The notes below the pieces were generated by a model. That model was not told the origin of the DNA and searched no databases. It was given only the letters and a program-made list of their open reading frames with translations. A stretch of 64,000 nucleotides of DNA from an uncultured Brachyspira sp. (lineage in GTDB: Bacteria > Spirochaetota > Brachyspiria > Brachyspirales > Brachyspiraceae): positions 1 through 64,000 of the forward strand of contig NZ_CALXRM010000002.1 of the NCBI RefSeq assembly GCF_944390845.1, given 5' to 3'. The position numbers were made by a program, and so were the translations under genes. Shown here in pieces: positions 1-64,000 of this stretch; the stretch's first letter is position 1, and the number at the start of each line of letters is the position of its first letter.

Positions 1-47
1 CAAAAATATAACTTTACTTTTGACAAAGTATAGTTGTTTAGGTATAT
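1..47 (+). repeat. right end of a truncated MITE-like unit
   Basis: Bases 19-47 carry the right-end motif (TTGACAAAGTATAGTTG followed by TTTAGGTATATA) that closes the repeat units elsewhere in this window. The body of this copy lies before the window start. Its TATATA end is shared with the next unit. Confidence 0.6.
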
Positions 48-398
48 ACTAAAAATTTTTAACTTTGTCAATTTTTTGTTGTTCTTTTTCCCGCCGCATA
101 CGCTCTGCGGACTTCGTCAAAGAACCAAAAAGTGCAAATATAAAATTAGTATTAAATCATACTAATTATGTTTTACATGTAAGATAAATTACTAAATTTA
201 AGTCGAAATGCAGTCTTTCGCAAAGCGTATCCGAGCCTGTCGAGGATATAGGTTCTTTGTGCCACGCCAAAGGCACTCCATTCGGTCGCAAAAGAAGTGG
301 GGTGTTGCGTAAGCACGCAGAGCGGTGGGCAAAGCCCCCAGATATAAAAACAAAAATATAAATTTAGTTTTGACAAAATATAGTTGTTTAGGTATATA
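43..398 (+). repeat. MITE-like unit A (356 bp)
   Basis: Noncoding unit bounded by TATATA at both ends. The left end reads TATATACTAAAAATTTTT then AACTTTGTCAA; the right end, reverse-complemented, reads TATATACCTAAACAACTATA then TTTTGTCAA, so the ends are imperfect terminal inverted repeats of about 28 bp. The interior is richer in GC than the surroundings and holds words shared with the other units (CCCGCCGCATACGCTCTGCG, GGCAAAGCCCC, TTTTACATGTAA). The short minus-strand frames inside it are not genes. No transposase is present, so any mobility would be in trans. Confidence 0.7.
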
Positions 399-502
399 AT
401 AAATACTATAAGTTGAAAAATAATTATTGATTAGAGACATCATTAAAAATAGGCATTAAAAAAAATTGTATATTAATCTTATTTAATAAGAGGTAAAATA
501 TT

Positions 503-1993
503 ATGAAAAAGCAAGTAGTTTTTATTATGACAGATTCTACCAGAAAAGACATGCTTGGCTGTTATGGTAATGAAAAAATGATTACTCCTAATTTGGATAA
601 ATTAGCAGAAAATGGCATTAAATATGAGAATGCTTATACTTGTCAGCCAGTATGCGGACCAGCAAGAGCATCTATATTTACAGGTACTTCTCCTCATACA
701 AACGGAATGGTTGCAAGCTGTGTTTCTATGAGAGAGGGCGTTAAAAATATAGGACAAATATTAACCTCTAATAATGTACATTGCGGATATATAGGTAAAT
801 GGCATCTTGACGGAGGAGACTATTTCGGATATGGTGTATGTCCTGACGGCTGGGATAAAAAGTACTGGTATGATATGAGGACATATCTTGAAGAATTAAG
901 CGATGAAGATAGAGTAAAATCAAGAAAGTCGGAAACTTCTTATGATCCTGATATGAAAGAAGATTTTACTTATGCACATAAATGTTCAAATAGAGCTATT
1001 AATTTTTTAGATGAATATAAAAATGATGATTTTCTTTTAGTTGTTTCTTATGATGAACCTCATGGGCCTTGTTTATGTCCTAGTCCTTATAATACTATGT
1101 ATGATGGTTTTAAATTTGATGATGATACTGCATTTAATGATGATTTAAGCAATAAGCCCTTTATGCAAAGATTATGGGCAGGAGATAATTTAAATAAAAA
1201 AGCTGATGAAATAAATAAACCATCAAAGCAATTATCTTTATTTTTAGGATGCAATTCTTTTGTTGATTATGAAATAGGAAGGGTACTTAATAAAGTAAAT
1301 GATATAGCTCCTAATGCTATGATAATATTTACTTCAGATCATGGTGAAATGTTGGGTGCTCATAAATTAAATGGCAAAAATGCAAGTGCTTATAAAGAAG
1401 TTGCTAATATTCCTCTTATTATAAAATATAAAGAAAAAGGAAAAATAATATCGTATCCGGCTTCTCATATAGATTTAGCTCCTACTATATTGGATTATAT
1501 GAATATAAAAATCCCTGTTGCTTTTGAAGGTAAAAGTATGATGAAGCAAATAGAGGATACTTCTGTAAGAATAAATGATGAAGTATTTGTTGAATTTACA
1601 AGGTATGAAATAGATCATGACGGATTCGGAGGACTTCAAATGATGAGGGCTATTGTTAATGACAGATATAAGCTTGTTATTAATTTGCTTGATACAGATG
1701 AATTCTATGATTTGGAAAAAGATCCTCATGAAATGATTAATCTTATAAATGATGAAAATTATAAAGATATTAGAAACAGCATGCATGATAAGCTTTTGGA
1801 TAACATGAATAAAACTAGGGATTTATACAGAGGCTATCAATGGGCATCAAGGCCTTGGAGAAAAGATAGAATACCTTCTTGGAATAATGATGGATATACT
1901 AGACAGCGTGAAAATGAAGAGGGTGAAATTAGACAGCTTGATTATGAAACAGGTCTTACTATGATTGATTCTGTTAGAAAGAAGAAATTGTAA
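503..1993 (+). CDS. Cys-type sulfatase
   Basis: A 496-residue sulfatase of the alkaline phosphatase superfamily. The signature Cys-x-Pro-x-Arg is at C51-G-P53-A-R55, so the Cys-type formylglycine precursor is present. D11 in the opening FIMTDS strand and D279-H280 in the SDHG motif fit the calcium-binding site. There is no signal peptide, so the protein is probably cytoplasmic and may act on imported sulfated or phosphonate sugars; the substrate cannot be read from the sequence. In anaerobes this type is matured by a radical SAM anSME enzyme; none is adjacent. An AAGAGG ribosome site precedes the ATG. It stands alone between repeats. Family assignment is firm, substrate unknown. Confidence 0.9.
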   Translation: MKKQVVFIMTDSTRKDMLGCYGNEKMITPNLDKLAENGIKYENAYTCQPVCGPARASIFTGTSPHTNGMVASCVSMREGVKNIGQILTSNNVHCGYIGKWHLDGGDYFGYGVCPDGWDKKYWYDMRTYLEELSDEDRVKSRKSETSYDPDMKEDFTYAHKCSNRAINFLDEYKNDDFLLVVSYDEPHGPCLCPSPYNTMYDGFKFDDDTAFNDDLSNKPFMQRLWAGDNLNKKADEINKPSKQLSLFLGCNSFVDYEIGRVLNKVNDIAPNAMIIFTSDHGEMLGAHKLNGKNASAYKEVANIPLIIKYKEKGKIISYPASHIDLAPTILDYMNIKIPVAFEGKSMMKQIEDTSVRINDEVFVEFTRYEIDHDGFGGLQMMRAIVNDRYKLVINLLDTDEFYDLEKDPHEMINLINDENYKDIRNSMHDKLLDNMNKTRDLYRGYQWASRPWRKDRIPSWNNDGYTRQRENEEGEIRQLDYETGLTMIDSVRKKKL

Positions 1994-1999
1994 TTTTAA

Positions 2000-2262
2000 T
2001 ATATACTGAAAATTTTTAAGTTTGTCGTTTTTTTATTCAACTTTTTCCCGCCGCAAAAAGTTGCAAAAAGTGCAAGGTATAAAATTAGTACTAAATCATA
2101 CTAAAATTGTTTTACATGTAATATAAACTATTAATTTAAGCTAAAATATAGCCCTTTTGCTTCTTTGGGGCACCAAAAGAAGTGGGGTGCGGGGCAAAGC
2201 CCTGCAGATATTTAAAATTTAAAAAAATTATTTTTGACAAAATATAATTGTTTAGGTATATA
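2000..2262 (+). repeat. MITE-like unit B (263 bp)
   Basis: Begins TATATACTGAAAATTTTT just after the sulfatase stop and ends at GTTTAGGTATATA. It shares with unit A the CCCGCCGCA segment and the TTTTACATGTAATATAAA segment. Its last TATATA is the first TATATA of unit C, so B and C abut in the same orientation. Confidence 0.7.
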
Positions 2263-2686
2263 CTAAAAATTTTTAACTTTGTCAACTTATGCACTTTATA
2301 TAAATGTTATCTACTTTTTTGTCGCACACGCTCTGCGGGCTTTGCCAAAGTAGCTATATCCTCAACAAGCTCGGATACGCTTTGCGAAAGTGCAAGGTAT
2401 AAAATTGGTACTAAATCATACTAAAGTTGTCTTACATGTAATATAATTTATTAAATTAAAGCCCAATATAGCCTTTCGCCAAAGGCGGGCTGTGCCTGAT
2501 TCTTTGTGGCAATACCACCCTAAAGGACTTCCTATGGTCGCAGGCACTTCCTTCGGTCGCAAAAGAAGTGGGGGTTGCGTAAGCACGCAGAGCTGCACTC
2601 TGTGTGCTTCACAGTAGGCAAAGCCCCATATATTAAAAAGAAAATATAATTTTAATTTTGACAAAATATAGTTGTTTAGGTATATA
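2257..2686 (+). repeat. MITE-like unit C (430 bp)
   Basis: Abuts unit B and ends with GACAAAATATAGTTG then TTTAGGTATATA. It is the longest copy and contains GGCTTTGCC, CGGATACGCTTTGCG, GGTCGCAAAAGAAGTGGGG and GGCAAAGCCCC words. The minus-strand frame at 2416-2664 lies wholly inside it and is rejected as a gene. Confidence 0.7.
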
Positions 2687-2703
2687 TTAAAAAATAGAAA
2701 ATA

Positions 2704-2738
2704 AAAAAAGAGGATAATTAAATATTATCCTCTTTTTT
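2704..2738 (-). terminator. terminator of the foldase gene
   Basis: Perfect 15-bp inverted repeat (AAAAAAGAGGATAAT / ATTATCCTCTTTTTT) with a 5-nt loop just beyond the stop of the minus-strand gene at 2764. A/T tracts on both sides would let it work in both directions. Confidence 0.85.
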
Positions 2739-2763
2739 AATCTATATAATTATTAAATGAATT

Positions 2764-4230
2764 TTATCTTATTTCGTGTTTTCTTACTCTAGCTTTTTCT
2801 ATATGAGAATTTTCCCATTCTATTTGTATATTGTTTATTCTTTGAGCTGATAATTCTCTTTTTACAGCATTTCTAGTAGCAGCATCTAATGTTGTTAAAG
2901 TAGCCATATTTGGTTTTTCTTCAGATATTAATTTTATAACAGCAACACCATTATCAAATTTTAAAACATCACTGGTAGTATTAGTTTGCATAGCAAATAC
3001 ATGATTATAGAAACTTTCTGTAGATGAATCTGGTATGAGAGTTCCATCAGCAGTATTTAATCTTCCTTGATTATAAGAGAATGGATTAGCTGGTTTATAG
3101 TATTTTATATTACCATTGCCGTTTAATCTTTGTAAATTATTGATATTAGCGACTGCAGCTTTTAATACTTCTGCTTGTTTTGTTTTTTCAGCTTCTAAAA
3201 GAGTGTTTATATTAGCATTTAAATATTCTCTTTTTAATGTATCCTGATCAACATCAGTATATTTTTCAGGCATTCTTATGTCATTAACTAATACAACATA
3301 GTAATATCCATTAGCATATATTGGCTTTAATAATTTTTCGCCTTTATTGTCACCGAATATTGTGTTAGCAAAATCTTCAGAAGGCATTTGCATTCTAGTG
3401 ATATAGCCTAATTTATAATTATTTGTATTAATTCCTTTTTCTAAAGCATTTTTCTCAAATAAAGTTATATCATCTTTTAAAGTTTTATATAAATTATCAG
3501 CAACTCCGCCGCTTTCTAACATTATCCAAGATATATCAGCCTGAACAAAATTAGTTTTATTATCAGTGAAATATTTTTCCAAATCAGCAGAAGCTATTTC
3601 ATTTGTCTGAACTATTGCAGCAGCATCTATATAAACCATTTCTATATTTTTTCTTGTAAGATTCTTTTTATACTCTCTTTGCATATCAAGAGAATTTATT
3701 TTTACAGTGCTGAATAATTCAGAAGATAATGTTTGAGATAAAATATTTTCTCTTAAATCTTTTTCTATTCTAAGTTTTTCAGCCTGAGTACTGTTTTTAA
3801 TGAATGATTCATAAGCCATTTCATTATAAACACCATTAGTATCTATAAATTCGCTTTTCATAGCTTCAACTATAAAGTTATCGCTGACATTGATATTTTT
3901 TCTAGCTACTTCATTTAAAAGTATAGTAGAAACAGCACGTCTGAAAGCTAAATCTTCTATATATTTATACATTTCATTATTGATTTGTATTCCGAGACTC
4001 TGATAATATGATTCTATTTGTCTGAAAGCAGCTCCGTAAGGGCTTGTACTTGTATAATATATAGGAGTTCCATTAACAGAACCTATTGTAGGAGTTTTTT
4101 GACTTCCTCTAGTATCTACTACTAAGAAATAAATAATTAAAAGTATAGAAACAGCAGATACTCCTATCCATTGTAGTGTTTTTACTACAGGACTTTTCTT
4201 TTTTGGTACAATTTTCTTGCTAGATGACAT
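2764..4230 (-). CDS. membrane-anchored SurA/PpiD-like peptidyl-prolyl isomerase
   Basis: A 488-residue protein with a short lysine-rich cytoplasmic start, one membrane segment at about residues 19-40 and a large extracytoplasmic part. Residues about 50-200 resemble the SurA N-terminal chaperone domain (EVARKNINVSDNFIVEAM, then repeated helices). Residues about 220-330 resemble a parvulin rotamase domain, ending in YANGYYYVVLVNDIR. This PpiD-like topology suggests a folding factor for exported and outer-membrane proteins. Whether the rotamase domain is active is not clear. Monocistronic, with its own terminator. It could equally be named SurA N-terminal domain protein. Confidence 0.8.
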   Translation of the reverse strand: MSSSKKIVPKKKSPVVKTLQWIGVSAVSILLIIYFLVVDTRGSQKTPTIGSVNGTPIYYTSTSPYGAAFRQIESYYQSLGIQINNEMYKYIEDLAFRRAVSTILLNEVARKNINVSDNFIVEAMKSEFIDTNGVYNEMAYESFIKNSTQAEKLRIEKDLRENILSQTLSSELFSTVKINSLDMQREYKKNLTRKNIEMVYIDAAAIVQTNEIASADLEKYFTDNKTNFVQADISWIMLESGGVADNLYKTLKDDITLFEKNALEKGINTNNYKLGYITRMQMPSEDFANTIFGDNKGEKLLKPIYANGYYYVVLVNDIRMPEKYTDVDQDTLKREYLNANINTLLEAEKTKQAEVLKAAVANINNLQRLNGNGNIKYYKPANPFSYNQGRLNTADGTLIPDSSTESFYNHVFAMQTNTTSDVLKFDNGVAVIKLISEEKPNMATLTTLDAATRNAVKRELSAQRINNIQIEWENSHIEKARVRKHEIR

Positions 4231-4378
4231 TATTCATTATCCTTCAATTTTATATTATATTTTTATTTTATTCAAAAATTATATTATAATTTATTCATTA
4301 TATAAGAAGAGTTTAAAAAATTCAAGTTTTTATGAAATTAAATTTAAATATATTATGGTATATAAAATTCATAAAAAA

Positions 4379-4409
4379 TAGGCATTATCATAAAAAATGA
4401 TAATGCCTA
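4379..4409 (-). terminator. terminator of the PepSY-like gene
   Basis: Perfect 13-bp arms TAGGCATTATCAT / ATGATAATGCCTA with a 5-nt loop. On the minus strand it is followed by a T-rich tract and lies about 30 bp past the stop of the gene at 4441. Confidence 0.85.
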
Positions 4410-4440
4410 AGAAGCGTATATATATGTTATAATTTATTAA

Positions 4441-4872
4441 TTAATCGTCCCAGTTTTGTCCCATTAACTGACCATTAGCTGATATATATAATTCCATCAT
4501 ATTGTTTAATTTTACTTTATAATTTCCCCATTCTTTTTCAACATCAATAACTCTGGCTTGTGGATAAGCACGTTTTATAGTGCCTGATATAGCTTGAGGT
4601 AAAGCACTGAAAGGAACACCATTATATTCACCGTCTATACTGTGCCAGTTGCCATTAGCTAAAAAGTCTATAGAAGCACCATTTGATAATTTAACTTCAT
4701 ATTTACCATCATCTCTTTCAACTTTCCATATTTTTACACCAGGATAAATTCTTTGTATGAATGCTCTTGATTTTTGTGGTAATGAAGAAGCTGGTACTAC
4801 CCAATCAGCAAAAAGACTTGAAGTTGAAACTACTGTTAATGTTATTAATAAAGCAAATAATTTTTTAGTCAT
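4441..4872 (-). CDS. periplasmic PepSY-like (DUF2874-type) protein, copy 1
   Basis: A 143-residue exported protein with a signal peptide at about residues 1-22 (cleavage near SLFA-DW). The mature part is two related halves of about 55 residues, each with an (A/T)(F/I)I.R.YP motif, a KVERDDGKYEVKL or DVEKEWGNYKVKL strand pair and a closing hairpin. This is the fold of PepSY-like/DUF2874 proteins, which are small periplasmic proteins of unclear function. A close paralogue with nearly the same sequence is at 25600-26031, and both share a distinctive promoter. AAGGAG precedes the ATG. Monocistronic. Confidence 0.8.
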   Translation of the reverse strand: MTKKLFALLITLTVVSTSSLFADWVVPASSLPQKSRAFIQRIYPGVKIWKVERDDGKYEVKLSNGASIDFLANGNWHSIDGEYNGVPFSALPQAISGTIKRAYPQARVIDVEKEWGNYKVKLNNMMELYISANGQLMGQNWDD

Positions 4873-4905
4873 ATTTAATCTCCTTTTATTTAATTAATTA
4901 GGCTC

Positions 4906-4988
4906 TGTAAATTATCTTTACAATTATAAGTATAGCAGAAAACAGTTTAATGTCAATATATTTTACATTATTTTTACTAAAATTTTAC
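4906..4988 (-). promoter_or_regulatory. sigma70 promoter with 11-bp-phased activator sites and palindromic operator
   Basis: On the minus strand: three direct GTAAAA sites exactly 11 bp apart (their plus-strand TTTTAC cores start at 4983, 4972 and 4961), then -35 TTGACA (4951-4956), a 16-bp spacer and -10 TATACT (4929-4934). A perfect palindrome TGTAAA-N5-TTTACA (4906-4922) lies over the expected start site. The same layout, with identical spacing, precedes the paralogue at 25600. Direct repeats phased at 11 bp are typical of OmpR/PhoB-family response regulators; the regulator is not in the window. Confidence 0.8.
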
Positions 4989-5176
4989 TAAATTTTGTAT
5001 TTTTAATAGAAATAAAATTACATTTACAACATTATGTATAAATAGCGTGTTAAAAGTAAATATATTTTACTAAATTAGTGCTTTAGTATAATTACATTTA
5101 CAATAAAATAATATTTTTTTACAATTATATAATTATGTACTTTTTATTAAAACAAATATATGAGGTTATATAGTTT

Positions 5177-5716
5177 ATGAAAAAGATATTAGAAACTGAA
5201 AGACTTATATTAAGAGAATTTGATAAAAACTCTATAGAAGATTATAAAGGATTAAGTGCCATACTTCAAGATAAAGAAACAATGTATGCTTATGAACATG
5301 CTTTTTCCGATGAGGAAGTACAGGAATGGTTTGAAAGGCAGTTAAATAGGTATAAAAATTATGGTTTTGGCTTATGGGCTGTAATATTAAAAGAGAATAA
5401 TGAGTTTATAGGACAATGCGGACTCACCATGCAAAATGTTGATAAGAAGATACATGATTCAAATGAACTTCTTGAGATAGGGTATTTATTTAATAAAAAT
5501 TATTGGCATAATGGTTTTGCTGCTGAAGCTGCAATTGCATGTAAAAATTATGCCTTCAATACTTTAAATGCTGATAGAGTTTACTCTATTATAAGGGATA
5601 ATAATATATCATCTCAAAATGTTGCAATAAGAAATGGAATGAAAATAGTAGACAGCATAGTAAAGCATTATTATAATATTGATATGCCTCATTATATATT
5701 TTGTGTAGAAAAATAG
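5177..5716 (+). CDS. GNAT-family N-acetyltransferase (RimJ/RimL-like)
   Basis: A 179-residue protein of the GNAT superfamily. It opens with ETERLILREF, typical of the RimJ/RimL branch. The acetyl-CoA-binding strand-turn region is about residues 90-125 (EIGYLFNKNYWHNGFAAEAA), and the late NISSQNVAIRNGMKIV motif is the usual C-terminal signature. The acceptor could be a ribosomal protein N-terminus, an amino sugar or a small molecule; this cannot be told. It stands alone, facing the chemoreceptor gene across a shared terminator. Confidence 0.85.
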   Translation: MKKILETERLILREFDKNSIEDYKGLSAILQDKETMYAYEHAFSDEEVQEWFERQLNRYKNYGFGLWAVILKENNEFIGQCGLTMQNVDKKIHDSNELLEIGYLFNKNYWHNGFAAEAAIACKNYAFNTLNADRVYSIIRDNNISSQNVAIRNGMKIVDSIVKHYYNIDMPHYIFCVEK

Positions 5717-5728
5717 TAGAAAAAATAA

Positions 5729-5763
5729 AGGGGCTATTAATAATATTATATATAATAACCCCT
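5729..5763. terminator. bidirectional terminator between acetyltransferase and chemoreceptor genes
   Basis: Inverted repeat AGGGGCTATTA / TAATAACCCCT with one mismatch and a 13-nt loop, between convergent genes, with A and T tracts on each side. Confidence 0.75.
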
Positions 5764-5780
5764 AATTTTTTATGTTTTAA

Positions 5781-7586
5781 TTAAAATTTGAAATTGTTAA
5801 TCTGATCAACCATATCTTCTATTTTAGTTCTTACTTCTTTAGTAGAACTAGCATTAGATTCAGCCAATGTACTATTTTCTCCTGTTATAGAATTAAGCTG
5901 TCTTACTGAAATATTTATTTGGTTAATACTATCAGCTTCTATAACAGCACGTTCTGATATAGAAGTTAATTTAGTGAGCATATCCTGAGCTAAGTTTTCA
6001 ATATCAGCAAGTATTTTAGAAGAATTTTCTACAGCTTTATTTCCTATATCTACTTTAACTAAAGCATCATTAATAGTATCAGTAATATTTTTAGCTGTTT
6101 CATCAACATTTTGAGCAAGAGAACGTATTTCTGAAGCTACTACGGCAAATCCTTTACCTTGATCTCCAGCACGTGCTGCTTCAACTGCCGCATTCAAAGC
6201 TAATATATTTGTTTGAAATGCTATTGATTGAATAAGTTTAGTCATTTCGGATATTTTCTTACTAGATTCTAATATCTCATTCATACTGCTTATAATTTCA
6301 GAAGAAGATTCTACACCTGACTTAGTAGCATCAGCAACTTTAGCACTCATATTTTTAGCATCTTCAGAATGAACATTTGTTTCATCAAGAGATGTTGATA
6401 ATGATTCTATAAGACTTGATAATTCTTCTAAAGAGCTGGCCTGAGTATTTGTTCTGTCTGATAAATTAAGGCTTCCATCTGAAACACTATCTATTTCTTT
6501 ATTAATAAAATTTAATGACTCTTGTAAGAAATGTATGGAATCACCTAAAGACTTTTGCATATCTTTAATTGAATTAACCAATACACCCGTTTGATCTGAT
6601 TTATTTAATAATCTTTCATCAAAAATAGCATCAAAATGATGATTAGTCATATTTTTTATAACTTCTATAGCTCTATCTAAACTTTGAGATAAAGGATTAA
6701 CATTCAATAAAACAAGTGCAAATTGAATGCCTAAAAAACCAAAAGCAACTATTATCATTATTATGGATAATGTAATTGTTCTCTTTGTAAGATTTTCTGT
6801 ACTTCCATTTCCTACTAAAATCCAAGGAGTATTAGGTATACGGTAAACAGCTGTCCATTGTTTTTTATAAAATTTAACATCATAAACTTTATCACCAAGA
6901 GTTGGAGCATTCAATTCAGTATAAATATTTTTTTGCTCATTAAATAATAAATTTTGATCTGTATGTGTAATAAATCTTCCATCATCTAATGCTATAAAAA
7001 ATTGACTATTCTTATCAGACGCTAAAGCCTTAGATATTTTATTAAAAGATATATCTAATCCAACTACTCCCTTTAGCTCATTATTTTGGAAAATAGATTT
7101 AGATATAGTTATAACAGAATTTTTAGTCTCAGCATCTATATACGGCATACTCAAATAAGGTGATGAAGGATTTTTTACAGCTTCTATATACCATTCTCTT
7201 GTAGTTTGGTCAAATCCTTCTATATTATCTCCGTATACTATAATTAACAGTCCTCCATATCTATATCCTACTGTACCGCTGAAGTGTATATTACCAATTT
7301 CATCTTTTGTTTTCTCTAATTCCTTAAAAGAATCAAGCATTTGACCATAATCTGTTTCATACTTACAATATGAAGATAAAACATCTATCTCTGAATAAAA
7401 GTAACTAAGCCAAGAAGAAACAGAAGATTCTTTTTTATACATATTAGATTCTATTTCTAATAAGAATTCTTTCTTATATCTAGGAATAAAGTATAACATT
7501 AAACCTATAACGACTACTACTATAAATACAGCAAAAGGAATTAAAAATTTTAACATTAAAACATATTTCTTTTTTTTATCTTTCAT
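5781..7586 (-). CDS. methyl-accepting chemotaxis protein, Cache sensor
   Basis: A 601-residue chemoreceptor. One membrane segment (about 12-32) is followed by a periplasmic double-Cache-type domain; the motif [16 protein letters not shown] and the later [20 protein letters not shown] are hallmarks of dCache_1 ligand sensors. A second membrane segment (about 270-295) leads to the cytoplasmic coiled-coil. The invariant hairpin tip is at about residues 455-480 ([18 protein letters not shown]...GKGFAVVA). Glu/Gln-rich heptads suggest methylation sites. It would report to CheA/CheW controlling the periplasmic flagella. Ligand unknown. Monocistronic. Confidence 0.93.
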
Positions 7587-7727
7587 ACAATAATTTCTCC
7601 AAATAAAACTTTAATAAATATTTATGAAAGTATAATTACTTATTTTTCAATGTCAAGTAATTTTTTTTTGATTTTTTTACAAAATATTTTGTATGATTTG
7701 TAAAGAATATAAATAATATAAAAAAAA

Positions 7728-7754
7728 GGAGACTTAAATTAATAAGTCCCCTTC
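7728..7754 (-). terminator. terminator of the PTS gene
   Basis: On the minus strand GGGGACTTATT and AATTTAAGTCTCC pair with G-U wobbles, followed by TTTTTTT. It lies about 30 bp past the PTS stop codon. Confidence 0.7.
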
Positions 7755-7783
7755 CCATATATTAATTAAAAAATATCAATATA

Positions 7784-9949
7784 TTAATTTTTAACGTCTA
7801 TTAAACTATCTCCAACATTTACAGAAGAAGCATCAGTACAAGCAACATCTTTATAATCATCAGAATTTGTAACTATTACTGGAGTAACAACAGGATATCC
7901 AGCTTTCTTAATAGCATCAACATCAAATTCTAATAATAAGTCACCTTTTTTAACTTTTTGTCCTTCTTCTATATGTGAAGTAAAATGTTCGCCGTTTAAT
8001 TTTACTGTATCCATACCAACATGTATAAGTAATTCAACACCTTTATCAGAAGTTAATCCTATAGCATGTTTTGTTGGGAAAGCAGTTTCTATTATACCAT
8101 CATAAGGAGCATAAACTTTACCTTCAGCAGGATTAATAGCTATACCTTTACCCATAGCACCGCTTGAGAAAGCCTCATCTTCAACATTTTCTAATTTTAC
8201 TATATTTCCTTTTATAGGAGCATATACTTTATCTACTAAAGAAAGAGAATCTGATTTTTTTACTTCCTCTTTAACTTCTTCTTTTTTTTCTTCTGTTTTT
8301 ACTAGTTCAGCAGATGCATCTTCTGGTTCATTATCGCTTATAGGATCATGTAAATAATCCTCTAATCTTGATTTGATTACAGTAACTTTAGGTCCGTATA
8401 TAACCTGTATACCATTACCTTTCTTAATTATACCAGCAGCACCGCTAGCTTTTAATGTAGCATCAACAACTTTAGATGGATCGAATACTGTAACACGAAG
8501 TCTTGTAGCACAGCAGTCAACATCGCTTATGTTTTTCTTTCCGCCAAGTCCTGAAGTTATTAATGGAGCTTCTTCATATTTGAATAAAGGATTAGCATCA
8601 ACATTTTCTCCGCTTGCAGCAGCTTTTGCAGCAACAACGTCTGCTCTTCTATATAATTTTGGTTCTTCACTGTCTGGTTCTCTGCCAGGAGTTTTCCAGT
8701 CGAATTTCTGTATCAAAATTGAGAATAAGAAATAATAAATGAAGAAATAAGGTATACCAACTATTACTATCCATATCCAATTAGTTTTAGCATTTCCTTG
8801 TAATACACCGAATAATAACAAGTCTATTAAACCGCCTGAGAATGTCATACCTACTGTAACATGGAATATATGCATAAGCATGAAAGATACACCAGCAAGT
8901 ACACAGTGAATAGCATAGAATATTGGAGCAACGAATATAAATGTAAACTCTATAGGCTCAGTAATACCTGTAATCATTGCAGTTAATGCTGCTGAGAAAA
9001 GCAAAGCACCTACCACTTGTTTTTTCTCTTTTCTTGAAGTTTTGTACATAGCTAAAGCAGCACCTGGAAGACCGAATATCATGAATGGGAATTTACCAGT
9101 CATAAATCTTGTAGCTTCAACACTGAATGATGTTGTATTAGGAGAACCTAATTGAGCAAAGAATATATTCTGAGCACCTTCTACTAATGTTCCGTCTATC
9201 ATCATAGTACCGCCAAGAGAAGTTTGCCATAATGGAGTATAGAATACATGGTGCAAACCGAAAGGTATTAATGCCCTTTCTATAATACCATAGAATAAAG
9301 TACCAACATAACCAGAACCAGCTATTAAATCACCTAATTTATTCATAAGAAGCTGTATAGGCGGCCATACATAATACATTAATATACCAACAATTAAAAA
9401 TACTATTGAAGATATTATAGGTATAAATCTTGTACCGCCGAAGAATGATAATACTTGAGGAAGCTCTATAGTATAATATCTGTTATGTAATGCAGCTACA
9501 CCAAGTCCTACTATAATACCGCCGAATACACCCATTTGAAGTGATAATATACCTACAACATTTGCAGTAGAACCAGCTAATAATTTGTCAGCTCCGCCCA
9601 TAACTGTTATCATTTTACCTATAGATGCATGCATTACGAAAAATGCTATAGCTCCTGATAAAGCAGCAACTTCTTTTTCTTTCTTAGCCATACCTATAGC
9701 AACACTCATAGCAAATATAATAGGCAAATTACCAAATATAATATTACCAGCCTCACTCAATACTGATAATATATCATAAGCAATAGTACCAGGACCCAAA
9801 ATGCCCATTAAATTATATGTTTCAAGCATTGTAGTATTAGTGAAAGAACTACCAATACCTAAGAACAAACCAGCTACAGGAAGTACTGCTATAGGCAGCA
9901 TGAATGATCTACCTACTCTCTGTAGCACACCAAAAATTTTATCCTTCAT
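7784..9949 (-). CDS. PTS sugar transporter, EIICBA of the glucose family
   Basis: A 721-residue three-domain permease of the glucose/glucosamine/maltose PTS family. The EIIC membrane domain spans about residues 1-415, with GITEPIEFTF and the ERALIPFGLHHVFY loop typical of the family. The EIIB domain is about 455-535 with the phosphorylated Cys in DCCATRLRV (near residue 478; two adjacent Cys are present). A linker rich in Glu/Lys follows. The EIIA domain is about 575-715 with the active His in LLIHVGMDTV (near residue 640). It phosphorylates its sugar during uptake. Which sugar (glucose, N-acetylglucosamine, maltose) is not decidable here. Monocistronic; no antiterminator gene adjacent. Confidence 0.92.
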   Translation of the reverse strand: MKDKIFGVLQRVGRSFMLPIAVLPVAGLFLGIGSSFTNTTMLETYNLMGILGPGTIAYDILSVLSEAGNIIFGNLPIIFAMSVAIGMAKKEKEVAALSGAIAFFVMHASIGKMITVMGGADKLLAGSTANVVGILSLQMGVFGGIIVGLGVAALHNRYYTIELPQVLSFFGGTRFIPIISSIVFLIVGILMYYVWPPIQLLMNKLGDLIAGSGYVGTLFYGIIERALIPFGLHHVFYTPLWQTSLGGTMMIDGTLVEGAQNIFFAQLGSPNTTSFSVEATRFMTGKFPFMIFGLPGAALAMYKTSRKEKKQVVGALLFSAALTAMITGITEPIEFTFIFVAPIFYAIHCVLAGVSFMLMHIFHVTVGMTFSGGLIDLLLFGVLQGNAKTNWIWIVIVGIPYFFIYYFLFSILIQKFDWKTPGREPDSEEPKLYRRADVVAAKAAASGENVDANPLFKYEEAPLITSGLGGKKNISDVDCCATRLRVTVFDPSKVVDATLKASGAAGIIKKGNGIQVIYGPKVTVIKSRLEDYLHDPISDNEPEDASAELVKTEEKKEEVKEEVKKSDSLSLVDKVYAPIKGNIVKLENVEDEAFSSGAMGKGIAINPAEGKVYAPYDGIIETAFPTKHAIGLTSDKGVELLIHVGMDTVKLNGEHFTSHIEEGQKVKKGDLLLEFDVDAIKKAGYPVVTPVIVTNSDDYKDVACTDASSVNVGDSLIDVKN

Positions 9950-10207
9950 ATAAAGAACTCCAGATTGTAAAGATATTTTTTTGATATTATAATTAATATT
10001 ATGTATACTAATATCACATATATAACATCTAGCCTTATATTAAGTATAATAAATTTTTTACTAATTGTATATATTTTTTGATATTAATTTCCATATTGTA
10101 ATCAATTCCAATATAAAGTTAGGTATAAATATAGTAAATTTATTAATAAAATAGATAATAATGAACATCTTTATCAAATTTAAAAATATATTTTTCATAA
10201 AAATAAA
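9950..10207. other. AT-rich intergenic region upstream of the PTS gene
   Basis: It holds the promoter region of the minus-strand PTS gene. I see AT-rich runs and short ATATTA repeats but no convincing riboswitch, RAT antiterminator site or small gene. Confidence 0.5.
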
Positions 10208-10232
10208 GCTGCCCGCTAAAAAAGCAGACAGC
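10208..10232 (-). terminator. terminator of the large lipoprotein gene
   Basis: On the minus strand GCTGTCTGC and GCGGGCAGC form a 9-bp stem with G-U wobbles around a T-rich loop, followed by TTTATTTTT. It lies 26 bp past the stop. Confidence 0.8.
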
Positions 10233-10257
10233 CTAATTATGAAAAATATGATTGAAA

Positions 10258-12711
10258 TTAATCAAGCCAAGTTTGAGAAGAAGTAGTCAATTCTATAGTT
10301 ATACCAGCTGAAGGATCAAACACAGTGCCATTATCACTGAATATATAACCATCTAATTTTGATAAACTATCAATAAAAGCAGTGGCAGTAGTGTCATCTC
10401 CTGATTTTTTAGCAAAAGTTAATGATGCCATTGTGCAGTTAAGTCCGACTTTAGCAAGGGCATTTTTAATATTATCAAGTCTAATATTATTATTAATATA
10501 AGTTATGCTTCCCTGTCCTGATACATTATAATCAGTTGCAGTAAAATTATTGCCGTAATAATAAGGTGAAGTTATATTCATAGCTGCATTATCATTAATA
10601 TTTATACTTACGCTAGATACTCCGTCATACGGCTGACCTGAAATACCTTCTAATAATATTTTAATCATAGCCATGCCGTCAATAACAGCATAATCTTTAA
10701 CCAATTTCACATATAAATCAATATCTTCTTCAGCTGATGAACTTGATGAATTATTACCTGTACTAACACTATATCTCACAGTTAAAGTAACTTTATAAAC
10801 TTGAGATGAATCTTTTGCTATGTTCTGATCATTTATTATATTTTGAACTTGATAAGACCATATTTCCAATACTGCAGAATAATTAGGAGAATTAAAAAAT
10901 TGATTTCCAACTAAATTCCAGCTGTCAGCTATTGAAGAATCAGCCTGTTTTAATTCAGATATTACTATATACCCTGAATCTGAAGCTCCGTTAATGAATT
11001 TTATTTTATAAGGAACTTGTACATCTGTACTTCCGTCTCCTAAATTAACAGTTAAAGGATTTGAAGAACTTGAACCTGCACCTTCTATAGATATATTTGA
11101 AGGCCAGCTTGATGCAGCTTTAACTGTTATTGTAAAACGAGCAGAGCCATTAGCTGTTAAAATAGTATATAACTCATCACTGAATGCATATCCTTCTGCT
11201 GCCTCTATGTATACACCTATAAAACCGTCATTATTTCCTGTAGGGAATGTACTCCAGCTTAAATAATCTATATTATAATCATCAATAATTATTTTATCTT
11301 TAGAAAGTTTTTTCAAAGCATCTTTGATTGTTTTTAAAGCTGTATCTGGAGTAGTATCTGATGATGCTGTAAGAGTAACAGCTGCAGAACCTACTTGTTT
11401 AGTAAATCCGCTTACTTCAATAGTATTAAGCCAAGTATTAAACTCATCTAATGTTATATCAGGTAAGTCATCTCCTTTTCTAATTTTAAGAGTAACTTTT
11501 ACATCTGTTTTATCATTATATCCCTCAGCTCTTGCTGTGAAAGTTATTTCAAATTCAGCAGTTTGTCCTGCTGTTAAAATTTTATGTGCATTTAATATAT
11601 CATCGCCTGATACTCCAATAGTTGCTGATCCATCTTTTTTGCTATAATGAGCAGAAACATAATCAATTTTTATTCCTGTTGAAGTTTTTTCTACTATTGA
11701 TGTAGATTGAAAAGATATATTTTCTGCATCTGTAGAAATATTAAAATCAGCAGATTTATATTCACCTCTGTTGTCTGTAACTATTTCAGGTGTGCTGTTA
11801 ATAGTTATAGTCAAGTCTCTTTTAGCAAAGCTTAAATTTCCATTAATAAAGTTTACTTTGAGAGTAATATTGTTAGGATAACTTAATACTTTATTTGCAG
11901 ATACTGCATTAAAATTAATTGAGAAACTATTATCAGAACTAATATATACATCAGATATTTCTATATACTCTGTTTTTGATTTTGATATTTGCCCCTTTAT
12001 AGCTTCTATAAAGTTAAGCAAATCAATAGTATCAGTTTTTCCGTTAGCATCTATAGTCAATTCAGTGGTATATTGATACTGATCTTTAGTTACATTTAAA
12101 CCTGCAAAATCCATAGCAAAAGTATTTCCGCTTTTACCATTTACATTTATAGTTCCTAATTGATTTATAGATTTTTTATAATCTTCTTCTGTTACTTCAG
12201 GTGTAGGTATCCAATTCGCATTAGCTTCTACTTTTAATATAAAACCGTCTTTAAACTCTGCATCTGTTATAGGACTTCCTGTTTTTTTATCTTCAAAAGT
12301 TATTTTTGCTTCTAAAGCTTCGCTATTAGCAGGAGAATTATGTTCAGATCCGTCTGAAGATGTACTGTCAGCAGTTAAAAATTCTATCTCATATTTAAAA
12401 ACTTCTGTAATTTCATCTATTTTTATTCTTAGATATCTATCAAGTCCTTCTAAAGTACCAGACTTAGCATTATTCATAGGCCTTACTGTTAAAACATTTC
12501 CTGATTGACTAAGAGTTCTAAAGTCCCATTCCTGTTCACCTGCTTTTACTATTCCTATAGATTTTAATTTATCTACAAATTCATTTGGTGTGGGATTTGC
12601 TCCGCCCCCTCCGTTGCCTCCATTTGATGGATTTGTAGGGCTGTTTCCGCAGCTTACAGCAAATAAAGTTATCAATGCTGTTATAAAAATTTTGTTAATA
12701 AACTTTTTCAT
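10258..12711 (-). CDS. large repeat-containing lipoprotein
   Basis: An 817-residue lipoprotein. The signal peptide ends in a lipobox FAVSC-GN (Cys at about residue 21), followed by a Gly/Asn/Pro-rich flexible linker with GGNGGGGANP. The rest is a string of loosely repeated beta-rich modules that recur with phrases such as ITVKA, KVTLKIRKGDD, KAASSWPSNI and DGFILKVEANANW, suggesting four or more divergent Ig-like copies. It is probably displayed on the outer membrane or periplasmic side. Function unknown. A nine-copy heptamer array lies 113-175 bp upstream of the start, so its expression may vary between clones. Monocistronic, with its own terminator. Confidence 0.75.
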   Translation of the reverse strand: MKKFINKIFITALITLFAVSCGNSPTNPSNGGNGGGGANPTPNEFVDKLKSIGIVKAGEQEWDFRTLSQSGNVLTVRPMNNAKSGTLEGLDRYLRIKIDEITEVFKYEIEFLTADSTSSDGSEHNSPANSEALEAKITFEDKKTGSPITDAEFKDGFILKVEANANWIPTPEVTEEDYKKSINQLGTINVNGKSGNTFAMDFAGLNVTKDQYQYTTELTIDANGKTDTIDLLNFIEAIKGQISKSKTEYIEISDVYISSDNSFSINFNAVSANKVLSYPNNITLKVNFINGNLSFAKRDLTITINSTPEIVTDNRGEYKSADFNISTDAENISFQSTSIVEKTSTGIKIDYVSAHYSKKDGSATIGVSGDDILNAHKILTAGQTAEFEITFTARAEGYNDKTDVKVTLKIRKGDDLPDITLDEFNTWLNTIEVSGFTKQVGSAAVTLTASSDTTPDTALKTIKDALKKLSKDKIIIDDYNIDYLSWSTFPTGNNDGFIGVYIEAAEGYAFSDELYTILTANGSARFTITVKAASSWPSNISIEGAGSSSSNPLTVNLGDGSTDVQVPYKIKFINGASDSGYIVISELKQADSSIADSWNLVGNQFFNSPNYSAVLEIWSYQVQNIINDQNIAKDSSQVYKVTLTVRYSVSTGNNSSSSSAEEDIDLYVKLVKDYAVIDGMAMIKILLEGISGQPYDGVSSVSININDNAAMNITSPYYYGNNFTATDYNVSGQGSITYINNNIRLDNIKNALAKVGLNCTMASLTFAKKSGDDTTATAFIDSLSKLDGYIFSDNGTVFDPSAGITIELTTSSQTWLD

Positions 12712-12823
12712 AGTTTTACTCCTAAATATATTTTTATAAAAGTCAAAAGATATGACTTTGTTATCATAATAATTTTTTTGATGTAAAATGATGAGATATG
12801 ATAAAGAAAATAATATTATTATA

Positions 12824-12886
12824 TGATGCTTGATGCTTGATGCTTGATGCTTGATGCTTGATGCTTGATGCTTGATGCTTGATGCT
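12824..12886 (+). repeat. tandem heptamer array, 9 x TGATGCT
   Basis: Nine perfect head-to-tail copies of TGATGCT, followed by TCATAAT. The array lies upstream of the minus-strand lipoprotein gene. Perfect heptamer arrays are prone to slippage and are used as VNTR markers. There is no open frame across it, so it would act on promoter spacing and not on protein length. Confidence 0.95.
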
Positions 12887-13039
12887 TCATAATTTTCTCT
12901 TTAATACTCTAATTGTGTAAAAAATTATATATACAATTTTAGTTATGTCAATATAAAACTATATTAATTTTTTATTTTTAAATAAATTATTTAAAAATAA
13001 AAGCAATAAAATTAGTAGGCAGGTAAATATAAATAAAAA

Positions 13040-13948
13040 TTAAAATAAGCTTGGTTCTTCTTCTAAAGATTTATTATTATATCTATTATAAACCGTATTT
13101 TCTGTATTGAGTTCTTCTTTGGTTTTGTAGGTTATATTATATTTTTCTTCTAATAGTTTTATTTTTGAATATAGCTTTTCCCTATACTCATCTTTAAGAA
13201 TGCCGTCAGAACCATAAATATATAGATACTTTTTATAATGCTGTGGAAAATTCTTTCTAACAAAATTAAGATATATTTTTCTGCATTCACCTCTTAATTT
13301 CAAAGCATCAGCAGCACAATAATCTATGCCATACGATTTTGCAGTTTTAAAAATATCTTCAACACTATCTTCTGTAATAAAAGGCATAACAGGCATTGTA
13401 TGAACTGCAACTATTGCTTTTGTCTTTTTAAACTCTCTAAGCATATCAAATCTCTTTTGAGGACTTATTACATTTGGTTCTATTAATGAAGATAATTTTT
13501 CATCTAATGTTGTTATAGTAGATGCTATTCTTACTGGTACTATGTTTGAAAGCTCATCTATCAAATCAAAATCTCTTAATATTAAATCGCTTTTTGTGGA
13601 TATGCACATCGGAGTTTTGTATCTTATAAGAAGTTTTAAAACGTCTCTCATAAGTTTATAATCTTTTTCAGCTTCCTGATAATTGTCAGTAACGCTTCCA
13701 AGGTTGATCATATCTCTATTCCAATTCCTTGAAGATAGCTCTTTTTCTAATACTTCAGCAATATTTTTCTTTACAAATATCTCTCCGAAAAAATCTCTTG
13801 AATTAATATATTTATGAGAATATACAGCAAAACAATAATAGCATTTATGCAAACAGCCTCTATAAATATTTAAATCATAACAAAACCCGTATTCATTATC
13901 TATTTTATTTAAAGCCGATTTGCAGTTGATTTCTCTATATTTAAGCAT
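13040..13948 (-). CDS. radical SAM protein, spore photoproduct lyase-like branch
   Basis: A 302-residue radical SAM enzyme. The CxxxCxxC cluster motif is CLHKCYYC in the first 40 residues (RGCLHKCYYCFAVYSHKY). NLGSVTDNYQEAEKDYKLMR and STKSDLILRDFDLI follow the pattern of the SplB-like/Rv2578c family of DNA-repair-like radical SAM proteins. Length matches that family (about 300). Substrate is unknown and it need not be a photoproduct lyase. Monocistronic. Confidence 0.85.
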   Translation of the reverse strand: MLKYREINCKSALNKIDNEYGFCYDLNIYRGCLHKCYYCFAVYSHKYINSRDFFGEIFVKKNIAEVLEKELSSRNWNRDMINLGSVTDNYQEAEKDYKLMRDVLKLLIRYKTPMCISTKSDLILRDFDLIDELSNIVPVRIASTITTLDEKLSSLIEPNVISPQKRFDMLREFKKTKAIVAVHTMPVMPFITEDSVEDIFKTAKSYGIDYCAADALKLRGECRKIYLNFVRKNFPQHYKKYLYIYGSDGILKDEYREKLYSKIKLLEEKYNITYKTKEELNTENTVYNRYNNKSLEEEPSLF

Positions 13949-14154
13949 TTATTTTTTATCTCTTTTGTTTAACTATTTATCAAAACATTGTATTTATATA
14001 TAATACTGTATATTAATATTTTTATCAAGTAATTTACAGAAAATTAAATAACTATTTTATAAAAAATAAATATATTTCATTAATTTAAAACAGTTTGACA
14101 AAAAAAATTAATAAGTTATGATGATATAAAATCTGTATTTTGGACAATAACAAA

Positions 14155-15111
14155 ATGAAAAAATTTAATATATGTCTTGCAGCAAATGATAGTTATACAC
14201 CTTTTATGTCAGCATTAATAGTTTCTATACTAAAAAATTCAAAAGAAGATGAGACTTTTTATTTTCATGTTATCACTAATGATATTTCAGATGAAAATAA
14301 AAATATGATAGAGAAATTAAAAGAAATAAAAACATTTGATATTAAATATTATACTCCAAATGTAGAAAAATATAATAAATGGTTTGATAAAATCCTATAT
14401 AAAAGACATTATGCTCCTTCTATTTTTTATCGTTTAGATATTCCAGATTTGATACAAAATGTTGATAAAATTTTATATTTAGACTGTGATATTATAGTAA
14501 ATTCTAGTCTTTCCGAGCTATTTGATATGGATATATCGGAATATTTTGCTTTTGCTGTTGAAGACAGAGGAGATTTAAATTTTTTAAATAAATATAAAAT
14601 AAAAATAGGTCTTGAAGATAAACATAAATATTTTAATTCAGGTGTACTGTTATTAAATAATAAATTATATTCTGAAAAAGGTCTTAATATAAAATGTGAA
14701 TCATATTTTGATAAATACTGCAATATTATAGAATGTCCAGATCAAGATATATTAAATTATTTATTTAAAGATGACATCAAATTTATAGATAATAAATGGA
14801 ATGACTTTACTTCTAAAAATGTAAATACTTCATCTATAATACATTATGTAGGAAAAATTAAACCTTGGAATAGAAATTGTCCTTCAAATGAATCAGTTGA
14901 ATTGTTTTGGAATTATTTTTATTACACCCCATACTATCAGCAAAATCCTATGAAATATATGCAAATGATTATGGATCAAAAAATAAAAGGATTAGGTATT
15001 TATAGTAATGACTATTTAAATAATAAAATAGATAAATTAATAAATAAAATATCTTGGTTTATACCATTTAAAAGTATGAGGGAAGATTTTAGAAATTCAT
15101 TTTTAGAATAA
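14155..15111 (+). CDS. glycosyltransferase family 8
   Basis: A GT8 family retaining glycosyltransferase (LgtC/GspA-like) of 318 residues. The start NICLAANDSYTPFMSALIVSIL is the nucleotide-sugar binding strand-helix. The metal-binding DxD is in LYLDCDIIVNSS (near residue 109), and KYFNSGVLLLNN and IIHYVGKIKPW are the family's later motifs. It probably transfers glucose or galactose to a cell-surface glycan or lipooligosaccharide. An upstream in-frame TTG at 14140 has no ribosome site; the ATG at 14155 has a weak GGA 10 nt upstream and fits the family N-terminus, so it is chosen. Transcribed alone. Confidence 0.88.
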   Translation: MKKFNICLAANDSYTPFMSALIVSILKNSKEDETFYFHVITNDISDENKNMIEKLKEIKTFDIKYYTPNVEKYNKWFDKILYKRHYAPSIFYRLDIPDLIQNVDKILYLDCDIIVNSSLSELFDMDISEYFAFAVEDRGDLNFLNKYKIKIGLEDKHKYFNSGVLLLNNKLYSEKGLNIKCESYFDKYCNIIECPDQDILNYLFKDDIKFIDNKWNDFTSKNVNTSSIIHYVGKIKPWNRNCPSNESVELFWNYFYYTPYYQQNPMKYMQMIMDQKIKGLGIYSNDYLNNKIDKLINKISWFIPFKSMREDFRNSFLE

Positions 15112-15255
15112 AAATATGAAAAAATAATTAAGCTAAACTTTAATAAATAATATTTTTATATAAAAATTTAATTTCAATTTTTTGACAAATTCTGACATTT
15201 CAGTTATTTATAATAAATGGTAGAATATAATTGAATACGATTAAAAGAGGTATTT

Positions 15256-16434
15256 ATGATAGAGCTTAAAGGAAAATACAATAAAGACTGCAAAATTTTC
15301 ACGGATAATATTGACGAAGAATCTTATTCTATATTGTACAAAATATTAAATGAAAAAGCCAGTGAAGATGTAAAGATAAGAATAATGCCTGATACTCATT
15401 TAGGAAAAGGAATAGTTGTAGGCTTTACAATGCCATTAACTGACAGAGTGAATCCTTTTCATATAGGTGTTGATATAGGCTGCGGAATGCTTACTTCAAA
15501 ATTAAGCGATGAAATAAAAGATATACCATTGGAAAAAATTGATAAAACTATAAAGCAAAATATACCTATGGGGCAAAGTACTCATAAAAAAAGTTTTAAT
15601 ACTCTTTTTAATTTTAAAGAACTTAATGAACTTATAAGAAATTTTATAATTAATTATAATAAAAAATTTAATACTAAATTTGAAGTTTTTGAAATAGATA
15701 ATGAATATATAGAAAATCTATGCAGAAAAGTTGATATAGATTTAGAGAAATTCCATAACTCTATAGGAACGCTTGGAGGTGGAAATCATTTTATAGAGAT
15801 AGGTAAATCTTCAAATAATGATTATTATATCACTATACATTCAGGCTCTAGGAATTTCGGTAATCAAGTTTGCAGATATCATGCAAGAATAGCTAAAAAT
15901 AATGAAGACTGTTATTTGCAGGATAAAGAAATGTTTGATTATTTAATTGATATGGTAATAGCACAGTACTATGCAAAAATAAACAGAGAAACAATGCTTC
16001 AAATTATAAAAGATTTACTAAATATAAAAATAGAAGATACATTTTCATCAGTGCATAATTTTATTGATTTTGAAGATTTTATTATAAGAAAAGGTGCCAT
16101 AAGAAGTTATAAAAATGAAAAAATGATAATACCTTTTAACATGCGTGATGGTATATTAGTATGCGAAGGAAAAAGTAATGAAGACTGGAACTGTTCTGCA
16201 CCTCATGGAGCTGGAAGGGTTTTATCAAGGGCACAGGCAAGAAATCAATTAGATATGAAGGAGTTTGTAGACTCTATGAAAGGAATTTATTCTAGCAGTG
16301 TATGCAAAAATACTTTAGATGAATCTCCTATGGCTTATAAAAATCCAAACAAAATAGAAGAATTAATAGAACCTACTGTAAAAGTTATAGATAGATTAAA
16401 GCCTGTATTGAATATAAAATCTACTTCAAAATAA
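15256..16434 (+). CDS. rtcB: RtcB-family RNA ligase
   Basis: A 392-residue protein of the RtcB tRNA/RNA ligase family, which joins 2',3'-cyclic phosphate or 3'-phosphate ends to 5'-OH ends using GTP and Mn. The metal-site motif is HIGVDIGCGM, followed by LGGGNHFIEIG and HSGSRNFGNQVCRYH. The guanylylated His is in SAPHGAGRVLSR. It is shorter than E. coli RtcB (408) and matches the short bacterial RtcB2-like forms. AAGAGG precedes the ATG. No archease or RtcA is nearby. Likely repair of tRNAs or rRNA cut under stress. Confidence 0.9.
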   Translation: MIELKGKYNKDCKIFTDNIDEESYSILYKILNEKASEDVKIRIMPDTHLGKGIVVGFTMPLTDRVNPFHIGVDIGCGMLTSKLSDEIKDIPLEKIDKTIKQNIPMGQSTHKKSFNTLFNFKELNELIRNFIINYNKKFNTKFEVFEIDNEYIENLCRKVDIDLEKFHNSIGTLGGGNHFIEIGKSSNNDYYITIHSGSRNFGNQVCRYHARIAKNNEDCYLQDKEMFDYLIDMVIAQYYAKINRETMLQIIKDLLNIKIEDTFSSVHNFIDFEDFIIRKGAIRSYKNEKMIIPFNMRDGILVCEGKSNEDWNCSAPHGAGRVLSRAQARNQLDMKEFVDSMKGIYSSSVCKNTLDESPMAYKNPNKIEELIEPTVKVIDRLKPVLNIKSTSK

Positions 16435-16459
16435 AGTTTATAAAAACAAAAAATTACTA

Positions 16460-16487
16460 TTGAAAATAATTTTATATAATATATAAT
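16460..16487 (+). promoter_or_regulatory. sigma70 promoter of the methionine leader operon
   Basis: -35 TTGAAA (16460-16465), 16-bp spacer, -10 TATAAT (16482-16487). The predicted transcript start near 16494 gives a short 5' end of about 26 nt before the leader peptide ATG, as is usual in attenuator leaders. Confidence 0.65.
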
Positions 16488-16519
16488 ACTTGAAAATATA
16501 TTTTAGGAAATTATAAAGA

Positions 16520-16603
16520 ATGAAATCAATCATCGTTATGAACAACAGAATGCTTTGTCTCATGCAAATGCGTATGTTAAATAATGATGGCTGTATATTA
16601 TAA
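16520..16603 (+). CDS. methionine-rich leader peptide of the metY operon
   Basis: A 27-codon ORF with a ribosome site (AGGA, 11 nt upstream). Met is at positions 1, 7, 11, 15, 17 and 19, six in 27 residues, clustered before an antiterminator segment; Cys is at 13 and 25. Codons 22-25 contain TGATGGCT (16585-16592), which can pair with AGCCGTCA (16629-16636), the left arm of the terminator that follows. The next gene is metY. This is the layout of a ribosome-mediated attenuator: stalling at Met codons would favour the antiterminator, and full translation to the stop would mask it. Function is inferred from sequence and context. Confidence 0.8.
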   Translation: MKSIIVMNNRMLCLMQMRMLNNDGCIL

Positions 16604-16625
16604 TTTATTTTTTTATTTTGTACTT

Positions 16626-16664
16626 AAAAGCCGTCAAAATTTTTTGGCGGCTTTTTTATTTTTT
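16626..16664 (+). terminator. attenuator terminator before metY
   Basis: AAAAGCCGTCAAAA (16626-16639) pairs with TTTTGGCGGCTTTT (16642-16655), 14 bp with one G-U wobble and a tight loop, followed by TTATTTTTT. It lies between the leader peptide stop (16603) and the metY ribosome site (AAGGAG, 16681). Its left arm can alternatively pair with 16585-16592 inside the leader ORF. Confidence 0.85.
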
Positions 16665-16695
16665 AAATATTAACAATAAAAAGGAGAATGCAACT

Positions 16696-17991
16696 ATGTC
16701 AAGAGAATTGAAGTTTGAAACATTAGCAGCACATGCAGGACAGGATTTTGAAGATACATTTGGAAGCAGGGGAGTTCCAATATACAGAACTACTTCATAT
16801 CTATTTAAAAATTCAAAACATGCAGCAGACTTATTTGATTTAAAAGAAATGGGATATATTTATTCTAGAATGGGAGATCCTACAACTGAAGTATTAGAAA
16901 AAAGAATAACTGCTATGGAAGGAGGAAAGGCATCAGTTGCAGTTTCTTCAGGAACTAATGCAATATTCTATACTATAATTACTATATGTGAAGCAGGTGA
17001 CGAAATAGTTTCTGCATTCAATGTTTATGGAGGAACTTATTCTCAATTTGGAGCAATACTTCCTAAATTTGGAATAAATACAAAATTTGTTGATGCTAAA
17101 GATCCTAATAATTTTGCAAAAGCGATTACAGATAAAACTAAATTAATATTCATTGAAACAATTTCAAATCCTTCATTGGATTTTACTGATATTGAAGCAG
17201 TTGCTAAAATAGCACATGATGCTGGAATACCATTGGTAATAGACGGCACTTTCACAACTCCATATCTTCTTCAAACTATTAAACATGGCGCTGATATAGT
17301 TATAAATTCACTTACTAAATGGATAGGCGGACATGGAAATGCTATAGGCGGAATAATAACAGATGCTGGTAATTTTAATTGGCAAAGCGATAAATTTCCT
17401 CTATTTTCAAAACCTGATGCAAATTATCATGGTCTTCGCTGGGCTTATGATTTACCTGATGAACTTAAAAATATAGCATTTACTTTAAGAGTAAGAACTG
17501 TACCTCTTAGAAATTTAGGAGCTTGTTTATCTGCAGACAATTCTTGGATATTCATTCAAGGCACTGAATCATTGGCTGTAAGAATGGACAGACATTCATC
17601 TAATGCTTTAAAAGTTGCTGAGTTCTTAGAAAAAGATGATAGAGTTGAATGGGTAAGATATCCGGGACTTAAAAATGACCCTTCATACAATATTGCAAGC
17701 AAATATTTAAAAGATAAATTCGGCGGAATGGTTGTATTCGGCATAAAAGGCGGATATGATGCTGCTGTTAAATTTATAGATAATATAAAATTATTCTCAC
17801 ACTTAGTTAATGTAGGCGATGTAAAAAGTTTAGTTGCTCACCCTGCTTCTACAACACATTCTCAATTATCAGAAGAAGAATTGAAAAAGGGAGGAATAAG
17901 CAAAAACTTTATAAGACTTTCTATAGGAATAGAACATATTGATGATATACTTTACTATTTAGATGAGGCATTAACTATAGCAAATAAATAA
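16696..17991 (+). CDS. metY: O-acetylhomoserine sulfhydrylase
   Basis: A 431-residue PLP enzyme of the Cys/Met metabolism family that converts O-acetylhomoserine and sulfide to homocysteine (direct sulfhydrylation). The start LKFETLAAHAGQ and the phosphate-binding YSRMGDPTTEVLEKR are characteristic; the PLP lysine is in NSLTKWIGGHG (near residue 206); LVAHPASTTHSQL is the family's C-terminal motif. The frame is open further upstream, but that extension is encoded by the terminator hairpin; AAGGAG 10 nt before the ATG at 16696 decides the start. Followed by metX 50 bp downstream, so the pair makes homocysteine from homoserine. Confidence 0.95.
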   Translation: MSRELKFETLAAHAGQDFEDTFGSRGVPIYRTTSYLFKNSKHAADLFDLKEMGYIYSRMGDPTTEVLEKRITAMEGGKASVAVSSGTNAIFYTIITICEAGDEIVSAFNVYGGTYSQFGAILPKFGINTKFVDAKDPNNFAKAITDKTKLIFIETISNPSLDFTDIEAVAKIAHDAGIPLVIDGTFTTPYLLQTIKHGADIVINSLTKWIGGHGNAIGGIITDAGNFNWQSDKFPLFSKPDANYHGLRWAYDLPDELKNIAFTLRVRTVPLRNLGACLSADNSWIFIQGTESLAVRMDRHSSNALKVAEFLEKDDRVEWVRYPGLKNDPSYNIASKYLKDKFGGMVVFGIKGGYDAAVKFIDNIKLFSHLVNVGDVKSLVAHPASTTHSQLSEEELKKGGISKNFIRLSIGIEHIDDILYYLDEALTIANK

Positions 17992-18040
17992 TGAATAAAT
18001 AATTAAGATAAAAAAATATTTTATTTAGGGAAATTATATT

Positions 18041-19147
18041 ATGAAGAAGATTAAAAATAATAAAAAAGAAGAAGAACAAATCGAAGAACAGGAAAAAAGC
18101 GAAACTCAATTTTACACTTATGATAAATCATTCAAATTTGAAAATGGTGCTTCAATAGAGGAATTGACCATAGCATATACAACTGCTGGTAATTTGAATG
18201 TTCATAAGGATAATGCCATTTTAATATGTCATGCTTTTACAGGTGATGCTGATGTGCTTACTTGGTGGAGTAATTTTGTAGGGAAGAATAAAGCAATAGA
18301 TACTAATAAATATTTTGTAATATGTTCTAATGTTTTAGGAGGATGCTCCGGAACTACAGGACCTTCATCAAAGAAGCCTAACAGCAATTTATATTATGGT
18401 ACAGATTTTCCTACTTTCACTATTAAAGATATAGTAAAAGTACAAAAAATATTAGTTGATTATTTGGGAATAAAAAAATTATATTGTGTTGTAGGAGGTT
18501 CTATGGGAGGAATGCAGGCTTTACAATGGACTGCTACTTATCCTTCTATGATGGAAAAAGCTATAATAATAGCAAGCTCTATGTGTCACTCACCTATGCA
18601 AATAGCGTTTAATGAAATAGCAAGACAAGCTATAACTGAAGATAATGAATGGTACGGCGGAAAATATTACGGCATGTCATCTCCGGACAGAGGTCTTGCT
18701 TTGGCTAGAATGCTTGGACATATTACTTATATGAGTGAAGAATATATGAGAAAAAAATTCGGAAGAAAGAGAAAAGAATCTTTAAAATATTTTACTCCTT
18801 CTTTTGAAGTAGAAAATTATCTTCATTATAACGGAGAAAAATTTACTGCCAGATTTGATGCTAATAGTTTTTTATATCTTACTAAAGCTATGGATTTTTT
18901 TGATGTTAAAGATGATATTAAAAAAATAAAAAATAAGAAAAATATTTCTCTTAATAATGTATTGGTAATATCTTTTATATCTGATTGGCTCTATCCAAGT
19001 ACTCAGTCTGTTGAGATAGTAGGTGCATATCAGCATTCTAATATTAATACTGAATTTTGTGAAATAGAATCCAATTACGGACATGATGCATTTTTGATAA
19101 AGAATGCAGAACAAACTAAATATATAAAAAAATTCTTGAATAATTAA
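18041..19147 (+). CDS. metX: homoserine O-acetyltransferase
   Basis: A 368-residue alpha/beta hydrolase-fold acyltransferase that makes O-acetylhomoserine for MetY. The nucleophile Ser is in VVGGSMGGMQALQW (near residue 153), the Asp in SDWLYPSTQS (near 314) and the His in NYGHDAFLI (near 347). NVLGGCSGTTGPSS is the family oxyanion segment. The first 25 residues are an unusual Lys/Glu-rich extension before the fold begins. Specificity for acetyl- versus succinyl-CoA cannot be settled by reading, but pairing with MetY favours acetyl. Ends in a strong terminator. Confidence 0.92.
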   Translation: MKKIKNNKKEEEQIEEQEKSETQFYTYDKSFKFENGASIEELTIAYTTAGNLNVHKDNAILICHAFTGDADVLTWWSNFVGKNKAIDTNKYFVICSNVLGGCSGTTGPSSKKPNSNLYYGTDFPTFTIKDIVKVQKILVDYLGIKKLYCVVGGSMGGMQALQWTATYPSMMEKAIIIASSMCHSPMQIAFNEIARQAITEDNEWYGGKYYGMSSPDRGLALARMLGHITYMSEEYMRKKFGRKRKESLKYFTPSFEVENYLHYNGEKFTARFDANSFLYLTKAMDFFDVKDDIKKIKNKKNISLNNVLVISFISDWLYPSTQSVEIVGAYQHSNINTEFCEIESNYGHDAFLIKNAEQTKYIKKFLNN

Positions 19148-19158
19148 TTTATCTTTTG

Positions 19159-19194
19159 AAAATAGGCTGTGATATTTTATTTCAGCCTATTTTT
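19159..19194 (+). terminator. terminator of the metYX operon
   Basis: AAAATAGGCTG / CAGCCTATTTTT stem with a 13-nt loop, 12 bp after the metX stop. Its T-tract runs directly into the TATACC end of repeat unit D1. Confidence 0.85.
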
Positions 19195-19554
19195 ATACCT
19201 AAAACAACTATATTTTGTCAATTTCTATATTTTTGTAAATCTATTATCAACTTTTTTGTTGCGACTTCGTCAAAGTTTTTATCCTTTGGATACACTACTC
19301 GAAAAACGCAATTGCTAGAACTTTATATTTTAAGAATATGTATTAAATATAGTGTAATACCATAGTTTTATGTCAAAAATGCAGTTGTTTTGGTTCTTTT
19401 ATACCAATACCGAAAGGTACCTTGCCTACGGCACGCAGAGCGTCGGTAAAAGAACTGGGGTGTTACGAAGTACGCAGAGCGGTGGGCAAAGCCCCATATA
19501 TTAAAAAGAAAATATAATTTTATTTTTGACAAAATATAGTTGTTTAGGTATATA
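19194..19554. repeat. MITE-like unit D1 (361 bp)
   Basis: Both ends are of the same type: TATACCTAAAACAACTATA then TTTTGTCAA on the left, and its near-perfect inverse GACAAAATATAGTTG then TTTAGGTATATA on the right. The match of the ends is therefore better than in other units. The interior has the CGCAGAGCG and GGCAAAGCCCC words. Confidence 0.7.
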
Positions 19555-19787
19555 CTAAAAATTTTTAAGTTTGTCAACCGATGCACTTTATATAGAATTA
19601 GCAACTTTTTTGCCGCACACGCTCTGCGGACTTCGTCAAAGTTGCAAAAAACGCATATGCTACAGCTTAATATAAAAAATATCTACTAAATATAGTGTAA
19701 TACCATAATTTTAGTTTACACCTTTCCGCAGGCAGGGCAAACACCACAAACAATAAAATTGAAAAAATATAGTTGTTTGGGTATATA
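19549..19787 (+). repeat. MITE-like unit D2 (239 bp)
   Basis: Shares its first TATATA with unit D1; the left end is TATATACTAAAAATTTTT then AAGTTTGTCAA, the right end ATATAGTTGTTTGGGTATATA. Contains GCCGCACACGCTCTGCGG. It is the shortest copy. Confidence 0.65.
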
Positions 19788-19826
19788 TTAATACTTTATT
19801 CATTTTTATTTATGTTTCTTATTTCA

Positions 19827-22505
19827 TTATATTTCTTCATTAAAGCCTAGTGACAAATCTATTTCTTTACTGTAATTGTTTTCATAATTCCATTTATATA
19901 GTTTCCAATTATTAGTGTTTAATATATTATTTTTTACATGATAATAAGTATTAAAATCATAAGTATTTGAATTTTGTTTCTCAGGCTTCCAGCTTCTGAT
20001 TCTTATTATATTAGCACCATTTGTTTTATAATCATTAGTTATTATTTTATTATTGAATCTGTTTTTTATTCCTTTTATATGCTTAGTTGCTAAATATGGC
20101 ATGTCTGCTACCGTCATAAAGTTAGTATTTATAATTAATCTTCCTTTTGAATTAAAATCTTTATACATCAGTAAAGCATTATATAAGGCAATGAATTTCA
20201 TATTAGGCTTATCAAAATATTTAGAATTTACTCTATAACCATGATCTGAAATTATTATTATTTTAGTATTATTATAAATATTATTTTGTTTTAAAAAATC
20301 TATTATTTTAGCAACTGATTTCATAGAAGCAGCATTAGCATAAAAATGTTTAACGCTGTTAGTATCTTTATATATTTTCAAATCATTTGTATCTATATAA
20401 TTTGAATTAACTGTAGGTATTAAACTAGGCAAAAAATAATGAGGTTCATGGGTTGTATTATTATGAAGTATATTATAATTATTGCCTTTTTCTTCTATAT
20501 TAATCAAATCTTTTATAGAATCCAATATAGCATAATTTTCTATGCTTGTATTCATAGTATTATTTTTATTTATAAACCATCTGCTTCCGCTGTATAATGT
20601 TTGTCTGAACCATACCGGAATCATTCTAAAAAATGAAAATCTAATCAATTTATCATTATCCAAATTATCTGTATAAATATTATTTTCATTTGTATATTTG
20701 TTTATACTATAATCATAAATATAATCTTTATTATAGGCTTTTATATTGGTAAAATTATTAAATATACTTAAATCACCTTCAAAAGACATGTTGGCATAAA
20801 CTGGTTCAAATATGTATGATTTATAATTGTATCTCTCTAAAGTGAAAGGAAGCATTAATAGTGCTTTATTATGAACATTTGTAAGATTATATTTTTTATT
20901 CGTACTAATTTCATAAGGCAAATAATCATAACCTCCATAAAGAGAAGCTATTGTTATTGTATTATAGTTATAAGAAACTGTATTAGGATAAAGTACAAAA
21001 CCATCAAATATATCTTTATAATTATCGAATCTATTAAATGCATCTAACCAATATGTTGATACGGCTCTGTCTAGTATTATTACAAATATATTATTTCCTT
21101 TCTTTGAAATATTGAATATTTTTTCATTATCAGAAATCTTTTTAGTAATTTTATTGTCATTATAATTTAATATTCCATAAGTATAAAAAATAGAAGATAA
21201 AATTAATACTAAAGATATTATAGAATAAATGTTTATTAAAATACTGCATTTATATTTTATTATCATTATAGAAATAAATACCAATGAAACAGATATAATT
21301 AAAATATTTATTATTATATCTTTAAAAGAAGGAATAAGAGAATTAACATTATCAAATATAAAATCAGAATTAATATTTGAATAATTTCCGCTTAAAACAA
21401 ATGTATCAAGTACGAATAATATTGCTAAGAAAGAAAAAATTAAAGTTAAATAGTTTTTTATTTTACTGGAAAATAATGCATATAAAAAAATTGGATAAAA
21501 TAAAAATATTCCAATACTTATAGAAAAATTATTAATAATCAAAATTAAATGATTTTTAAAATCGGATATGGAACTATTAATCAATGAACTTGGTATAAAT
21601 AATCCTGATAATATTGCAATAATTAAACATGATGCTATAAGAAGTTTTTTTCTATTTTTTATAAAAACTTTATTTTGAATAAGTAATTTATCTATATAAT
21701 CAAAATTTAATGTCGCTAGTACTGCTATGAATAAAGTTAAAATAATATCTATTTTTTTATTTGAAAAAAACAATAATATTACAAAAATTAATACCGCTGC
21801 TGTATTGTATAATAATTTATTTTTATCGAATAATTTATATATTTTGTATTCTATAACTATATTTTTAACTAATGAAAACAAACAATTCAAATTCCAATAA
21901 AACAATAATCCGGAAGGAGAATTATAGAGTAAAACCAAAAATATTATTGATGTAATATAAAGAGGCATACTTTCTTTAAAACTTAATTTTTTACTGTAAA
22001 CAAATCCTGCAAGAATACTAAAAATTGTCATAGTAAAAGGCAGTAAATTAATACCATTAATCAAATTATCAGGCTTTGAAAAGTCTTTTATAAATAAAAA
22101 AGAACCTTGAGATAAATCATTCAAACTATATATAAAATTATAAGCTGCAATAAAAAAAGGTATTTGTATAAGCAACCCTAAAACACCTCTGAAAGCATAA
22201 ATCATTTTATATCCGTTAATTCTTTGGCAGGTTCTTATAAGCAAATAACGCTGATCGCCTTTATATACGGATTTTATATTATCTATCATCTGCTTCATTT
22301 TGTTTTGAATATCACGTTCTTTGCTTTGCCATATTTCTGCTATATTGTAAAGAGGCAGTGATAATAAATTTACAGATAAACTTAATAAAAATATACTCAT
22401 GCTGTATGAACAATTCAATATATTATTAAATAGAAAAAATAATATTTCTATAATGAATTCTATTGGGTAAATAATAATATTATATAATATATTCAATATG
22501 AGCAT
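19827..22505 (-). CDS. YidC/Oxa1-like domain fused to a sulfatase-fold (LTA synthase-like) domain
   Basis: An 892-residue membrane protein. Residues about 1-225 look like the YidC/Oxa1 insertase core: a membrane segment, a charged cytoplasmic loop, then GLLIQIPFFIAAYNFIYSL and LYNSPSGLLFYWNLNCLFS, both YidC signatures. Residues about 225-440 add several hydrophobic helices. From about 470 the protein is an alkaline phosphatase/sulfatase fold: NIFVIILDRAV gives a metal Asp, NTITIASLYGG a likely Thr/Ser nucleophile region, and IIISDHGYR (near residue 753) the second metal site. The latter resembles phosphoglycerol or phosphoethanolamine transferases. A role in moving a head group onto a surface glycan is inference. 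Stands alone beside repeats. Confidence 0.75.
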   Translation of the reverse strand: MLILNILYNIIIYPIEFIIEILFFLFNNILNCSYSMSIFLLSLSVNLLSLPLYNIAEIWQSKERDIQNKMKQMIDNIKSVYKGDQRYLLIRTCQRINGYKMIYAFRGVLGLLIQIPFFIAAYNFIYSLNDLSQGSFLFIKDFSKPDNLINGINLLPFTMTIFSILAGFVYSKKLSFKESMPLYITSIIFLVLLYNSPSGLLFYWNLNCLFSLVKNIVIEYKIYKLFDKNKLLYNTAAVLIFVILLFFSNKKIDIILTLFIAVLATLNFDYIDKLLIQNKVFIKNRKKLLIASCLIIAILSGLFIPSSLINSSISDFKNHLILIINNFSISIGIFLFYPIFLYALFSSKIKNYLTLIFSFLAILFVLDTFVLSGNYSNINSDFIFDNVNSLIPSFKDIIINILIISVSLVFISIMIIKYKCSILINIYSIISLVLILSSIFYTYGILNYNDNKITKKISDNEKIFNISKKGNNIFVIILDRAVSTYWLDAFNRFDNYKDIFDGFVLYPNTVSYNYNTITIASLYGGYDYLPYEISTNKKYNLTNVHNKALLMLPFTLERYNYKSYIFEPVYANMSFEGDLSIFNNFTNIKAYNKDYIYDYSINKYTNENNIYTDNLDNDKLIRFSFFRMIPVWFRQTLYSGSRWFINKNNTMNTSIENYAILDSIKDLINIEEKGNNYNILHNNTTHEPHYFLPSLIPTVNSNYIDTNDLKIYKDTNSVKHFYANAASMKSVAKIIDFLKQNNIYNNTKIIIISDHGYRVNSKYFDKPNMKFIALYNALLMYKDFNSKGRLIINTNFMTVADMPYLATKHIKGIKNRFNNKIITNDYKTNGANIIRIRSWKPEKQNSNTYDFNTYYHVKNNILNTNNWKLYKWNYENNYSKEIDLSLGFNEEI

Positions 22506-22672
22506 ATATACATTTCCAAGGTATTATATAAGTGAAAAAATAAGTTTATATATAATAACATAAAATTTATTTAATAAAAGTTTATTTTATAATATTAATT
22601 ATTTTTATAAAATACTTGTTTTTTTGTTAATATTAGTTAGTATATAAAAAATAGGTTTTAAGGTTTTAAAGT

Positions 22673-23347
22673 ATGAAATTTATATTTTCAAGATTTTTAA
22701 TAGGTACAATTGTAATAGTGATAGGTGCTTATATACTGCTTCAATATGTTTTTCATATTTATATTCCGGCATTGGCATACACCCCAGTATTTACAATAGT
22801 AGTAGCTCTTTTGATAATAGCTTGGGGTTCATCTATGATTTTCGGCAGAGGCTTTTACGCTTCAAAAATAATTTTAGGATTATTTGTAATAGGTACGGGA
22901 ATATATGTTCTTGTAAGATACTGTTTCAATATTAATATGCCTTTTATATTATACACTCCTATATTTAGAATGATTATAGGAATGATTATTATTTTTCTTG
23001 GCGTATATATACTTCTAGGGGCACATTATGTAGGAGATAATATACCAAAGAATAAAAAATCAAAATATAATGTATATTTCAAAACAAGAACTATAGATTT
23101 ATCAGATTTAGAAATAGATAGAAATAGATGTATAGATGTAAATACTGTATTTGCTGACACAGTGATTTTAATTAGCGATAAAGTACAGGTTCATATAAAG
23201 GCTTCAAGTGCTTTCGGAAGTATTTCGCTTCCAACAGGCGACAGTATAAGTTTTGGAGAAACTAATTTTGTAATGGGTACTTATGACAATATACTTTATT
23301 TGAACACAAATGCAGCATTTGCTCAAATTAGGATTTTATATAAATAA
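22673..23347 (+). CDS. LiaF-like membrane protein
   Basis: A 224-residue protein with four hydrophobic segments in two similar halves (about 5-50 and 60-112; compare IGTIVIVIGAYILLQYVF with LGLFVIGTGIYVLVRYCF). This is the LiaI/LiaF-type N-terminal region. The soluble C-terminal part (about 130-224) contains NTVFADTVILIS and SSAFGSISLPTGDSISFG, the beta-helix-like repeat of LiaF-type domains. Such proteins modulate envelope-stress signalling, but no LiaRS pair is here. Followed 40 bp later by rsmD on the same strand. Confidence 0.75.
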   Translation: MKFIFSRFLIGTIVIVIGAYILLQYVFHIYIPALAYTPVFTIVVALLIIAWGSSMIFGRGFYASKIILGLFVIGTGIYVLVRYCFNINMPFILYTPIFRMIIGMIIIFLGVYILLGAHYVGDNIPKNKKSKYNVYFKTRTIDLSDLEIDRNRCIDVNTVFADTVILISDKVQVHIKASSAFGSISLPTGDSISFGETNFVMGTYDNILYLNTNAAFAQIRILYK

Positions 23348-23386
23348 AAATATAAAAATCATTTATATAATATCAGGAAAGACAAC

Positions 23387-23950
23387 ATGTATATAATATC
23401 AGGAAATAAAAAAGGAAGAAAAATTATAACTCCTAAAAGAGATTTTAGACCTACTCAGGGTAAAGTCAGAGAGGCTTTTTTTAATATAGTTGATATAGAA
23501 AATAAAACTTTTTTGGATCTTTGTTCTGGAAGCGGTGTTATGGGATTTGAGGCTCTAAGCAGAAATGCCAAGCATGCCGCTTTGATAGAAATAGACAGAG
23601 AAGCTGTTAAAACTATATTTATAAATGCCAAAGAAATATTTGGAAATGATGAAAATCTTTATAAGATAAAAAGAGTTTCAGCTGATGATTATGTAAAAAA
23701 AACTAATGATAAATTTGATATAATATATCTAGATCCGCCTTATCATTCAAAAATATATTTTGATGTTATAAAAAATATAATAGAGAGAAGAATATTAAAT
23801 GATAATGGACTTTTTGCTGCAGAGTTCGGTGCTGATTATTATAAAAAATTCTTGGAAGATGAAGCCTTTCAAAATATAGTTAAAGATGTAATGAACTATG
23901 AAGTAAAATGCTATGGAGAAAGCATATTAGTAATTTTTAAATATATTTAG
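23387..23950 (+). CDS. rsmD: 16S rRNA (guanine966-N2)-methyltransferase
   Basis: A 187-residue class I SAM methyltransferase of the RsmD family. The start MYIISGNKKGRKIITPK with RPTQGKVREAFFNIV is characteristic; the SAM site is FLDLCSGSGVMGFEAL; the catalytic N6/N2 motif is YLDPPY. It modifies G966 of 16S rRNA in the 30S subunit. Length is normal. Probably cotranscribed with the LiaF-like gene upstream. A repeat unit begins two bases after the stop codon. Confidence 0.93.
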   Translation: MYIISGNKKGRKIITPKRDFRPTQGKVREAFFNIVDIENKTFLDLCSGSGVMGFEALSRNAKHAALIEIDREAVKTIFINAKEIFGNDENLYKIKRVSADDYVKKTNDKFDIIYLDPPYHSKIYFDVIKNIIERRILNDNGLFAAEFGADYYKKFLEDEAFQNIVKDVMNYEVKCYGESILVIFKYI

Positions 23951-23952
23951 TG

Positions 23953-24253
23953 TATACCTAAACAATTATATTTTGTCAACTACTAGCCGTAGCGGCAACC
24001 CGCACAGTATAGCTTATTCTTACAGAATGTCCTCTATAAGTGCGGCTAATTACTTATTATTGTGTAAAAATTAATAATTTATCTTATAGCAAGACATTTT
24101 TAGTATGATTTAGTAGTAATTTTGCACTTGCACTTTCGCGGAGCGTATCCGAGCCTGTCGAGGATATAAGGTTCTTTGACGAAGTCCGCAGAGCGTATGC
24201 GGCGGGAAAAAGTTGACTAAAAAAATGATAAACTTAAAAATTTTTAGTATATA
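23953..24253 (-). repeat. MITE-like unit E (301 bp), inverted
   Basis: Left end TATACCTAAACAATTATA then TTTTGTCAA; right end TAAACTTAAAAA then TTTTTAGTATATA. It is in the opposite orientation to unit A. The right half matches units A and G in reverse complement (CGGAGCGTATCCGAGCC, GACGAAGTCCGCAGAGCG); the left half (GCCGTAGCGGC) is private to this copy. Confidence 0.7.
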
Positions 24254-24255
24254 CT

Positions 24256-24306
24256 GTGTCAATTCTATATTATTTTATTGATAATGCATAAATAAAAATT
24301 GACACA
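24256..24306. repeat. inverted repeat TGTGTCAATT / AATTGACACA
   Basis: Perfect 10-bp arms at 24256-24265 and 24297-24306 separated by 31 bp, downstream of the minus-strand apbE. It may be a weak terminator or another small repeat remnant. Confidence 0.45.
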
Positions 24307-24318
24307 ATATATATTTAA

Positions 24319-25320
24319 TTAAAAATTCTCATTAGTTACTATGAACAATTCCCCTTGAGGTGTTACTATATAGGCTTCTTTGTATTTAAAAGCCTCATTA
24401 GTAAAAAAGTTAGTACCCATCAAAAATGCTGTTGTTGATAAAGCATCTGCTTCTTCAGCATTGGTATGAACTATAGTGGCTGATATACTGTTGTATGTAG
24501 GATATCCAATTGAAGCATCTATTATATGATGATAATTGGTTCCGTCCTGTGTAAAATATCTCTCATAATCACCGCTCGTAACTATAGTATAATTTGTAGA
24601 TTCCAATAATCCCAAATAACCGTCAGCATCATTTCTCGGATTTCTTATTGCTACCACCCAAGCTTTTCCTTTATTATTAACTCCATTGGCATAAGTATCT
24701 CCGCCGTAATCTATTAAATAATTTTTTATATTGTTTTTTTCAAATATTGTTTTTAACTTCTCTATAATATAGCCTTTACCATAAGAGCCAAAATCAAAAG
24801 TTAATGGCTTTGATAACTGCAATATTTTTTTATTATCTTCATTTGTTATTATAGATGCCGCTGAATAATCTATATTATTTAAAGCATTATCTATTTCAGA
24901 TTGTTTTGGTACCGTTTGATTTTCTTTAACACCAAATCCCCAAAGCTCTATTAAAGGTCTTACGCTTATATCAAATGAGGGATTTAATTTTGAATATCTC
25001 AAACCTGTAGACATTATATGTGCCATTTCATCAGATATTGGTATTTCTTTTTTTCCTGATAAACTCTCTTTATTAATCTTTGCTATTTCAGATGATTCAT
25101 TATATGGATTTAGTATATAATCTATTCTGTTTATTTCATTAGTAATGCTGTCTACTAATTTTTCCATTCCTTTTGCTGAAGTTTGAGCTGTTATATTAAG
25201 TATAGTATCGCTTATAATAACTGTTGCTCTTACATATTTTTCCTTGCTTCTATAAAATGAAACTGCTAATATCAATGCCACTGCTATTATAGGTATAGCA
25301 AAATAAATCTTTTTTTTCAT
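24319..25320 (-). CDS. apbE: FAD:protein FMN transferase
   Basis: A 333-residue ApbE-family protein with an N-terminal membrane anchor or signal (about 4-22). Motifs include the early SDTILNITAQTS strand, FDFGSYGKGYIIEKLK and LIDYGGDTYANG (metal and FAD binding), and HHIIDASIGYP and EADALSTTAFLMG near the end. ApbE attaches FMN covalently to Thr/Ser of flavoproteins such as RnfG/NqrC subunits on the outer face of the membrane. No Rnf/Nqr genes are in the window. Monocistronic. Confidence 0.92.
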   Translation of the reverse strand: MKKKIYFAIPIIAVALILAVSFYRSKEKYVRATVIISDTILNITAQTSAKGMEKLVDSITNEINRIDYILNPYNESSEIAKINKESLSGKKEIPISDEMAHIMSTGLRYSKLNPSFDISVRPLIELWGFGVKENQTVPKQSEIDNALNNIDYSAASIITNEDNKKILQLSKPLTFDFGSYGKGYIIEKLKTIFEKNNIKNYLIDYGGDTYANGVNNKGKAWVVAIRNPRNDADGYLGLLESTNYTIVTSGDYERYFTQDGTNYHHIIDASIGYPTYNSISATIVHTNAEEADALSTTAFLMGTNFFTNEAFKYKEAYIVTPQGELFIVTNENF

Positions 25321-25478
25321 GATTATAATTCCTAATTTTTTTAATAAAACATTAATAAAAAATGATTGTAAAAATATATATAATATTCAATAAAAATCAA
25401 TAATATTAAATAAATAGAATTAATAAATTATACAATGTTGTATATGTAGTAATAAATTAAACGTTAATTAAAGATTTT

Positions 25479-25561
25479 GTAAAAAAATCGTAAAATAAAA
25501 GTAAAATATATTGACATTAATTAGTTTTCTGCTATACTTATAATTGTAAAGATAATTTACA
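25479..25561 (+). promoter_or_regulatory. sigma70 promoter with 11-bp-phased activator sites and palindromic operator
   Basis: GTAAAA at 25479, 25490 and 25501 (spacing 11 and 11 bp), -35 TTGACA at 25511-25516, 16-bp spacer, -10 TATACT at 25533-25538, then the palindrome TGTAAA-GATAA-TTTACA at 25545-25561 over the expected start site. Every spacing equals that of the promoter at 4906-4988. The palindrome uses the same GTAAA core as the direct repeats. Confidence 0.82.
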
Positions 25562-25599
25562 AGGTACCTGCTTATAAAATAATAATAAGGAGATTAACT

Positions 25600-26031
25600 A
25601 TGATAAAAAGATTATTTGTTTTATTAATATCATTAACTATTTTTTCAGCATCAAGCTTATTTGCAGATTGGGTAGTTCCAGCTTCTTCACTTCCGCAGAA
25701 AGCTAGATCATTTATACAGCAAGTATATCCTGGTGTTCAAATATGGAAAGTAGAAAGAGATGACGGAAAATTTGAAGTTAGTTTATCAAATGGTTCTAAA
25801 ATAGATTTTATGCCTAATGGAGAATGGGTAAACATAGACGGAGAATATAATCCTGTACCTATGAATGTATTACCTCCAGCAGTTGCAAACACAATAAAAA
25901 AGACTTATCCTCAAGCTATGGTTGTAGATGTAGAAAAAGAGTGGGGCAATTTCAAAATAAAACTTAATAATATGATGGAATTATACGTATCATCTAATGG
26001 ACAGTTAATGGGACAGCAATTTGATGATTAA
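25600..26031 (+). CDS. periplasmic PepSY-like (DUF2874-type) protein, copy 2
   Basis: A 143-residue paralogue of the 4441-4872 protein, equal in length and similar throughout. It has a signal peptide of about 22 residues ending SLFA-DW, then two repeated halves with FIQQVYPGVQIWKVERDDGK and VDVEKEWGNFKIKL. Differences are mostly conservative (MPNGEWVNIDGEY against LANGNWHSIDGEY). Such proteins are small, stable, exported beta-proteins of unclear role; co-control of two copies suggests an envelope response. The promoter described at 25479-25561 and AAGGAG lie upstream; a terminator follows at 26079. Confidence 0.8.
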   Translation: MIKRLFVLLISLTIFSASSLFADWVVPASSLPQKARSFIQQVYPGVQIWKVERDDGKFEVSLSNGSKIDFMPNGEWVNIDGEYNPVPMNVLPPAVANTIKKTYPQAMVVDVEKEWGNFKIKLNNMMELYVSSNGQLMGQQFDD

Positions 26032-26078
26032 TTGGGTTTGATAGGTTTATGAAAACATATGGTTTATGAAAATGTAGT

Positions 26079-26111
26079 AAGAGATGCTGTATTTATTATA
26101 TAGCATCTCTT
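26079..26111 (+). terminator. terminator of PepSY-like copy 2
   Basis: Perfect 10-bp arms AAGAGATGCT / AGCATCTCTT with a 13-nt loop, then CTTTTTATT. Confidence 0.82.
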
Positions 26112-26295
26112 CTTTTTATTATAGTATTAATAAAATTTATTTTGTTAAATTATTTTTATTTTTTTATTTATTGCTCATCAAAGTGTTCATTATCATTTAT
26201 ATAAATGAAACTCTGTTTATATCTTATTCATTAATTATATTTATATCAATTCATAAAGTATTAACTAAATATAATATTTTTATATTAAAGATTGA

Positions 26296-26550
26296 TATAT
26301 ACCTAAACAACTATATTTTGTCAAAATAAATTTATATTTTATTTTGTATATATAGGCTTTGCCCACAGCTCTGCGTACCTGCGAAAAGGTGTGAACTAAA
26401 ATTATGGTATTACACTATATTTGATAGATATTTTTTTAATATTAAGCTGTAGCATATGCGTTTTTTGCTACTTTGACGCTGTCCGCCTGTGGCGTGTGGC
26501 GGGAAAAAGAACAACAAAAAATTGACAAACTCAAAAATTTTCAGTATATA
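26296..26550 (-). repeat. MITE-like unit F1 (255 bp), inverted
   Basis: Left end TATATACCTAAACAACTATA then TTTTGTCAA; right end TTGACAAACTC then AAAAATTTTCAGTATATA. Interior GGCTTTGCCCACAGCTCTGCG and GGCGTGTGGCGGG match other units in reverse complement. Shares its TATATA with unit F2. Confidence 0.65.
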
Positions 26551-26863
26551 CCAAAAATTTTATAGTTTGTCAAAAAATACAATTTTAAATTTAGGTTATT
26601 TGTGGGGACTAGCCCACCGCTCTGCGTACTTCGTAACACCCCCAGTTCTTTTGCGACTGAAAGGAGTGCCTGTGGTATTGACACAAAGAACCTATATCCT
26701 CGATAAACTCGGATACGCTTCGCGAAAGACTGCATTTTTGACACAAATCTTGTTTTTACTTCACATTTCAAACAAAACTTAATAATATTTTATACTATTA
26801 ATAAACAAAAATTACATTTACAAAAAAGTAAAAATTGACAAAATATAGTTGTTTAGGTATATA
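26545..26863 (+). repeat. MITE-like unit F2 (319 bp)
   Basis: Left end TATATACCAAAAATTTTA then TAGTTTGTCAA, right end GACAAAATATAGTTG then TTTAGGTATATA. The interior contains CCACCGCTCTGCG and CGGATACGCTTCGCG. The plus and minus frames at 26489-26782 lie across the repeats and are rejected as genes. Confidence 0.65.
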
Positions 26864-26884
26864 CTAAAAATTGATTTTTATACA

Positions 26885-26919
26885 AAAAAGGAGATCAGAT
26901 TTTTCCAATCTCCTTTGAT
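26885..26919 (-). terminator. terminator of the first oligopeptide-binding lipoprotein gene
   Basis: On the minus strand AAAGGAGATT and ATCTCCTTTTTT pair around a 10-nt loop, about 35 bp past the stop at 26956. Confidence 0.82.
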
Positions 26920-26955
26920 TTTTAATCAATAAATCTTTTTATAATAAATAAAAAA

Positions 26956-28545
26956 TTATTTTTCTAAATAAGAATAATGGAATCTGTATTTTCCAAGAGG
27001 ATCTAATTTATAATCTTTAAGTTTTTTAGATACCATTAAAACATTAGATCTGTAATGTATAGGTATTATAGGCATATCATACATAAGTATAGATTCAGCA
27101 TTATGAAGAACAGTCATTCTATCTTTAGGATTAACTATATGTTTAGAAGATTCAATAAGTTTATCATATTCAGGATTATTGTATCCCGGATTGCTAGGAG
27201 CATAACTTAAATATAATTCTAACATAGTCATAGGGTCATTATAATCACCAGTCCAACCGCTTAAAACCATTTGATAACTTAAATCTCTAAAGCTTTGAAG
27301 TATAACAGACCATTCTCTAGGCACAATAACGGCATCAACTCCGATATTTTTCCACATTTGCTGTATAGCTTCAACCATTACGACATTACCGTCATTTGCA
27401 ACTAATACCTCTATAACAGGATAATTTTCTCCGTTAGGGTATCCTGCTTCAGCCATAAGTTTTTTAGCTTCTTCAATATTCTTTTGATAATCATCGCTTT
27501 GTACGCTTATATAATCTCCTCCATTGGCTCTGAACTCTCCTTCATAATCGCTTATTAGAGGAGGAACAAAAGCTCCGGCAGGTATTTGACCGGATCTGTT
27601 TACTGATTCTACTATGTAATTTCTGTCGATGGCAAGAGCTAATGCCCTTCTTACTCTTGAATCTTTAAATGCTTCATTAGTTAAGTTCATCTCAAAATAT
27701 ACAGTACCATAAGCCGGATTCATTACTATTAAATCTTCTTTTTTTAAGTTATCTATTTCTTGAGCCGGTACTAAATTAGAAAAATGTACTTGTCCGTTTC
27801 TTAAAGCAGCTAATGCAGTATTCTTATCTGATATCATAGAAACAGTTATTTGTTTAGCTACTAATTGATCTTTGTCATAATAGTTGGTATTAATTTCCAT
27901 TACTATTTTATCATCTCTGATTCTCTCAACCATTTTATAAGGACCATTTCCTATATAAGTTTCTGGTTTTTCTACCCAAGTATCACCATATTTTTCTATA
28001 ATATCTTTTCTTACCGGTACAAACATATCAGCAAGTTCTAAAAAATATGCAGTAGGATTTTCTAAAGTTATTTCTAATGTGTAATCATCTATTTTTTTTA
28101 TTCCTAATTCTTCTACCGGCATTTCACCATGAAAAATTTTTAAAGCATTTTTTATAGGTGCCATAAGTGCAGCATAAGGAGCAGCAGTATTAGGATCAAC
28201 AAATCTTCTGTAACTATATACAAAATCATCAGCAGTTACTGGCTGTCCGTCAGACCATTTTGCATTAGTTCTTAAATAAAATAAATAAGAGAGTCCATCT
28301 TCACTCATGCTATAATTTTCAGCAATTCCTCCTGTAAGTTTTCCGTCTTTATCTTTTTTCATAAGTCCTTCAAAAAAATGTCTTATATAAACAGTTCCTG
28401 CACTTGCAGTATTAAGATGAGGATCTATAGTTGCTACTTCTCCTCCAAGCGATACAACTATTTCATCTTTTGATACTTCTTTTTTTGATGAACAAGATAA
28501 TATTAAAGCTGATAATAAAATGGCTGTATATATAATCCTTTTCAT
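26956..28545 (-). CDS. oligopeptide ABC transporter substrate-binding lipoprotein (OppA-like), copy 1
   Basis: A 529-residue extracytoplasmic solute-binding protein of family 5. The lipobox is ALILSC (Cys at about 18). EVATIDPHLNTASAGTVYIRHFFEGL, DGLSYLFYLRTNAKWSDGQPVTADDFVYSYRR and RVRRALALAIDR are the OppA signatures. It captures peptides for an Opp/Dpp permease, which is not in the window. A longer frame starts 60 bp upstream, but AGGAG lies 9 nt before the ATG at 28545 and the signal peptide begins there, so that start is used. Closely similar to copy 2 next door: a local duplication. Confidence 0.93.
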   Translation of the reverse strand: MKRIIYTAILLSALILSCSSKKEVSKDEIVVSLGGEVATIDPHLNTASAGTVYIRHFFEGLMKKDKDGKLTGGIAENYSMSEDGLSYLFYLRTNAKWSDGQPVTADDFVYSYRRFVDPNTAAPYAALMAPIKNALKIFHGEMPVEELGIKKIDDYTLEITLENPTAYFLELADMFVPVRKDIIEKYGDTWVEKPETYIGNGPYKMVERIRDDKIVMEINTNYYDKDQLVAKQITVSMISDKNTALAALRNGQVHFSNLVPAQEIDNLKKEDLIVMNPAYGTVYFEMNLTNEAFKDSRVRRALALAIDRNYIVESVNRSGQIPAGAFVPPLISDYEGEFRANGGDYISVQSDDYQKNIEEAKKLMAEAGYPNGENYPVIEVLVANDGNVVMVEAIQQMWKNIGVDAVIVPREWSVILQSFRDLSYQMVLSGWTGDYNDPMTMLELYLSYAPSNPGYNNPEYDKLIESSKHIVNPKDRMTVLHNAESILMYDMPIIPIHYRSNVLMVSKKLKDYKLDPLGKYRFHYSYLEK

Positions 28546-28779
28546 TATAAATAATCTCCTTTTTTGATGTGTTATATATTTTAGTATAAAATAGTAAAAA
28601 TACAATATGTTAACTTTTGTGTATGTTTATAATAAAATGTTATTTTTAATGAATTATATTTATATAGCAAGTAATATATGGTTTATATTTTAATAAAGTT
28701 AAGTATTTTTTATGTTTTTGAAGTTATTGAAAATATTAAGACTTTTATAATAATAGGGCAGAGTAAAAAATTAGATATA

Positions 28780-28825
28780 TTAATTTGATTGATAGTTTAT
28801 AAATATATTCTATCAATCAAATTAA
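28780..28825 (-). terminator. terminator of the second oligopeptide-binding lipoprotein gene
   Basis: Perfect 16-bp arms TTAATTTGATTGATAG / CTATCAATCAAATTAA with a 14-nt loop, 11 bp past the stop of the minus-strand gene. AT-rich and without a strong T-tract. Confidence 0.65.
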
Positions 28826-28835
28826 ATAGCTAAAA

Positions 28836-30461
28836 TTATTTTGCGGTAGTATTAGTAACTATATCAACAGAGCAGTAATTAAATCTATGTCTTCCAAGCG
28901 GATTTAAAACTAAGCCTTTAAGATTTGGATTAACTATTAATGAATCAGTTTTATAATATAAAGGTATTATAGGCATTTCATCTAATAATATAGATTCAGC
29001 TTTTATCATATTTTGCATTCTTAAATTATTATCATGTGATTTTTTTGCTTCTAATATTAAATTGTCATATTGAGCATTTGAAAATCCTGAGTGATTAACA
29101 CCCCCGTAACTTACCATAATATCAAGCATTGTCATAGGATCATAATAATCGCCAGTCCAGCCCATTCTAGCTATTTGATATTTTTTTCTTGTTAGAGCTA
29201 ATAATGTAGCAAGGAATTCTTCTTCTTCCAATTTAATATCTATATTTAATGCCTCTTTCCACATTTGCTGTATAGTTTTTCCAACTTCATAGAATATACC
29301 TGGGGATACTTTCAATGTTAATACAGGATAATTTTGTCCGTTACTGTATCCTGCTTCAGCCATTAATGCTTTAGCTTTTTCTATATTTGCTTGATAATTA
29401 TTTAATTCTATAAAGTTGCTTGATTCATCTCTAAAAGAATGTTTTATTCCTTTTACAGCAGGCGGTACAAAAGCTCCGGCAGAAGTTTGAGCACCTCTTA
29501 CTATATTGTTTACTATATATCTTCTATCTATAGCTAGTGATAATGCTTGTCTTACTCTTTTATCGTTTAATCCTTCATTTGTTATATTTAATTCAAGATA
29601 AATAGTACCTATAGCATCATTGGGTTTTATATAACCTTTTCTAGTAAGATATTCTAATTCATTAGCAGGAGGTTCCAATGCTGAAAAATGAACTTTATTT
29701 TGGAATATTTGATCTATTATATTTGCTACATTATTATCAGATACGAAAGTTATTCTTTTAGCTACTATTTCTTCTTTATTATAGTAATTGGGATTTTCTT
29801 CATATACTATTTTTTCTCCAGGTACTCTTTCTTTTAATACATATTGACCATTACAAATATATGTTTTAGGGCTTAAAGTCCATTCATCTCCATATTCTTT
29901 AATAATATCTTCTCTTAAAGGTACAAATATACCTGTTGAAGCTACAAAATCTAAAAAGAATAGGGAAGGATTTTCAAGTTCTACTTTTAATGTATAATCA
30001 TCTATAACCTTTACGCCTAGATTTGTTATATCCATAGTGCCAAGTCTTATATTTGTTGCATTTTTAATAATTTCCATCATATAAGCAAAAGAAGCATCTG
30101 TTTGCGGATTTACAGCTCTTCTCCAGCTATATTGAAAATCATAAGCAGTTACCGGCTTTCCGTCAGACCATTTGGCATTAGTTCTTAAATGGAATGTATA
30201 AGTTAATCCATCTTCGGATATGTCCCATTTTTCAGCTATACCCGGTATAATGTCATTATTTTTATCTGTTTTAGTTAATCCTTCAAAAGCATGTAATATA
30301 TATGTACTCACCACCCCTATATCATTTAGTGTTGGATCTATAGTTGTAGGGTCGCTTCCCATATTAACTACTATATCTTCAGATGGTGCTATTTCTTCTT
30401 TTTTTGATGAACAAGATATGATTATAATTAAGATTGAGATGTATAATATTATTTTTTTCAT
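28836..30461 (-). CDS. oligopeptide ABC transporter substrate-binding lipoprotein (OppA-like), copy 2
   Basis: A 541-residue family 5 solute-binding protein, paralogous to the 26956-28545 protein. The lipobox is IIIISC-SS. It has GSDPTTIDPTLNDIG, DGLTYTFHLRTNAKWSDGKP, RVRQALSLAIDRRYI and YQIARMGWTGDYYDPMTML, almost the same order of motifs as copy 1. The 230-bp gap between the two genes, each with its own terminator, suggests separate units with different peptide preferences. No permease or ATPase is adjacent, so it would feed a transporter encoded elsewhere. Confidence 0.93.
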   Translation of the reverse strand: MKKIILYISILIIIISCSSKKEEIAPSEDIVVNMGSDPTTIDPTLNDIGVVSTYILHAFEGLTKTDKNNDIIPGIAEKWDISEDGLTYTFHLRTNAKWSDGKPVTAYDFQYSWRRAVNPQTDASFAYMMEIIKNATNIRLGTMDITNLGVKVIDDYTLKVELENPSLFFLDFVASTGIFVPLREDIIKEYGDEWTLSPKTYICNGQYVLKERVPGEKIVYEENPNYYNKEEIVAKRITFVSDNNVANIIDQIFQNKVHFSALEPPANELEYLTRKGYIKPNDAIGTIYLELNITNEGLNDKRVRQALSLAIDRRYIVNNIVRGAQTSAGAFVPPAVKGIKHSFRDESSNFIELNNYQANIEKAKALMAEAGYSNGQNYPVLTLKVSPGIFYEVGKTIQQMWKEALNIDIKLEEEEFLATLLALTRKKYQIARMGWTGDYYDPMTMLDIMVSYGGVNHSGFSNAQYDNLILEAKKSHDNNLRMQNMIKAESILLDEMPIIPLYYKTDSLIVNPNLKGLVLNPLGRHRFNYCSVDIVTNTTAK

Positions 30462-30737
30462 ATTTTATAAATCTCCAAAATTAAAGTTTTTTAAGTAAAA
30501 AGTCCGTTTGCAGTAATTATTATATTTTATATTGATATAAAGTCAATACAAAAGTTTTAATTCATGTTTTATTATGGTTTTATTTTGCTTTTTAAATTTT
30601 AATGTACATGTTTAATATTATTTTTTTTTCACAATAAGATTAAGTAAAATATTTGAAACATGAATACTCGGTGAACCAAAAAAAATGAAATTTATGGTTA
30701 TAAAAACACAAAAAAAATTATTGTAAGTAAAAATTCA
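30462..30737. other. intergenic region between divergent genes
   Basis: It should hold the promoter of the minus-strand lipoprotein gene. It is AT-rich with runs of A and T; I see no repeat unit, riboswitch or small gene. Confidence 0.5.
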
Positions 30738-30766
30738 TTGACAATCGAATTTAAATTTACTATACT
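30738..30766 (+). promoter_or_regulatory. consensus sigma70 promoter of the CoA-transferase operon
   Basis: -35 TTGACA (30738-30743), 17-bp spacer, -10 TATACT (30761-30766). It is a near-perfect promoter followed by a GGGAGG ribosome site, in keeping with high expression. Confidence 0.8.
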
Positions 30767-30824
30767 AGAGTTTATTAAAAAAAGAAAATTTTATTCAAAA
30801 ATATGAAACCGGGAGGTTTTTTTC

Positions 30825-32171
30825 ATGGATTATAAAAAGATTTATCAAGAAAAATTGACTACAGCAGAAGAAGCTGTTAAAGTTGTAAAATCTGGAGATT
30901 GGGTTGATTATGGTTGGGTAGTAGCTACACCTATAGAATTAGATAAAGCATTAGCTAAAAGACTCCCAGAATTAACAGACATCAATTTCAGAGGCGGTAT
31001 ATTATTCTGGGAACCAGAAATATTTAAGATTCCAGATGCTGCTAATCATATGACTTGGAACTCATGGCATATGTCTGGCTTAGAAAGAAAGGCTGTAGAT
31101 AAAGGTTTTTGTTTCTATGATCCTATTCGTTATTCAGAAATGCCTAGATATTATAGAGATTTGCCTCGCGGAATAGATGTGGCAATGTTCCAAGTATCAG
31201 AAATGGACGAAAATGGATATTTTAACTTTGGACCTAATGCTTCACATATGCAGGCTATGATAGAAAGATGTAAATGCGTTATTGTAGAAGTTAATAAAAA
31301 TATGCCTAGATGTTTAGGTTCAAGTGCTTTAGGCGGAGAAGCAGTTCATATTAATCAAGTTGATATGATAGTAGAAGGACAGAATCCTCCTATAAAAGAA
31401 ATGCCATCAGGCGGTGCTACAGAAGTAGATAAAACAGTAGCTAAACTCATAGTAGAAGAAATTCCTAATGGTGCTTGTTTGCAATTAGGTATAGGTGGTA
31501 TGCCTAATGCAGTAGGTTCTTTAATAGCAGAATCAGATTTAAAAGATTTGGGTGTACATACAGAAATGTATGTTGATGCATTTGTAGATATATCTTTATC
31601 TGGAAAAATAACAGGTTCTAAAAAGAATATAGACAGAGGCAGACAAACCTATGCATTTGGTGCTGGTACTAAGAAATTATATGATTATTTACATAATAAT
31701 CCTGAATGTTTATCAGCTCCTGTAGATTATACTAATGATATAAGAGTAATATCTTCTATAGATAATTTCATGTCAATAAACAATGCAGTAGAAATAGATT
31801 TATTCGGACAAGTAAGTGCAGAATCAACTGGATTTAAACATATAAGCGGTGCTGGCGGACAATTAGACTTCGTATTAGGAGCTTATTTATCTAAAGGCGG
31901 TAAGAGCTTTATCTGTTTATCTTCTACAGTAATGGGTAAAGACGGACAATTAAAATCAAGAATAGTTCCTAGCTTTGCTAATGGTACTGTTGTAACAGAT
32001 ACAAGAGCTAATACTCATTATGTTGTAACAGAGTATGGTAAAGTTAATTTGAAAGGTTTATCTACTTGGCAAAGAGCAGAGGCTTTAATATCAATAGCTC
32101 ATCCAGATTTAAGAGACGGATTAGTAAAAGAAGCTGAAAAAGCTAAAATTTGGAGAAAGAGCAATAAATAA
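30825..32171 (+). CDS. acyl-CoA:acetate CoA-transferase (butyryl-CoA transferase-like)
   Basis: A 448-residue class I CoA-transferase of the butyryl-CoA:acetate/4-hydroxybutyrate CoA-transferase family. The catalytic Glu is in [23 protein letters not shown] and [20 protein letters not shown] are the family's CoA-binding motifs. It moves CoA between an acyl-CoA and acetate, releasing the free acid and acetyl-CoA. It is the first gene of a three-gene cluster with the dehydrogenase fusion (61 bp downstream) and the flavodiiron protein. Butyrate is the likely acid, from the neighbour; crotonate or 4-hydroxybutyrate are alternatives. Confidence 0.87.
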
Positions 32172-32232
32172 TTGAATTTTGAGATTTATTCCAATTTCGT
32201 ATACAAAAATAATAATGTTAAAGGAGAAGCAA

Positions 32233-34155
32233 ATGTTTAAAACAACTGAACAACACGAAGCGTTCCGTGCTAAAGTCAGAGCTTGGGCAGAAGAGGTTGT
32301 AAAACCTATAGCAGTAGAGCTTGACTTAGATAACAAATTCCCTGATGCAGCTGTAGCTGAAATGGGCGAGAAAAAATTAAATATCATGGGTTTACCTTAT
32401 GATAAGAAATATGGCGGTGCAGGACTTGATGTATTAAGTTATGCAATAGCAGTAGAAGAACTTTCAAGAGTAGATGGCGGTGTAGGTGTAATTTTATCAG
32501 CACATACTTCTTTAGGTTCTTATCCAATCGATGCTTTTGGTACTGAAGAACAAAAGAAAAAATATTTGGTTCCTCTTGCTAAAGGTGAAAAAATAGGTGC
32601 TTTCGGTTTAACTGAACCTGAAGCTGGTTCTGATGCTGGCGGTACAGAAACTACTGCTGTATTAAATGGTGATCATTATATATTAAATGGTGAAAAAATA
32701 TTTATTACTAATGCTCCTAAAGCAGACACTTATGTAGTATTTGCTGTTACTACTCCTGGTATTGGTACTAGAGGTATTAGTGCTTTCATCGTAGAAAAAG
32801 GCTGGGAAGGCTTTGAATTTGGCGAACACTATAATAAATTAGGTATTCGTTCATCTACTACAGCTCAATTAATTTTCAATGATGTTAAAGTTCCTAAAGA
32901 AAACTTACTTGGTAAAGAAGGTCAAGGATTCAAAATTGCTATGCAAACTCTTGACGGCGGACGTATAGGTATTGCTGCTCAAGCTTTAGGTATAGCTCAA
33001 GGTGCTTACGAAGCTGCTTTAGAATATGCTAAAGAAAGAATACAGTTTGGCCGTCCTATTGCTCAGCAACAAGCTGTAGCTTTCAAACTTTCTGATATGG
33101 CTACTAAATTACGTGCTGCTAGACTTTTAGTTTACAGTGCTGCTGAATTAAAACAAGCTCATGAACCTTATGGTATGGAAGCTGCTATGGCTAAACAATA
33201 TGCTTCTGATATAGGTTTAGAAGTAGTTAATGATGCACTTCAAATCCATGGCGGTAACGGTTATATTAAAGGTGCTTACATGGTTGAAAGAGCTTACCGT
33301 GATGCTAAGATTTGTACTATTTATGAAGGTACTAACGAAATTCAAAGAGTTGTTATTTCTGCTGCTATACTTGGTAAAATGCCAAAAGCTCCTGCTGGTG
33401 CTGTTGCTGGTCCTATGGCTAAAAAAGGACCTATCACTGGTGAAAGAAGAAATATCATCTTTAAAGATGGTTCAGCAGAAGACAAAGTTAATGCTTTAGT
33501 AGCTGCTCTTAAAAAAGACGGTATTGATTTCTCAGTTGGTATCGATATAAATACTCCTATACTTGAGGCTGAAAGAGTAGTAAGTGCTGGTAAAGGTATT
33601 GGTGCTAAAGAAAACATGAAACTTGTTGAAGATTTAGCTAAAGCTGCTGGTGCTGCTATAGGATGTTCACGCCCTGTTGCCGAAGAATTAAGATATCTTC
33701 CTATAAATAGATATGTTGGTATGTCTGGTCAAAAATTCAATGGTAACTTATATATAGCTTGCGGTATTTCTGGTGCTAACCAACACTTAAAAGGTATTAA
33801 AAATGCTGCTATTATAGTTGCTATCAATACTAGAGGTAATGCTAAAATCTTCAAAAATGCTGACTATGGTATTGTTGGTGATGTTAAAGAAATTTTACCT
33901 TTATTAGCTAAAGCTTTAGATACAGGTGCTAAAAAACCTGCAGAAGTTCCATTCAAAAAAATGAAGAGAATAGCTCCTAAGAAAACTGTACAAATACAAA
34001 AATGCTATGTATGTACTGGTTGTGGTTATGAATATAATCCTGCATTAGGTGATCCTGAATCTGAAATCGCTCCAGGTACTGAGTTTAAATCTCTACCAGA
34101 AGAATGGGTATGTCCAGAATGTAGTGAAGAAAAAGCTAACTTCATAGAAGCTTAA
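32233..34155 (+). CDS. acyl-CoA dehydrogenase / ETF-alpha FAD domain / rubredoxin fusion
   Basis: A 640-residue three-part flavoprotein. Residues about 1-385 are an acyl-CoA dehydrogenase with [25 protein letters not shown] and the base Glu in [11 protein letters not shown]. Residues about 400-580 match only the C-terminal FAD domain of ETF-alpha ([33 protein letters not shown]). Residues about 590-640 are a rubredoxin with [10 protein letters not shown] and WVCPECS. The ETF-alpha N-terminal domain and ETF-beta are absent. Electrons could pass from acyl-CoA via two FADs to rubredoxin iron, or in reverse. AAGGAG fixes the ATG at 32233 over a TTG start 54 bp upstream. Codon use (many GCT, GTT, GGT, AAC) suggests strong expression. 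Confidence 0.9.
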
Positions 34156-34197
34156 TCACTAAAAATGAAATCTATGCAATAATTAAGGAGGAAAATA

Positions 34198-35412
34198 ATG
34201 CATTGTGTTAGAAAAGTTACTGAAGATTTATATTGGGTTGGAGCGAATGAACATCGCTTAGCTTTATTTGAAAATGTACACCCTTTAACTAGAGGTGTTT
34301 CTTATAACTCTTATGTTCTTGTAGAAGAAAAAGAAACTGTTCTTTTTGATACAGTAGACTGGGCTGTTTGCAGACAATTCTTAGATAACTTAGAATATGT
34401 TTTAAATGGCAGAAAACTTGACTATATGATTATTAACCATATGGAACCAGATCATGCTGCTTCTATAGAAGAAGTTTTAATACGTCACCCAGAAACTAAA
34501 GTTATATCTACAGAAAAAGCATTTATGTTTATGGATCAATTTGGTTTCGCTATTCCTGAAGATAAAAAAGATGTTGTAAAAGAAGGCGATACAAGAAAAT
34601 TCGGAAAACATGAAATTGCTTTCGTTGGTGCTCAAATGGTACACTGGCCTGAAGCTATGGTTAGCTTTGATACTTATAATGGTGTATTATTCTCTGCTGA
34701 CGCTTTCGGTTCTTTCATAGCTTTAGATGGTAGATTATTCAATGATGAAGTTAACTTCGACAGAGATTGGTTAGATGAGGCTAGAAGATATTATACTAAT
34801 ATCGTTGGTAAATATGGCCCTCATGTACAAAACTTACTTAAAAAAGCTGGCGGAATTATTGATAAAATTAAAATGTTCTGTCCTTTACATGGACCTATTT
34901 GGAGAAACAATTTAGGCTATATACTTGACAAATACAACAAATGGAGCACTTATGAACCTGAAGAAAAAGGTGTATTAATCGTATATGCTTCTATGTACGG
35001 CAACACTGAAGATATGGTTGGTGTTTTAGCTTGCAAATTAGCTGAAAAAGGAATAACTAATATCACTATGTGCGATGTTTCTAGCACTGATGTTTCTTAT
35101 TTGATCGCTCATACTTTCAAACTAAGCCACATTGTATTAGCTTCTGTTACTTATAACCTAAATATTTATCCACCTATGCATAACTATTTAGATGATATGA
35201 GAGCTCTTAATGTTCAAAAACGTAAATTTGCTCTTATCGAAAATGGTTCTTGGGCTCCTAAATCTGGTGCTTTGATGCAGGAATTCATAGAAAATAACTT
35301 GAAACAATGTGAAATTTTAGATACTCAAATTTCTGTTTCTTCTTCTATGAAAGAAGCTAACGTTGGTGAAATGGATGCTTTAGTTGATGCTATAGTTGAA
35401 TCTATGAAATAA
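34198..35412 (+). CDS. flavodiiron protein (FprA family)
   Basis: A 404-residue A-type flavoprotein. The metallo-beta-lactamase-like domain carries the diiron ligands H-x-E-x-D-H in NHMEPDHAAS (near residues 79-84), His in MVHWPEAM, Asp in FSADAFG and His in CPLHGPIW, so the site is complete. The flavodoxin domain starts near residue 258 (VYASMYGNTEDM). Such proteins reduce O2 to water or NO to N2O with electrons from rubredoxin. The rubredoxin is fused to the enzyme encoded 42 bp upstream. The shared strong codon bias supports cotranscription. A terminator follows. Confidence 0.93.
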   Translation: MHCVRKVTEDLYWVGANEHRLALFENVHPLTRGVSYNSYVLVEEKETVLFDTVDWAVCRQFLDNLEYVLNGRKLDYMIINHMEPDHAASIEEVLIRHPETKVISTEKAFMFMDQFGFAIPEDKKDVVKEGDTRKFGKHEIAFVGAQMVHWPEAMVSFDTYNGVLFSADAFGSFIALDGRLFNDEVNFDRDWLDEARRYYTNIVGKYGPHVQNLLKKAGGIIDKIKMFCPLHGPIWRNNLGYILDKYNKWSTYEPEEKGVLIVYASMYGNTEDMVGVLACKLAEKGITNITMCDVSSTDVSYLIAHTFKLSHIVLASVTYNLNIYPPMHNYLDDMRALNVQKRKFALIENGSWAPKSGALMQEFIENNLKQCEILDTQISVSSSMKEANVGEMDALVDAIVESMK

Positions 35413-35434
35413 TAAATATATTATTCATATAAGT

Positions 35435-35474
35435 AAGGCCGGTTCAGGTTTTTATGCTTGAATCGGCTTTTTTT
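35435..35474 (+). terminator. terminator of the CoA-transferase operon
   Basis: AAGGCCGGTTCAGG pairs with GCTTGAATCGGCTT through G-U wobbles, followed by TTTTTTT. Confidence 0.82.
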
Positions 35475-35577
35475 GTATAAATGATTTTTAAATTTTTACG
35501 AAAATACTAATAATATAAATAAGAAAAAGTTAATATTATGTAATAATAGATAATTAAATTTAAGGAAATAATTTTGT

Positions 35578-37197
35578 ATGGTAAGTATTAAAAGACAAAG
35601 ACAGATTAAATTATTTTTGATATTATCTATTATATTAACTGTGATAATAGTAATATTTGCTATATTTGGTTATTTTCCTTATGGCTTGCATAAAAAAGAT
35701 ATGTCTGATGTGAAAATACCAAAAGACAGTATTGCTTATGTTAGTGTTAAAAGTCTTGAAAAAAGTGTTTTAAAATTATCTGATTCCATATATGCATATA
35801 GAATATCTCATGATGAATCTATGTATGATTTTTCTATATTGCTTAGAAGTGTTGAAGCTTTTTCTCATAAATTACAAACAAATGATAATTTTTTTGTGAA
35901 ATTTGCTTCAAAGCCTATATTAAAAAGAAATGCAGCTTTGCTTTTATGGGGATATAATGGAAGTTTAGAAAATTCAGAGCTTTTTTATCTTTTTGATATT
36001 GGAAAATTAAATGCTTTTCTATTAAAATCATTTTTTAATTCTGAAAGTTTAACTATAGATAATAAATCTTATAATATAAAAAAAGTAAATTATGGCGGAA
36101 AAAAAATATATACTTTAGATAATGGAAGTCCATATTTATTTTTTAGCTTTCATAAAGGTGTTTTGATAGCAACAAAGCATTATAATAATATAAAAAAATT
36201 AATAGATTTCTTTAACTCTAAACCAGATAATTTGGAAGATATAGCATTGCTTAATAATGTAAAAAACAGCTATGATTCTGATGTGTCTTTTTATATAAAC
36301 AAACAGTTATATGATTATAATAATTGCGAAGGTTCTCTTTTATTTACTCCTTTAAAATATTTTAATAATGTTTATTCAATGTATGGTAATATTAAATTGA
36401 ATGATGACAATGGACTTGCTGATATTTATGTTGATTATGAATACGGCGGTTCTGACAGATATTCACTTTATGGATTAGACGGTAATATAGATATACAGAA
36501 TTATTTATCTAAAGAAAGAACTATTATGTATTTGGGAGTTAAATCTTATTTAGCCGGGCTTTATCCTATAGTATATAATGATTTAAGATATAAACATGAT
36601 AATAAATTATCTTCTGAAATATATAATTTATTCACAAAAATGAATGATATTTATTCTTTTGGAAGTATTATAAATGATTTATATGGAGAAATGGCTATAG
36701 CTTATATAGAAGCAAAAAGATCAGAGATTATTTATCCTGTTGTTATATTTAATATAGAAAATGATAATTCTTTACTTCCAAAATTGGAAATAGCTTTATT
36801 AGAAAAATATCCTGATCTCAATAAAGGCGAAAGAAGTTATAATAATAATTTTATATATTCTTATGATTTGAATAATGGACATTCACTTTATTATACTTTT
36901 ATAGGTACTATATATTTTGCTAGTGAAGATGAGAAGGCTATTGAGACTGTAATAGATAATAGTTATGATCAGGAAAATTTAGCATCTTATATAAAAAGTC
37001 AAATTTCTAAAGATATGGATGCTGATTATATATTTACTATACAGCTTTCAAAATCACAGAATATATTGAGAGATTTTGATATACCTCTTAGAACTTGGAG
37101 TTATCCTAACAGTATAATAGTAGGTTCTACTATTACTTCTAATTATACTCATATTAATATAGATTTTAAAGCTAATTTTAATAGTGTAACTAAATAG
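35578..37197 (+). CDS. membrane-anchored exported protein of unknown function (DUF3352-like)
   Basis: A 539-residue protein with a basic N-terminus, one membrane segment (about 12-35) and a large extracytoplasmic part. [23 protein letters not shown] resembles the opening of DUF3352-type proteins, which repeat a domain of paired beta-alpha units; [26 protein letters not shown] fits the second copy. Otherwise unrecognised. Tyr and Asn are abundant. It lies 74 bp before prfA on the same strand and may share its transcript. Confidence 0.6.
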
Positions 37198-37271
37198 TCA
37201 TTTTTATAATAGTTGATAAATATTATTATTTGTATATAATTGCATATTATTTTTGGAGAGAAATTTATTTT

Positions 37272-38348
37272 ATGTCAATAATTGATAAACTGTCACTTGT
37301 AGAAAATACTTATGAAGATATAGTAAAAAAGCTTAATGATGCTAATATAAAAGATAATAGAGTAATTCAAGATTTGATGAAAAAGAAATCTGAAATAGAA
37401 GATATTGTTGAAGGATACAGAAAGTTAAAAGTTGTATTAAAACAGATAGATGAATCAAATGAAATGATTAATAATGCCGATACGGATAAAGAACTTAAAG
37501 AAATGGCATTGATGGAAATAGATGAGCTTAATCAGAAAAAAGAAGATATAATAAATGATCTTAGACTTCTATTACTTCCAAAAGATAAAAATGACGGAAA
37601 AAATATTATAGTTGAGATTAGAGTAGGTACTGGAGGAGATGAATCTGCTTTATTTGTAGGCGATTTATTTAGAATGTATTCAAGATTTATAGAAAGAGCC
37701 AATTTAAAAATGGAAATAATAGATATAAGTCCTACAGAGCTTGGCGGGTATAAAGAAGTAATATTTTCTGTGTCTGGAAAAAATGCGTATAGAACATTAA
37801 AATTTGAAAGTGGAACACATAGGGTTCAAAGAATACCTGCTACCGAATCAGGCGGAAGAATTCATACATCTGCTTCTACAGTTGCAGTTATGCCGGAAGC
37901 TATGGAAAGTGAAGTTATTATTAAAGATGAAGATATAAGAGTTGATATATTCCGTTCAAGCGGTCCTGGAGGTCAATCTGTTAATACTACTGATAGTGCT
38001 GTAAGGATTACACATTTACCTACAGGTTTAGTGGTTCAATGTCAAGATGAAAAAAGTCAGCATAAAAATAAGGCTAAGGCTTTAAAAGTATTGCGTGCTA
38101 GGATATATGAAAAAGAGGAAGCTGAAAGAAAGGCTAAAGAAGCTAAAGAAAGAAGGGATCAAATAGGTTCAGGTGATAGAAGTGAAAGGATAAGAACTTA
38201 TAATTTCCCTCAGAACAGAGTCACTGATCATAGAATAAATGTTACGCTTTATAAACTTGACAGATTTATGGACGGAGAGATAACTGAAATAACTGATGCT
38301 CTATTTAAAAAAGAACAGGAAGATATGTTGGCTTCTTACTCTGACTAA
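37272..38348 (+). CDS. prfA: peptide chain release factor 1
   Basis: A 358-residue class I release factor that recognises UAA and UAG. The GGQ loop is [17 protein letters not shown], which triggers peptide release; the codon-recognition region contains the [20 protein letters not shown] segment typical of RF1. Length is normal. The frame is open 42 bp further upstream, but GGAG before the ATG at 37272 and the family start [15 protein letters not shown] support the shorter form. Followed 11 bp later by the next gene. No prmC is next to it. Confidence 0.95.
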
Positions 38349-38359
38349 TAGGATTATTT

Positions 38360-39043
38360 ATGAAAGATGTAAATAATATTTTAGGCGAAGAAAAAATTAT
38401 TCATAATATATATAAATCTGATCCTGCAATAGAATATATAAAAAGTTTTGATAATGTTTTATATTGTGATTATTCTTATGAGAGCGGTGCCGATTGTCTT
38501 ATGGGATTATTTGCATATCATGAAGATAATAAATATCTTTTCGGAGAATTTGGAGTATTTAAAGAAAATAGAGATGAATCAAGACTTGTTGTAAGCGATT
38601 ATCCTGAGCATATAACAGCAGACAATTATAAACTTACAAATGATAAATTTCTTGATTTGCTTAATTTGCATAATATTTCTATGGAGCAGTTTCATTCTCT
38701 TATTGGAGAAAATAAAATAAAAACTATAAAATCTAATCCTTTCAAAAAAATTGCTTTAAATGAATATATAGAAATTTTTCCTCATAGATATATAAATAAC
38801 AGAATTAAAATGTATGGAAAAAATAAATATGAGAGAATTAATGTTGAAAATATACTTGAAGGTTTAATATATAGATGTCCTTATTGCGGAGCAAGCAGTT
38901 TTTTAAAAATATTAGATAATGATATAAATAATTTAGAAGCAGTATATAATATTGATGATGATAATATAGAAAATAATTTATATGTATGCGGAGTTTGTAA
39001 TCTTATAATAAGGACTCCTGATAGCATTATGGATTTTATTTAA
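38360..39043 (+). CDS. uncharacterised protein with C-terminal zinc-ribbon
   Basis: A 227-residue soluble protein, not recognised. The N-terminal 170 residues are acidic with no clear motif. The C-terminal part has CPYCGASSF and YVCGVCN, two CxxC pairs that would bind zinc or iron. It lies 11 bp after prfA and 22 bp before the SPASM-type gene, so it is probably cotranscribed and may work with that protein. Confidence 0.6.
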   Translation: MKDVNNILGEEKIIHNIYKSDPAIEYIKSFDNVLYCDYSYESGADCLMGLFAYHEDNKYLFGEFGVFKENRDESRLVVSDYPEHITADNYKLTNDKFLDLLNLHNISMEQFHSLIGENKIKTIKSNPFKKIALNEYIEIFPHRYINNRIKMYGKNKYERINVENILEGLIYRCPYCGASSFLKILDNDINNLEAVYNIDDDNIENNLYVCGVCNLIIRTPDSIMDFI

Positions 39044-39065
39044 TTAATTAAAAAGAGGTAGTATA

Positions 39066-40505
39066 ATGAGTTTTTTAGTATTGGTTGATAAATCTTTTAG
39101 CAATGAATTTTCTAAAGAGTTTGATGGTATTTTTAATGAAAAAATTAATCTTTTAAAAGATGCTTTAACTTGTGATGTTAAATATATAGAAAATAATGAT
39201 CTTGAAAATATAGATAATTATTTGAATAATATTTTTAATGAAAGTGAAAATTATGATAATATCATTTACATACCATCTAATATGCCTTTATTCAATATAG
39301 ATGAAACTGTAAAACTTACAAAAATTCATGAAGAAAATATTGCCTATTTTAGTTATGGTGAAAATTATCCTCTTGGAATTGTACCTATAATAATAAGAAG
39401 AACTGCTTTTGAGAAATTATTTAATATTATAAAAACAAAAAATATAAAACCTTCTGAAAATGCTATAAATAATATTGTTTTTGTTGATCCTAACTTCTTT
39501 GAAATAGAAATACTTATATCTAATCATGATATGAGATATTACAGACTTTCATTTTTTGCAGACAGTAAAAGAAACAATATTCTTATTAAAAAACTTATAA
39601 ATAATAAAAGTTATGATGAAATTGTTAATTTGATAGAAAAAGATCCTAGCATAAGAAGAACATTGCCTTCATATATAGAAATAGATATCACTAATAGACA
39701 AAATTCAGTAAATAAATATTTATTAAAAAGCGAGGCATTTAAAGCAGAACTTTCTAAAGAAGAAAAAAATATTACTTTGGAAGAGTTTAAAACTATTTAT
39801 GATAAATTATATGATTTTTGTAATGATTTTCATATGTCTATAGGAAGTCATTATGAACCATTATTTAATAAAGATATTTTTGAAATATTAGATTATGCTA
39901 CATCAAACAAAAGTGTTAATATATATTTAGAAACAAATGCATCGCTTCTTGACAGCGAGAAAGCTAAAAGACTAATTGGTTTACAGGCTGAAAGAAATAA
40001 TTTGCATGTGATTATTCATTTAGATACTGTAGATGAAAATGTTTATAATAAAATATATGAGGGTTCTGATATAAAAAATATAATTTCTAATATAGATTAT
40101 TATTTGTTGAGAGAACCTAAAAATACTTATTTACAGATAGTAAAACAGAAGGATAATTTTGATTATTTAGCTTCATACTATAAATATTTTGATAAATACA
40201 AAATAGAAATTATAATGCAGAAATATTATACTTATAGAGGAATTGTAGATGATAATAGAGTAGGGGATATGGCCCCTCTTATAAATGTAGGCTGCTGGCA
40301 TTTAGCTAGAGATTTATTTATAGATTCTTACGGCGATGTGTATATTTGCAGATTTGATATAAATAAAGAAAAGAAGATAGATTCAATATATAATTCTAGT
40401 TTAGAAAATATATGGAGTATATTAGATAAATATTATAATGATAATGTATCTAAGAATATAGATTTTTGTAAGAATTGTGATGAATGGTATTTATATAATT
40501 TTTAA
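39066..40505 (+). CDS. spiro-SPASM-like protein (degenerate radical SAM plus SPASM domain)
   Basis: A 479-residue protein that resembles the spirochaete-restricted spiro-SPASM family. The first half (about 1-200) resembles a nucleotidyltransferase-like domain (IIYIPSNMPLFNIDETVKL). The middle (about 230-400) follows a radical SAM barrel but has no CxxxCxxC motif. The end is a SPASM-like region with VGCWHLARDLFIDSYGDVYICR and FCKNCDEWY, which could hold an auxiliary Fe-S cluster. Without the SAM cluster it is unlikely to be a classical radical SAM enzyme. AAGAGG precedes the ATG. Naming is from memory of the family, so moderately sure. Confidence 0.65.
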   Translation: MSFLVLVDKSFSNEFSKEFDGIFNEKINLLKDALTCDVKYIENNDLENIDNYLNNIFNESENYDNIIYIPSNMPLFNIDETVKLTKIHEENIAYFSYGENYPLGIVPIIIRRTAFEKLFNIIKTKNIKPSENAINNIVFVDPNFFEIEILISNHDMRYYRLSFFADSKRNNILIKKLINNKSYDEIVNLIEKDPSIRRTLPSYIEIDITNRQNSVNKYLLKSEAFKAELSKEEKNITLEEFKTIYDKLYDFCNDFHMSIGSHYEPLFNKDIFEILDYATSNKSVNIYLETNASLLDSEKAKRLIGLQAERNNLHVIIHLDTVDENVYNKIYEGSDIKNIISNIDYYLLREPKNTYLQIVKQKDNFDYLASYYKYFDKYKIEIIMQKYYTYRGIVDDNRVGDMAPLINVGCWHLARDLFIDSYGDVYICRFDINKEKKIDSIYNSSLENIWSILDKYYNDNVSKNIDFCKNCDEWYLYNF

Positions 40506-40507
40506 TT

Positions 40508-40939
40508 ATGGAAAATGTAGTAGTAAAATATTTGGAATTTGTTGTAGCTTGTTATATTGTTAAATTTTTAGCTACAAGATTTATATTAGAATTTCAATTT
40601 ATAAAGAAATTTAATTATACAAGAGAAATTCTTCCGGGTGTGCGTAATTGGAATAATAGACTTAAAATGATTTATTATTTTGAATTATTCTCTTTTATTC
40701 AAAGTTTATTAGTAGCATTATATTTTATGACATTTTCGTATTTTATACCTTTGGGAAGTCATATAAAATTGATAATAAGTTTCTTATTTTATGCTTTTTT
40801 AGTGATAGCTGATAAGGTGAGATTTTCTGTTATACTTACAAATTATCCGTATTCACTTTTAATAATGGATACAGCTATATTTTTAGCAGTAAGTCTTTTG
40901 CAGTTTATAGTGATGGCATTTATGAATGCTACATTATAA
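40508..40939 (+). CDS. small integral membrane protein, unknown
   Basis: A 143-residue hydrophobic protein with about four membrane segments (near 5-20, 50-75, 80-100 and 115-140). Its ATG is 2 bp after the stop of the SPASM-type gene, so translation is probably coupled. No family recognised. A terminator follows 3 bp after the stop. Confidence 0.65.
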   Translation: MENVVVKYLEFVVACYIVKFLATRFILEFQFIKKFNYTREILPGVRNWNNRLKMIYYFELFSFIQSLLVALYFMTFSYFIPLGSHIKLIISFLFYAFLVIADKVRFSVILTNYPYSLLIMDTAIFLAVSLLQFIVMAFMNATL

Positions 40940-40942
40940 ATA

Positions 40943-40982
40943 AAAAAGTGAAATTATATAAAGATATATAATCTCACTTTTT
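40943..40982. terminator. bidirectional terminator
   Basis: AAAAAGTGAAATTATATA pairs with TATATAATCTCACTTTTT (one mismatch) between convergent genes. Confidence 0.82.
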
Positions 40983-40992
40983 ATAATAATTT

Positions 40993-41979
40993 TTAATTTT
41001 GTTCTATTGTTATAGAAGCACCTATATCCATAGAATGCGTTTTTCCTTTATAGCTGGCTTTTTCTGATATTATAGAGTTATCCATAAATGCATTTGTTAT
41101 GCTTGTTTCTTCAAATATTATGCAGTTTTTTAATATAGAATTTTCTATTTTTGAATTTCTTCCAATATGTACATAAGGTCCGATAACAGAACTTTCTATT
41201 TTTACATCTTTATCTATAAATACAGGAGGTATTATAGCTGTGTCTTTTATTCCTTTGCTCAATATTTCATGTTTTATTATAGTTCTGTTAGTTTCTATCA
41301 TAGTAGATTTTTCACCGCAGTCGTACCAGCCATCTAATTTGAATGTTTTAAATACTATTCCGTTTTCTATCATATGTTCCAATGCATCTGTAAGCTGATA
41401 TTCATTTTTGGTTTTTATATCATTGTCAATAATGTATTTTATAGAATCAAATAATTCTTTTGAATTGACAATATTATACATACCAGTAAGAGCTAAATTA
41501 CTTATAGGTTCTTGTGGTTTTTCTACTAATTTTGTTATGACACCATTTTCATTTAAAATGGCAACTCCAAATCTGCTTGGATTATCTACTTCGCATACAC
41601 CAAGAGCATTTTCATTCTTACTTACTATATGAGATAAATTCAATTTAAATATAGTATCTCCAAGAATAATAAATATTTTATCATCATCTTTTATATATTC
41701 TTTTGTAAGATAAATGGCATGAGCTAATCCCTTAAACTCTTTTTGTTCTACAAATGTTAATTTGATATCTTTATATTTATTTTGTAAATATTCAATCATT
41801 TGGTCTTTTAAATAACCAACAATAAATATAACTTCTTCTAAATCTTGTATAGAAGAAATTTCTGTCATTATGAAATCTATAATTGTAGAACCTGCTATAG
41901 GAAGTATTGGTTTAGGTTTTGTAATTGTATGTGGTCTTAATCTTGTGCCTTCTCCGGCAGCTGGTATAATAACTTTCAA
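40993..41979 (-). CDS. sugar-1-phosphate nucleotidyltransferase
   Basis: A protein of about 328 residues. The N-terminal domain is a nucleotidyltransferase with VIIPAAGEGTRLRPHTITKP, ILGDTIF, GVCEVDNPSRFGVAIL and VEKPQEP, typical of long RmlA/GlmU-like glucose-1-phosphate thymidylyl- or uridylyltransferases. The C-terminal part (from about 230) shows left-handed beta-helix hexads (KIESSVIGPYVHIGRNSKI). It makes an NDP-sugar for surface glycans. Start: a longer frame begins at 42045, but AAGGAT lies 7 nt before a TTG at 41979, and that TTG begins exactly at the family N-terminus. The longer start would read through a 40-bp palindrome. Confidence 0.85.
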   Translation of the reverse strand: MKVIIPAAGEGTRLRPHTITKPKPILPIAGSTIIDFIMTEISSIQDLEEVIFIVGYLKDQMIEYLQNKYKDIKLTFVEQKEFKGLAHAIYLTKEYIKDDDKIFIILGDTIFKLNLSHIVSKNENALGVCEVDNPSRFGVAILNENGVITKLVEKPQEPISNLALTGMYNIVNSKELFDSIKYIIDNDIKTKNEYQLTDALEHMIENGIVFKTFKLDGWYDCGEKSTMIETNRTIIKHEILSKGIKDTAIIPPVFIDKDVKIESSVIGPYVHIGRNSKIENSILKNCIIFEETSITNAFMDNSIISEKASYKGKTHSMDIGASITIEQN

Positions 41980-41995
41980 TTTTTTATCCTTAAAA

Positions 41996-42035
41996 AAATC
42001 TTTTATATATATTATATAATATATATAAAAGATTT
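41996..42035 (-). terminator. 40-bp perfect palindrome followed by T-tract
   Basis: Perfect self-complementary 20-bp arms (AAATCTTTTATATATATTAT and its inverse) with no spacer. On the minus strand it is followed by TTTTTTT and then the ribosome site of the nucleotidyltransferase gene, and it lies 23 bp after the DJ-1 stop. Probably a weak AT-only terminator or attenuator between the two genes. Confidence 0.6.
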
Positions 42036-42058
42036 GTAAAATCAATATTATTTGTAAT

Positions 42059-42613
42059 TTATTTTATAAAAGGTATTAATAATGAATTAGATAATTCTTC
42101 ATTAGAACAATTTAAATATTTTACTAACTCTAAAGCAAAAAATACTGTAGTAGCAGGACCTTTAGAAGTGATTACATTGTCATTGCAAACAACTATATCT
42201 TTTTCTACATATTCTCCGCCTTTAACAGAACTTTCACAGCTAGGATAACAAGTATATTTTCCTGTTATAACTCCAGCTTCACCTAATACTATAGGAGAGG
42301 CACAAATTGCTGATACTAATTTTTTATCTTCAAACATAGTTCTTATTTTATCTATTATTCTGATATCTGATTTCAAATTATTCATTCCGCCATATCCGCC
42401 TGGTAGTGCTATTGCATCAAAATCATAGTTCATAATTTTTTCTAAAGTAGCATCTGCTTTTATTGTGATATTATGTGCACCTTTTACTTCCAAATTGTCA
42501 GTTAAAGAAGCAGTAACAACTTCAATATTTGCTCTTCTTAAAACATCGATAATTGTTACAGCCTCAATTTCTTCAACACCTTCAGCTAATGGTACTAAAA
42601 CTTTTTTTGACAT
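42059..42613 (-). CDS. DJ-1/PfpI family protein
   Basis: A 184-residue DJ-1/ThiJ/PfpI protein, of normal length. The start VLVPLAEGVEEIEAVTIIDVLRR, the DAIALPGGYGG motif and the oxidisable Cys in VSAICASPIVLG (near residue 102) match the DJ-1/YajL branch. Members act as redox-sensing chaperones, glyoxalases or deglycases. AAGGAG precedes the ATG. Probably its own unit. Confidence 0.9.
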   Translation of the reverse strand: MSKKVLVPLAEGVEEIEAVTIIDVLRRANIEVVTASLTDNLEVKGAHNITIKADATLEKIMNYDFDAIALPGGYGGMNNLKSDIRIIDKIRTMFEDKKLVSAICASPIVLGEAGVITGKYTCYPSCESSVKGGEYVEKDIVVCNDNVITSKGPATTVFFALELVKYLNCSNEELSNSLLIPFIK

Positions 42614-42697
42614 ATATTTGTCTCCTTTTATTTAATATATATATAATATTTCATATTTACACATATTGCAAGTTAATGTTTATATGTTATATATTTA

Positions 42698-43297
42698 TTA
42701 TTGATTATTTGTATTATTATTTAATTCTTCTATAGCTTTTTCGTAACCTAAATCAGCAGATTTTTTTAAACATTTATTGGCTTTTAGTAAATATTTATTT
42801 TTTATTTCTTCATTTTCTTCTTTGCTATGATTGTAAAGGAAGGTATATAATTTGTATAAATCATAATAAGCTATATAGTCTTCTGAATTGAACTCTAATG
42901 TTTTCTTTAAGTATTTTATTGCTTTTTTGTATTTTTTATTTTTTCTATATGCTACTGACATTAAATAGTAAGCATCAGAATAAGCTTCATTTTTTGAAAT
43001 AGATTTTTCTAAATCTTCAATAGCTTTATCATAATTTTTCTGCTGAATATAAACTTCTGCTCTATAGTAATATGCATCGCTGTCATGCGGATATATTTCA
43101 ATTGATTTATTATAAGTTTCTATTGCTTTGTCAAAATTTTGCATTTCATAATATACTCTTGCTAAATTATGATATGCATCTAAATTATCATTGTCTATTT
43201 CTATTACTTTAAGTAAATCGTTAATAGCTTCTTCATATTTTAAGTTTTGTATATTGTTTAAAGCACTGTAAAAATATTTATTTTCTTCACTAATCAT
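42698..43297 (-). CDS. tetratricopeptide repeat protein
   Basis: A 199-residue soluble protein of about five TPR motifs (for example NLDAYHNLARVYYEMQNFDKA, DSDAYYYRAEVYIQQKNYDKA, YSDAYYLMSVAYRKNKKYKKA), spaced 34 residues apart. Likely a scaffold for protein contacts; no partner is evident. Its ribosome site and start codon lie within a perfect hairpin (43296-43332). Confidence 0.85.
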   Translation of the reverse strand: MISEENKYFYSALNNIQNLKYEEAINDLLKVIEIDNDNLDAYHNLARVYYEMQNFDKAIETYNKSIEIYPHDSDAYYYRAEVYIQQKNYDKAIEDLEKSISKNEAYSDAYYLMSVAYRKNKKYKKAIKYLKKTLEFNSEDYIAYYDLYKLYTFLYNHSKEENEEIKNKYLLKANKCLKKSADLGYEKAIEELNNNTNNQ

Positions 43298-43332
43298 ATA
43301 ATATCCTAATTTTATATATTAGGATATTATAT
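43296..43332 (-). promoter_or_regulatory. hairpin that sequesters the ribosome site of the TPR gene
   Basis: Perfect 14-bp arms ATATAATATCCTAA / TTAGGATATTATAT with a 9-nt loop. In the mRNA the right arm contains AGGA, the 6-nt spacer and the first two bases of the AUG. Folding would block initiation, so this may be a thermometer-like or protein-controlled translational switch; a DNA operator is the alternative. Confidence 0.65.
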
Positions 43333-43505
43333 ATTAAAAATATTTTTTATCAAAATTATTTTTTATTTGTATATATGTACATTATTATGAATAAAATTTG
43401 TTCAATTTTCTTCTATAATATAGTAGATAAAAGGAATATATATAATAAAATCACTTATATAATTATAACTATAGAATAAGCAGTGCTTTATACCAATTTT
43501 CACTT

Positions 43506-43817
43506 TTATAAATTTTCTTTTAAAATATTTACTATTGTTTCTGTATTAAGAACTTTTCCGTATGATATCAGTTTATCGTTTACTATAAATGCAGGTAAAG
43601 TCATTACACCATAATATGACATAAGTGCCTTGTTGTCAGTGTATTTTATAGATGAATCTGAATCTAATTCCAATATTGCTTTTCTTAAATTATCAAGCAT
43701 ATTTAGAGAATTATCATCATCTCCTCCTAAAAGAATTATTTGTTCTGTTTCTCTTTCCTCATCACCGTAAGGATCAGGAGAACAGCCTCAGCCAAATTCG
43801 ATAATATCTTTGCTCAT
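43506..43817 (-). CDS. thioredoxin-fold selenoprotein with N-terminal Sec-Gly-Cys
   Basis: A 103-residue protein if the in-frame UGA at codon 10 (43788-43790) is read as selenocysteine. The N-terminus then reads MSKDIIEFGUGCSPDPYG, giving a Sec-x-Cys redox pair. The downstream part is a small thioredoxin fold related to the next gene (YGVMTLPAFIVNDKLISYGKVLNTE), but the usual CxxC of that fold is replaced by GGDDDNS. AAGGAA precedes the ATG. A hairpin of SECIS type follows the UGA. An open frame from codon 40 alone would lack a ribosome site and the redox pair. Lies downstream of the ArsR/permease operon, with a possible ArsR half-site upstream. Confidence 0.75.
43745..43785 (-). promoter_or_regulatory. 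SECIS-like hairpin of the first selenoprotein
   Basis: Starting 3 nt after the UGA, CUGUU-CUC pairs with GAGAAACAG (one bulge), continued by CCU/AGG and AUC/GAU around a loop CUUACGGU. Bacterial SECIS elements sit in this position within the coding region and carry a GU in the loop. Confidence 0.6.
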
Positions 43818-44015
43818 AATATTAATACTTCCTTAATTTACTTGTTCATACATAATATAGGTATATCGAAAAAAAAGCAAATTTATATTGAAATTAATAT
43901 GAGATTTATTAGTATATATATGATATATAAAAATACAGCTCTCTTATAATATATAAAAGAACTGTATTTATAAAGAGGATAACCCCAATAGAAAAATTTA
44001 TTATGAAGTGAATTA

Positions 44016-44336
44016 TTATTTTATATTTTCTTTTAATAGATTAATGATTTCTTCTTTAGTAAGAACTTTTCCATAAGATAATACTTTCTCATCTAATACG
44101 AAACCAGGTGTAGACATAACTCCATAAGAAGCTATTTGAGCCATATCCTGAACATGTCCTACTGTTAGATCAAGTCCCATTTCTTTTACAGCTTCCAAAG
44201 TATTTTCTTCTAATTTTTTGCAGTTAGCACAGCCTGTTCCTAATATTTTTATTCTAGCATTGTTTGAATTTCCTTCAACTGAAGGTGCTGCTTTAGGTGC
44301 TCAGCCGCAGCTTGATTGTTTCTTTTTGAAAAACAT
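44016..44336 (-). CDS. thioredoxin-like selenoprotein, SaoT/redox-active disulfide protein 2-like
   Basis: A 106-residue protein with UGA at codon 12 (44301-44303) read as selenocysteine. The N-terminus is then MFFKKKQSSCGUAPKAAP with a Cys-Gly-Sec motif. Residues about 29-106 are the small thioredoxin fold of the redox-active disulfide protein 2 type, with CANC as active-site CxxC (ILGTGCANCKKLEE) and YGVMSTPGFVLDEKVLSYGK. Related proteins in other anaerobes have Cys-rich N-termini in place of Sec. AAGGAG precedes the ATG. It lies 39 bp after the DUF318 permease and under the same ArsR regulator, like selenoprotein-containing organometal (SAO-type) loci. Confidence 0.82.
44272..44285 (-). 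promoter_or_regulatory. SECIS-like hairpin of the second selenoprotein
   Basis: CCUUC-AGUU-GAAGG, a perfect 5-bp stem with a GU-containing tetraloop, beginning 15 nt after the UGA. Loop-to-UGA distance of about 20 nt suits a bacterial SelB-binding hairpin. Confidence 0.6.
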
Positions 44337-44375
44337 AATTTTCTCCTTAAAATTTTATATATTATTAATATTATA

Positions 44376-45380
44376 TCATACAAATAGAAAATAAAAATTA
44401 TTAAATAAATAACCAATAATTATTATTCCTAAAGTTACTATACATACAAAGAAAATAAGAAGCGGTAATTTTACAACTTTTTTAAGCATAATCATAGATG
44501 GAAGCGATAATGCAGTAACTGACATCATAAATGCTAAAATAGTACCTATTCCTGCTCCTTTATAAAATAAACTTTCAGCTATAGGAAGTGTTCCGAATAT
44601 ATCGGCATACATTGGAATACCAACTAAAGAAGCTAAAGGCACAGAGTACCAATTATTTTTACCTAGTATAGTGTCTATCCATTCGGCCGGTATAACATTA
44701 TGTATAAATGCTCCTATTCCTACGCCTATAAATATATAAAGATAAACCTTTTTAATAGTTTGAAGCACTTGATTTTTTGAATATATCAATCTTTCTTTTT
44801 TTGTCATTTTAGCTATTTCTATATCAGCATTAGATTGAATATTTTTAACAAAGTCTTCCAAATATTTTTCCATTTTTAATTTGCCTATTACAGTACCGCC
44901 TACAACAGCCAGTATTAAACCTACAACAACATAGGCTATAGCTATTTTCATTCCAAACACGCTTGATAAAAGTATTAAAGAAGCCAAATCAACAAGAGGT
45001 GAAGATATTAAAAAAGAGAAAGTCATTGATATTGGTATTCCAGCCGATGTAAAACCTATAAAAAGAGGTATTGAAGAACATGAACAAAAAGGCGTAACAG
45101 TTCCGAAAAGTGCCGCTAATATATTTGCTGATATTCCATTAAATCTGCTTAATATTTTTTTAGTTCTCTCTGGAGGAAAGTAACTTTGAATATATGATAT
45201 ACAGAATATAAGTACTGATAGAAGTACAAATATTTTTATAACATCATAAATAAAAAATTGTATTACTCCTTTCATAGTGTCTGATAATGAAAAATTACTT
45301 AATATATTTCCTATTAATGTATTAAGCCATTTCATTGATATAATTTGATCTTGTATAAAAATAAATATTGATTTTATCAT
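44376..45380 (-). CDS. permease of the ArsP/DUF318 family
   Basis: A 334-residue membrane protein with about eight helices in two halves. The first half carries FGTVTPFCSCSSIPLFIGFTSAGIP, the conserved Cys-rich motif of DUF318 permeases, and SFLISSPLVD; the second half has GIPMYADIFGTLPIAESLFYKGAGIG. ArsP members export trivalent organoarsenicals. It lies between an ArsR repressor (20 bp upstream) and the thioredoxin-like selenoprotein, the standard operon for this family. The cargo here may be an organometal or metalloid. A large central cytoplasmic loop is Lys-rich. Confidence 0.88.
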   Translation of the reverse strand: MIKSIFIFIQDQIISMKWLNTLIGNILSNFSLSDTMKGVIQFFIYDVIKIFVLLSVLIFCISYIQSYFPPERTKKILSRFNGISANILAALFGTVTPFCSCSSIPLFIGFTSAGIPISMTFSFLISSPLVDLASLILLSSVFGMKIAIAYVVVGLILAVVGGTVIGKLKMEKYLEDFVKNIQSNADIEIAKMTKKERLIYSKNQVLQTIKKVYLYIFIGVGIGAFIHNVIPAEWIDTILGKNNWYSVPLASLVGIPMYADIFGTLPIAESLFYKGAGIGTILAFMMSVTALSLPSMIMLKKVVKLPLLIFFVCIVTLGIIIIGYLFNNFYFLFV

Positions 45381-45400
45381 TTTTATTTATCCTTAAATAA

Positions 45401-45721
45401 TTATTCTTCTTGGCATTTTCTTCTGCTTTCAGCATTTTTATCTGATACTATAGTTGTATAGTAATTTAATAATTTTTCAGCATTCTTTATTCCGTCAGGA
45501 TTAAAACTATAGTATGTCCATTTACCTTCTTTTCTTCCTATTACTATATTGGAATCACAAAGTATTTTCATATGATGAGATAATGTAGATTGTACTATTT
45601 GCAATTCTTCTAAAAGTTTGCATGCACATATCTCCCCATCTTTAATCATTTCAAGTATTTTTAATCTATTTTCATCGCATAATGCTTTAAAAACAATTGC
45701 ATCATTTTTGTAATCCTGCAT
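45401..45721 (-). CDS. ArsR/SmtB family repressor
   Basis: A 106-residue winged-helix metalloregulator. ALCDENRLKILEMIKDGEICACKLLEELQIVQSTLSHHMKIL is split as helix 3 with a CxC pair (EICACK, like the As(III) site ELCVCD of plasmid ArsR) and the recognition helix with STLSHHMK. A third Cys near SHHMKILCDS and a late one (RRKCQEE) could add ligands. It would repress the permease-selenoprotein operon until metalloid binds. First gene of the operon. Confidence 0.92.
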   Translation of the reverse strand: MQDYKNDAIVFKALCDENRLKILEMIKDGEICACKLLEELQIVQSTLSHHMKILCDSNIVIGRKEGKWTYYSFNPDGIKNAEKLLNYYTTIVSDKNAESRRKCQEE

Positions 45722-45743
45722 TTAAGCTCCTAATTTTTTATAA

Positions 45744-45792
45744 ATCGAAATATATCGATGTTTAGTATAATAGATATATCGATAATTGTCAA
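45744..45792 (-). promoter_or_regulatory. promoter and ArsR-type operators
   Basis: On the minus strand: -35 TTGACA (45787-45792), 17-bp spacer, -10 TATACT (45764-45769). ATATATCGATA (45774-45784) lies in the spacer and ATCGAAATATATCGAT (45744-45759) just after the -10. These repeats of ATATCGAT are typical of ArsR sites and overlap the polymerase site. A further TATATCGAA (43862-43870) precedes the downstream selenoprotein gene. Confidence 0.75.
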
Positions 45793-45883
45793 TGTGTTTT
45801 TTATGATTTTTATTATTTTATTGAAATAAAGCCGTATAATGATATAATTGATGCAATTAATTAAACGGGGGATTTTATTAAAA

Positions 45884-46909
45884 ATGCAAGTTAAAAATTT
45901 TGGACATGGTTATCTTTTATATGAATTAAGAAATAAAAATGATATGGTATTAAAGCTTACAGATATTGGGGCATCAATAGCTGGAGTATTTTTTAAAGAT
46001 AAAAACGGAAAAGAAATTCAAGTATCATTTGGAAGTGATGATTATTCATTTTATTTAGAGCCTCATGATTATATAGGTGCTTCTGTTGGAAGAGTTGCAA
46101 ACAGAACAATAAATGCTGAGTTTACATTAGATGGAAAAACTTATAAATTGCCTAAAAATGACGGAGGAAAACATCATTTGCATGGAGGAGTTGAAGGAAT
46201 ATCTTTTAAAAAATTTGATTCTAAAGTTTTAGATGATCATTCTGTATTATTTTCTTATAGCTCAAATGACGGAGATGAGGGATATCCTGGAAATGCTGAT
46301 ATAGATATAACATATACTTTAACAGATGATAATGAAATAGTAATGGAATATTTTGTAGCTGTTAATGCTCCTACACCTATAAACCTAACAAATCATGCTT
46401 ATTGGAATCTTGATGGGGAAGGTGTCATATATGATCATGATTTATTTATAGATTCTTCATTCTATTTGCCTGTAACAGAAGAATGTGTTTCTACTGGAGA
46501 AATTTTGAAAACAGAGAATACTCCTTTTGATTTTACTAAAACAAAAAAAATAGGTTCTGATATTGAAAAAGCAAATGGATATGATAATTGCTTTATTTTC
46601 AATGAAAAAAATATATTGTCAAATATTTGTGAGGAAGATAATTTAAATAAATTAAGAGCTTCTTGTCATAGTGATAAAACAGGTATAACTTTAGAACTAT
46701 ATACTACAAAACCTGCTATGCATTTTTATTCAGGAAATATGTTAAATGATAGAAAGGTTAGAAATACAGTTTTGAATAAGCATAATGCTTTTTGTTTTGA
46801 AACAGAATTTTTACCTGGTGCTATGAATTTTCCTCATTTTCCAAGTATAATATTTGATGCTGATAAAGATTATAATGAAAAAACAATATATAAATTGTCA
46901 TTAAAATAA
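45884..46909 (+). CDS. galM: aldose 1-epimerase
   Basis: A 341-residue galactose mutarotase family protein that interconverts alpha and beta anomers of aldoses. ASVGRVANRT, HHLHGGVEG, NLTNHAYWNL (catalytic His) and CFETEFLPGAMN (catalytic Glu) are in the expected order. The frame is open 36 bp further upstream, but ACGGGGGA lies before the ATG at 45884 and the fold starts there. It might work with the beta-galactosidase at 59136. Confidence 0.9.
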   Translation: MQVKNFGHGYLLYELRNKNDMVLKLTDIGASIAGVFFKDKNGKEIQVSFGSDDYSFYLEPHDYIGASVGRVANRTINAEFTLDGKTYKLPKNDGGKHHLHGGVEGISFKKFDSKVLDDHSVLFSYSSNDGDEGYPGNADIDITYTLTDDNEIVMEYFVAVNAPTPINLTNHAYWNLDGEGVIYDHDLFIDSSFYLPVTEECVSTGEILKTENTPFDFTKTKKIGSDIEKANGYDNCFIFNEKNILSNICEEDNLNKLRASCHSDKTGITLELYTTKPAMHFYSGNMLNDRKVRNTVLNKHNAFCFETEFLPGAMNFPHFPSIIFDADKDYNEKTIYKLSLK

Positions 46910-46951
46910 TGATAAAGATAAAAAGAAAAAATATTTTCGGAAATGGTGTTT

Positions 46952-47587
46952 ATGAACGATAAAAAATCAATAATAATAGAGCATTATATAGAAAGAGTTA
47001 AAGATTTTAATATACCAGAATATAAGGTTTTAGACTGGGAATCTCAAGAGGCTCAGGAGATGAGGTTTAAAACCTTATTAGAACATTTTGATATAAGAAA
47101 ATCTGTTTTACTTGATGTGGGATCTGGTCTTGGTCACTTAGCTGAATATATAGATAAAAGAAATATAGATGTGTATTATATTGGAATAGATATAATGCCG
47201 GAAATGATTGAAAGGGCAAAGCAAAAAGCTTTTAAAAATATTAATCCTCAGTTTATGACTTTAGATTTCTTTAAAAATTCTGATATAGAAGATGATTTTG
47301 ATTATATATATTCTTCCGGAATATTTAATCTTAATCTTGGAAACAATGATGAATTTTTAAAAAACGCTATTAAAGATTTTTTAATTGCAGCAAGAAAAGG
47401 TGTATGTTTTAATTTGCTTGATATTTCTTGCAAAGAAAAATATGGCGATAAATATTATTATTATCAAAAAGACGAGGTATTGAAAATTGTGAATGATATA
47501 ATAAATCAGTTAAATATAAAATGCAGCATTCGTATATCTGATGAATATTTGAGTAATGATTTTTCTGTATTTATAGATATATTATGA
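46952..47587 (+). CDS. class I SAM-dependent methyltransferase
   Basis: A 211-residue methyltransferase. The SAM site is VLLDVGSGLGHLAEYI, followed by YIGIDIMPEMIERAKQKA, the acidic strand after motif I. Substrate unknown. Two ATGs are close: 46943 lies within 2 nt of the CGGA ribosome site, while 46952 has a spacing of 10, so 46952 is chosen. Possibly cotranscribed with galM 42 bp upstream. Confidence 0.82.
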   Translation: MNDKKSIIIEHYIERVKDFNIPEYKVLDWESQEAQEMRFKTLLEHFDIRKSVLLDVGSGLGHLAEYIDKRNIDVYYIGIDIMPEMIERAKQKAFKNINPQFMTLDFFKNSDIEDDFDYIYSSGIFNLNLGNNDEFLKNAIKDFLIAARKGVCFNLLDISCKEKYGDKYYYYQKDEVLKIVNDIINQLNIKCSIRISDEYLSNDFSVFIDIL

Positions 47588-47637
47588 TTTATTAATTATT
47601 TTTGATAAATAAAAATATTTTACAATTATGAGTTTTT

Positions 47638-47684
47638 GTAGTGTTAAATTACAATAAATCGTAAATTTTGTAATTTAATACTAC
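47638..47684. promoter_or_regulatory. 17-bp inverted repeat upstream of the rubrerythrin-like gene
   Basis: GTAGTGTTAAATTACAA and its inverse (one mismatch) separated by 13 bp. There is no T-tract, so an operator or a small repeat is more likely than a terminator. Confidence 0.5.
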
Positions 47685-47742
47685 TATATTATGTGTTTTT
47701 ATCATGTTATTGTATAATAATTTTACTTTTCTTCGTTTTTTT

Positions 47743-47761
47743 TAGTTATAATTTATAACTA
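47743..47761 (+). promoter_or_regulatory. 9-1-9 palindrome, PerR/Fur-like operator
   Basis: Perfect TAGTTATAA-T-TTATAACTA, 22 bp before the start codon and overlapping the likely -10 (TATAAT). The 9-1-9 shape and TTATAA core resemble sites of Fur-family repressors such as PerR, fitting an oxidative-stress type gene downstream. Confidence 0.55.
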
Positions 47762-47782
47762 GATAATTATGGAGGAAATTAC

Positions 47783-48388
47783 ATGGTTAAAAAAATATTA
47801 ATTATTGCACTTTTTTCAATATTTGCTTCGTTTTTAAATGCTCAAACAGTTCAAAATACTTTGGAAGCTGTGTCTTTTGCTTATAGTAATGAAATTAATT
47901 CTTCTTTTGGCTATGCTCAATATTCTATGTTTTCAAAGAATCCTAGTGTATCTGCTTTATTTAAAGTAATTTCTGATTCTAAATCTATACATGCAAATAT
48001 GTTATATAATACAGCTTTTCAATTAAAAATAACTGATAAGATTTTGAAATCAAAAGTTCAGGAACCTTCAAAAAGTTCTGATTTAGATAATTTGAAAAAT
48101 GCAGTTTCAATAAGTTCTTATGAATATGGTAAAATGTATCCGGCTTTATTAAAAGTTGTTAATAGAGAAAAGCAAAAAGAAATGGCAAGTGTAATGAGCC
48201 AAATAGCAAAAATGGAAAAGTCTAATTATTCTTTACTTAATAAAGCTATGAACAATTTAAAAAATGATAAACCATTAACAGAAAAATATTATTTATGTGA
48301 GAATTGCGGTTATGTTGTTGCTGGTAAAGCACCAAGTAAATGTTCTATATGCGGAAAAAGTCAAAATGCATTTAATGAATATAAATAA
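47783..48388 (+). CDS. exported rubrerythrin-like protein with altered diiron site
   Basis: A 201-residue protein with a signal peptide (about 1-20, cleavage near LNA-Q), a four-helix rubrerythrin-like domain (about 22-155) and a C-terminal rubredoxin-type domain with CENCGYVV and CSICGKSQNAF. In rubrerythrins the helices carry E-x-x-H pairs. Here the first reads KSIH and the second EKSN, so one Glu and one His ligand appear lost, while YEYGKMYP keeps another Glu. The four Cys are intact. So iron at the rubredoxin site is likely, but peroxidase activity is doubtful. Export is unusual for this family. AUG preceded by GGAGG. Confidence 0.78.
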   Translation: MVKKILIIALFSIFASFLNAQTVQNTLEAVSFAYSNEINSSFGYAQYSMFSKNPSVSALFKVISDSKSIHANMLYNTAFQLKITDKILKSKVQEPSKSSDLDNLKNAVSISSYEYGKMYPALLKVVNREKQKEMASVMSQIAKMEKSNYSLLNKAMNNLKNDKPLTEKYYLCENCGYVVAGKAPSKCSICGKSQNAFNEYK

Positions 48389-48413
48389 TTAAATAAATAA
48401 AAATTAAGTGTAA

Positions 48414-48453
48414 AAAATAAAGGCCCGCAATTTATTTGTGAGTCTTTATTTTT
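48414..48453. terminator. bidirectional terminator
   Basis: AAAAATAAAGGC..GCAA pairs with TTGTG..GTCTTTATTTTT, with small internal mismatches, between convergent genes. Confidence 0.65.
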
Positions 48454-48475
48454 ATTAATATACAATTATAACAAA

Positions 48476-49726
48476 TTATTTATTTATAGTACGCATATCT
48501 ATTACATATCTGAATTTTACTTTTCCGTCTATAACTTTTCTGTAAGCATCAGATATAGTCTGAGCATCTGCTTTTATTATTTCTACAGTAGGATAAATAT
48601 TATTTTCTATAGAATAGTTAAGCATTTCCTGAGTTTCTTTTATGCCTCCTATCAATGAGCCGAATAATTTTTTACTGCCATGCTGACCTATCATAGCTAT
48701 AAGAGTAGGCATTTTTGAAGTACGTGGAAGACCTAATAAACACATAGTACCTCCTCTTTTAAGCATACGCATATACATATTAACATCATAATAAGCTGGA
48801 ATTGTACTTATTATATAATTAAGAGTATTGTTAACATTTTTTAAATCTTCTGCATTATTAACATTAACATATTTTACTGCTCCCATATTTAAAGCGTCCT
48901 GTCTTTTATCTTCTGTTATATCAAATACTGTTACTTCTGCACCTAATTTAACAGCATATTTTACAGCCATAGAACCAAGTCCTCCAAATCCTGCAATACC
49001 TATTTTATCGCCTTTTTGTACATTCATAACTTGTATAGGCGAATAAGTTGTAATTCCGGCACAAAGAAGCGGAGCAACTTTATCAAGTTCTGCATTATCT
49101 GGTATAAGTATTGCAAAATCTTCAGACACTACTATATTATCAGAGTACCCTCCTTGAGTGATTTCATTATTATGGAATCTATCCCTTGATCCGTAAGTAT
49201 AAACGGCTCTATTCAAACAGTATTGTTCTAAATTATCTAAACAGCTTTCGCATTGTCCGCATGAGTTTACCATACAGCCTACGCCTGCAAAATCTCCTAC
49301 TTTGAATTTTGTTACTGCATTTCCAACCTGTACAACTCTGCCTGCTATTTCATGTCCCACTACAAGCGGAGTATTGCTAGATTTTCCTTCAACCATGTGT
49401 ATGTCGCTATGGCATATTCCTGCATAAAGTATTTCTATCAAAACATCATTGCTTCCTACTGCATGCCTTGTAAACTCATAATATTTAAAATCCATATTAG
49501 CTGAAACTGCAGCAAATCCTCTTGTTTTTACTCTGCCGTTTGCATTGGTTTGTATGTTAATAGGAGCTTTTTTTAATTCCTGGTTATAGATTGCGTTTGA
49601 AGAATTATTTTGATTAATAACAGCATTATTGTTTTGATTATTTACGCTTGTTTGTGCATTTGATGAATTATTACAGGACAGCACATATAATATAACTAGT
49701 ATTATAATTAGTATAGCTTTTTTCAT
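48476..49726 (-). CDS. lipoprotein zinc alcohol dehydrogenase (NADP-type, YahK-like)
   Basis: A 416-residue protein. The C-terminal 350 residues are a medium-chain zinc alcohol dehydrogenase: catalytic zinc ligands in GICHSDIH and GHEIAGRVVQVG, structural zinc Cys in CGQCESCLDNLEQYC, Rossmann loop GIAGFGGLGSMAV. All are intact. The first 70 residues are different: a signal peptide with lipobox VLYVLSC-NN and an Asn/Gln-rich linker. So it is predicted to be anchored outside the cytoplasm, where NADP(H) is not normally present. Closest in type to the cinnamyl/YahK branch that reduces aldehydes. No alternative ATG with a ribosome site is seen at the domain start. Confidence 0.82.
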   Translation of the reverse strand: MKKAILIIILVILYVLSCNNSSNAQTSVNNQNNNAVINQNNSSNAIYNQELKKAPINIQTNANGRVKTRGFAAVSANMDFKYYEFTRHAVGSNDVLIEILYAGICHSDIHMVEGKSSNTPLVVGHEIAGRVVQVGNAVTKFKVGDFAGVGCMVNSCGQCESCLDNLEQYCLNRAVYTYGSRDRFHNNEITQGGYSDNIVVSEDFAILIPDNAELDKVAPLLCAGITTYSPIQVMNVQKGDKIGIAGFGGLGSMAVKYAVKLGAEVTVFDITEDKRQDALNMGAVKYVNVNNAEDLKNVNNTLNYIISTIPAYYDVNMYMRMLKRGGTMCLLGLPRTSKMPTLIAMIGQHGSKKLFGSLIGGIKETQEMLNYSIENNIYPTVEIIKADAQTISDAYRKVIDGKVKFRYVIDMRTINK

Positions 49727-49831
49727 TTTATAATTTCCTTCATAATTTTTTATAATTATATTATATCATTGAAGTAAACTCCAGAGTCAAGCAATTTTTT
49801 AAATTTCTTCATAATTTAATTTTATTTTAAA

Positions 49832-49920
49832 TGCCCGCCCATTTTGTTTTATAGTTTTCTTTGTTATGATTGTTATATTATTCTTTTTAGTTTTCACTGT
49901 TACCATAACGCCCGCCCTAG
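49832..49920. repeat. degenerate fragments of the second repeat family
   Basis: Contains AATGCCCGCCCATTTTG and ACGCCCGCCCT, which match the inverse of the AAAGGGCGGGTATG end seen in the complete copies, plus A/T filler. It looks like a decayed copy next to the complete one. Confidence 0.45.
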
Positions 49921-49945
49921 ATTTATTTAGATTTTGAATTTCCAC

Positions 49946-50151
49946 ACCGCACGCAGAACGGCATTATAAATATAAATTGATTTTGAATGTTAATTTTAAT
50001 TATATTGAAAATTTAGTTAACCGTGCGTTGAATGCATTTTTTATTTAATAAAAACTTGGGTGGGGGCTTTAATTTCTAATTTAGTTATAAAGTTAATAAA
50101 AATTAGAATTTCTAAATAAAGCTATAATGAATAAAGGGTGGGGTGTGTAAT
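49946..50151 (+). repeat. composite repeat, copy 1 (206 bp)
   Basis: Two parts: ACCGCACGCAGAAC (49946) to AACCGTGCGTT (50019-50029), which are inverted ends, then ACTTGGGTGGGGGCTTTAAT (50054) to AATAAAGGGTGGGG then TGTGTAAT (50130-50151). The same two parts in the same order and spacing recur at 62917-63120. Confidence 0.7.
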
Positions 50152-50422
50152 AATATTAGTTTGTAATAGTTTTTTCTCTTTTATAAAAATAACAATATAG
50201 AAATAGATCAAATATTAAAAAACTGTAATTAAAAATTATATAATATATAGTAGAAATTTAATACTAAAAACTAGGCAAAAATTTAAAATACTATTTACAA
50301 TTATCACTTGAAAAATATATGAATTTGCAATATAATTTTTGACATTAAAAATATGTAAACTAAATTTTAATATTTTAATAAAAATTAATAGTATCTATCA
50401 AACAAACTACGGAGTGTTAATC
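50152..50422. other. AT-rich leader region of leuS
   Basis: No T-box (no specifier stem or GGTGG bulge), terminator hairpin or leader peptide is visible. Only A/T-rich sequence and the GGAG ribosome site at its end. Confidence 0.5.
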
Positions 50423-52984
50423 ATGGAATATAATTTTACTACCATTGAAAAGAAATGGCAGAAATTTTGGAAAGATAATCAGTCTTTCAAAACAGTATCT
50501 AAACCTACAGACAAAAAATATTACGTACTAGAAATGTTTCCATATCCATCTGGAAAAATGCATATGGGCCACGTTTCTAATTATACTATAGCTGACTCTA
50601 TAGCTAGATACTATAAACTGTTAGGATATGATATTTTACACCCAATGGGCTGGGACGCTTTCGGTATGCCTGCAGAAAATGCTGCTATAGAACATAAAAC
50701 TCACCCTGCTGAATGGACTTTGAAAAATATTGCTAATATGAAAGAGCAGTTAAACTTGCTTGGATATTCCTATGATTGGGATAGAGAAGTTACTACTTGT
50801 TTGCCTGATTATTATAAATGGGGCCAATGGTTCATATTAAAAATGTATGAGAAAGGTCTTTTATATAGAAAAGGCGGAGATGTTAACTGGTGCGATCATT
50901 GTAATACAGTACTTGCTAATGAACAGGTTACTCCTGAAGGTACTTGCTGGAGATGTGACGGAGAAGTTACTAAAAAGAAACTTGAACAATGGTATATAAA
51001 AGTTACTGATTATGCAGAACAATTAGATGCAGATTTAAAATTATTAGAAGGTTATTGGCCTGATAATGTTATAGCTATGCAGAAAAACTGGATTGGTAAA
51101 AGTGTAGGTGCTTATATCAATTTCAATTTAGATGACGGTAAAGAGTTCCCTATATTTACAACTCGCCCAGACACTATTTATGGTGTTACTTATATGGCTA
51201 TAGCTTGGAACTATGAAGGTCTTTTGGATATGTGTACTCCTGAACAAAGAAGTGCTGTAGAGGAGTTCATTAAAAAGTCTGCTAAGATTGACCAAAAAAC
51301 AGATTATGAGAAAGAAGGTGTATTTACTGGAAGATATGTAGTTAATCCATTTAATGGAGAGAAAGCTCCTTTATATGCTGCTAATTTCGTTTTAGCTGAG
51401 TATGGTAGCGGTGCTGTAATGGCTGTTCCTGCTCATGACCAAAGGGACTTTGAATTTGCTAAAAAATACAATATTCCTGTAAAAGTTGTTATACAAAATG
51501 CTGATAATTCTTTAAAAGCTGAAAATATGACTGAGGCTTATACTGAAGATGGCACAGTTGTTAATTCAGATATTTTAAATGGACTTTCTTCAAGAGATGC
51601 TATAAAAAGAGCTATAGAGTATGCTACAGAAAAAGGTTTTGGTAAGCAGCAGATACAGTATAAATTAAGAGACTGGCTTATATCAAGACAAAGATATTGG
51701 GGCAATCCTTTACCATTTGTACATTGTGAGAAATGCGGTGTTGTTCCAGTACCTGAAAGCGAATTACCTATAACACTTCCTATGGATATAGAATTTACCG
51801 TAGGAGATAACCCTCTTAAAAAATCAGAATCATTCGTTAATACTACTTGTCCTAAATGCGGCGGCAAAGCTAGAAGAGAAACTGATACTATGGATACATT
51901 TACATGCAGTTCTTGGTATTATGCTAGATATACTGATGCTCATAACACTCAAATGCCTTTCGATTCTGATATTGCAAATGCTTGGCTTGGAGTTGATCAG
52001 TATATAGGCGGTATTGAACATGCTTGTATGCACCTTTTATATTCGAGATTCTGGTACAAGTTTATGAGAGATATAGGACTTGTTAAAGGAGATGAACCTT
52101 TCAATAAACTTTTAACTCAAGGTATGGTTTTAGCAAATAGCTATGAATCAAGAGAGTTAAAGAAATTCTATACTCAGGAACAAATGAACAATAAAGAGTA
52201 TGAGAAAGACGGTATTAAAAAAGAAGATATAATAGTAAAAATGGAAAAGATGTCTAAATCAAAAGCTAATGGTGTTGATCCTGCTGAGATTATAGAGCTT
52301 TTCGGTGCTGATGCTGTTAGAATATTCGTTATGTTTGTTGCTCCTCCTGAGAAAGATAAAGAATGGTCTGATGAAGGTGTTAAAGGTTCTGCGAGATTCT
52401 TAAATAGAATTTGGAACTTATTCCTTAAATACAAAGATGAAGAAGCATTCAAAAATGGCAAATCATTTGACTATAACAATCTTTCAAAAGAAGGACAAAA
52501 ATTATTTAGAAAATACAATAAAACTATTAAGAAAGTTACAATAGACATTAAAGATAGATTCCATTTCAATACTGCAATTGCTGCTTTAATGGAGCTTTTG
52601 AATGATATGTCTACTATAAAATTAGCTAACAATGATGATTATGCTATGTTCAAAGAAGTTATAAGAGGATATTTAATACTTCTTAATCCTATAGCTCCTC
52701 ATATTACAGAAGAACTTTATCAGATATTGAACTTTGGTAAGATGATACTTGAAGAAAGCTGGGTTGAACATGATGAGCAGTATTGCAAAGATGATACTTT
52801 TGAGTTAGTATTCCAAGTTAATGGTAAGATAAGAGATAGGGTAGAAGCTGATGTTAATATAAGTGAAGATGATGCAAAAACTCAGGCGTTATCAAGCGAA
52901 AAAGTTAAAGCATTCACAGACGGCAAAAACATTGTTAAAGTAGTTTATGTTAAAGGTAAGCTTGTAAACATAGTTGTAAAATAA
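50423..52984 (+). CDS. leuS: leucyl-tRNA synthetase
   Basis: An 853-residue class Ia synthetase that charges tRNA-Leu. The HIGH-type motif is YPSGKMHMGHV, the KMSKS motif is EKMSKSKANGVDP. The editing domain in the middle has TTRPDTIYGVTY and GSGAVMAVPAHDQRD. Zinc-binding Cys pairs are visible (CDHCNT, CWRCDG and CPKCGG). Length is normal. The frame is open 84 bp upstream, but GGAG 8 nt before the ATG at 50423 decides the start. Confidence 0.97.
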   Translation: MEYNFTTIEKKWQKFWKDNQSFKTVSKPTDKKYYVLEMFPYPSGKMHMGHVSNYTIADSIARYYKLLGYDILHPMGWDAFGMPAENAAIEHKTHPAEWTLKNIANMKEQLNLLGYSYDWDREVTTCLPDYYKWGQWFILKMYEKGLLYRKGGDVNWCDHCNTVLANEQVTPEGTCWRCDGEVTKKKLEQWYIKVTDYAEQLDADLKLLEGYWPDNVIAMQKNWIGKSVGAYINFNLDDGKEFPIFTTRPDTIYGVTYMAIAWNYEGLLDMCTPEQRSAVEEFIKKSAKIDQKTDYEKEGVFTGRYVVNPFNGEKAPLYAANFVLAEYGSGAVMAVPAHDQRDFEFAKKYNIPVKVVIQNADNSLKAENMTEAYTEDGTVVNSDILNGLSSRDAIKRAIEYATEKGFGKQQIQYKLRDWLISRQRYWGNPLPFVHCEKCGVVPVPESELPITLPMDIEFTVGDNPLKKSESFVNTTCPKCGGKARRETDTMDTFTCSSWYYARYTDAHNTQMPFDSDIANAWLGVDQYIGGIEHACMHLLYSRFWYKFMRDIGLVKGDEPFNKLLTQGMVLANSYESRELKKFYTQEQMNNKEYEKDGIKKEDIIVKMEKMSKSKANGVDPAEIIELFGADAVRIFVMFVAPPEKDKEWSDEGVKGSARFLNRIWNLFLKYKDEEAFKNGKSFDYNNLSKEGQKLFRKYNKTIKKVTIDIKDRFHFNTAIAALMELLNDMSTIKLANNDDYAMFKEVIRGYLILLNPIAPHITEELYQILNFGKMILEESWVEHDEQYCKDDTFELVFQVNGKIRDRVEADVNISEDDAKTQALSSEKVKAFTDGKNIVKVVYVKGKLVNIVVK

Positions 52985-53002
52985 AATTTAATTAAAAATA
53001 AT

Positions 53003-53040
53003 AAAAAAAGAGTATGGATTAAAAAGTCCGTACTCTTTTT
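53003..53040. terminator. bidirectional terminator after leuS
   Basis: AAAAAAAGAGTATGGA pairs with TCCGTACTCTTTTT (one G-U) around an 8-nt loop, between convergent genes. Confidence 0.87.
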
Positions 53041-53069
53041 TATTACAATTTTTTATAAATCAAATATTA

Positions 53070-53711
53070 TTATTTATTAAAAATATTTTTTATTTCTCTA
53101 GCTAAATTTTCAGCTATTATTTTATGTGATTCTTTATCAAGATGTATTTGATCCTTTTCACTGGCTTTTACTATACTTCCTAAATCAAAAAAATGAACTT
53201 TTTCTTGTTCTGCAAGCAATTTATATTTGGAAGCTAATTCTTTAGATATTTGTACAGAATTTTGAGTAAACCCTGAAAAATCATTAACAATATCAACTTT
53301 CTCTCCAACTGGAGGAGGGGCAAGCAATAGAATTTCCGGTTTTTTATATCCCATTGGATCATCACTATTTCTTATTTTGAATATAAGTCTTTTCATTCCT
53401 TTAGCAATTAAGTTAGAAGTAGCAGAAAAATGTGCCTTTACATCATTCGTACCTAAAGATAGTATAACTAAATCTAATGGTTTATGTGTTTCTAATGATA
53501 TTTCTATATATGCCATTCCATTTCTGCCAGGTTCAAATGGATCATCAAATACAGTTGTTCTTCCTCCTAAACCTTCCTCAATAATTCTGTAATCATTACC
53601 TAAAATATTCTGTAATATTCCTGTCCATCTTTCATCTATAGAATATCTCTTATTTGCCATTGGTATAGAACCGAATGTGTTGCTGTCGCCATAACATAAT
53701 ATATTTATCAT
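53070..53711 (-). CDS. SGNH/GDSL hydrolase (arylesterase-like)
   Basis: A 213-residue SGNH hydrolase. Block I is CYGDSNTFGS (nucleophile Ser), block II is EEGLGGRTT (oxyanion Gly), block III is SLGTNDVK (oxyanion Asn) and block V is DQIHLDKESH (catalytic Asp/His). This pattern is that of the TesA/arylesterase branch that cleaves acyl or acetyl esters. No signal peptide, so cytoplasmic. Monocistronic. Confidence 0.9.
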   Translation of the reverse strand: MINILCYGDSNTFGSIPMANKRYSIDERWTGILQNILGNDYRIIEEGLGGRTTVFDDPFEPGRNGMAYIEISLETHKPLDLVILSLGTNDVKAHFSATSNLIAKGMKRLIFKIRNSDDPMGYKKPEILLLAPPPVGEKVDIVNDFSGFTQNSVQISKELASKYKLLAEQEKVHFFDLGSIVKASEKDQIHLDKESHKIIAENLAREIKNIFNK

Positions 53712-53742
53712 AATTTTATCTCCTATTATTGTTATGCTCGTC

Positions 53743-53772
53743 GACGAAATCCACCTACGGGTAGGTGTCGTC
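53743..53772. repeat. hairpin GACGA-CACCTAC / GTAGGTG-TCGTC
   Basis: Arms CACCTAC (53752-53758) and GTAGGTG (53761-53767), extended by GACGA / TCGTC across a 4-nt bulge. It is GC-rich compared with its surroundings and followed by related CCTACTTGGTGG and CTACGACTCGC words. Lies upstream of the SGNH hydrolase gene. Confidence 0.6.
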
Positions 53773-53873
53773 TACAATAACCTACTTGGTGGCTACGACT
53801 CGCTTTTTATTTTTTATTATTGTTAATATAACTAACATAAGTTTATATATTAATTATACTATTAATTTTTTAA

Positions 53874-53933
53874 AGCGATAAACGAGCAGCTGATAACTTT
53901 AGTTGTCAGCTACATTTAATCGAGTTTATCGCT
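53874..53933. repeat. 60-bp double-stem inverted repeat
   Basis: Outer arms AGCGATAAAC / GTTTATCGCT (perfect 10 bp) and inner arms AGCTGATAAC / GTTGTCAGCT (one mismatch) with asymmetric internal loops. It lies in a 970-bp gene-free stretch. It could be a structured RNA, a recombination site or a repeat remnant. Confidence 0.65.
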
Positions 53934-54033
53934 AGCAATAATACTAATAAAAATATATTTGTCAATATTTAATTATTAATAAATATATTTTTATATACTT
54001 ATATATTAAAAATTATTTTATATTTAGCTTTAA

Positions 54034-54129
54034 TTACATACCCGCCCTTTATTCTTTATTGTTTTATTTTGAAATTCTAATTTTTATTGTCTTTATAACT
54101 TAATCAGAAATTACAGCCCCCACCCAAGT
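54034..54129 (-). repeat. composite repeat, copy 2 (second part only, inverted)
   Basis: ATTACATACCCGCCCTTTAT to AATTACAGCCCCCACCCAAGT is the reverse complement of the second part of copies 1 and 3. The first part (ACCGCACG...) is missing; MITE-like unit G begins where it would be. Confidence 0.7.
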
Positions 54130-54132
54130 TTT

Positions 54133-54542
54133 TATTAGATTTAAAATTTTTAAGTTTGTCAATTTTTTTATTCAACTTTTTCCCGCCGCATACGCTCTGC
54201 GGACTTCGTCAAAGAACCTTATATCCTCGACAGGCTCGGATACGCTTCGCGAAAGTGCAAGTATAAAATTAGTACTAAATAATACTAAAATTGTTTTACA
54301 TGTATATAAATTATCAATTTAAGCTAAAATATAGCCATTCGCCGAAGGCAGGCCGTGCCTACTTTTTTGTGGCAATACCACCCTAAAGGACTTCCTATGG
54401 TCGCAGACACTTCCTTCCGTCGCAAAAGAAGTGGGGGTGCTACACGCTGTGTACTTCGTAAGGGCAAAGCCCTGCAGATATTTGAAATTTGAAAAAATTA
54501 TTTCTGACAAAATATAGTTGTTTAGGTATATAATTTATAGTA
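54133..54542 (+). repeat. MITE-like unit G (about 410 bp)
   Basis: The left end is worn (TTAGATTTAAAATTTTT then AAGTTTGTCAA); the right end GACAAAATATAGTTG then TTTAGGTATATA is intact. Interior closely follows units A and C (CCCGCCGCATACGCTCTGCG, ATATCCTCGACAGGCTCGG, GGTCGCAAAAGAAGTGGGG). The minus frame at 54319-54510 is rejected as a gene. Confidence 0.7.
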
Positions 54543-54680
54543 TTATTATGGATATGGAGTGTATATGATAAATTTATATTTTTATAGATGTATTATGATT
54601 TTTAGAAGATTTGTTTTTTATATATTTGCGGAAGTATTATATAATAATGTTTGATAAATACCCCCGCAAATAAAAATTTC

Positions 54681-55700
54681 TTATTGATTAGAATTATTTT
54701 CTATAAATTCTCTTGTACTATCAACATCATAATTATAAGTTTTAAAGCCTTCATTTTCAGTATTATATATATTAATAATGTTTATAATGTCTTTTAAATC
54801 TTTGAAATAGTCTTCATTAGTTACTATATCAGATATAATTCTTAATACATTATAATTATGAGTTGTGAAAAACATTTGCATATCATTATTTCTGCTTAGA
54901 GTTAATATGCTTCTTAATAAATGTCTTATAGCTTTGTTATGAAGTCCGTTTTCTATTTCATCAATAGATATGATAGAATATTTATTTACAAATATAGGAA
55001 GAATCACTGATAAGTATTTCTTTAATCCATCACCCATTAAATTTAATAATACTAATTCATTTATTCCTTCAACATTAACATAAATATCATTATTAAGTAC
55101 GCTTATTGCTTTTATATCTTTATTAAAGTAAGAAATCATTTCTAGTAATTGAGCTTCATTCTTATTTTTTAGTATTTCTATTAAATATGAAGTTAATGTG
55201 CTGTATTCTATTTTGCTTGGTATATATATTTCTTTTTTATCTTCTATATTTTCAGCTTTTCTATTCATCATATATATTGTATTATTAATATTTGGAATAG
55301 TTAAATTGTTTTCCTGAATTTCTTCATTATGAATGGCAATAATATTGTAATTTAATTCAACATTATCATTAGAAAGTTTTTTATTGTCTTTCACAATAGG
55401 GGAAATATTTATTTCATAATTAGTATCATCTTCTTGATTATAGTTAAAGCTGATATTATTATCATAATCAAAGTTATGAAATAGATTTTTTATCTCAACT
55501 TTATTTTCTATAAATCTGTTGATGCTTTTTATATTTTCAATTACTCCAATACGTGAAGATGATGAAATTAGAGTCATAGCTTCAAGCAGAGTTGTTTTTC
55601 CGCAATTATTTTCGCCGATTATAAAATTAATTTTTTTAATATTATCTATTTGTAACTTATCAAAACATCTGAAATTTTCTATGGATAGACTTTTTATCAT
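54681..55700 (-). CDS. AAA-family ATPase, OLD/RecF-like
   Basis: A 339-residue ATPase of the AAA_15/AAA_21 type. Walker A is IIGENNCGKTTLLEA (near residues 28-40), Walker B is ISIDEIENGLHN, and the H-loop is FFTTHNYNVLRI. It begins with IKSLSIENFRCF, typical of OLD-like and RecF-like proteins. There is no TOPRIM nuclease domain and no partner gene on either side, unlike most defence systems of this type. Flanked by repeat unit G. Could be a stand-alone defence or DNA-repair ATPase. Confidence 0.83.
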   Translation of the reverse strand: MIKSLSIENFRCFDKLQIDNIKKINFIIGENNCGKTTLLEAMTLISSSSRIGVIENIKSINRFIENKVEIKNLFHNFDYDNNISFNYNQEDDTNYEINISPIVKDNKKLSNDNVELNYNIIAIHNEEIQENNLTIPNINNTIYMMNRKAENIEDKKEIYIPSKIEYSTLTSYLIEILKNKNEAQLLEMISYFNKDIKAISVLNNDIYVNVEGINELVLLNLMGDGLKKYLSVILPIFVNKYSIISIDEIENGLHNKAIRHLLRSILTLSRNNDMQMFFTTHNYNVLRIISDIVTNEDYFKDLKDIINIINIYNTENEGFKTYNYDVDSTREFIENNSNQ

Positions 55701-55852
55701 AATAAAACCCGTTAAATTTAAATTAGTTTATTATTCAATATCGGAGTTTTTTAAAATAACATAAACATTAACTAATTTATATAAAATGATTTTTATTTTC
55801 ACAATTTGTGATATAATATGATTACATAATACATAATAATAGGGGTATATTT

Positions 55853-56566
55853 ATGGAAATACTTCCAGCAATAGATTTAAAAAACGGAGAAGTTGTAAGA
55901 CTTATTGAAGGTGATTATAATAATAAAACTACATATTTTACAGATCCTTTAGAAATATTAGATTTTTTCATAGAAAGCGGAAGTAAATATTTACATGTTG
56001 TGGATTTGGACGGTGCTAGTGACGGAGAAACAGTTAATTTTAAAACTATAGAAAAAATAATAAAGAAATGCGATCTATTCGTTGAAGTTGGCGGCGGAAT
56101 AAGAAATGAAGACACCATAAGAAAATATTTGGATATAGGTGTTAAAAGAACTATATTAGGTACTATTGCAGTTGAAAATACTAAATTTTTGGAAGATATG
56201 ATTAATAAGTATCAAAATCATATTGCAGTTTCAATAGATTCAAGGGATAGAATGATAGCTATAAAAGGCTGGAAGGAAATAAAAAAAGAGGATTCTGTTG
56301 AGTTTTGTAAGCAAATTGATGATATGGGAATTGATACAATAATATATACAGATATTTCAAAAGACGGAAAATTATCAGGCACTAATTTGGATATTTATAA
56401 AGAATTAAGAGAAAAAATTTCATGCAATATAATAGCTTCTGGCGGAGTTACATATAAAGATGAGATAAAAAAATTAAAAGATATGGGTATTAATGGGGCT
56501 ATAGTTGGAAAAGCAATATATGAGAAAAAAATTGATTTAAAACATATAATAGAAATTGCAAAATAA
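55853..56566 (+). CDS. hisA: phosphoribosylformimino-AICAR phosphate isomerase-like (HisA)
   Basis: A 237-residue (beta/alpha)8 barrel of the HisA/HisF family. The catalytic Asp is in LPAIDLKNGEVVRL (near residue 8) and the second in YTDISKDGKLSG; phosphate loops are VEVGGGIRN and ASGGVTY. It converts ProFAR to PRFAR in histidine biosynthesis. No other his gene is present, so it may belong to a scattered pathway. It lies 15 bp before the FkbM gene. Confidence 0.92.
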   Translation: MEILPAIDLKNGEVVRLIEGDYNNKTTYFTDPLEILDFFIESGSKYLHVVDLDGASDGETVNFKTIEKIIKKCDLFVEVGGGIRNEDTIRKYLDIGVKRTILGTIAVENTKFLEDMINKYQNHIAVSIDSRDRMIAIKGWKEIKKEDSVEFCKQIDDMGIDTIIYTDISKDGKLSGTNLDIYKELREKISCNIIASGGVTYKDEIKKLKDMGINGAIVGKAIYEKKIDLKHIIEIAK

Positions 56567-56581
56567 TTTATAGGTAATATT

Positions 56582-57529
56582 ATGAAAGAGTTATTGGAAG
56601 AATGCAGGAGCATAGTAAGAAAGAAATTTAGTAAAGATGAGATAGTAGCAACTGAAAATACGGATAATTTTATAAAAGCTATGATTGAAAGCGATAATTT
56701 TGTTCTTTTTTATAATATGCTTGAAGAAGAATATTCTAAGAGACTATTTAAAAGTTTGATAAGATATAGATATATGCTTTCATTTAATAGAGATGCTTAT
56801 ACTAATTTTGATAAGAAAATAAAATTAAGTATGAAATACGGTTCTATTAATATATTTTCTTGGGGCTTAAAGAGAATTTTATTTGGATTAAAGAAGTTTA
56901 AATATCCAAAAGAAATAGAGAATTTTTTACTTTTTTATATATTTGGTTTGGAACAGTATAATATCAAAGACATATTTGAAGTAAGCGATGACAGTGTAGT
57001 ATTTGATGTTGGTGCTTGGAAAGGCGATACAGCCTATTTCTTTTCAAAAAAATGTTCAGATAAGGCGAAAATTTATGCTTTTGAGCCGGATAAAAAGGCT
57101 TATGATACATTAAAAATGATAAAAGAGAAATATAAGCTGAATAATGTTATTTTAGAAAATGTTCTTTTTTCAAATAAAAATGAAGTTATTGATTTTGTAT
57201 CTATGACTCCTAATACTCCAACAGTACAAATGAATGCTATTACTGTAGATACATTTGTAGAAGAAAATAATATAGAAAGAATAGATTATTTAAAAATGGA
57301 TGTTGAAGGTGCTGAGATGCATATATTGGAAGGAAGTATAAATACTATAAAGAAATTCAGGCCTTATCTTGCTATAGCAATATATCATGGAGGCGAACTT
57401 TTTATGGAAGACTTTTATAAAGTTCCGATATTTATTAAAGAGATAACAGAAAATTATGAGTATTATATAAGAACTTTTTCACCTTGGGGCGGAGAAACTA
57501 TTCTTTTTTGTAAACCTAAAAATAGATAA
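56582..57529 (+). CDS. FkbM-family methyltransferase
   Basis: A 315-residue protein. The C-terminal half (about 130-310) is an FkbM SAM methyltransferase with VVFDVGAWKGDTAYFFS and YLKMDVEGAEMHILEGS. The N-terminal 130 residues are helical and without known motif. Such enzymes O-methylate sugars of surface glycans or lipids. Probably cotranscribed with hisA. Confidence 0.87.
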   Translation: MKELLEECRSIVRKKFSKDEIVATENTDNFIKAMIESDNFVLFYNMLEEEYSKRLFKSLIRYRYMLSFNRDAYTNFDKKIKLSMKYGSINIFSWGLKRILFGLKKFKYPKEIENFLLFYIFGLEQYNIKDIFEVSDDSVVFDVGAWKGDTAYFFSKKCSDKAKIYAFEPDKKAYDTLKMIKEKYKLNNVILENVLFSNKNEVIDFVSMTPNTPTVQMNAITVDTFVEENNIERIDYLKMDVEGAEMHILEGSINTIKKFRPYLAIAIYHGGELFMEDFYKVPIFIKEITENYEYYIRTFSPWGGETILFCKPKNR

Positions 57530-57626
57530 AAGACTAAAAATATGTTATAATACTACAGTTGTATAAATGTTGACTTTTTATTACTATACTTATAAAATCA
57601 GACTATATATTTAGGAGTTTAGATTT

Positions 57627-58271
57627 ATGGCAAAAAGAGATATGATAAATAGCGTTATAGGAGACGGTTCATCTTTTAAAGGTACTTTTATTGTAAAAGG
57701 CTCTTTTCAAATAGATGGAAAATTTGAAGGAGAATTAAAAATTGACGGACATTTGGTAATAGGTCCTAATGGTAAAGTAAAGACCAGTACTATAATGACA
57801 GAAAGTATTACAATAGCAGGTACTTTAATTGGTAATATTGATGCTAAAAGAGAAGTTATATTGATAGAAACAGGAAGAGTTTTAGGAAATATAGAGGCTC
57901 CTAAGATAGATGTTGGAGAAGGTGCTGTTATACAAGGAGAAATGACTATCACCGGCGGACAGAAAAAAGATATTACAAAAGTTGTTGAAGAATCATTTAC
58001 CGGTGTGAAAGCAGAAGATATAGTTATTGAAGATAATAACAATAATAATACAGTTGCTGCAGATAATGGCAGTACTTCTAATGATACTATAAATAATAAT
58101 AGTGATAATAATAATGTTGATTATAATAACAATGTTAATAATGACAACAATAATAATGTTGATTATAATAGCAATATTAATGACACTAATAATGTTAATT
58201 TATCAGAAAATAATACAAACAGTTTCGTAACAGCAGATAATCAAAATAATACTAATAATAGTATTTTTTAA
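57627..58271 (+). CDS. bactofilin with asparagine-rich tail
   Basis: A 214-residue polymer-forming cytoskeletal protein. Residues about 5-110 are the bactofilin beta-helix (SFKGTFIVKGSFQIDGKFEG, ITIAGTLIGNIDAK). The last 70 residues are low complexity, rich in Asn and Asp with runs of NNN, and may be disordered. Bactofilins assemble into membrane-attached filaments that shape the cell or organise the wall. Its neighbour downstream is map (20 bp). Confidence 0.9.
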   Translation: MAKRDMINSVIGDGSSFKGTFIVKGSFQIDGKFEGELKIDGHLVIGPNGKVKTSTIMTESITIAGTLIGNIDAKREVILIETGRVLGNIEAPKIDVGEGAVIQGEMTITGGQKKDITKVVEESFTGVKAEDIVIEDNNNNNTVAADNGSTSNDTINNNSDNNNVDYNNNVNNDNNNNVDYNSNINDTNNVNLSENNTNSFVTADNQNNTNNSIF

Positions 58272-58291
58272 TTTGTAAAGGTGTATAATAG

Positions 58292-59083
58292 ATGGCTATA
58301 AAAATAAAAACTCAAGCTGAAATTAATTTAATGCGTGAAAGCGGTCATATACTTGCTAATGTATTTAAAGAAGTTGAAAAGATAATACAGCCTGGTATTT
58401 CTACAAAAGAGATAGATAAATTCGTATACGATTATATAAGAAAGCATAATGCCAAACCTTCATTTAAAGGTTATGGAAATCCTCCTTTTCCAGGTTCTGT
58501 TTGTGCTTCTATTAATAATGAAGTAATACATGGCATACCTAGTAAAAAGAAGATTTTAAAAGACGGAGACATTATAGGACTTGATATAGGCGTATATTTT
58601 AAAGGATATCATTCAGACAGAGCATTTACTTATAAAGTAGGTAATGTATCAGAAGATGCTGCAAGATTGATTGAAGTTACTATGGAGTCATTTTTTAATG
58701 GCGTAAAAAAGATAAAAGACGGTGTACATTTGGGTGATGTTTCTCATGCCATACAAAAAACTGCTGAAGATGCTGGTTATTCTCTTGTAAGAGAGTTTCA
58801 AGGTCATGGAGTAGGAGCAAATTTGCATGAAGAACCTGCGGTACCAAATAGAGGAAAAGAGGGAGCAGGTCCTATACTTAAAACTAATATGGTTATAGCA
58901 ATAGAGCCTATGGTTAATATGGGACATCATGCTATTTTGATAGAAGATGATGATTGGACTATTATTACAAGAGATGGTTCATTATCTGCTCATTATGAAC
59001 ATACTGTAGCAGTTAAAGAAGACGGCGTTGAAATATTAACCGCTTTAGAAGATGATGAATTTGTAAAAAAGTATCTTGGTTAA
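58292..59083 (+). CDS. map: methionine aminopeptidase, type I
   Basis: A 263-residue MetAP that removes N-terminal Met. All five metal ligands can be placed: the two Asp in GLDIGVYFKGYHSDRAF, His in GHGVGANLHEEP, Glu in IAIEPMVNMG and the last Glu in SAHYEHTVAV. Length is normal (E. coli 264). Not next to ribosomal genes, as it often is in other bacteria. Confidence 0.96.
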   Translation: MAIKIKTQAEINLMRESGHILANVFKEVEKIIQPGISTKEIDKFVYDYIRKHNAKPSFKGYGNPPFPGSVCASINNEVIHGIPSKKKILKDGDIIGLDIGVYFKGYHSDRAFTYKVGNVSEDAARLIEVTMESFFNGVKKIKDGVHLGDVSHAIQKTAEDAGYSLVREFQGHGVGANLHEEPAVPNRGKEGAGPILKTNMVIAIEPMVNMGHHAILIEDDDWTIITRDGSLSAHYEHTVAVKEDGVEILTALEDDEFVKKYLG

Positions 59084-59135
59084 TAATATATTTATTTTAT
59101 ATAAAATTTATCTATAACAACATTAGGATATTAGT

Positions 59136-60917
59136 ATGTCTGCTTTTGAAATTAAAGAAGAATTTATTTTAAATGGAAAACCAATAAAAATTTTATCTGG
59201 TGCTATTCACTATTTTAGATTTGTAAAAGAATATTGGGAAGATTGTTTTTACAATTTAAAGGCAGCAGGATTTAATACTGTTGAAACATATATACCTTGG
59301 AATATTCATGAGATAGATGAGGGAGTTTTTGATTTTTCAGGAAATAAAGATATAGCAGCTTTTATTAAGCTTGCTCAGAAAATGGATTTATTGGTTATAT
59401 TAAGACCTACTCCTTATATATGTGCTGAGTGGGAATTCGGAGGACTTCCTGCATGGCTTTTAAGATATGATAATATAAAAGTACGTACTAATACAGAATT
59501 GTTTTTAAGTAAAGTTGATGCTTATTATAAAGAGCTATTTAAACATATTGCTGATTTACAGATCACTAGGAATGGCCCAGTAATCATGATGCAGATTGAA
59601 AATGAATATGGTTCTTTTGGTAATGATAAAGGCTATCTTAGAGCATTAAAAAATATTATGCAAAAATATGGTGCTGAAGTGCCTTTATTTACTTCAGACG
59701 GAGCTTGGGACGCTGTTTTGGAAGCTGGAACATTAGTAGATGATGGGATATTAGCTACTGTTAATTTTGGTTCTCAGGCTAAAGAAAGTTTTGAGGCAGC
59801 AGAAAAATTCTTTGAAAGAAAAGGCATAAAAAATCCATTAATGTGTATGGAATTTTGGGACGGCTGGTTTAATTTATGGAAAGAGCCTATAATCAAGAGA
59901 GATGCTGATGATTTTATAATGGAAGTAAAAGAGATTTTGAAAAAAGGCAGTATAAATTTATATATGTTTATAGGAGGAACTAATTTCGGTTTTTATAATG
60001 GTACTTCTGTAACAGGTTATACTGATTTTCCTCAAATTACATCTTATGATTATGATGCTGTTCTTACAGAGTGGGGAGAACCTACAGATAAATTTTATAA
60101 ACTTCAGAAACTTATAAATGAATTATTTCCTGAAATAAAGACTTTTGAGCCTAGAGATCATAAAAGAGCTAATTTTGGAGAGGCTAAACTAAAAGATAAA
60201 ACCTCATTATTTTCAGTGGCAGATAAAATATCAAAATGTCAAAAGAGTGATTATCCTATAACTATGGAAAAGGCTGGAAATGGTTATGGATATATGTTGT
60301 ATAGAACTCATGTTACAGGTTTTGGCTATAATATGAAGGTAAAAGCTGTTGGAGTTTCTGACAGAGTACATTTCTATTTAAATGGAGAATATAAAGGCGT
60401 ACAATATCAAGATGAAATCGGCGATATTATAGAAATGAAATTTAATAATGGTGATAATATATTAGAGTTATTGGTTGAAAATGTAGGACGTGTTAATTAC
60501 GGTTATAAACTTCAGGAATGCAGTCAGATTAAAGGTATTCGCATAGGAGTTATGGTTGATATACATTTTGAAACAGGCTGGGAGCAGTATGCTTTATCTT
60601 TAGAAAATATTAATGATCTAGATTTTAATTGTGAGTGGAAAGAGAATACGCCTTCATTTTATCGTTATGAATTTGAAGTTAATGAGGCAGCTGATACTTT
60701 TATTGATTGTTCTAAACTTGGAAAGGGGGCAGCATTTATAAACGGCTTTAATTTGGGAAGATATTGGAGTGAAGGTCCTGCATGTTATTTATATGTACCA
60801 GCACCTCTTTTGAAAGTCGGATTGAATGAAATTATTATTTTTGAAACAGAAAATATTATACAAGAGAGTTTAGCACTTAAAGAAAATCCTGTTTATAAAG
60901 ATGTTAAAAAGGTATAA
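59136..60917 (+). CDS. beta-galactosidase, glycoside hydrolase family 35
   Basis: A 593-residue GH35 enzyme. The barrel starts SGAIHYFRFVKEYWEDCFYNLK; the acid/base Glu is in IMMQIENEYGSFG (near residue 156) and the nucleophile Glu in LMCMEFWDGWF (near 238). C-terminal beta-sandwich domains (about 350-590) end with GFNLGRYWSEGP, as in other family members. No signal peptide, so it acts on imported beta-galactosides. Host mucin sugars are a plausible source. Confidence 0.94.
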   Translation: MSAFEIKEEFILNGKPIKILSGAIHYFRFVKEYWEDCFYNLKAAGFNTVETYIPWNIHEIDEGVFDFSGNKDIAAFIKLAQKMDLLVILRPTPYICAEWEFGGLPAWLLRYDNIKVRTNTELFLSKVDAYYKELFKHIADLQITRNGPVIMMQIENEYGSFGNDKGYLRALKNIMQKYGAEVPLFTSDGAWDAVLEAGTLVDDGILATVNFGSQAKESFEAAEKFFERKGIKNPLMCMEFWDGWFNLWKEPIIKRDADDFIMEVKEILKKGSINLYMFIGGTNFGFYNGTSVTGYTDFPQITSYDYDAVLTEWGEPTDKFYKLQKLINELFPEIKTFEPRDHKRANFGEAKLKDKTSLFSVADKISKCQKSDYPITMEKAGNGYGYMLYRTHVTGFGYNMKVKAVGVSDRVHFYLNGEYKGVQYQDEIGDIIEMKFNNGDNILELLVENVGRVNYGYKLQECSQIKGIRIGVMVDIHFETGWEQYALSLENINDLDFNCEWKENTPSFYRYEFEVNEAADTFIDCSKLGKGAAFINGFNLGRYWSEGPACYLYVPAPLLKVGLNEIIIFETENIIQESLALKENPVYKDVKKV

Positions 60918-60992
60918 GGCATAAAAAACTATAATGTAAAATATTATTATACCGATATATTTATCAATAAAACTTTATTTTTGATGTAGCTT

Positions 60993-61820
60993 ATGAAACG
61001 TATATTTTTTATATTTAATATATTAGTACTTGGTACTTTATCTGTATATGCAGGTCAATCACTTAAGACTCCAAATAGAACTGCAGATACTACTAAACAT
61101 ATTACTGTAGATACAAATATGTATAGGTCTTTATTTACTGGTAAATTGGAGCCTGCTTGGGTATATATAGGAGAAGCTAAAAGAGCAATATATAATGGTG
61201 ATATTTCTTTTGCATTATACATTATGAACAAAACATTAATGTATTATCCTGATAATGCAGATGCTCATTACTTTTTAGGTGTTATATATGAAAAAGAAGG
61301 AGGAAATCCTGCCGAGCAAGGCGGAGCTGCTTCTTATAAATTAGCTATAGAAGAATACAAAAAGGCTATTAATTTAGCTACTAATCTTACAATACCGGCA
61401 TATAAATTAGATGCATATTTCAGTCTTTTATATATTTATGAAAAATTGATAGATGAAGATAATTATGCTATTATAGAAAAAGAAATTATTAATTTAGCTG
61501 AAACTTCCTATAAAACTGAAGAAAAAGGAAGAATATATTTTAGATTAGCTGAACATTATGGCAAAAGAAATAGAGGAACTGCTGCAATAGATTATTATAG
61601 ACAGGCTTATATTAATGATTATAGACAAAAGTTGTCTCTTTTTAGAATGTCTTTAATATATAGAAGAATGCGCAGTTATGTTCAAGAGAAAGAGGCTTTA
61701 TTACTTGCTAGTAAATATACTTTTGATAATGTAGAGCCTAGTAATTTTGATGTAGATAAAGCTATTTATCAAAGATTAGAAGCTTTAAAGAATGTAAGGA
61801 TACCAAAAAAATTAAATTAA
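60993..61820 (+). CDS. exported TPR protein
   Basis: A 275-residue protein with a signal peptide (about 1-20, ending VYAGQ) and several TPR-like helical pairs (AKRAIYNGDISFALYIMNKT, DAHYFLGVIYEKEGG, RIYFRLAEHYGKRNRGTAAI). Probably periplasmic; function unknown. It has its own terminator. Confidence 0.8.
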   Translation: MKRIFFIFNILVLGTLSVYAGQSLKTPNRTADTTKHITVDTNMYRSLFTGKLEPAWVYIGEAKRAIYNGDISFALYIMNKTLMYYPDNADAHYFLGVIYEKEGGNPAEQGGAASYKLAIEEYKKAINLATNLTIPAYKLDAYFSLLYIYEKLIDEDNYAIIEKEIINLAETSYKTEEKGRIYFRLAEHYGKRNRGTAAIDYYRQAYINDYRQKLSLFRMSLIYRRMRSYVQEKEALLLASKYTFDNVEPSNFDVDKAIYQRLEALKNVRIPKKLN

Positions 61821-61843
61821 TTTGTTTAATGAAATAATTATAG

Positions 61844-61879
61844 AAAGCAATGGTTATTAATATAATCATTGCTTTTTTT
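61844..61879 (+). terminator. terminator of the exported TPR gene
   Basis: AAAGCAATGGTTAT pairs with ATAATCATTGCTTT (one mismatch) around a 4-nt loop, followed by a T-tract. Confidence 0.85.
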
Positions 61880-61953
61880 ATATTTAGGTATTGTATAAAA
61901 ATAATAATTATATATAATTTTATATCAAATTATCTAATAAAAGAATAAGTAAT

Positions 61954-62868
61954 ATGAAAATCAATAAAATATTTTTATTATTGTTAATTGCAATATCATT
62001 AAATTTATACTCACAAGAAAATGAATTAAATTATGTTGGTGATGATTACACTTTTACAAATCCTTTTCGTATGTATAATGTAGATAAATATTATATGGGT
62101 TGGCAAGATCCTAGGGCTTTTATAGGACGTATATTTTTTGGTAAGAACTTTAATGTATATAAAAATTTATCTCTTATTGCTCCAGATGTTGAGTGGGATT
62201 TTAAATCAGTGAATGTGTATGTTGAAGGCCGTTTAGCAAGCGAAATAATGTTTTATAGAAATAAATATTTTTCAGTTGGTATGGGCGGGGCAATGGAAAT
62301 ATCTATACTTGGAAGAAATACAGGACTATTTGATGTTTATGATTTTTCAGGTCAATTTATGGTATTTGCTGATCTCTGGCTTCAAAATCTAGTTGGTATT
62401 AATATGAAGATAAGATTAATACCTATGTATCATCAATCTACACATTTAGTTGATGGGTTTAAGGGAGACACTCATATAAAGAGCGGAAGCAGTTATGAAT
62501 TTGCATCTTTAGCAGTTTATTATTATATTAAGAATTTTAGTATTTATTTAGGTACAGAGTTTTCTTATAATGCAGTTGGAAATAGCCCTCAATTATTTAG
62601 AATACATACTGGATTAGATTACAGATTTCCTTTATATAAAGATCAAATTAGTTTAATTACTGGTATAAATATAGCTGCTATTTTAGATAAAAAAGACAGA
62701 CTTGGATTTATAAAAGAACCTTGGCATGCAGCAGTAAATTTTGGACTTGGAGTTGAGTTTTATAGATATGTTGTATCTTTGAAGGTGGGTTATGGAAAAC
62801 CTAGAGGTGCTTCTAGTTATTTCGGCTATGAGACTAAAGTTGGACTTGAGATAAGTTTATTATTTTAA
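61954..62868 (+). CDS. outer-membrane beta-barrel-like protein (DUF1207-like)
   Basis: A 304-residue exported protein with a signal peptide (about 1-20, ending NLYSQ). The mature part alternates hydrophobic and polar residues in amphipathic strands and ends with a C-terminal aromatic (EISLLF), as in outer-membrane barrels. ADLWLQNLVGINMKIRLIPMYHQSTHLVDGF resembles DUF1207 proteins, which are otherwise uncharacterised. Likely an outer-membrane protein. Confidence 0.7.
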   Translation: MKINKIFLLLLIAISLNLYSQENELNYVGDDYTFTNPFRMYNVDKYYMGWQDPRAFIGRIFFGKNFNVYKNLSLIAPDVEWDFKSVNVYVEGRLASEIMFYRNKYFSVGMGGAMEISILGRNTGLFDVYDFSGQFMVFADLWLQNLVGINMKIRLIPMYHQSTHLVDGFKGDTHIKSGSSYEFASLAVYYYIKNFSIYLGTEFSYNAVGNSPQLFRIHTGLDYRFPLYKDQISLITGINIAAILDKKDRLGFIKEPWHAAVNFGLGVEFYRYVVSLKVGYGKPRGASSYFGYETKVGLEISLLF

Positions 62869-62916
62869 ATTTAATCTGTTGTATTATATAATATATAAAT
62901 ATTTTTTGTTTATTTA

Positions 62917-63120
62917 ACCGCACGCAGAATAAGTTTTAAAATATAGATTTGTTTGAATTCAAATTTTTATTATATTATAAATTTAGCTTACCGTGCGTTA
63001 TATGCATTAACAATCTAATCAATACTTGGGTGGGTGCTGAAATTTCTGTTTAATCTATAGAGAATAATTAATATTAAAATTGAAAAAATAATAATAAAGA
63101 ATAAAGGGCGGGTATGTAAT
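62917..63120 (+). repeat. composite repeat, copy 3 (204 bp)
   Basis: The two parts are ACCGCACGCAGAAT (62917) to ACCGTGCGTT (62990-62999) and ACTTGGGTGGGTGCTGAAAT (63024) to AATAAAGGGCGGGTATGTAA (ending 63120). Order and spacing match copy 1. It fills most of the gap between the outer-membrane-like gene and the next gene. Confidence 0.7.
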
Positions 63121-63248
63121 AAAATTCTATTTAATATATGAGTTATAAAATTAATTAAAAAATGTAGATTATAATATAAATTTGATAATTAATAAAAGAT
63201 GTCATACAATACCAATTATATCTATTTTAAATAATAAGGACTAGGTTT

Positions 63249-64000
63249 ATGAAAAAATTATTTATAATGTTATTACTTAATATAATTTACATATCTGCTT
63301 TTGCTGGCACTACCAATATAACAAAGCATTTATTTTTTACTCTTGAAGGAAGCATTGATAAATATCCTATTACAATAAACATACATATTGAAAACCCTGA
63401 TAATATTACTAGAAATAAAAAGTCTTATATAGACGGACATTATAAATACAATAATGTTAATACTCCAATACCTATAAGCGGAGAAATGGATAAAAATACT
63501 ATTCAATTTACTGCCTTTGATTTTGATAATTCTGATAAAAAAGAAGAATTCAGTTTTAAAATAAATAATAGTCAGTTAAATAATATTATTGATTTAGGAA
63601 ACGGTAAAAAGAATATTGATTTAAAAGGAAGCTGGAAAAATAACAATAAAAAATTAAGCTGTAATATACAAACTATAAAACCTTTAGGAAATAAAATATA
63701 TTCTGTTTATGATATATCTATTTCTAAAGAATATAAAGATAAGACTTATGGTTTATCTGCACTTTATATAGAAAATTTAAAATCATCTATATATGAAAAT
63801 AAAATCATAAATAAAATAAACAATACCAATGAAATTATTAAAAAAATAAATGATGATATTGCTAAAGTAAATCTTAATGAAGAAGAAATTTTTTACGAAG
63901 TTAGTTCTTACAGTTTTTATTACAAATTTTTTAATGATAATATTTTATGTTTTACAAGAAGCGTAGAATATAATGGAGGTGCATATCCTGATACTGCAAT
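63249..64000 (+). CDS. exported protein with DUF3298-like (RsiV-type) region, partial
   Basis: Open from an ATG with AAGGA 8 nt upstream and running off the window end (250 codons seen). A signal peptide ends near residue 17 (ISAFAG). The middle is Asn/Lys-rich; the last visible part, YKFFNDNILCFTRSVEYNGGAYPDTA, resembles the opening of DUF3298/RsiV-type domains, where a GGAH-like motif follows. Function unknown, and the true length cannot be seen. Confidence 0.7.
   Translation, partial: MKKLFIMLLLNIIYISAFAGTTNITKHLFFTLEGSIDKYPITINIHIENPDNITRNKKSYIDGHYKYNNVNTPIPISGEMDKNTIQFTAFDFDNSDKKEEFSFKINNSQLNNIIDLGNGKKNIDLKGSWKNNNKKLSCNIQTIKPLGNKIYSVYDISISKEYKDKTYGLSALYIENLKSSIYENKIINKINNTNEIIKKINDDIAKVNLNEEEIFYEVSSYSFYYKFFNDNILCFTRSVEYNGGAYPDTA

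Follow-up and report, generated by a model that had tools for sequence, protein, structure and literature searches.

A widespread spirochete fusion of a YidC-like domain and a sulfatase-fold domain, a candidate transferase of cell-surface head-groups

RESULTS

The Fusion Gene and Its Copies in the Host Genome

The window considered here is a 64,000-nucleotide stretch of DNA from an uncultured Brachyspira sp. (GCF_944390845.1, NZ_CALXRM010000002.1, positions 1 to 64,000 of the forward strand; genome G000). It contains an ORF with an ATG start and no internal stops, in which a YidC-like domain precedes a membrane unit and a sulfatase-like domain. The features assigned to this gene are as follows.

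19827..22505 (-): whole fusion gene, 892 aa; a single open frame with full-length relatives in many genomes
21840..22505 (-): YidC-like domain, residues 1-222 (60KD_IMP match at 21849-22406); Pfam E 1.9e-19, and YidC structures are the only PDB matches for a model of residues 1-225
22368..22370 (-): Asn46, at the site of the positive groove residue of canonical YidC; family comparison
22188..22190 (-): Arg106, a near-invariant position in the YidC-like domain that is specific to the fusions; present in 107/111 of these, as compared to Gly in 13/15 canonical YidC proteins
21678..21818 (-): extra two-helix membrane hairpin, residues 230-276; AlphaFold model, hydropathy and family alignment
21168..21671 (-): five-helix membrane unit, residues 279-446, LtaS/EptA/PbgA-like; AlphaFold model and Foldseek matches including full-length PbgA, MCR-1 and EptA
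19830..21116 (-): alkaline-phosphatase-fold (sulfatase-like) domain, residues 464-892; Pfam, fold search, helix count and loop charges
21069..21071 (-): Asp479, in the LDRA motif and predicted to bind metal; invariant in 106/106 relatives
20958..20960 (-): Thr516, predicted catalytic nucleophile; invariant in 106/106, and placed relative to the metal ligands as its YejM/LtaS counterparts are
20448..20450 (-): His686, in the THEP motif and predicted to belong to the active site; invariant in 106/106 relatives
20241..20246 (-): Asp754-His755, predicted metal ligands (SDHG motif); invariant in 106/106 relatives

A sequence-only reading of this ORF had described YidC hallmarks in the N-terminal part, and these are borne out. 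The motifs that it quoted are present (QIPFFIAAYNFI at residues 114-125, PSGLLFYWNLN at 197-207, LDRAV at 478-482 and SDHG at 753-756), and Pfam identifies 60KD_IMP at residues 34-219, above the cut-off, and Sulfatase at residues 519-764 (E 1.2e-5), just over it (25.2 bits against 25). The same reading had allowed for an assembly error joining two genes. The one-frame fusion was, however, found again in many assemblies of independent origin, complete single-contig genomes among them, and this recurrence rules out both a joining error and a chance join.

The presence of a separate canonical yidC in the same genome, which that reading had proposed to check, was confirmed (620 aa; G000:C90), and as such, the fusion was rejected as the housekeeping insertase. 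Indeed, canonical yidC was found in every genome examined. Two further members of the fusion family are encoded in the genome of the window, namely a 930-aa protein (G000:C33) and a copy missing its N-terminal part at a contig end (G000:C39), with in-frame stops in the last bases of that contig. The latter is neighbored by a gene for the PF04464 partner described below, two cytidylyltransferase-choline/ethanolamine kinase genes and an EutH homolog. The window copy has no PF04464 partner alongside, and its own context (a LiaF-like gene plus rsmD, metX in some species) is kept in about 12 Brachyspira genomes. Scans for promoters and terminators performed no better than with shuffled sequences.

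The YidC-Like Domain

Although it had been envisaged that the first 225 residues might prove structurally unrelated to YidC, their fold is that of YidC. When these residues were modelled alone, the only PDB matches were YidC proteins (B. halodurans and E. coli; TM 0.54-0.69), with no other fold in the PDB giving an E below 1.5. In the AlphaFold2 model of the fusion, the YidC-like core retains the C1 hairpin (helices 34-80 and 83-96). By NCBIfam, the N-terminus falls with YidC, yet its score of 73.9 bits lies below the TIGR03592 cut-off of 84.3. The groove position is occupied by Lys in 15/15 canonical spirochete YidC proteins and by Ser, Thr or Asn in 109/111 fusions, with no basic residue being seen there among the 111. 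Arg106, Lys214 and Asn215 are near-invariant across the fusions and different in canonical YidC, and the Tyr-Trp of the last YidC-domain helix is invariant in the fusions. Mean pairwise identity is 57% for the YidC part, as compared to 37% for the catalytic part, and the two parts co-vary across sequence pairs (Spearman 0.77). Judged from these comparisons, the YidC part is diverged, yet strongly constrained.

YidC homologs are said to conserve the positive groove residue strictly (PMC8920935); because this defining residue was sought in the fusions and is replaced in them, the fusion is not classed as a YidC insertase. At the same time, groove charge can be dispensable when neighboring residues keep the groove hydrophilic or aromatic (PMC8920935), such that insertase activity could have survived the loss of charge. 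The YidC-like part might accordingly act as a dedicated insertase, or as a chaperone of assembly, whose client would be the transferase itself, the PF04464 partner or some other membrane protein of the pathway, as would be compatible with a true YidC fold, a retained C1 hairpin and an invariant last-helix Tyr-Trp. We nonetheless regard such a role as unlikely, given the canonical yidC of every genome examined, the fact that known LtaS/EptA enzymes require no insertase of their own, and the disappearance of the basic groove residue from every fusion examined, together with the gain of invariant residues of their own.

The Membrane Unit and the Catalytic Domain

The AlphaFold2 model of the fusion, built on an alignment of 106 natural relatives, was obtained with a pLDDT of 91.5 and a pTM of 0.85. 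That the C-terminal 420 residues adopt a sulfatase fold with LDRAV and SDHG motifs, as first read, holds for the domain and its motifs; the unit is larger, however, adding five helices (residues 279-446) after the hairpin at residues 230-276. In long paralogs, family alignment reveals an insert of about 100 residues in this hairpin, on what is predicted to be the outer side. If the YidC core keeps its usual orientation, the seven further helices would place the catalytic domain outside the inner membrane, with loop charges being mostly consistent with that location. In a Foldseek search of the PDB with the whole model, PbgA was the top match, followed by MCR-1, with LtaP, YejM, EptA, LtaS and sulfatases found lower.

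LtaS relies on Glu255/Asp268, Thr300/Thr302 and an Asp-His pair, with YejM using related positions (PMC7576196). By pattern and spacing, rather than through an aligned crystal structure, D479, T516, D754 and H755 of the fusion appear to correspond to these LtaS residues. MCR-1 and EptA use phosphatidylethanolamine via a Thr nucleophile, and MCR-1 works with the head-group attached to its own Thr285 (PMC12658134). In our judgment, the C-terminal half would act in the manner of LtaS/EptA-type transferases. The earlier assignment to a phosphotransferase or hydrolase class, as well as the description of the architecture as unusual, are both upheld. A type I (formylglycine) sulfatase was also considered and rejected, as the C/S-x-P-x-R motif is absent, the residues around T516 being YNYNTITIASLYGG.

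Instead of a transferase, the catalytic half could be a hydrolase or regulator that trims or senses surface lipids, as proposed for PbgA/YejM, with the YidC-like part serving only as a scaffold or lipid sensor. YejM likewise has Asp as its first metal ligand, PbgA heads the list of structural matches, and the fold also includes phosphonate monoester hydrolases and sulfatases. Yet all catalytic residues are invariant, and tandem copies beside donor-activating genes, described below, suggest synthesis on several acceptors, leading us to deem a hydrolase or regulator improbable and to prefer a transferase.

Distribution of the Fusion Family

The proposed survey of taxa and flanking genes revealed the fusion in about 100 of 393 sampled Spirochaetota genomes, usually with a PF04464 partner and head-group activation genes nearby. 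More precisely, when the membrane-plus-sulfatase part served as query (E 1e-10 or better), matches were obtained in 105 of the 393 genomes and in 30 of the 168 genera that these represent, including weak matches in two genomes (G115 and G131) with only a canonical-range YidC score. Brachyspira species contain zero to six fusion copies. Treponema and related lineages commonly have full-length relatives, at 30-35% identity, and the genes often occur two or three in tandem, with successive genes overlapping by a few bases. The best 80 matches in a scan of contigs were to spirochete loci only, apart from one Dysgonamonadaceae bin that is perhaps misbinned, while a plasmid search yielded no match; the family is thus seen in spirochetes, with sampling beyond the phylum being limited. 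The architecture is real, widespread and made of known families. It is also apparently undescribed, no published account of a YidC-sulfatase protein having been found in the literature searched, which mostly excluded subscription papers.

The PF04464 Partner

Clustering of neighboring genes at about 100 loci identified the most widespread neighbor as a protein of 405-430 aa with a PF04464 CDP-glycerol glycerophosphotransferase-like domain and a conserved N-terminal hydrophobic segment, YIDPGTGS. The profile of this partner matches 103/393 genomes, 100 of which also contain the fusion, leaving five genomes with the fusion only and three with the partner only as exceptions (Fisher p 5.5e-83, with no correction for relatedness). 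In Brachyspira, the partner was found in 12/15 fusion-positive and 0/11 fusion-negative genomes, the three fusion-positive bins in which it was not detected being 85-91% complete. Among the 89 partner genes listed, at least 57 lie within 200 bp of a fusion gene and at least 80 within 6 kb.

Neighboring Head-Group Chemistry

Other neighbors of the fusion genes encode PEP mutase, phosphonopyruvate decarboxylase and a cytidylyltransferase fused to an aminotransferase, or a cytidylyltransferase-choline/ethanolamine kinase together with EutH or an EamA transporter, as well as heptose-related enzymes and glycosyltransferases. The activating enzymes among these neighbors would usually supply CMP-aminoethylphosphonate, CDP-choline/ethanolamine or similar donors; in T. 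denticola, PntC makes CMP-aminoethylphosphonate (PMC6697681). PEP mutase was sought in the genome of the window and none was found, although the gene lies beside fusion-family members in other Brachyspira and in Treponema.

Specialisation of the fusion for a head-group by phylogeny was unsupported among 37 Treponema sequences, which do not cluster by type of neighboring activator (11 changes, against a shuffled mean of 12.7). For the PF04464 partner, such clustering was strong when all loci were taken together, although genus is a confounder there, and only weak within Treponema. Because the Treponema fusions do not cluster by activator and several paralogs share one activator, we suggest that the paralogs may differ in acceptor.

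A small PF01467 cytidylyltransferase, of a family that includes glycerol-3-phosphate cytidylyltransferases, was found at two loci. Polymerisation by the fusion of a teichoic-acid-like chain, through LtaS-like transfer of glycerol-phosphate from phosphatidylglycerol and with the PF04464 partner priming or extending, would suit this enzyme, the CDP-glycerol:poly(glycerophosphate) family of the partner and the presence of LtaP and LtaS among the fold matches, but most neighboring activators indicate aminoethylphosphonate, choline and ethanolamine rather than glycerol, and we accord this polymerase as little credence as the hydrolase or regulator.

Several additional ORFs were noted at these loci. 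Cytidylyltransferase-class I/II aminotransferase fusions, predicted to be head-group activators, adjoin the fusion or the partner at L122:12804-14795 and L130:13931-15766. In seven Brachyspira loci, the gene immediately following the fusion encodes a SpoIID/LytB-domain protein, and a homolog occupies that place in a related genus of the family (L061:3815-5077; L166:4351-5493). The window also encodes a pair of similar proteins of 143 aa, each with an apparent signal peptide (4441-4872 (-) and 25600-26031 (+)), and their family recurs near the fusion in many Brachyspira loci. Two recurring families of 560-670 aa without a Pfam match lie near Treponema clusters (L153:18744-20483 and L133:18035-19936). 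Separately, the window encodes at 503-1993 (+) a protein of 496 aa that matches Sulfatase and SGSH_C strongly and has a CGPAR (C-x-P-x-R) motif; by these sequence features, it is a type I sulfatase of the classical kind, and no signal peptide is evident.

Split Versions and a Second Fusion

The three genomes containing the partner and not the fusion are G109, G182 and G221, the last being a 66% complete bin. In G109 and G182, the partner gene is flanked on one side by a YidC-like gene that stands alone (238 and 286 aa, respectively) and on the other by a gene for a separate membrane protein (607 and 594 aa), and these split loci adjoin PEP mutase, phosphonopyruvate decarboxylase and cytidylyltransferase-aminotransferase genes. 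The 607-aa protein contains Pfam Sulfatase, and the 594-aa protein is 55% identical to it. A second kind of fusion was also identified:

L170:16285-18837 (G361:C60): second YidC-sulfatase fusion, 850 aa; YidC-like domain joined to another sulfatase subfamily, that of the 607-aa protein, with a PF04464 partner adjacent

This protein shares 29% identity with the 607-aa protein over 378 aa (E 1e-44), while blastp of its C-terminal part against the window protein gave no match. The two kinds of fusion look independent. The occurrence of two kinds of fusion and of unfused versions in one gene context is good evidence that the YidC-like part, the sulfatase-like part and the PF04464 partner serve one process. 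In Treponema putidum, YidC-like and sulfatase-like sequences split near the domain boundary are found as adjacent ORFs beside intact fusions (L140:13947-21837), which could be a case of gene fission or decay.

DISCUSSION

A Proposed Role in Surface Decoration

YidC is known as an insertase, and recent in vitro work has revealed that YidC and its relatives also scramble lipids. We know of no bacterial pathway that uses such scrambling. For E. coli YidC, which scrambles phospholipids in vitro, simulations traced the lipid path to the same groove as is used in insertion (PMC10491306). The suggestion of the sequence-only reading that the YidC part handles lipid or polymer and is not an insertase gains indirect support from this activity, from gene context, from the separability of the domains and from the loss of groove charge; its second half is less secure, since insertase activity could still be present.

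We consider it somewhat better than an even bet that the fusion is an extracytoplasmic transferase that decorates surface glycans with phospho- or phosphono-head-groups, the lipid donor being moved or held by the YidC-like part. In such a scheme, a head-group (choline, ethanolamine, aminoethylphosphonate or another amino compound) would be CDP- or CMP-activated in the cytoplasm, where the PF04464 partner probably attaches the activated group to a lipid, yielding the donor or its precursor. Via the YidC-like groove, the polar head-group would then reach the outer leaflet, or be displayed there, beside the transferase. Outside the inner membrane, Thr516 and the bound metal would take the head-group from the lipid donor, following which it would be passed from Thr516 to a surface glycan or glycolipid. 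The analysis itself shows the predicted fold of both halves, catalytic residues that do not vary, a conserved fusion, the partner, the activating neighbors and the natural splits; the topology, transferase rather than hydrolase activity, the donor, the acceptor and the lipid-handling role are inferred.

Several points count against this transferase scheme. The window copy has no adjacent partner, and the three Brachyspira bins mentioned above have the fusion and no detected partner. A glycan in the cytoplasm could be the direct substrate of the PF04464 enzyme, in which case the fusion would use another donor, such as phosphatidylglycerol. As the fusions do not cluster by neighboring activator type in Treponema, donor specificity is unproven. 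Finally, other LtaS/EptA enzymes, to our knowledge, work without a YidC-like part.

Overall, the fusion probably decorates the cell surface, with an insertase fold that was probably reused for lipid handling. The broader notion that a bacterial domain of the YidC/Oxa1 family physiologically moves lipid-linked head-groups across the inner membrane is advanced more tentatively. Under this notion, the domain would be coupled to the outer transferase in a single polypeptide and to the inner donor-making enzyme through the operon, forming a three-part 'make, flip, transfer' machine that decorates spirochete surfaces with phospho- and phosphono-groups. If real, such a machine would supply late steps that the phosphonate tailoring pathway still lacks. 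Because the YidC fold is here tied by fusion and operon to lipid head-group enzymes, a role in lipid handling becomes testable. Genes of the family are also candidates for the steps that follow CMP-aminoethylphosphonate in treponemes, as well as for surface decoration by spirochetes of the gut and mouth.

Comparison With Known Systems

The fusion shares with YidC/Oxa1/Alb3 insertases (PF02096, TIGR03592) a five-helix core, the C1 hairpin and, by structure search, the same fold. It differs in the added seven-helix and phosphatase-fold unit, in having Ser/Thr/Asn in place of the basic groove residue, in scoring under the TIGR03592 cut-off and in not being the housekeeping copy of its genome. Like LtaS, EptA, MCR-1 and PbgA (YejM), it is predicted to have five helices followed by an outer phosphatase-fold domain with a Thr nucleophile and Asp-His metal ligands; unlike these proteins, with which it shares very low sequence identity, it contains an N-terminal YidC-like module and a linking hairpin and is genetically tied to a PF04464 partner. 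That partner belongs to the same Pfam family (PF04464) as the wall teichoic acid enzymes TagB and TagF, but possesses the YIDPGTGS segment and is found in outer-membraned spirochetes beside phosphonate, choline and ethanolamine activators. As in the Pnt phosphonyl tailoring and Lic phosphocholine pathways, the neighbors would supply CMP-aminoethylphosphonate or CDP-choline/ethanolamine. Lic phosphocholine decoration uses LicD. For Pnt, the steps after activation are described as unknown, and it is here that a PF04464 enzyme and a YidC-sulfatase protein are proposed to act.
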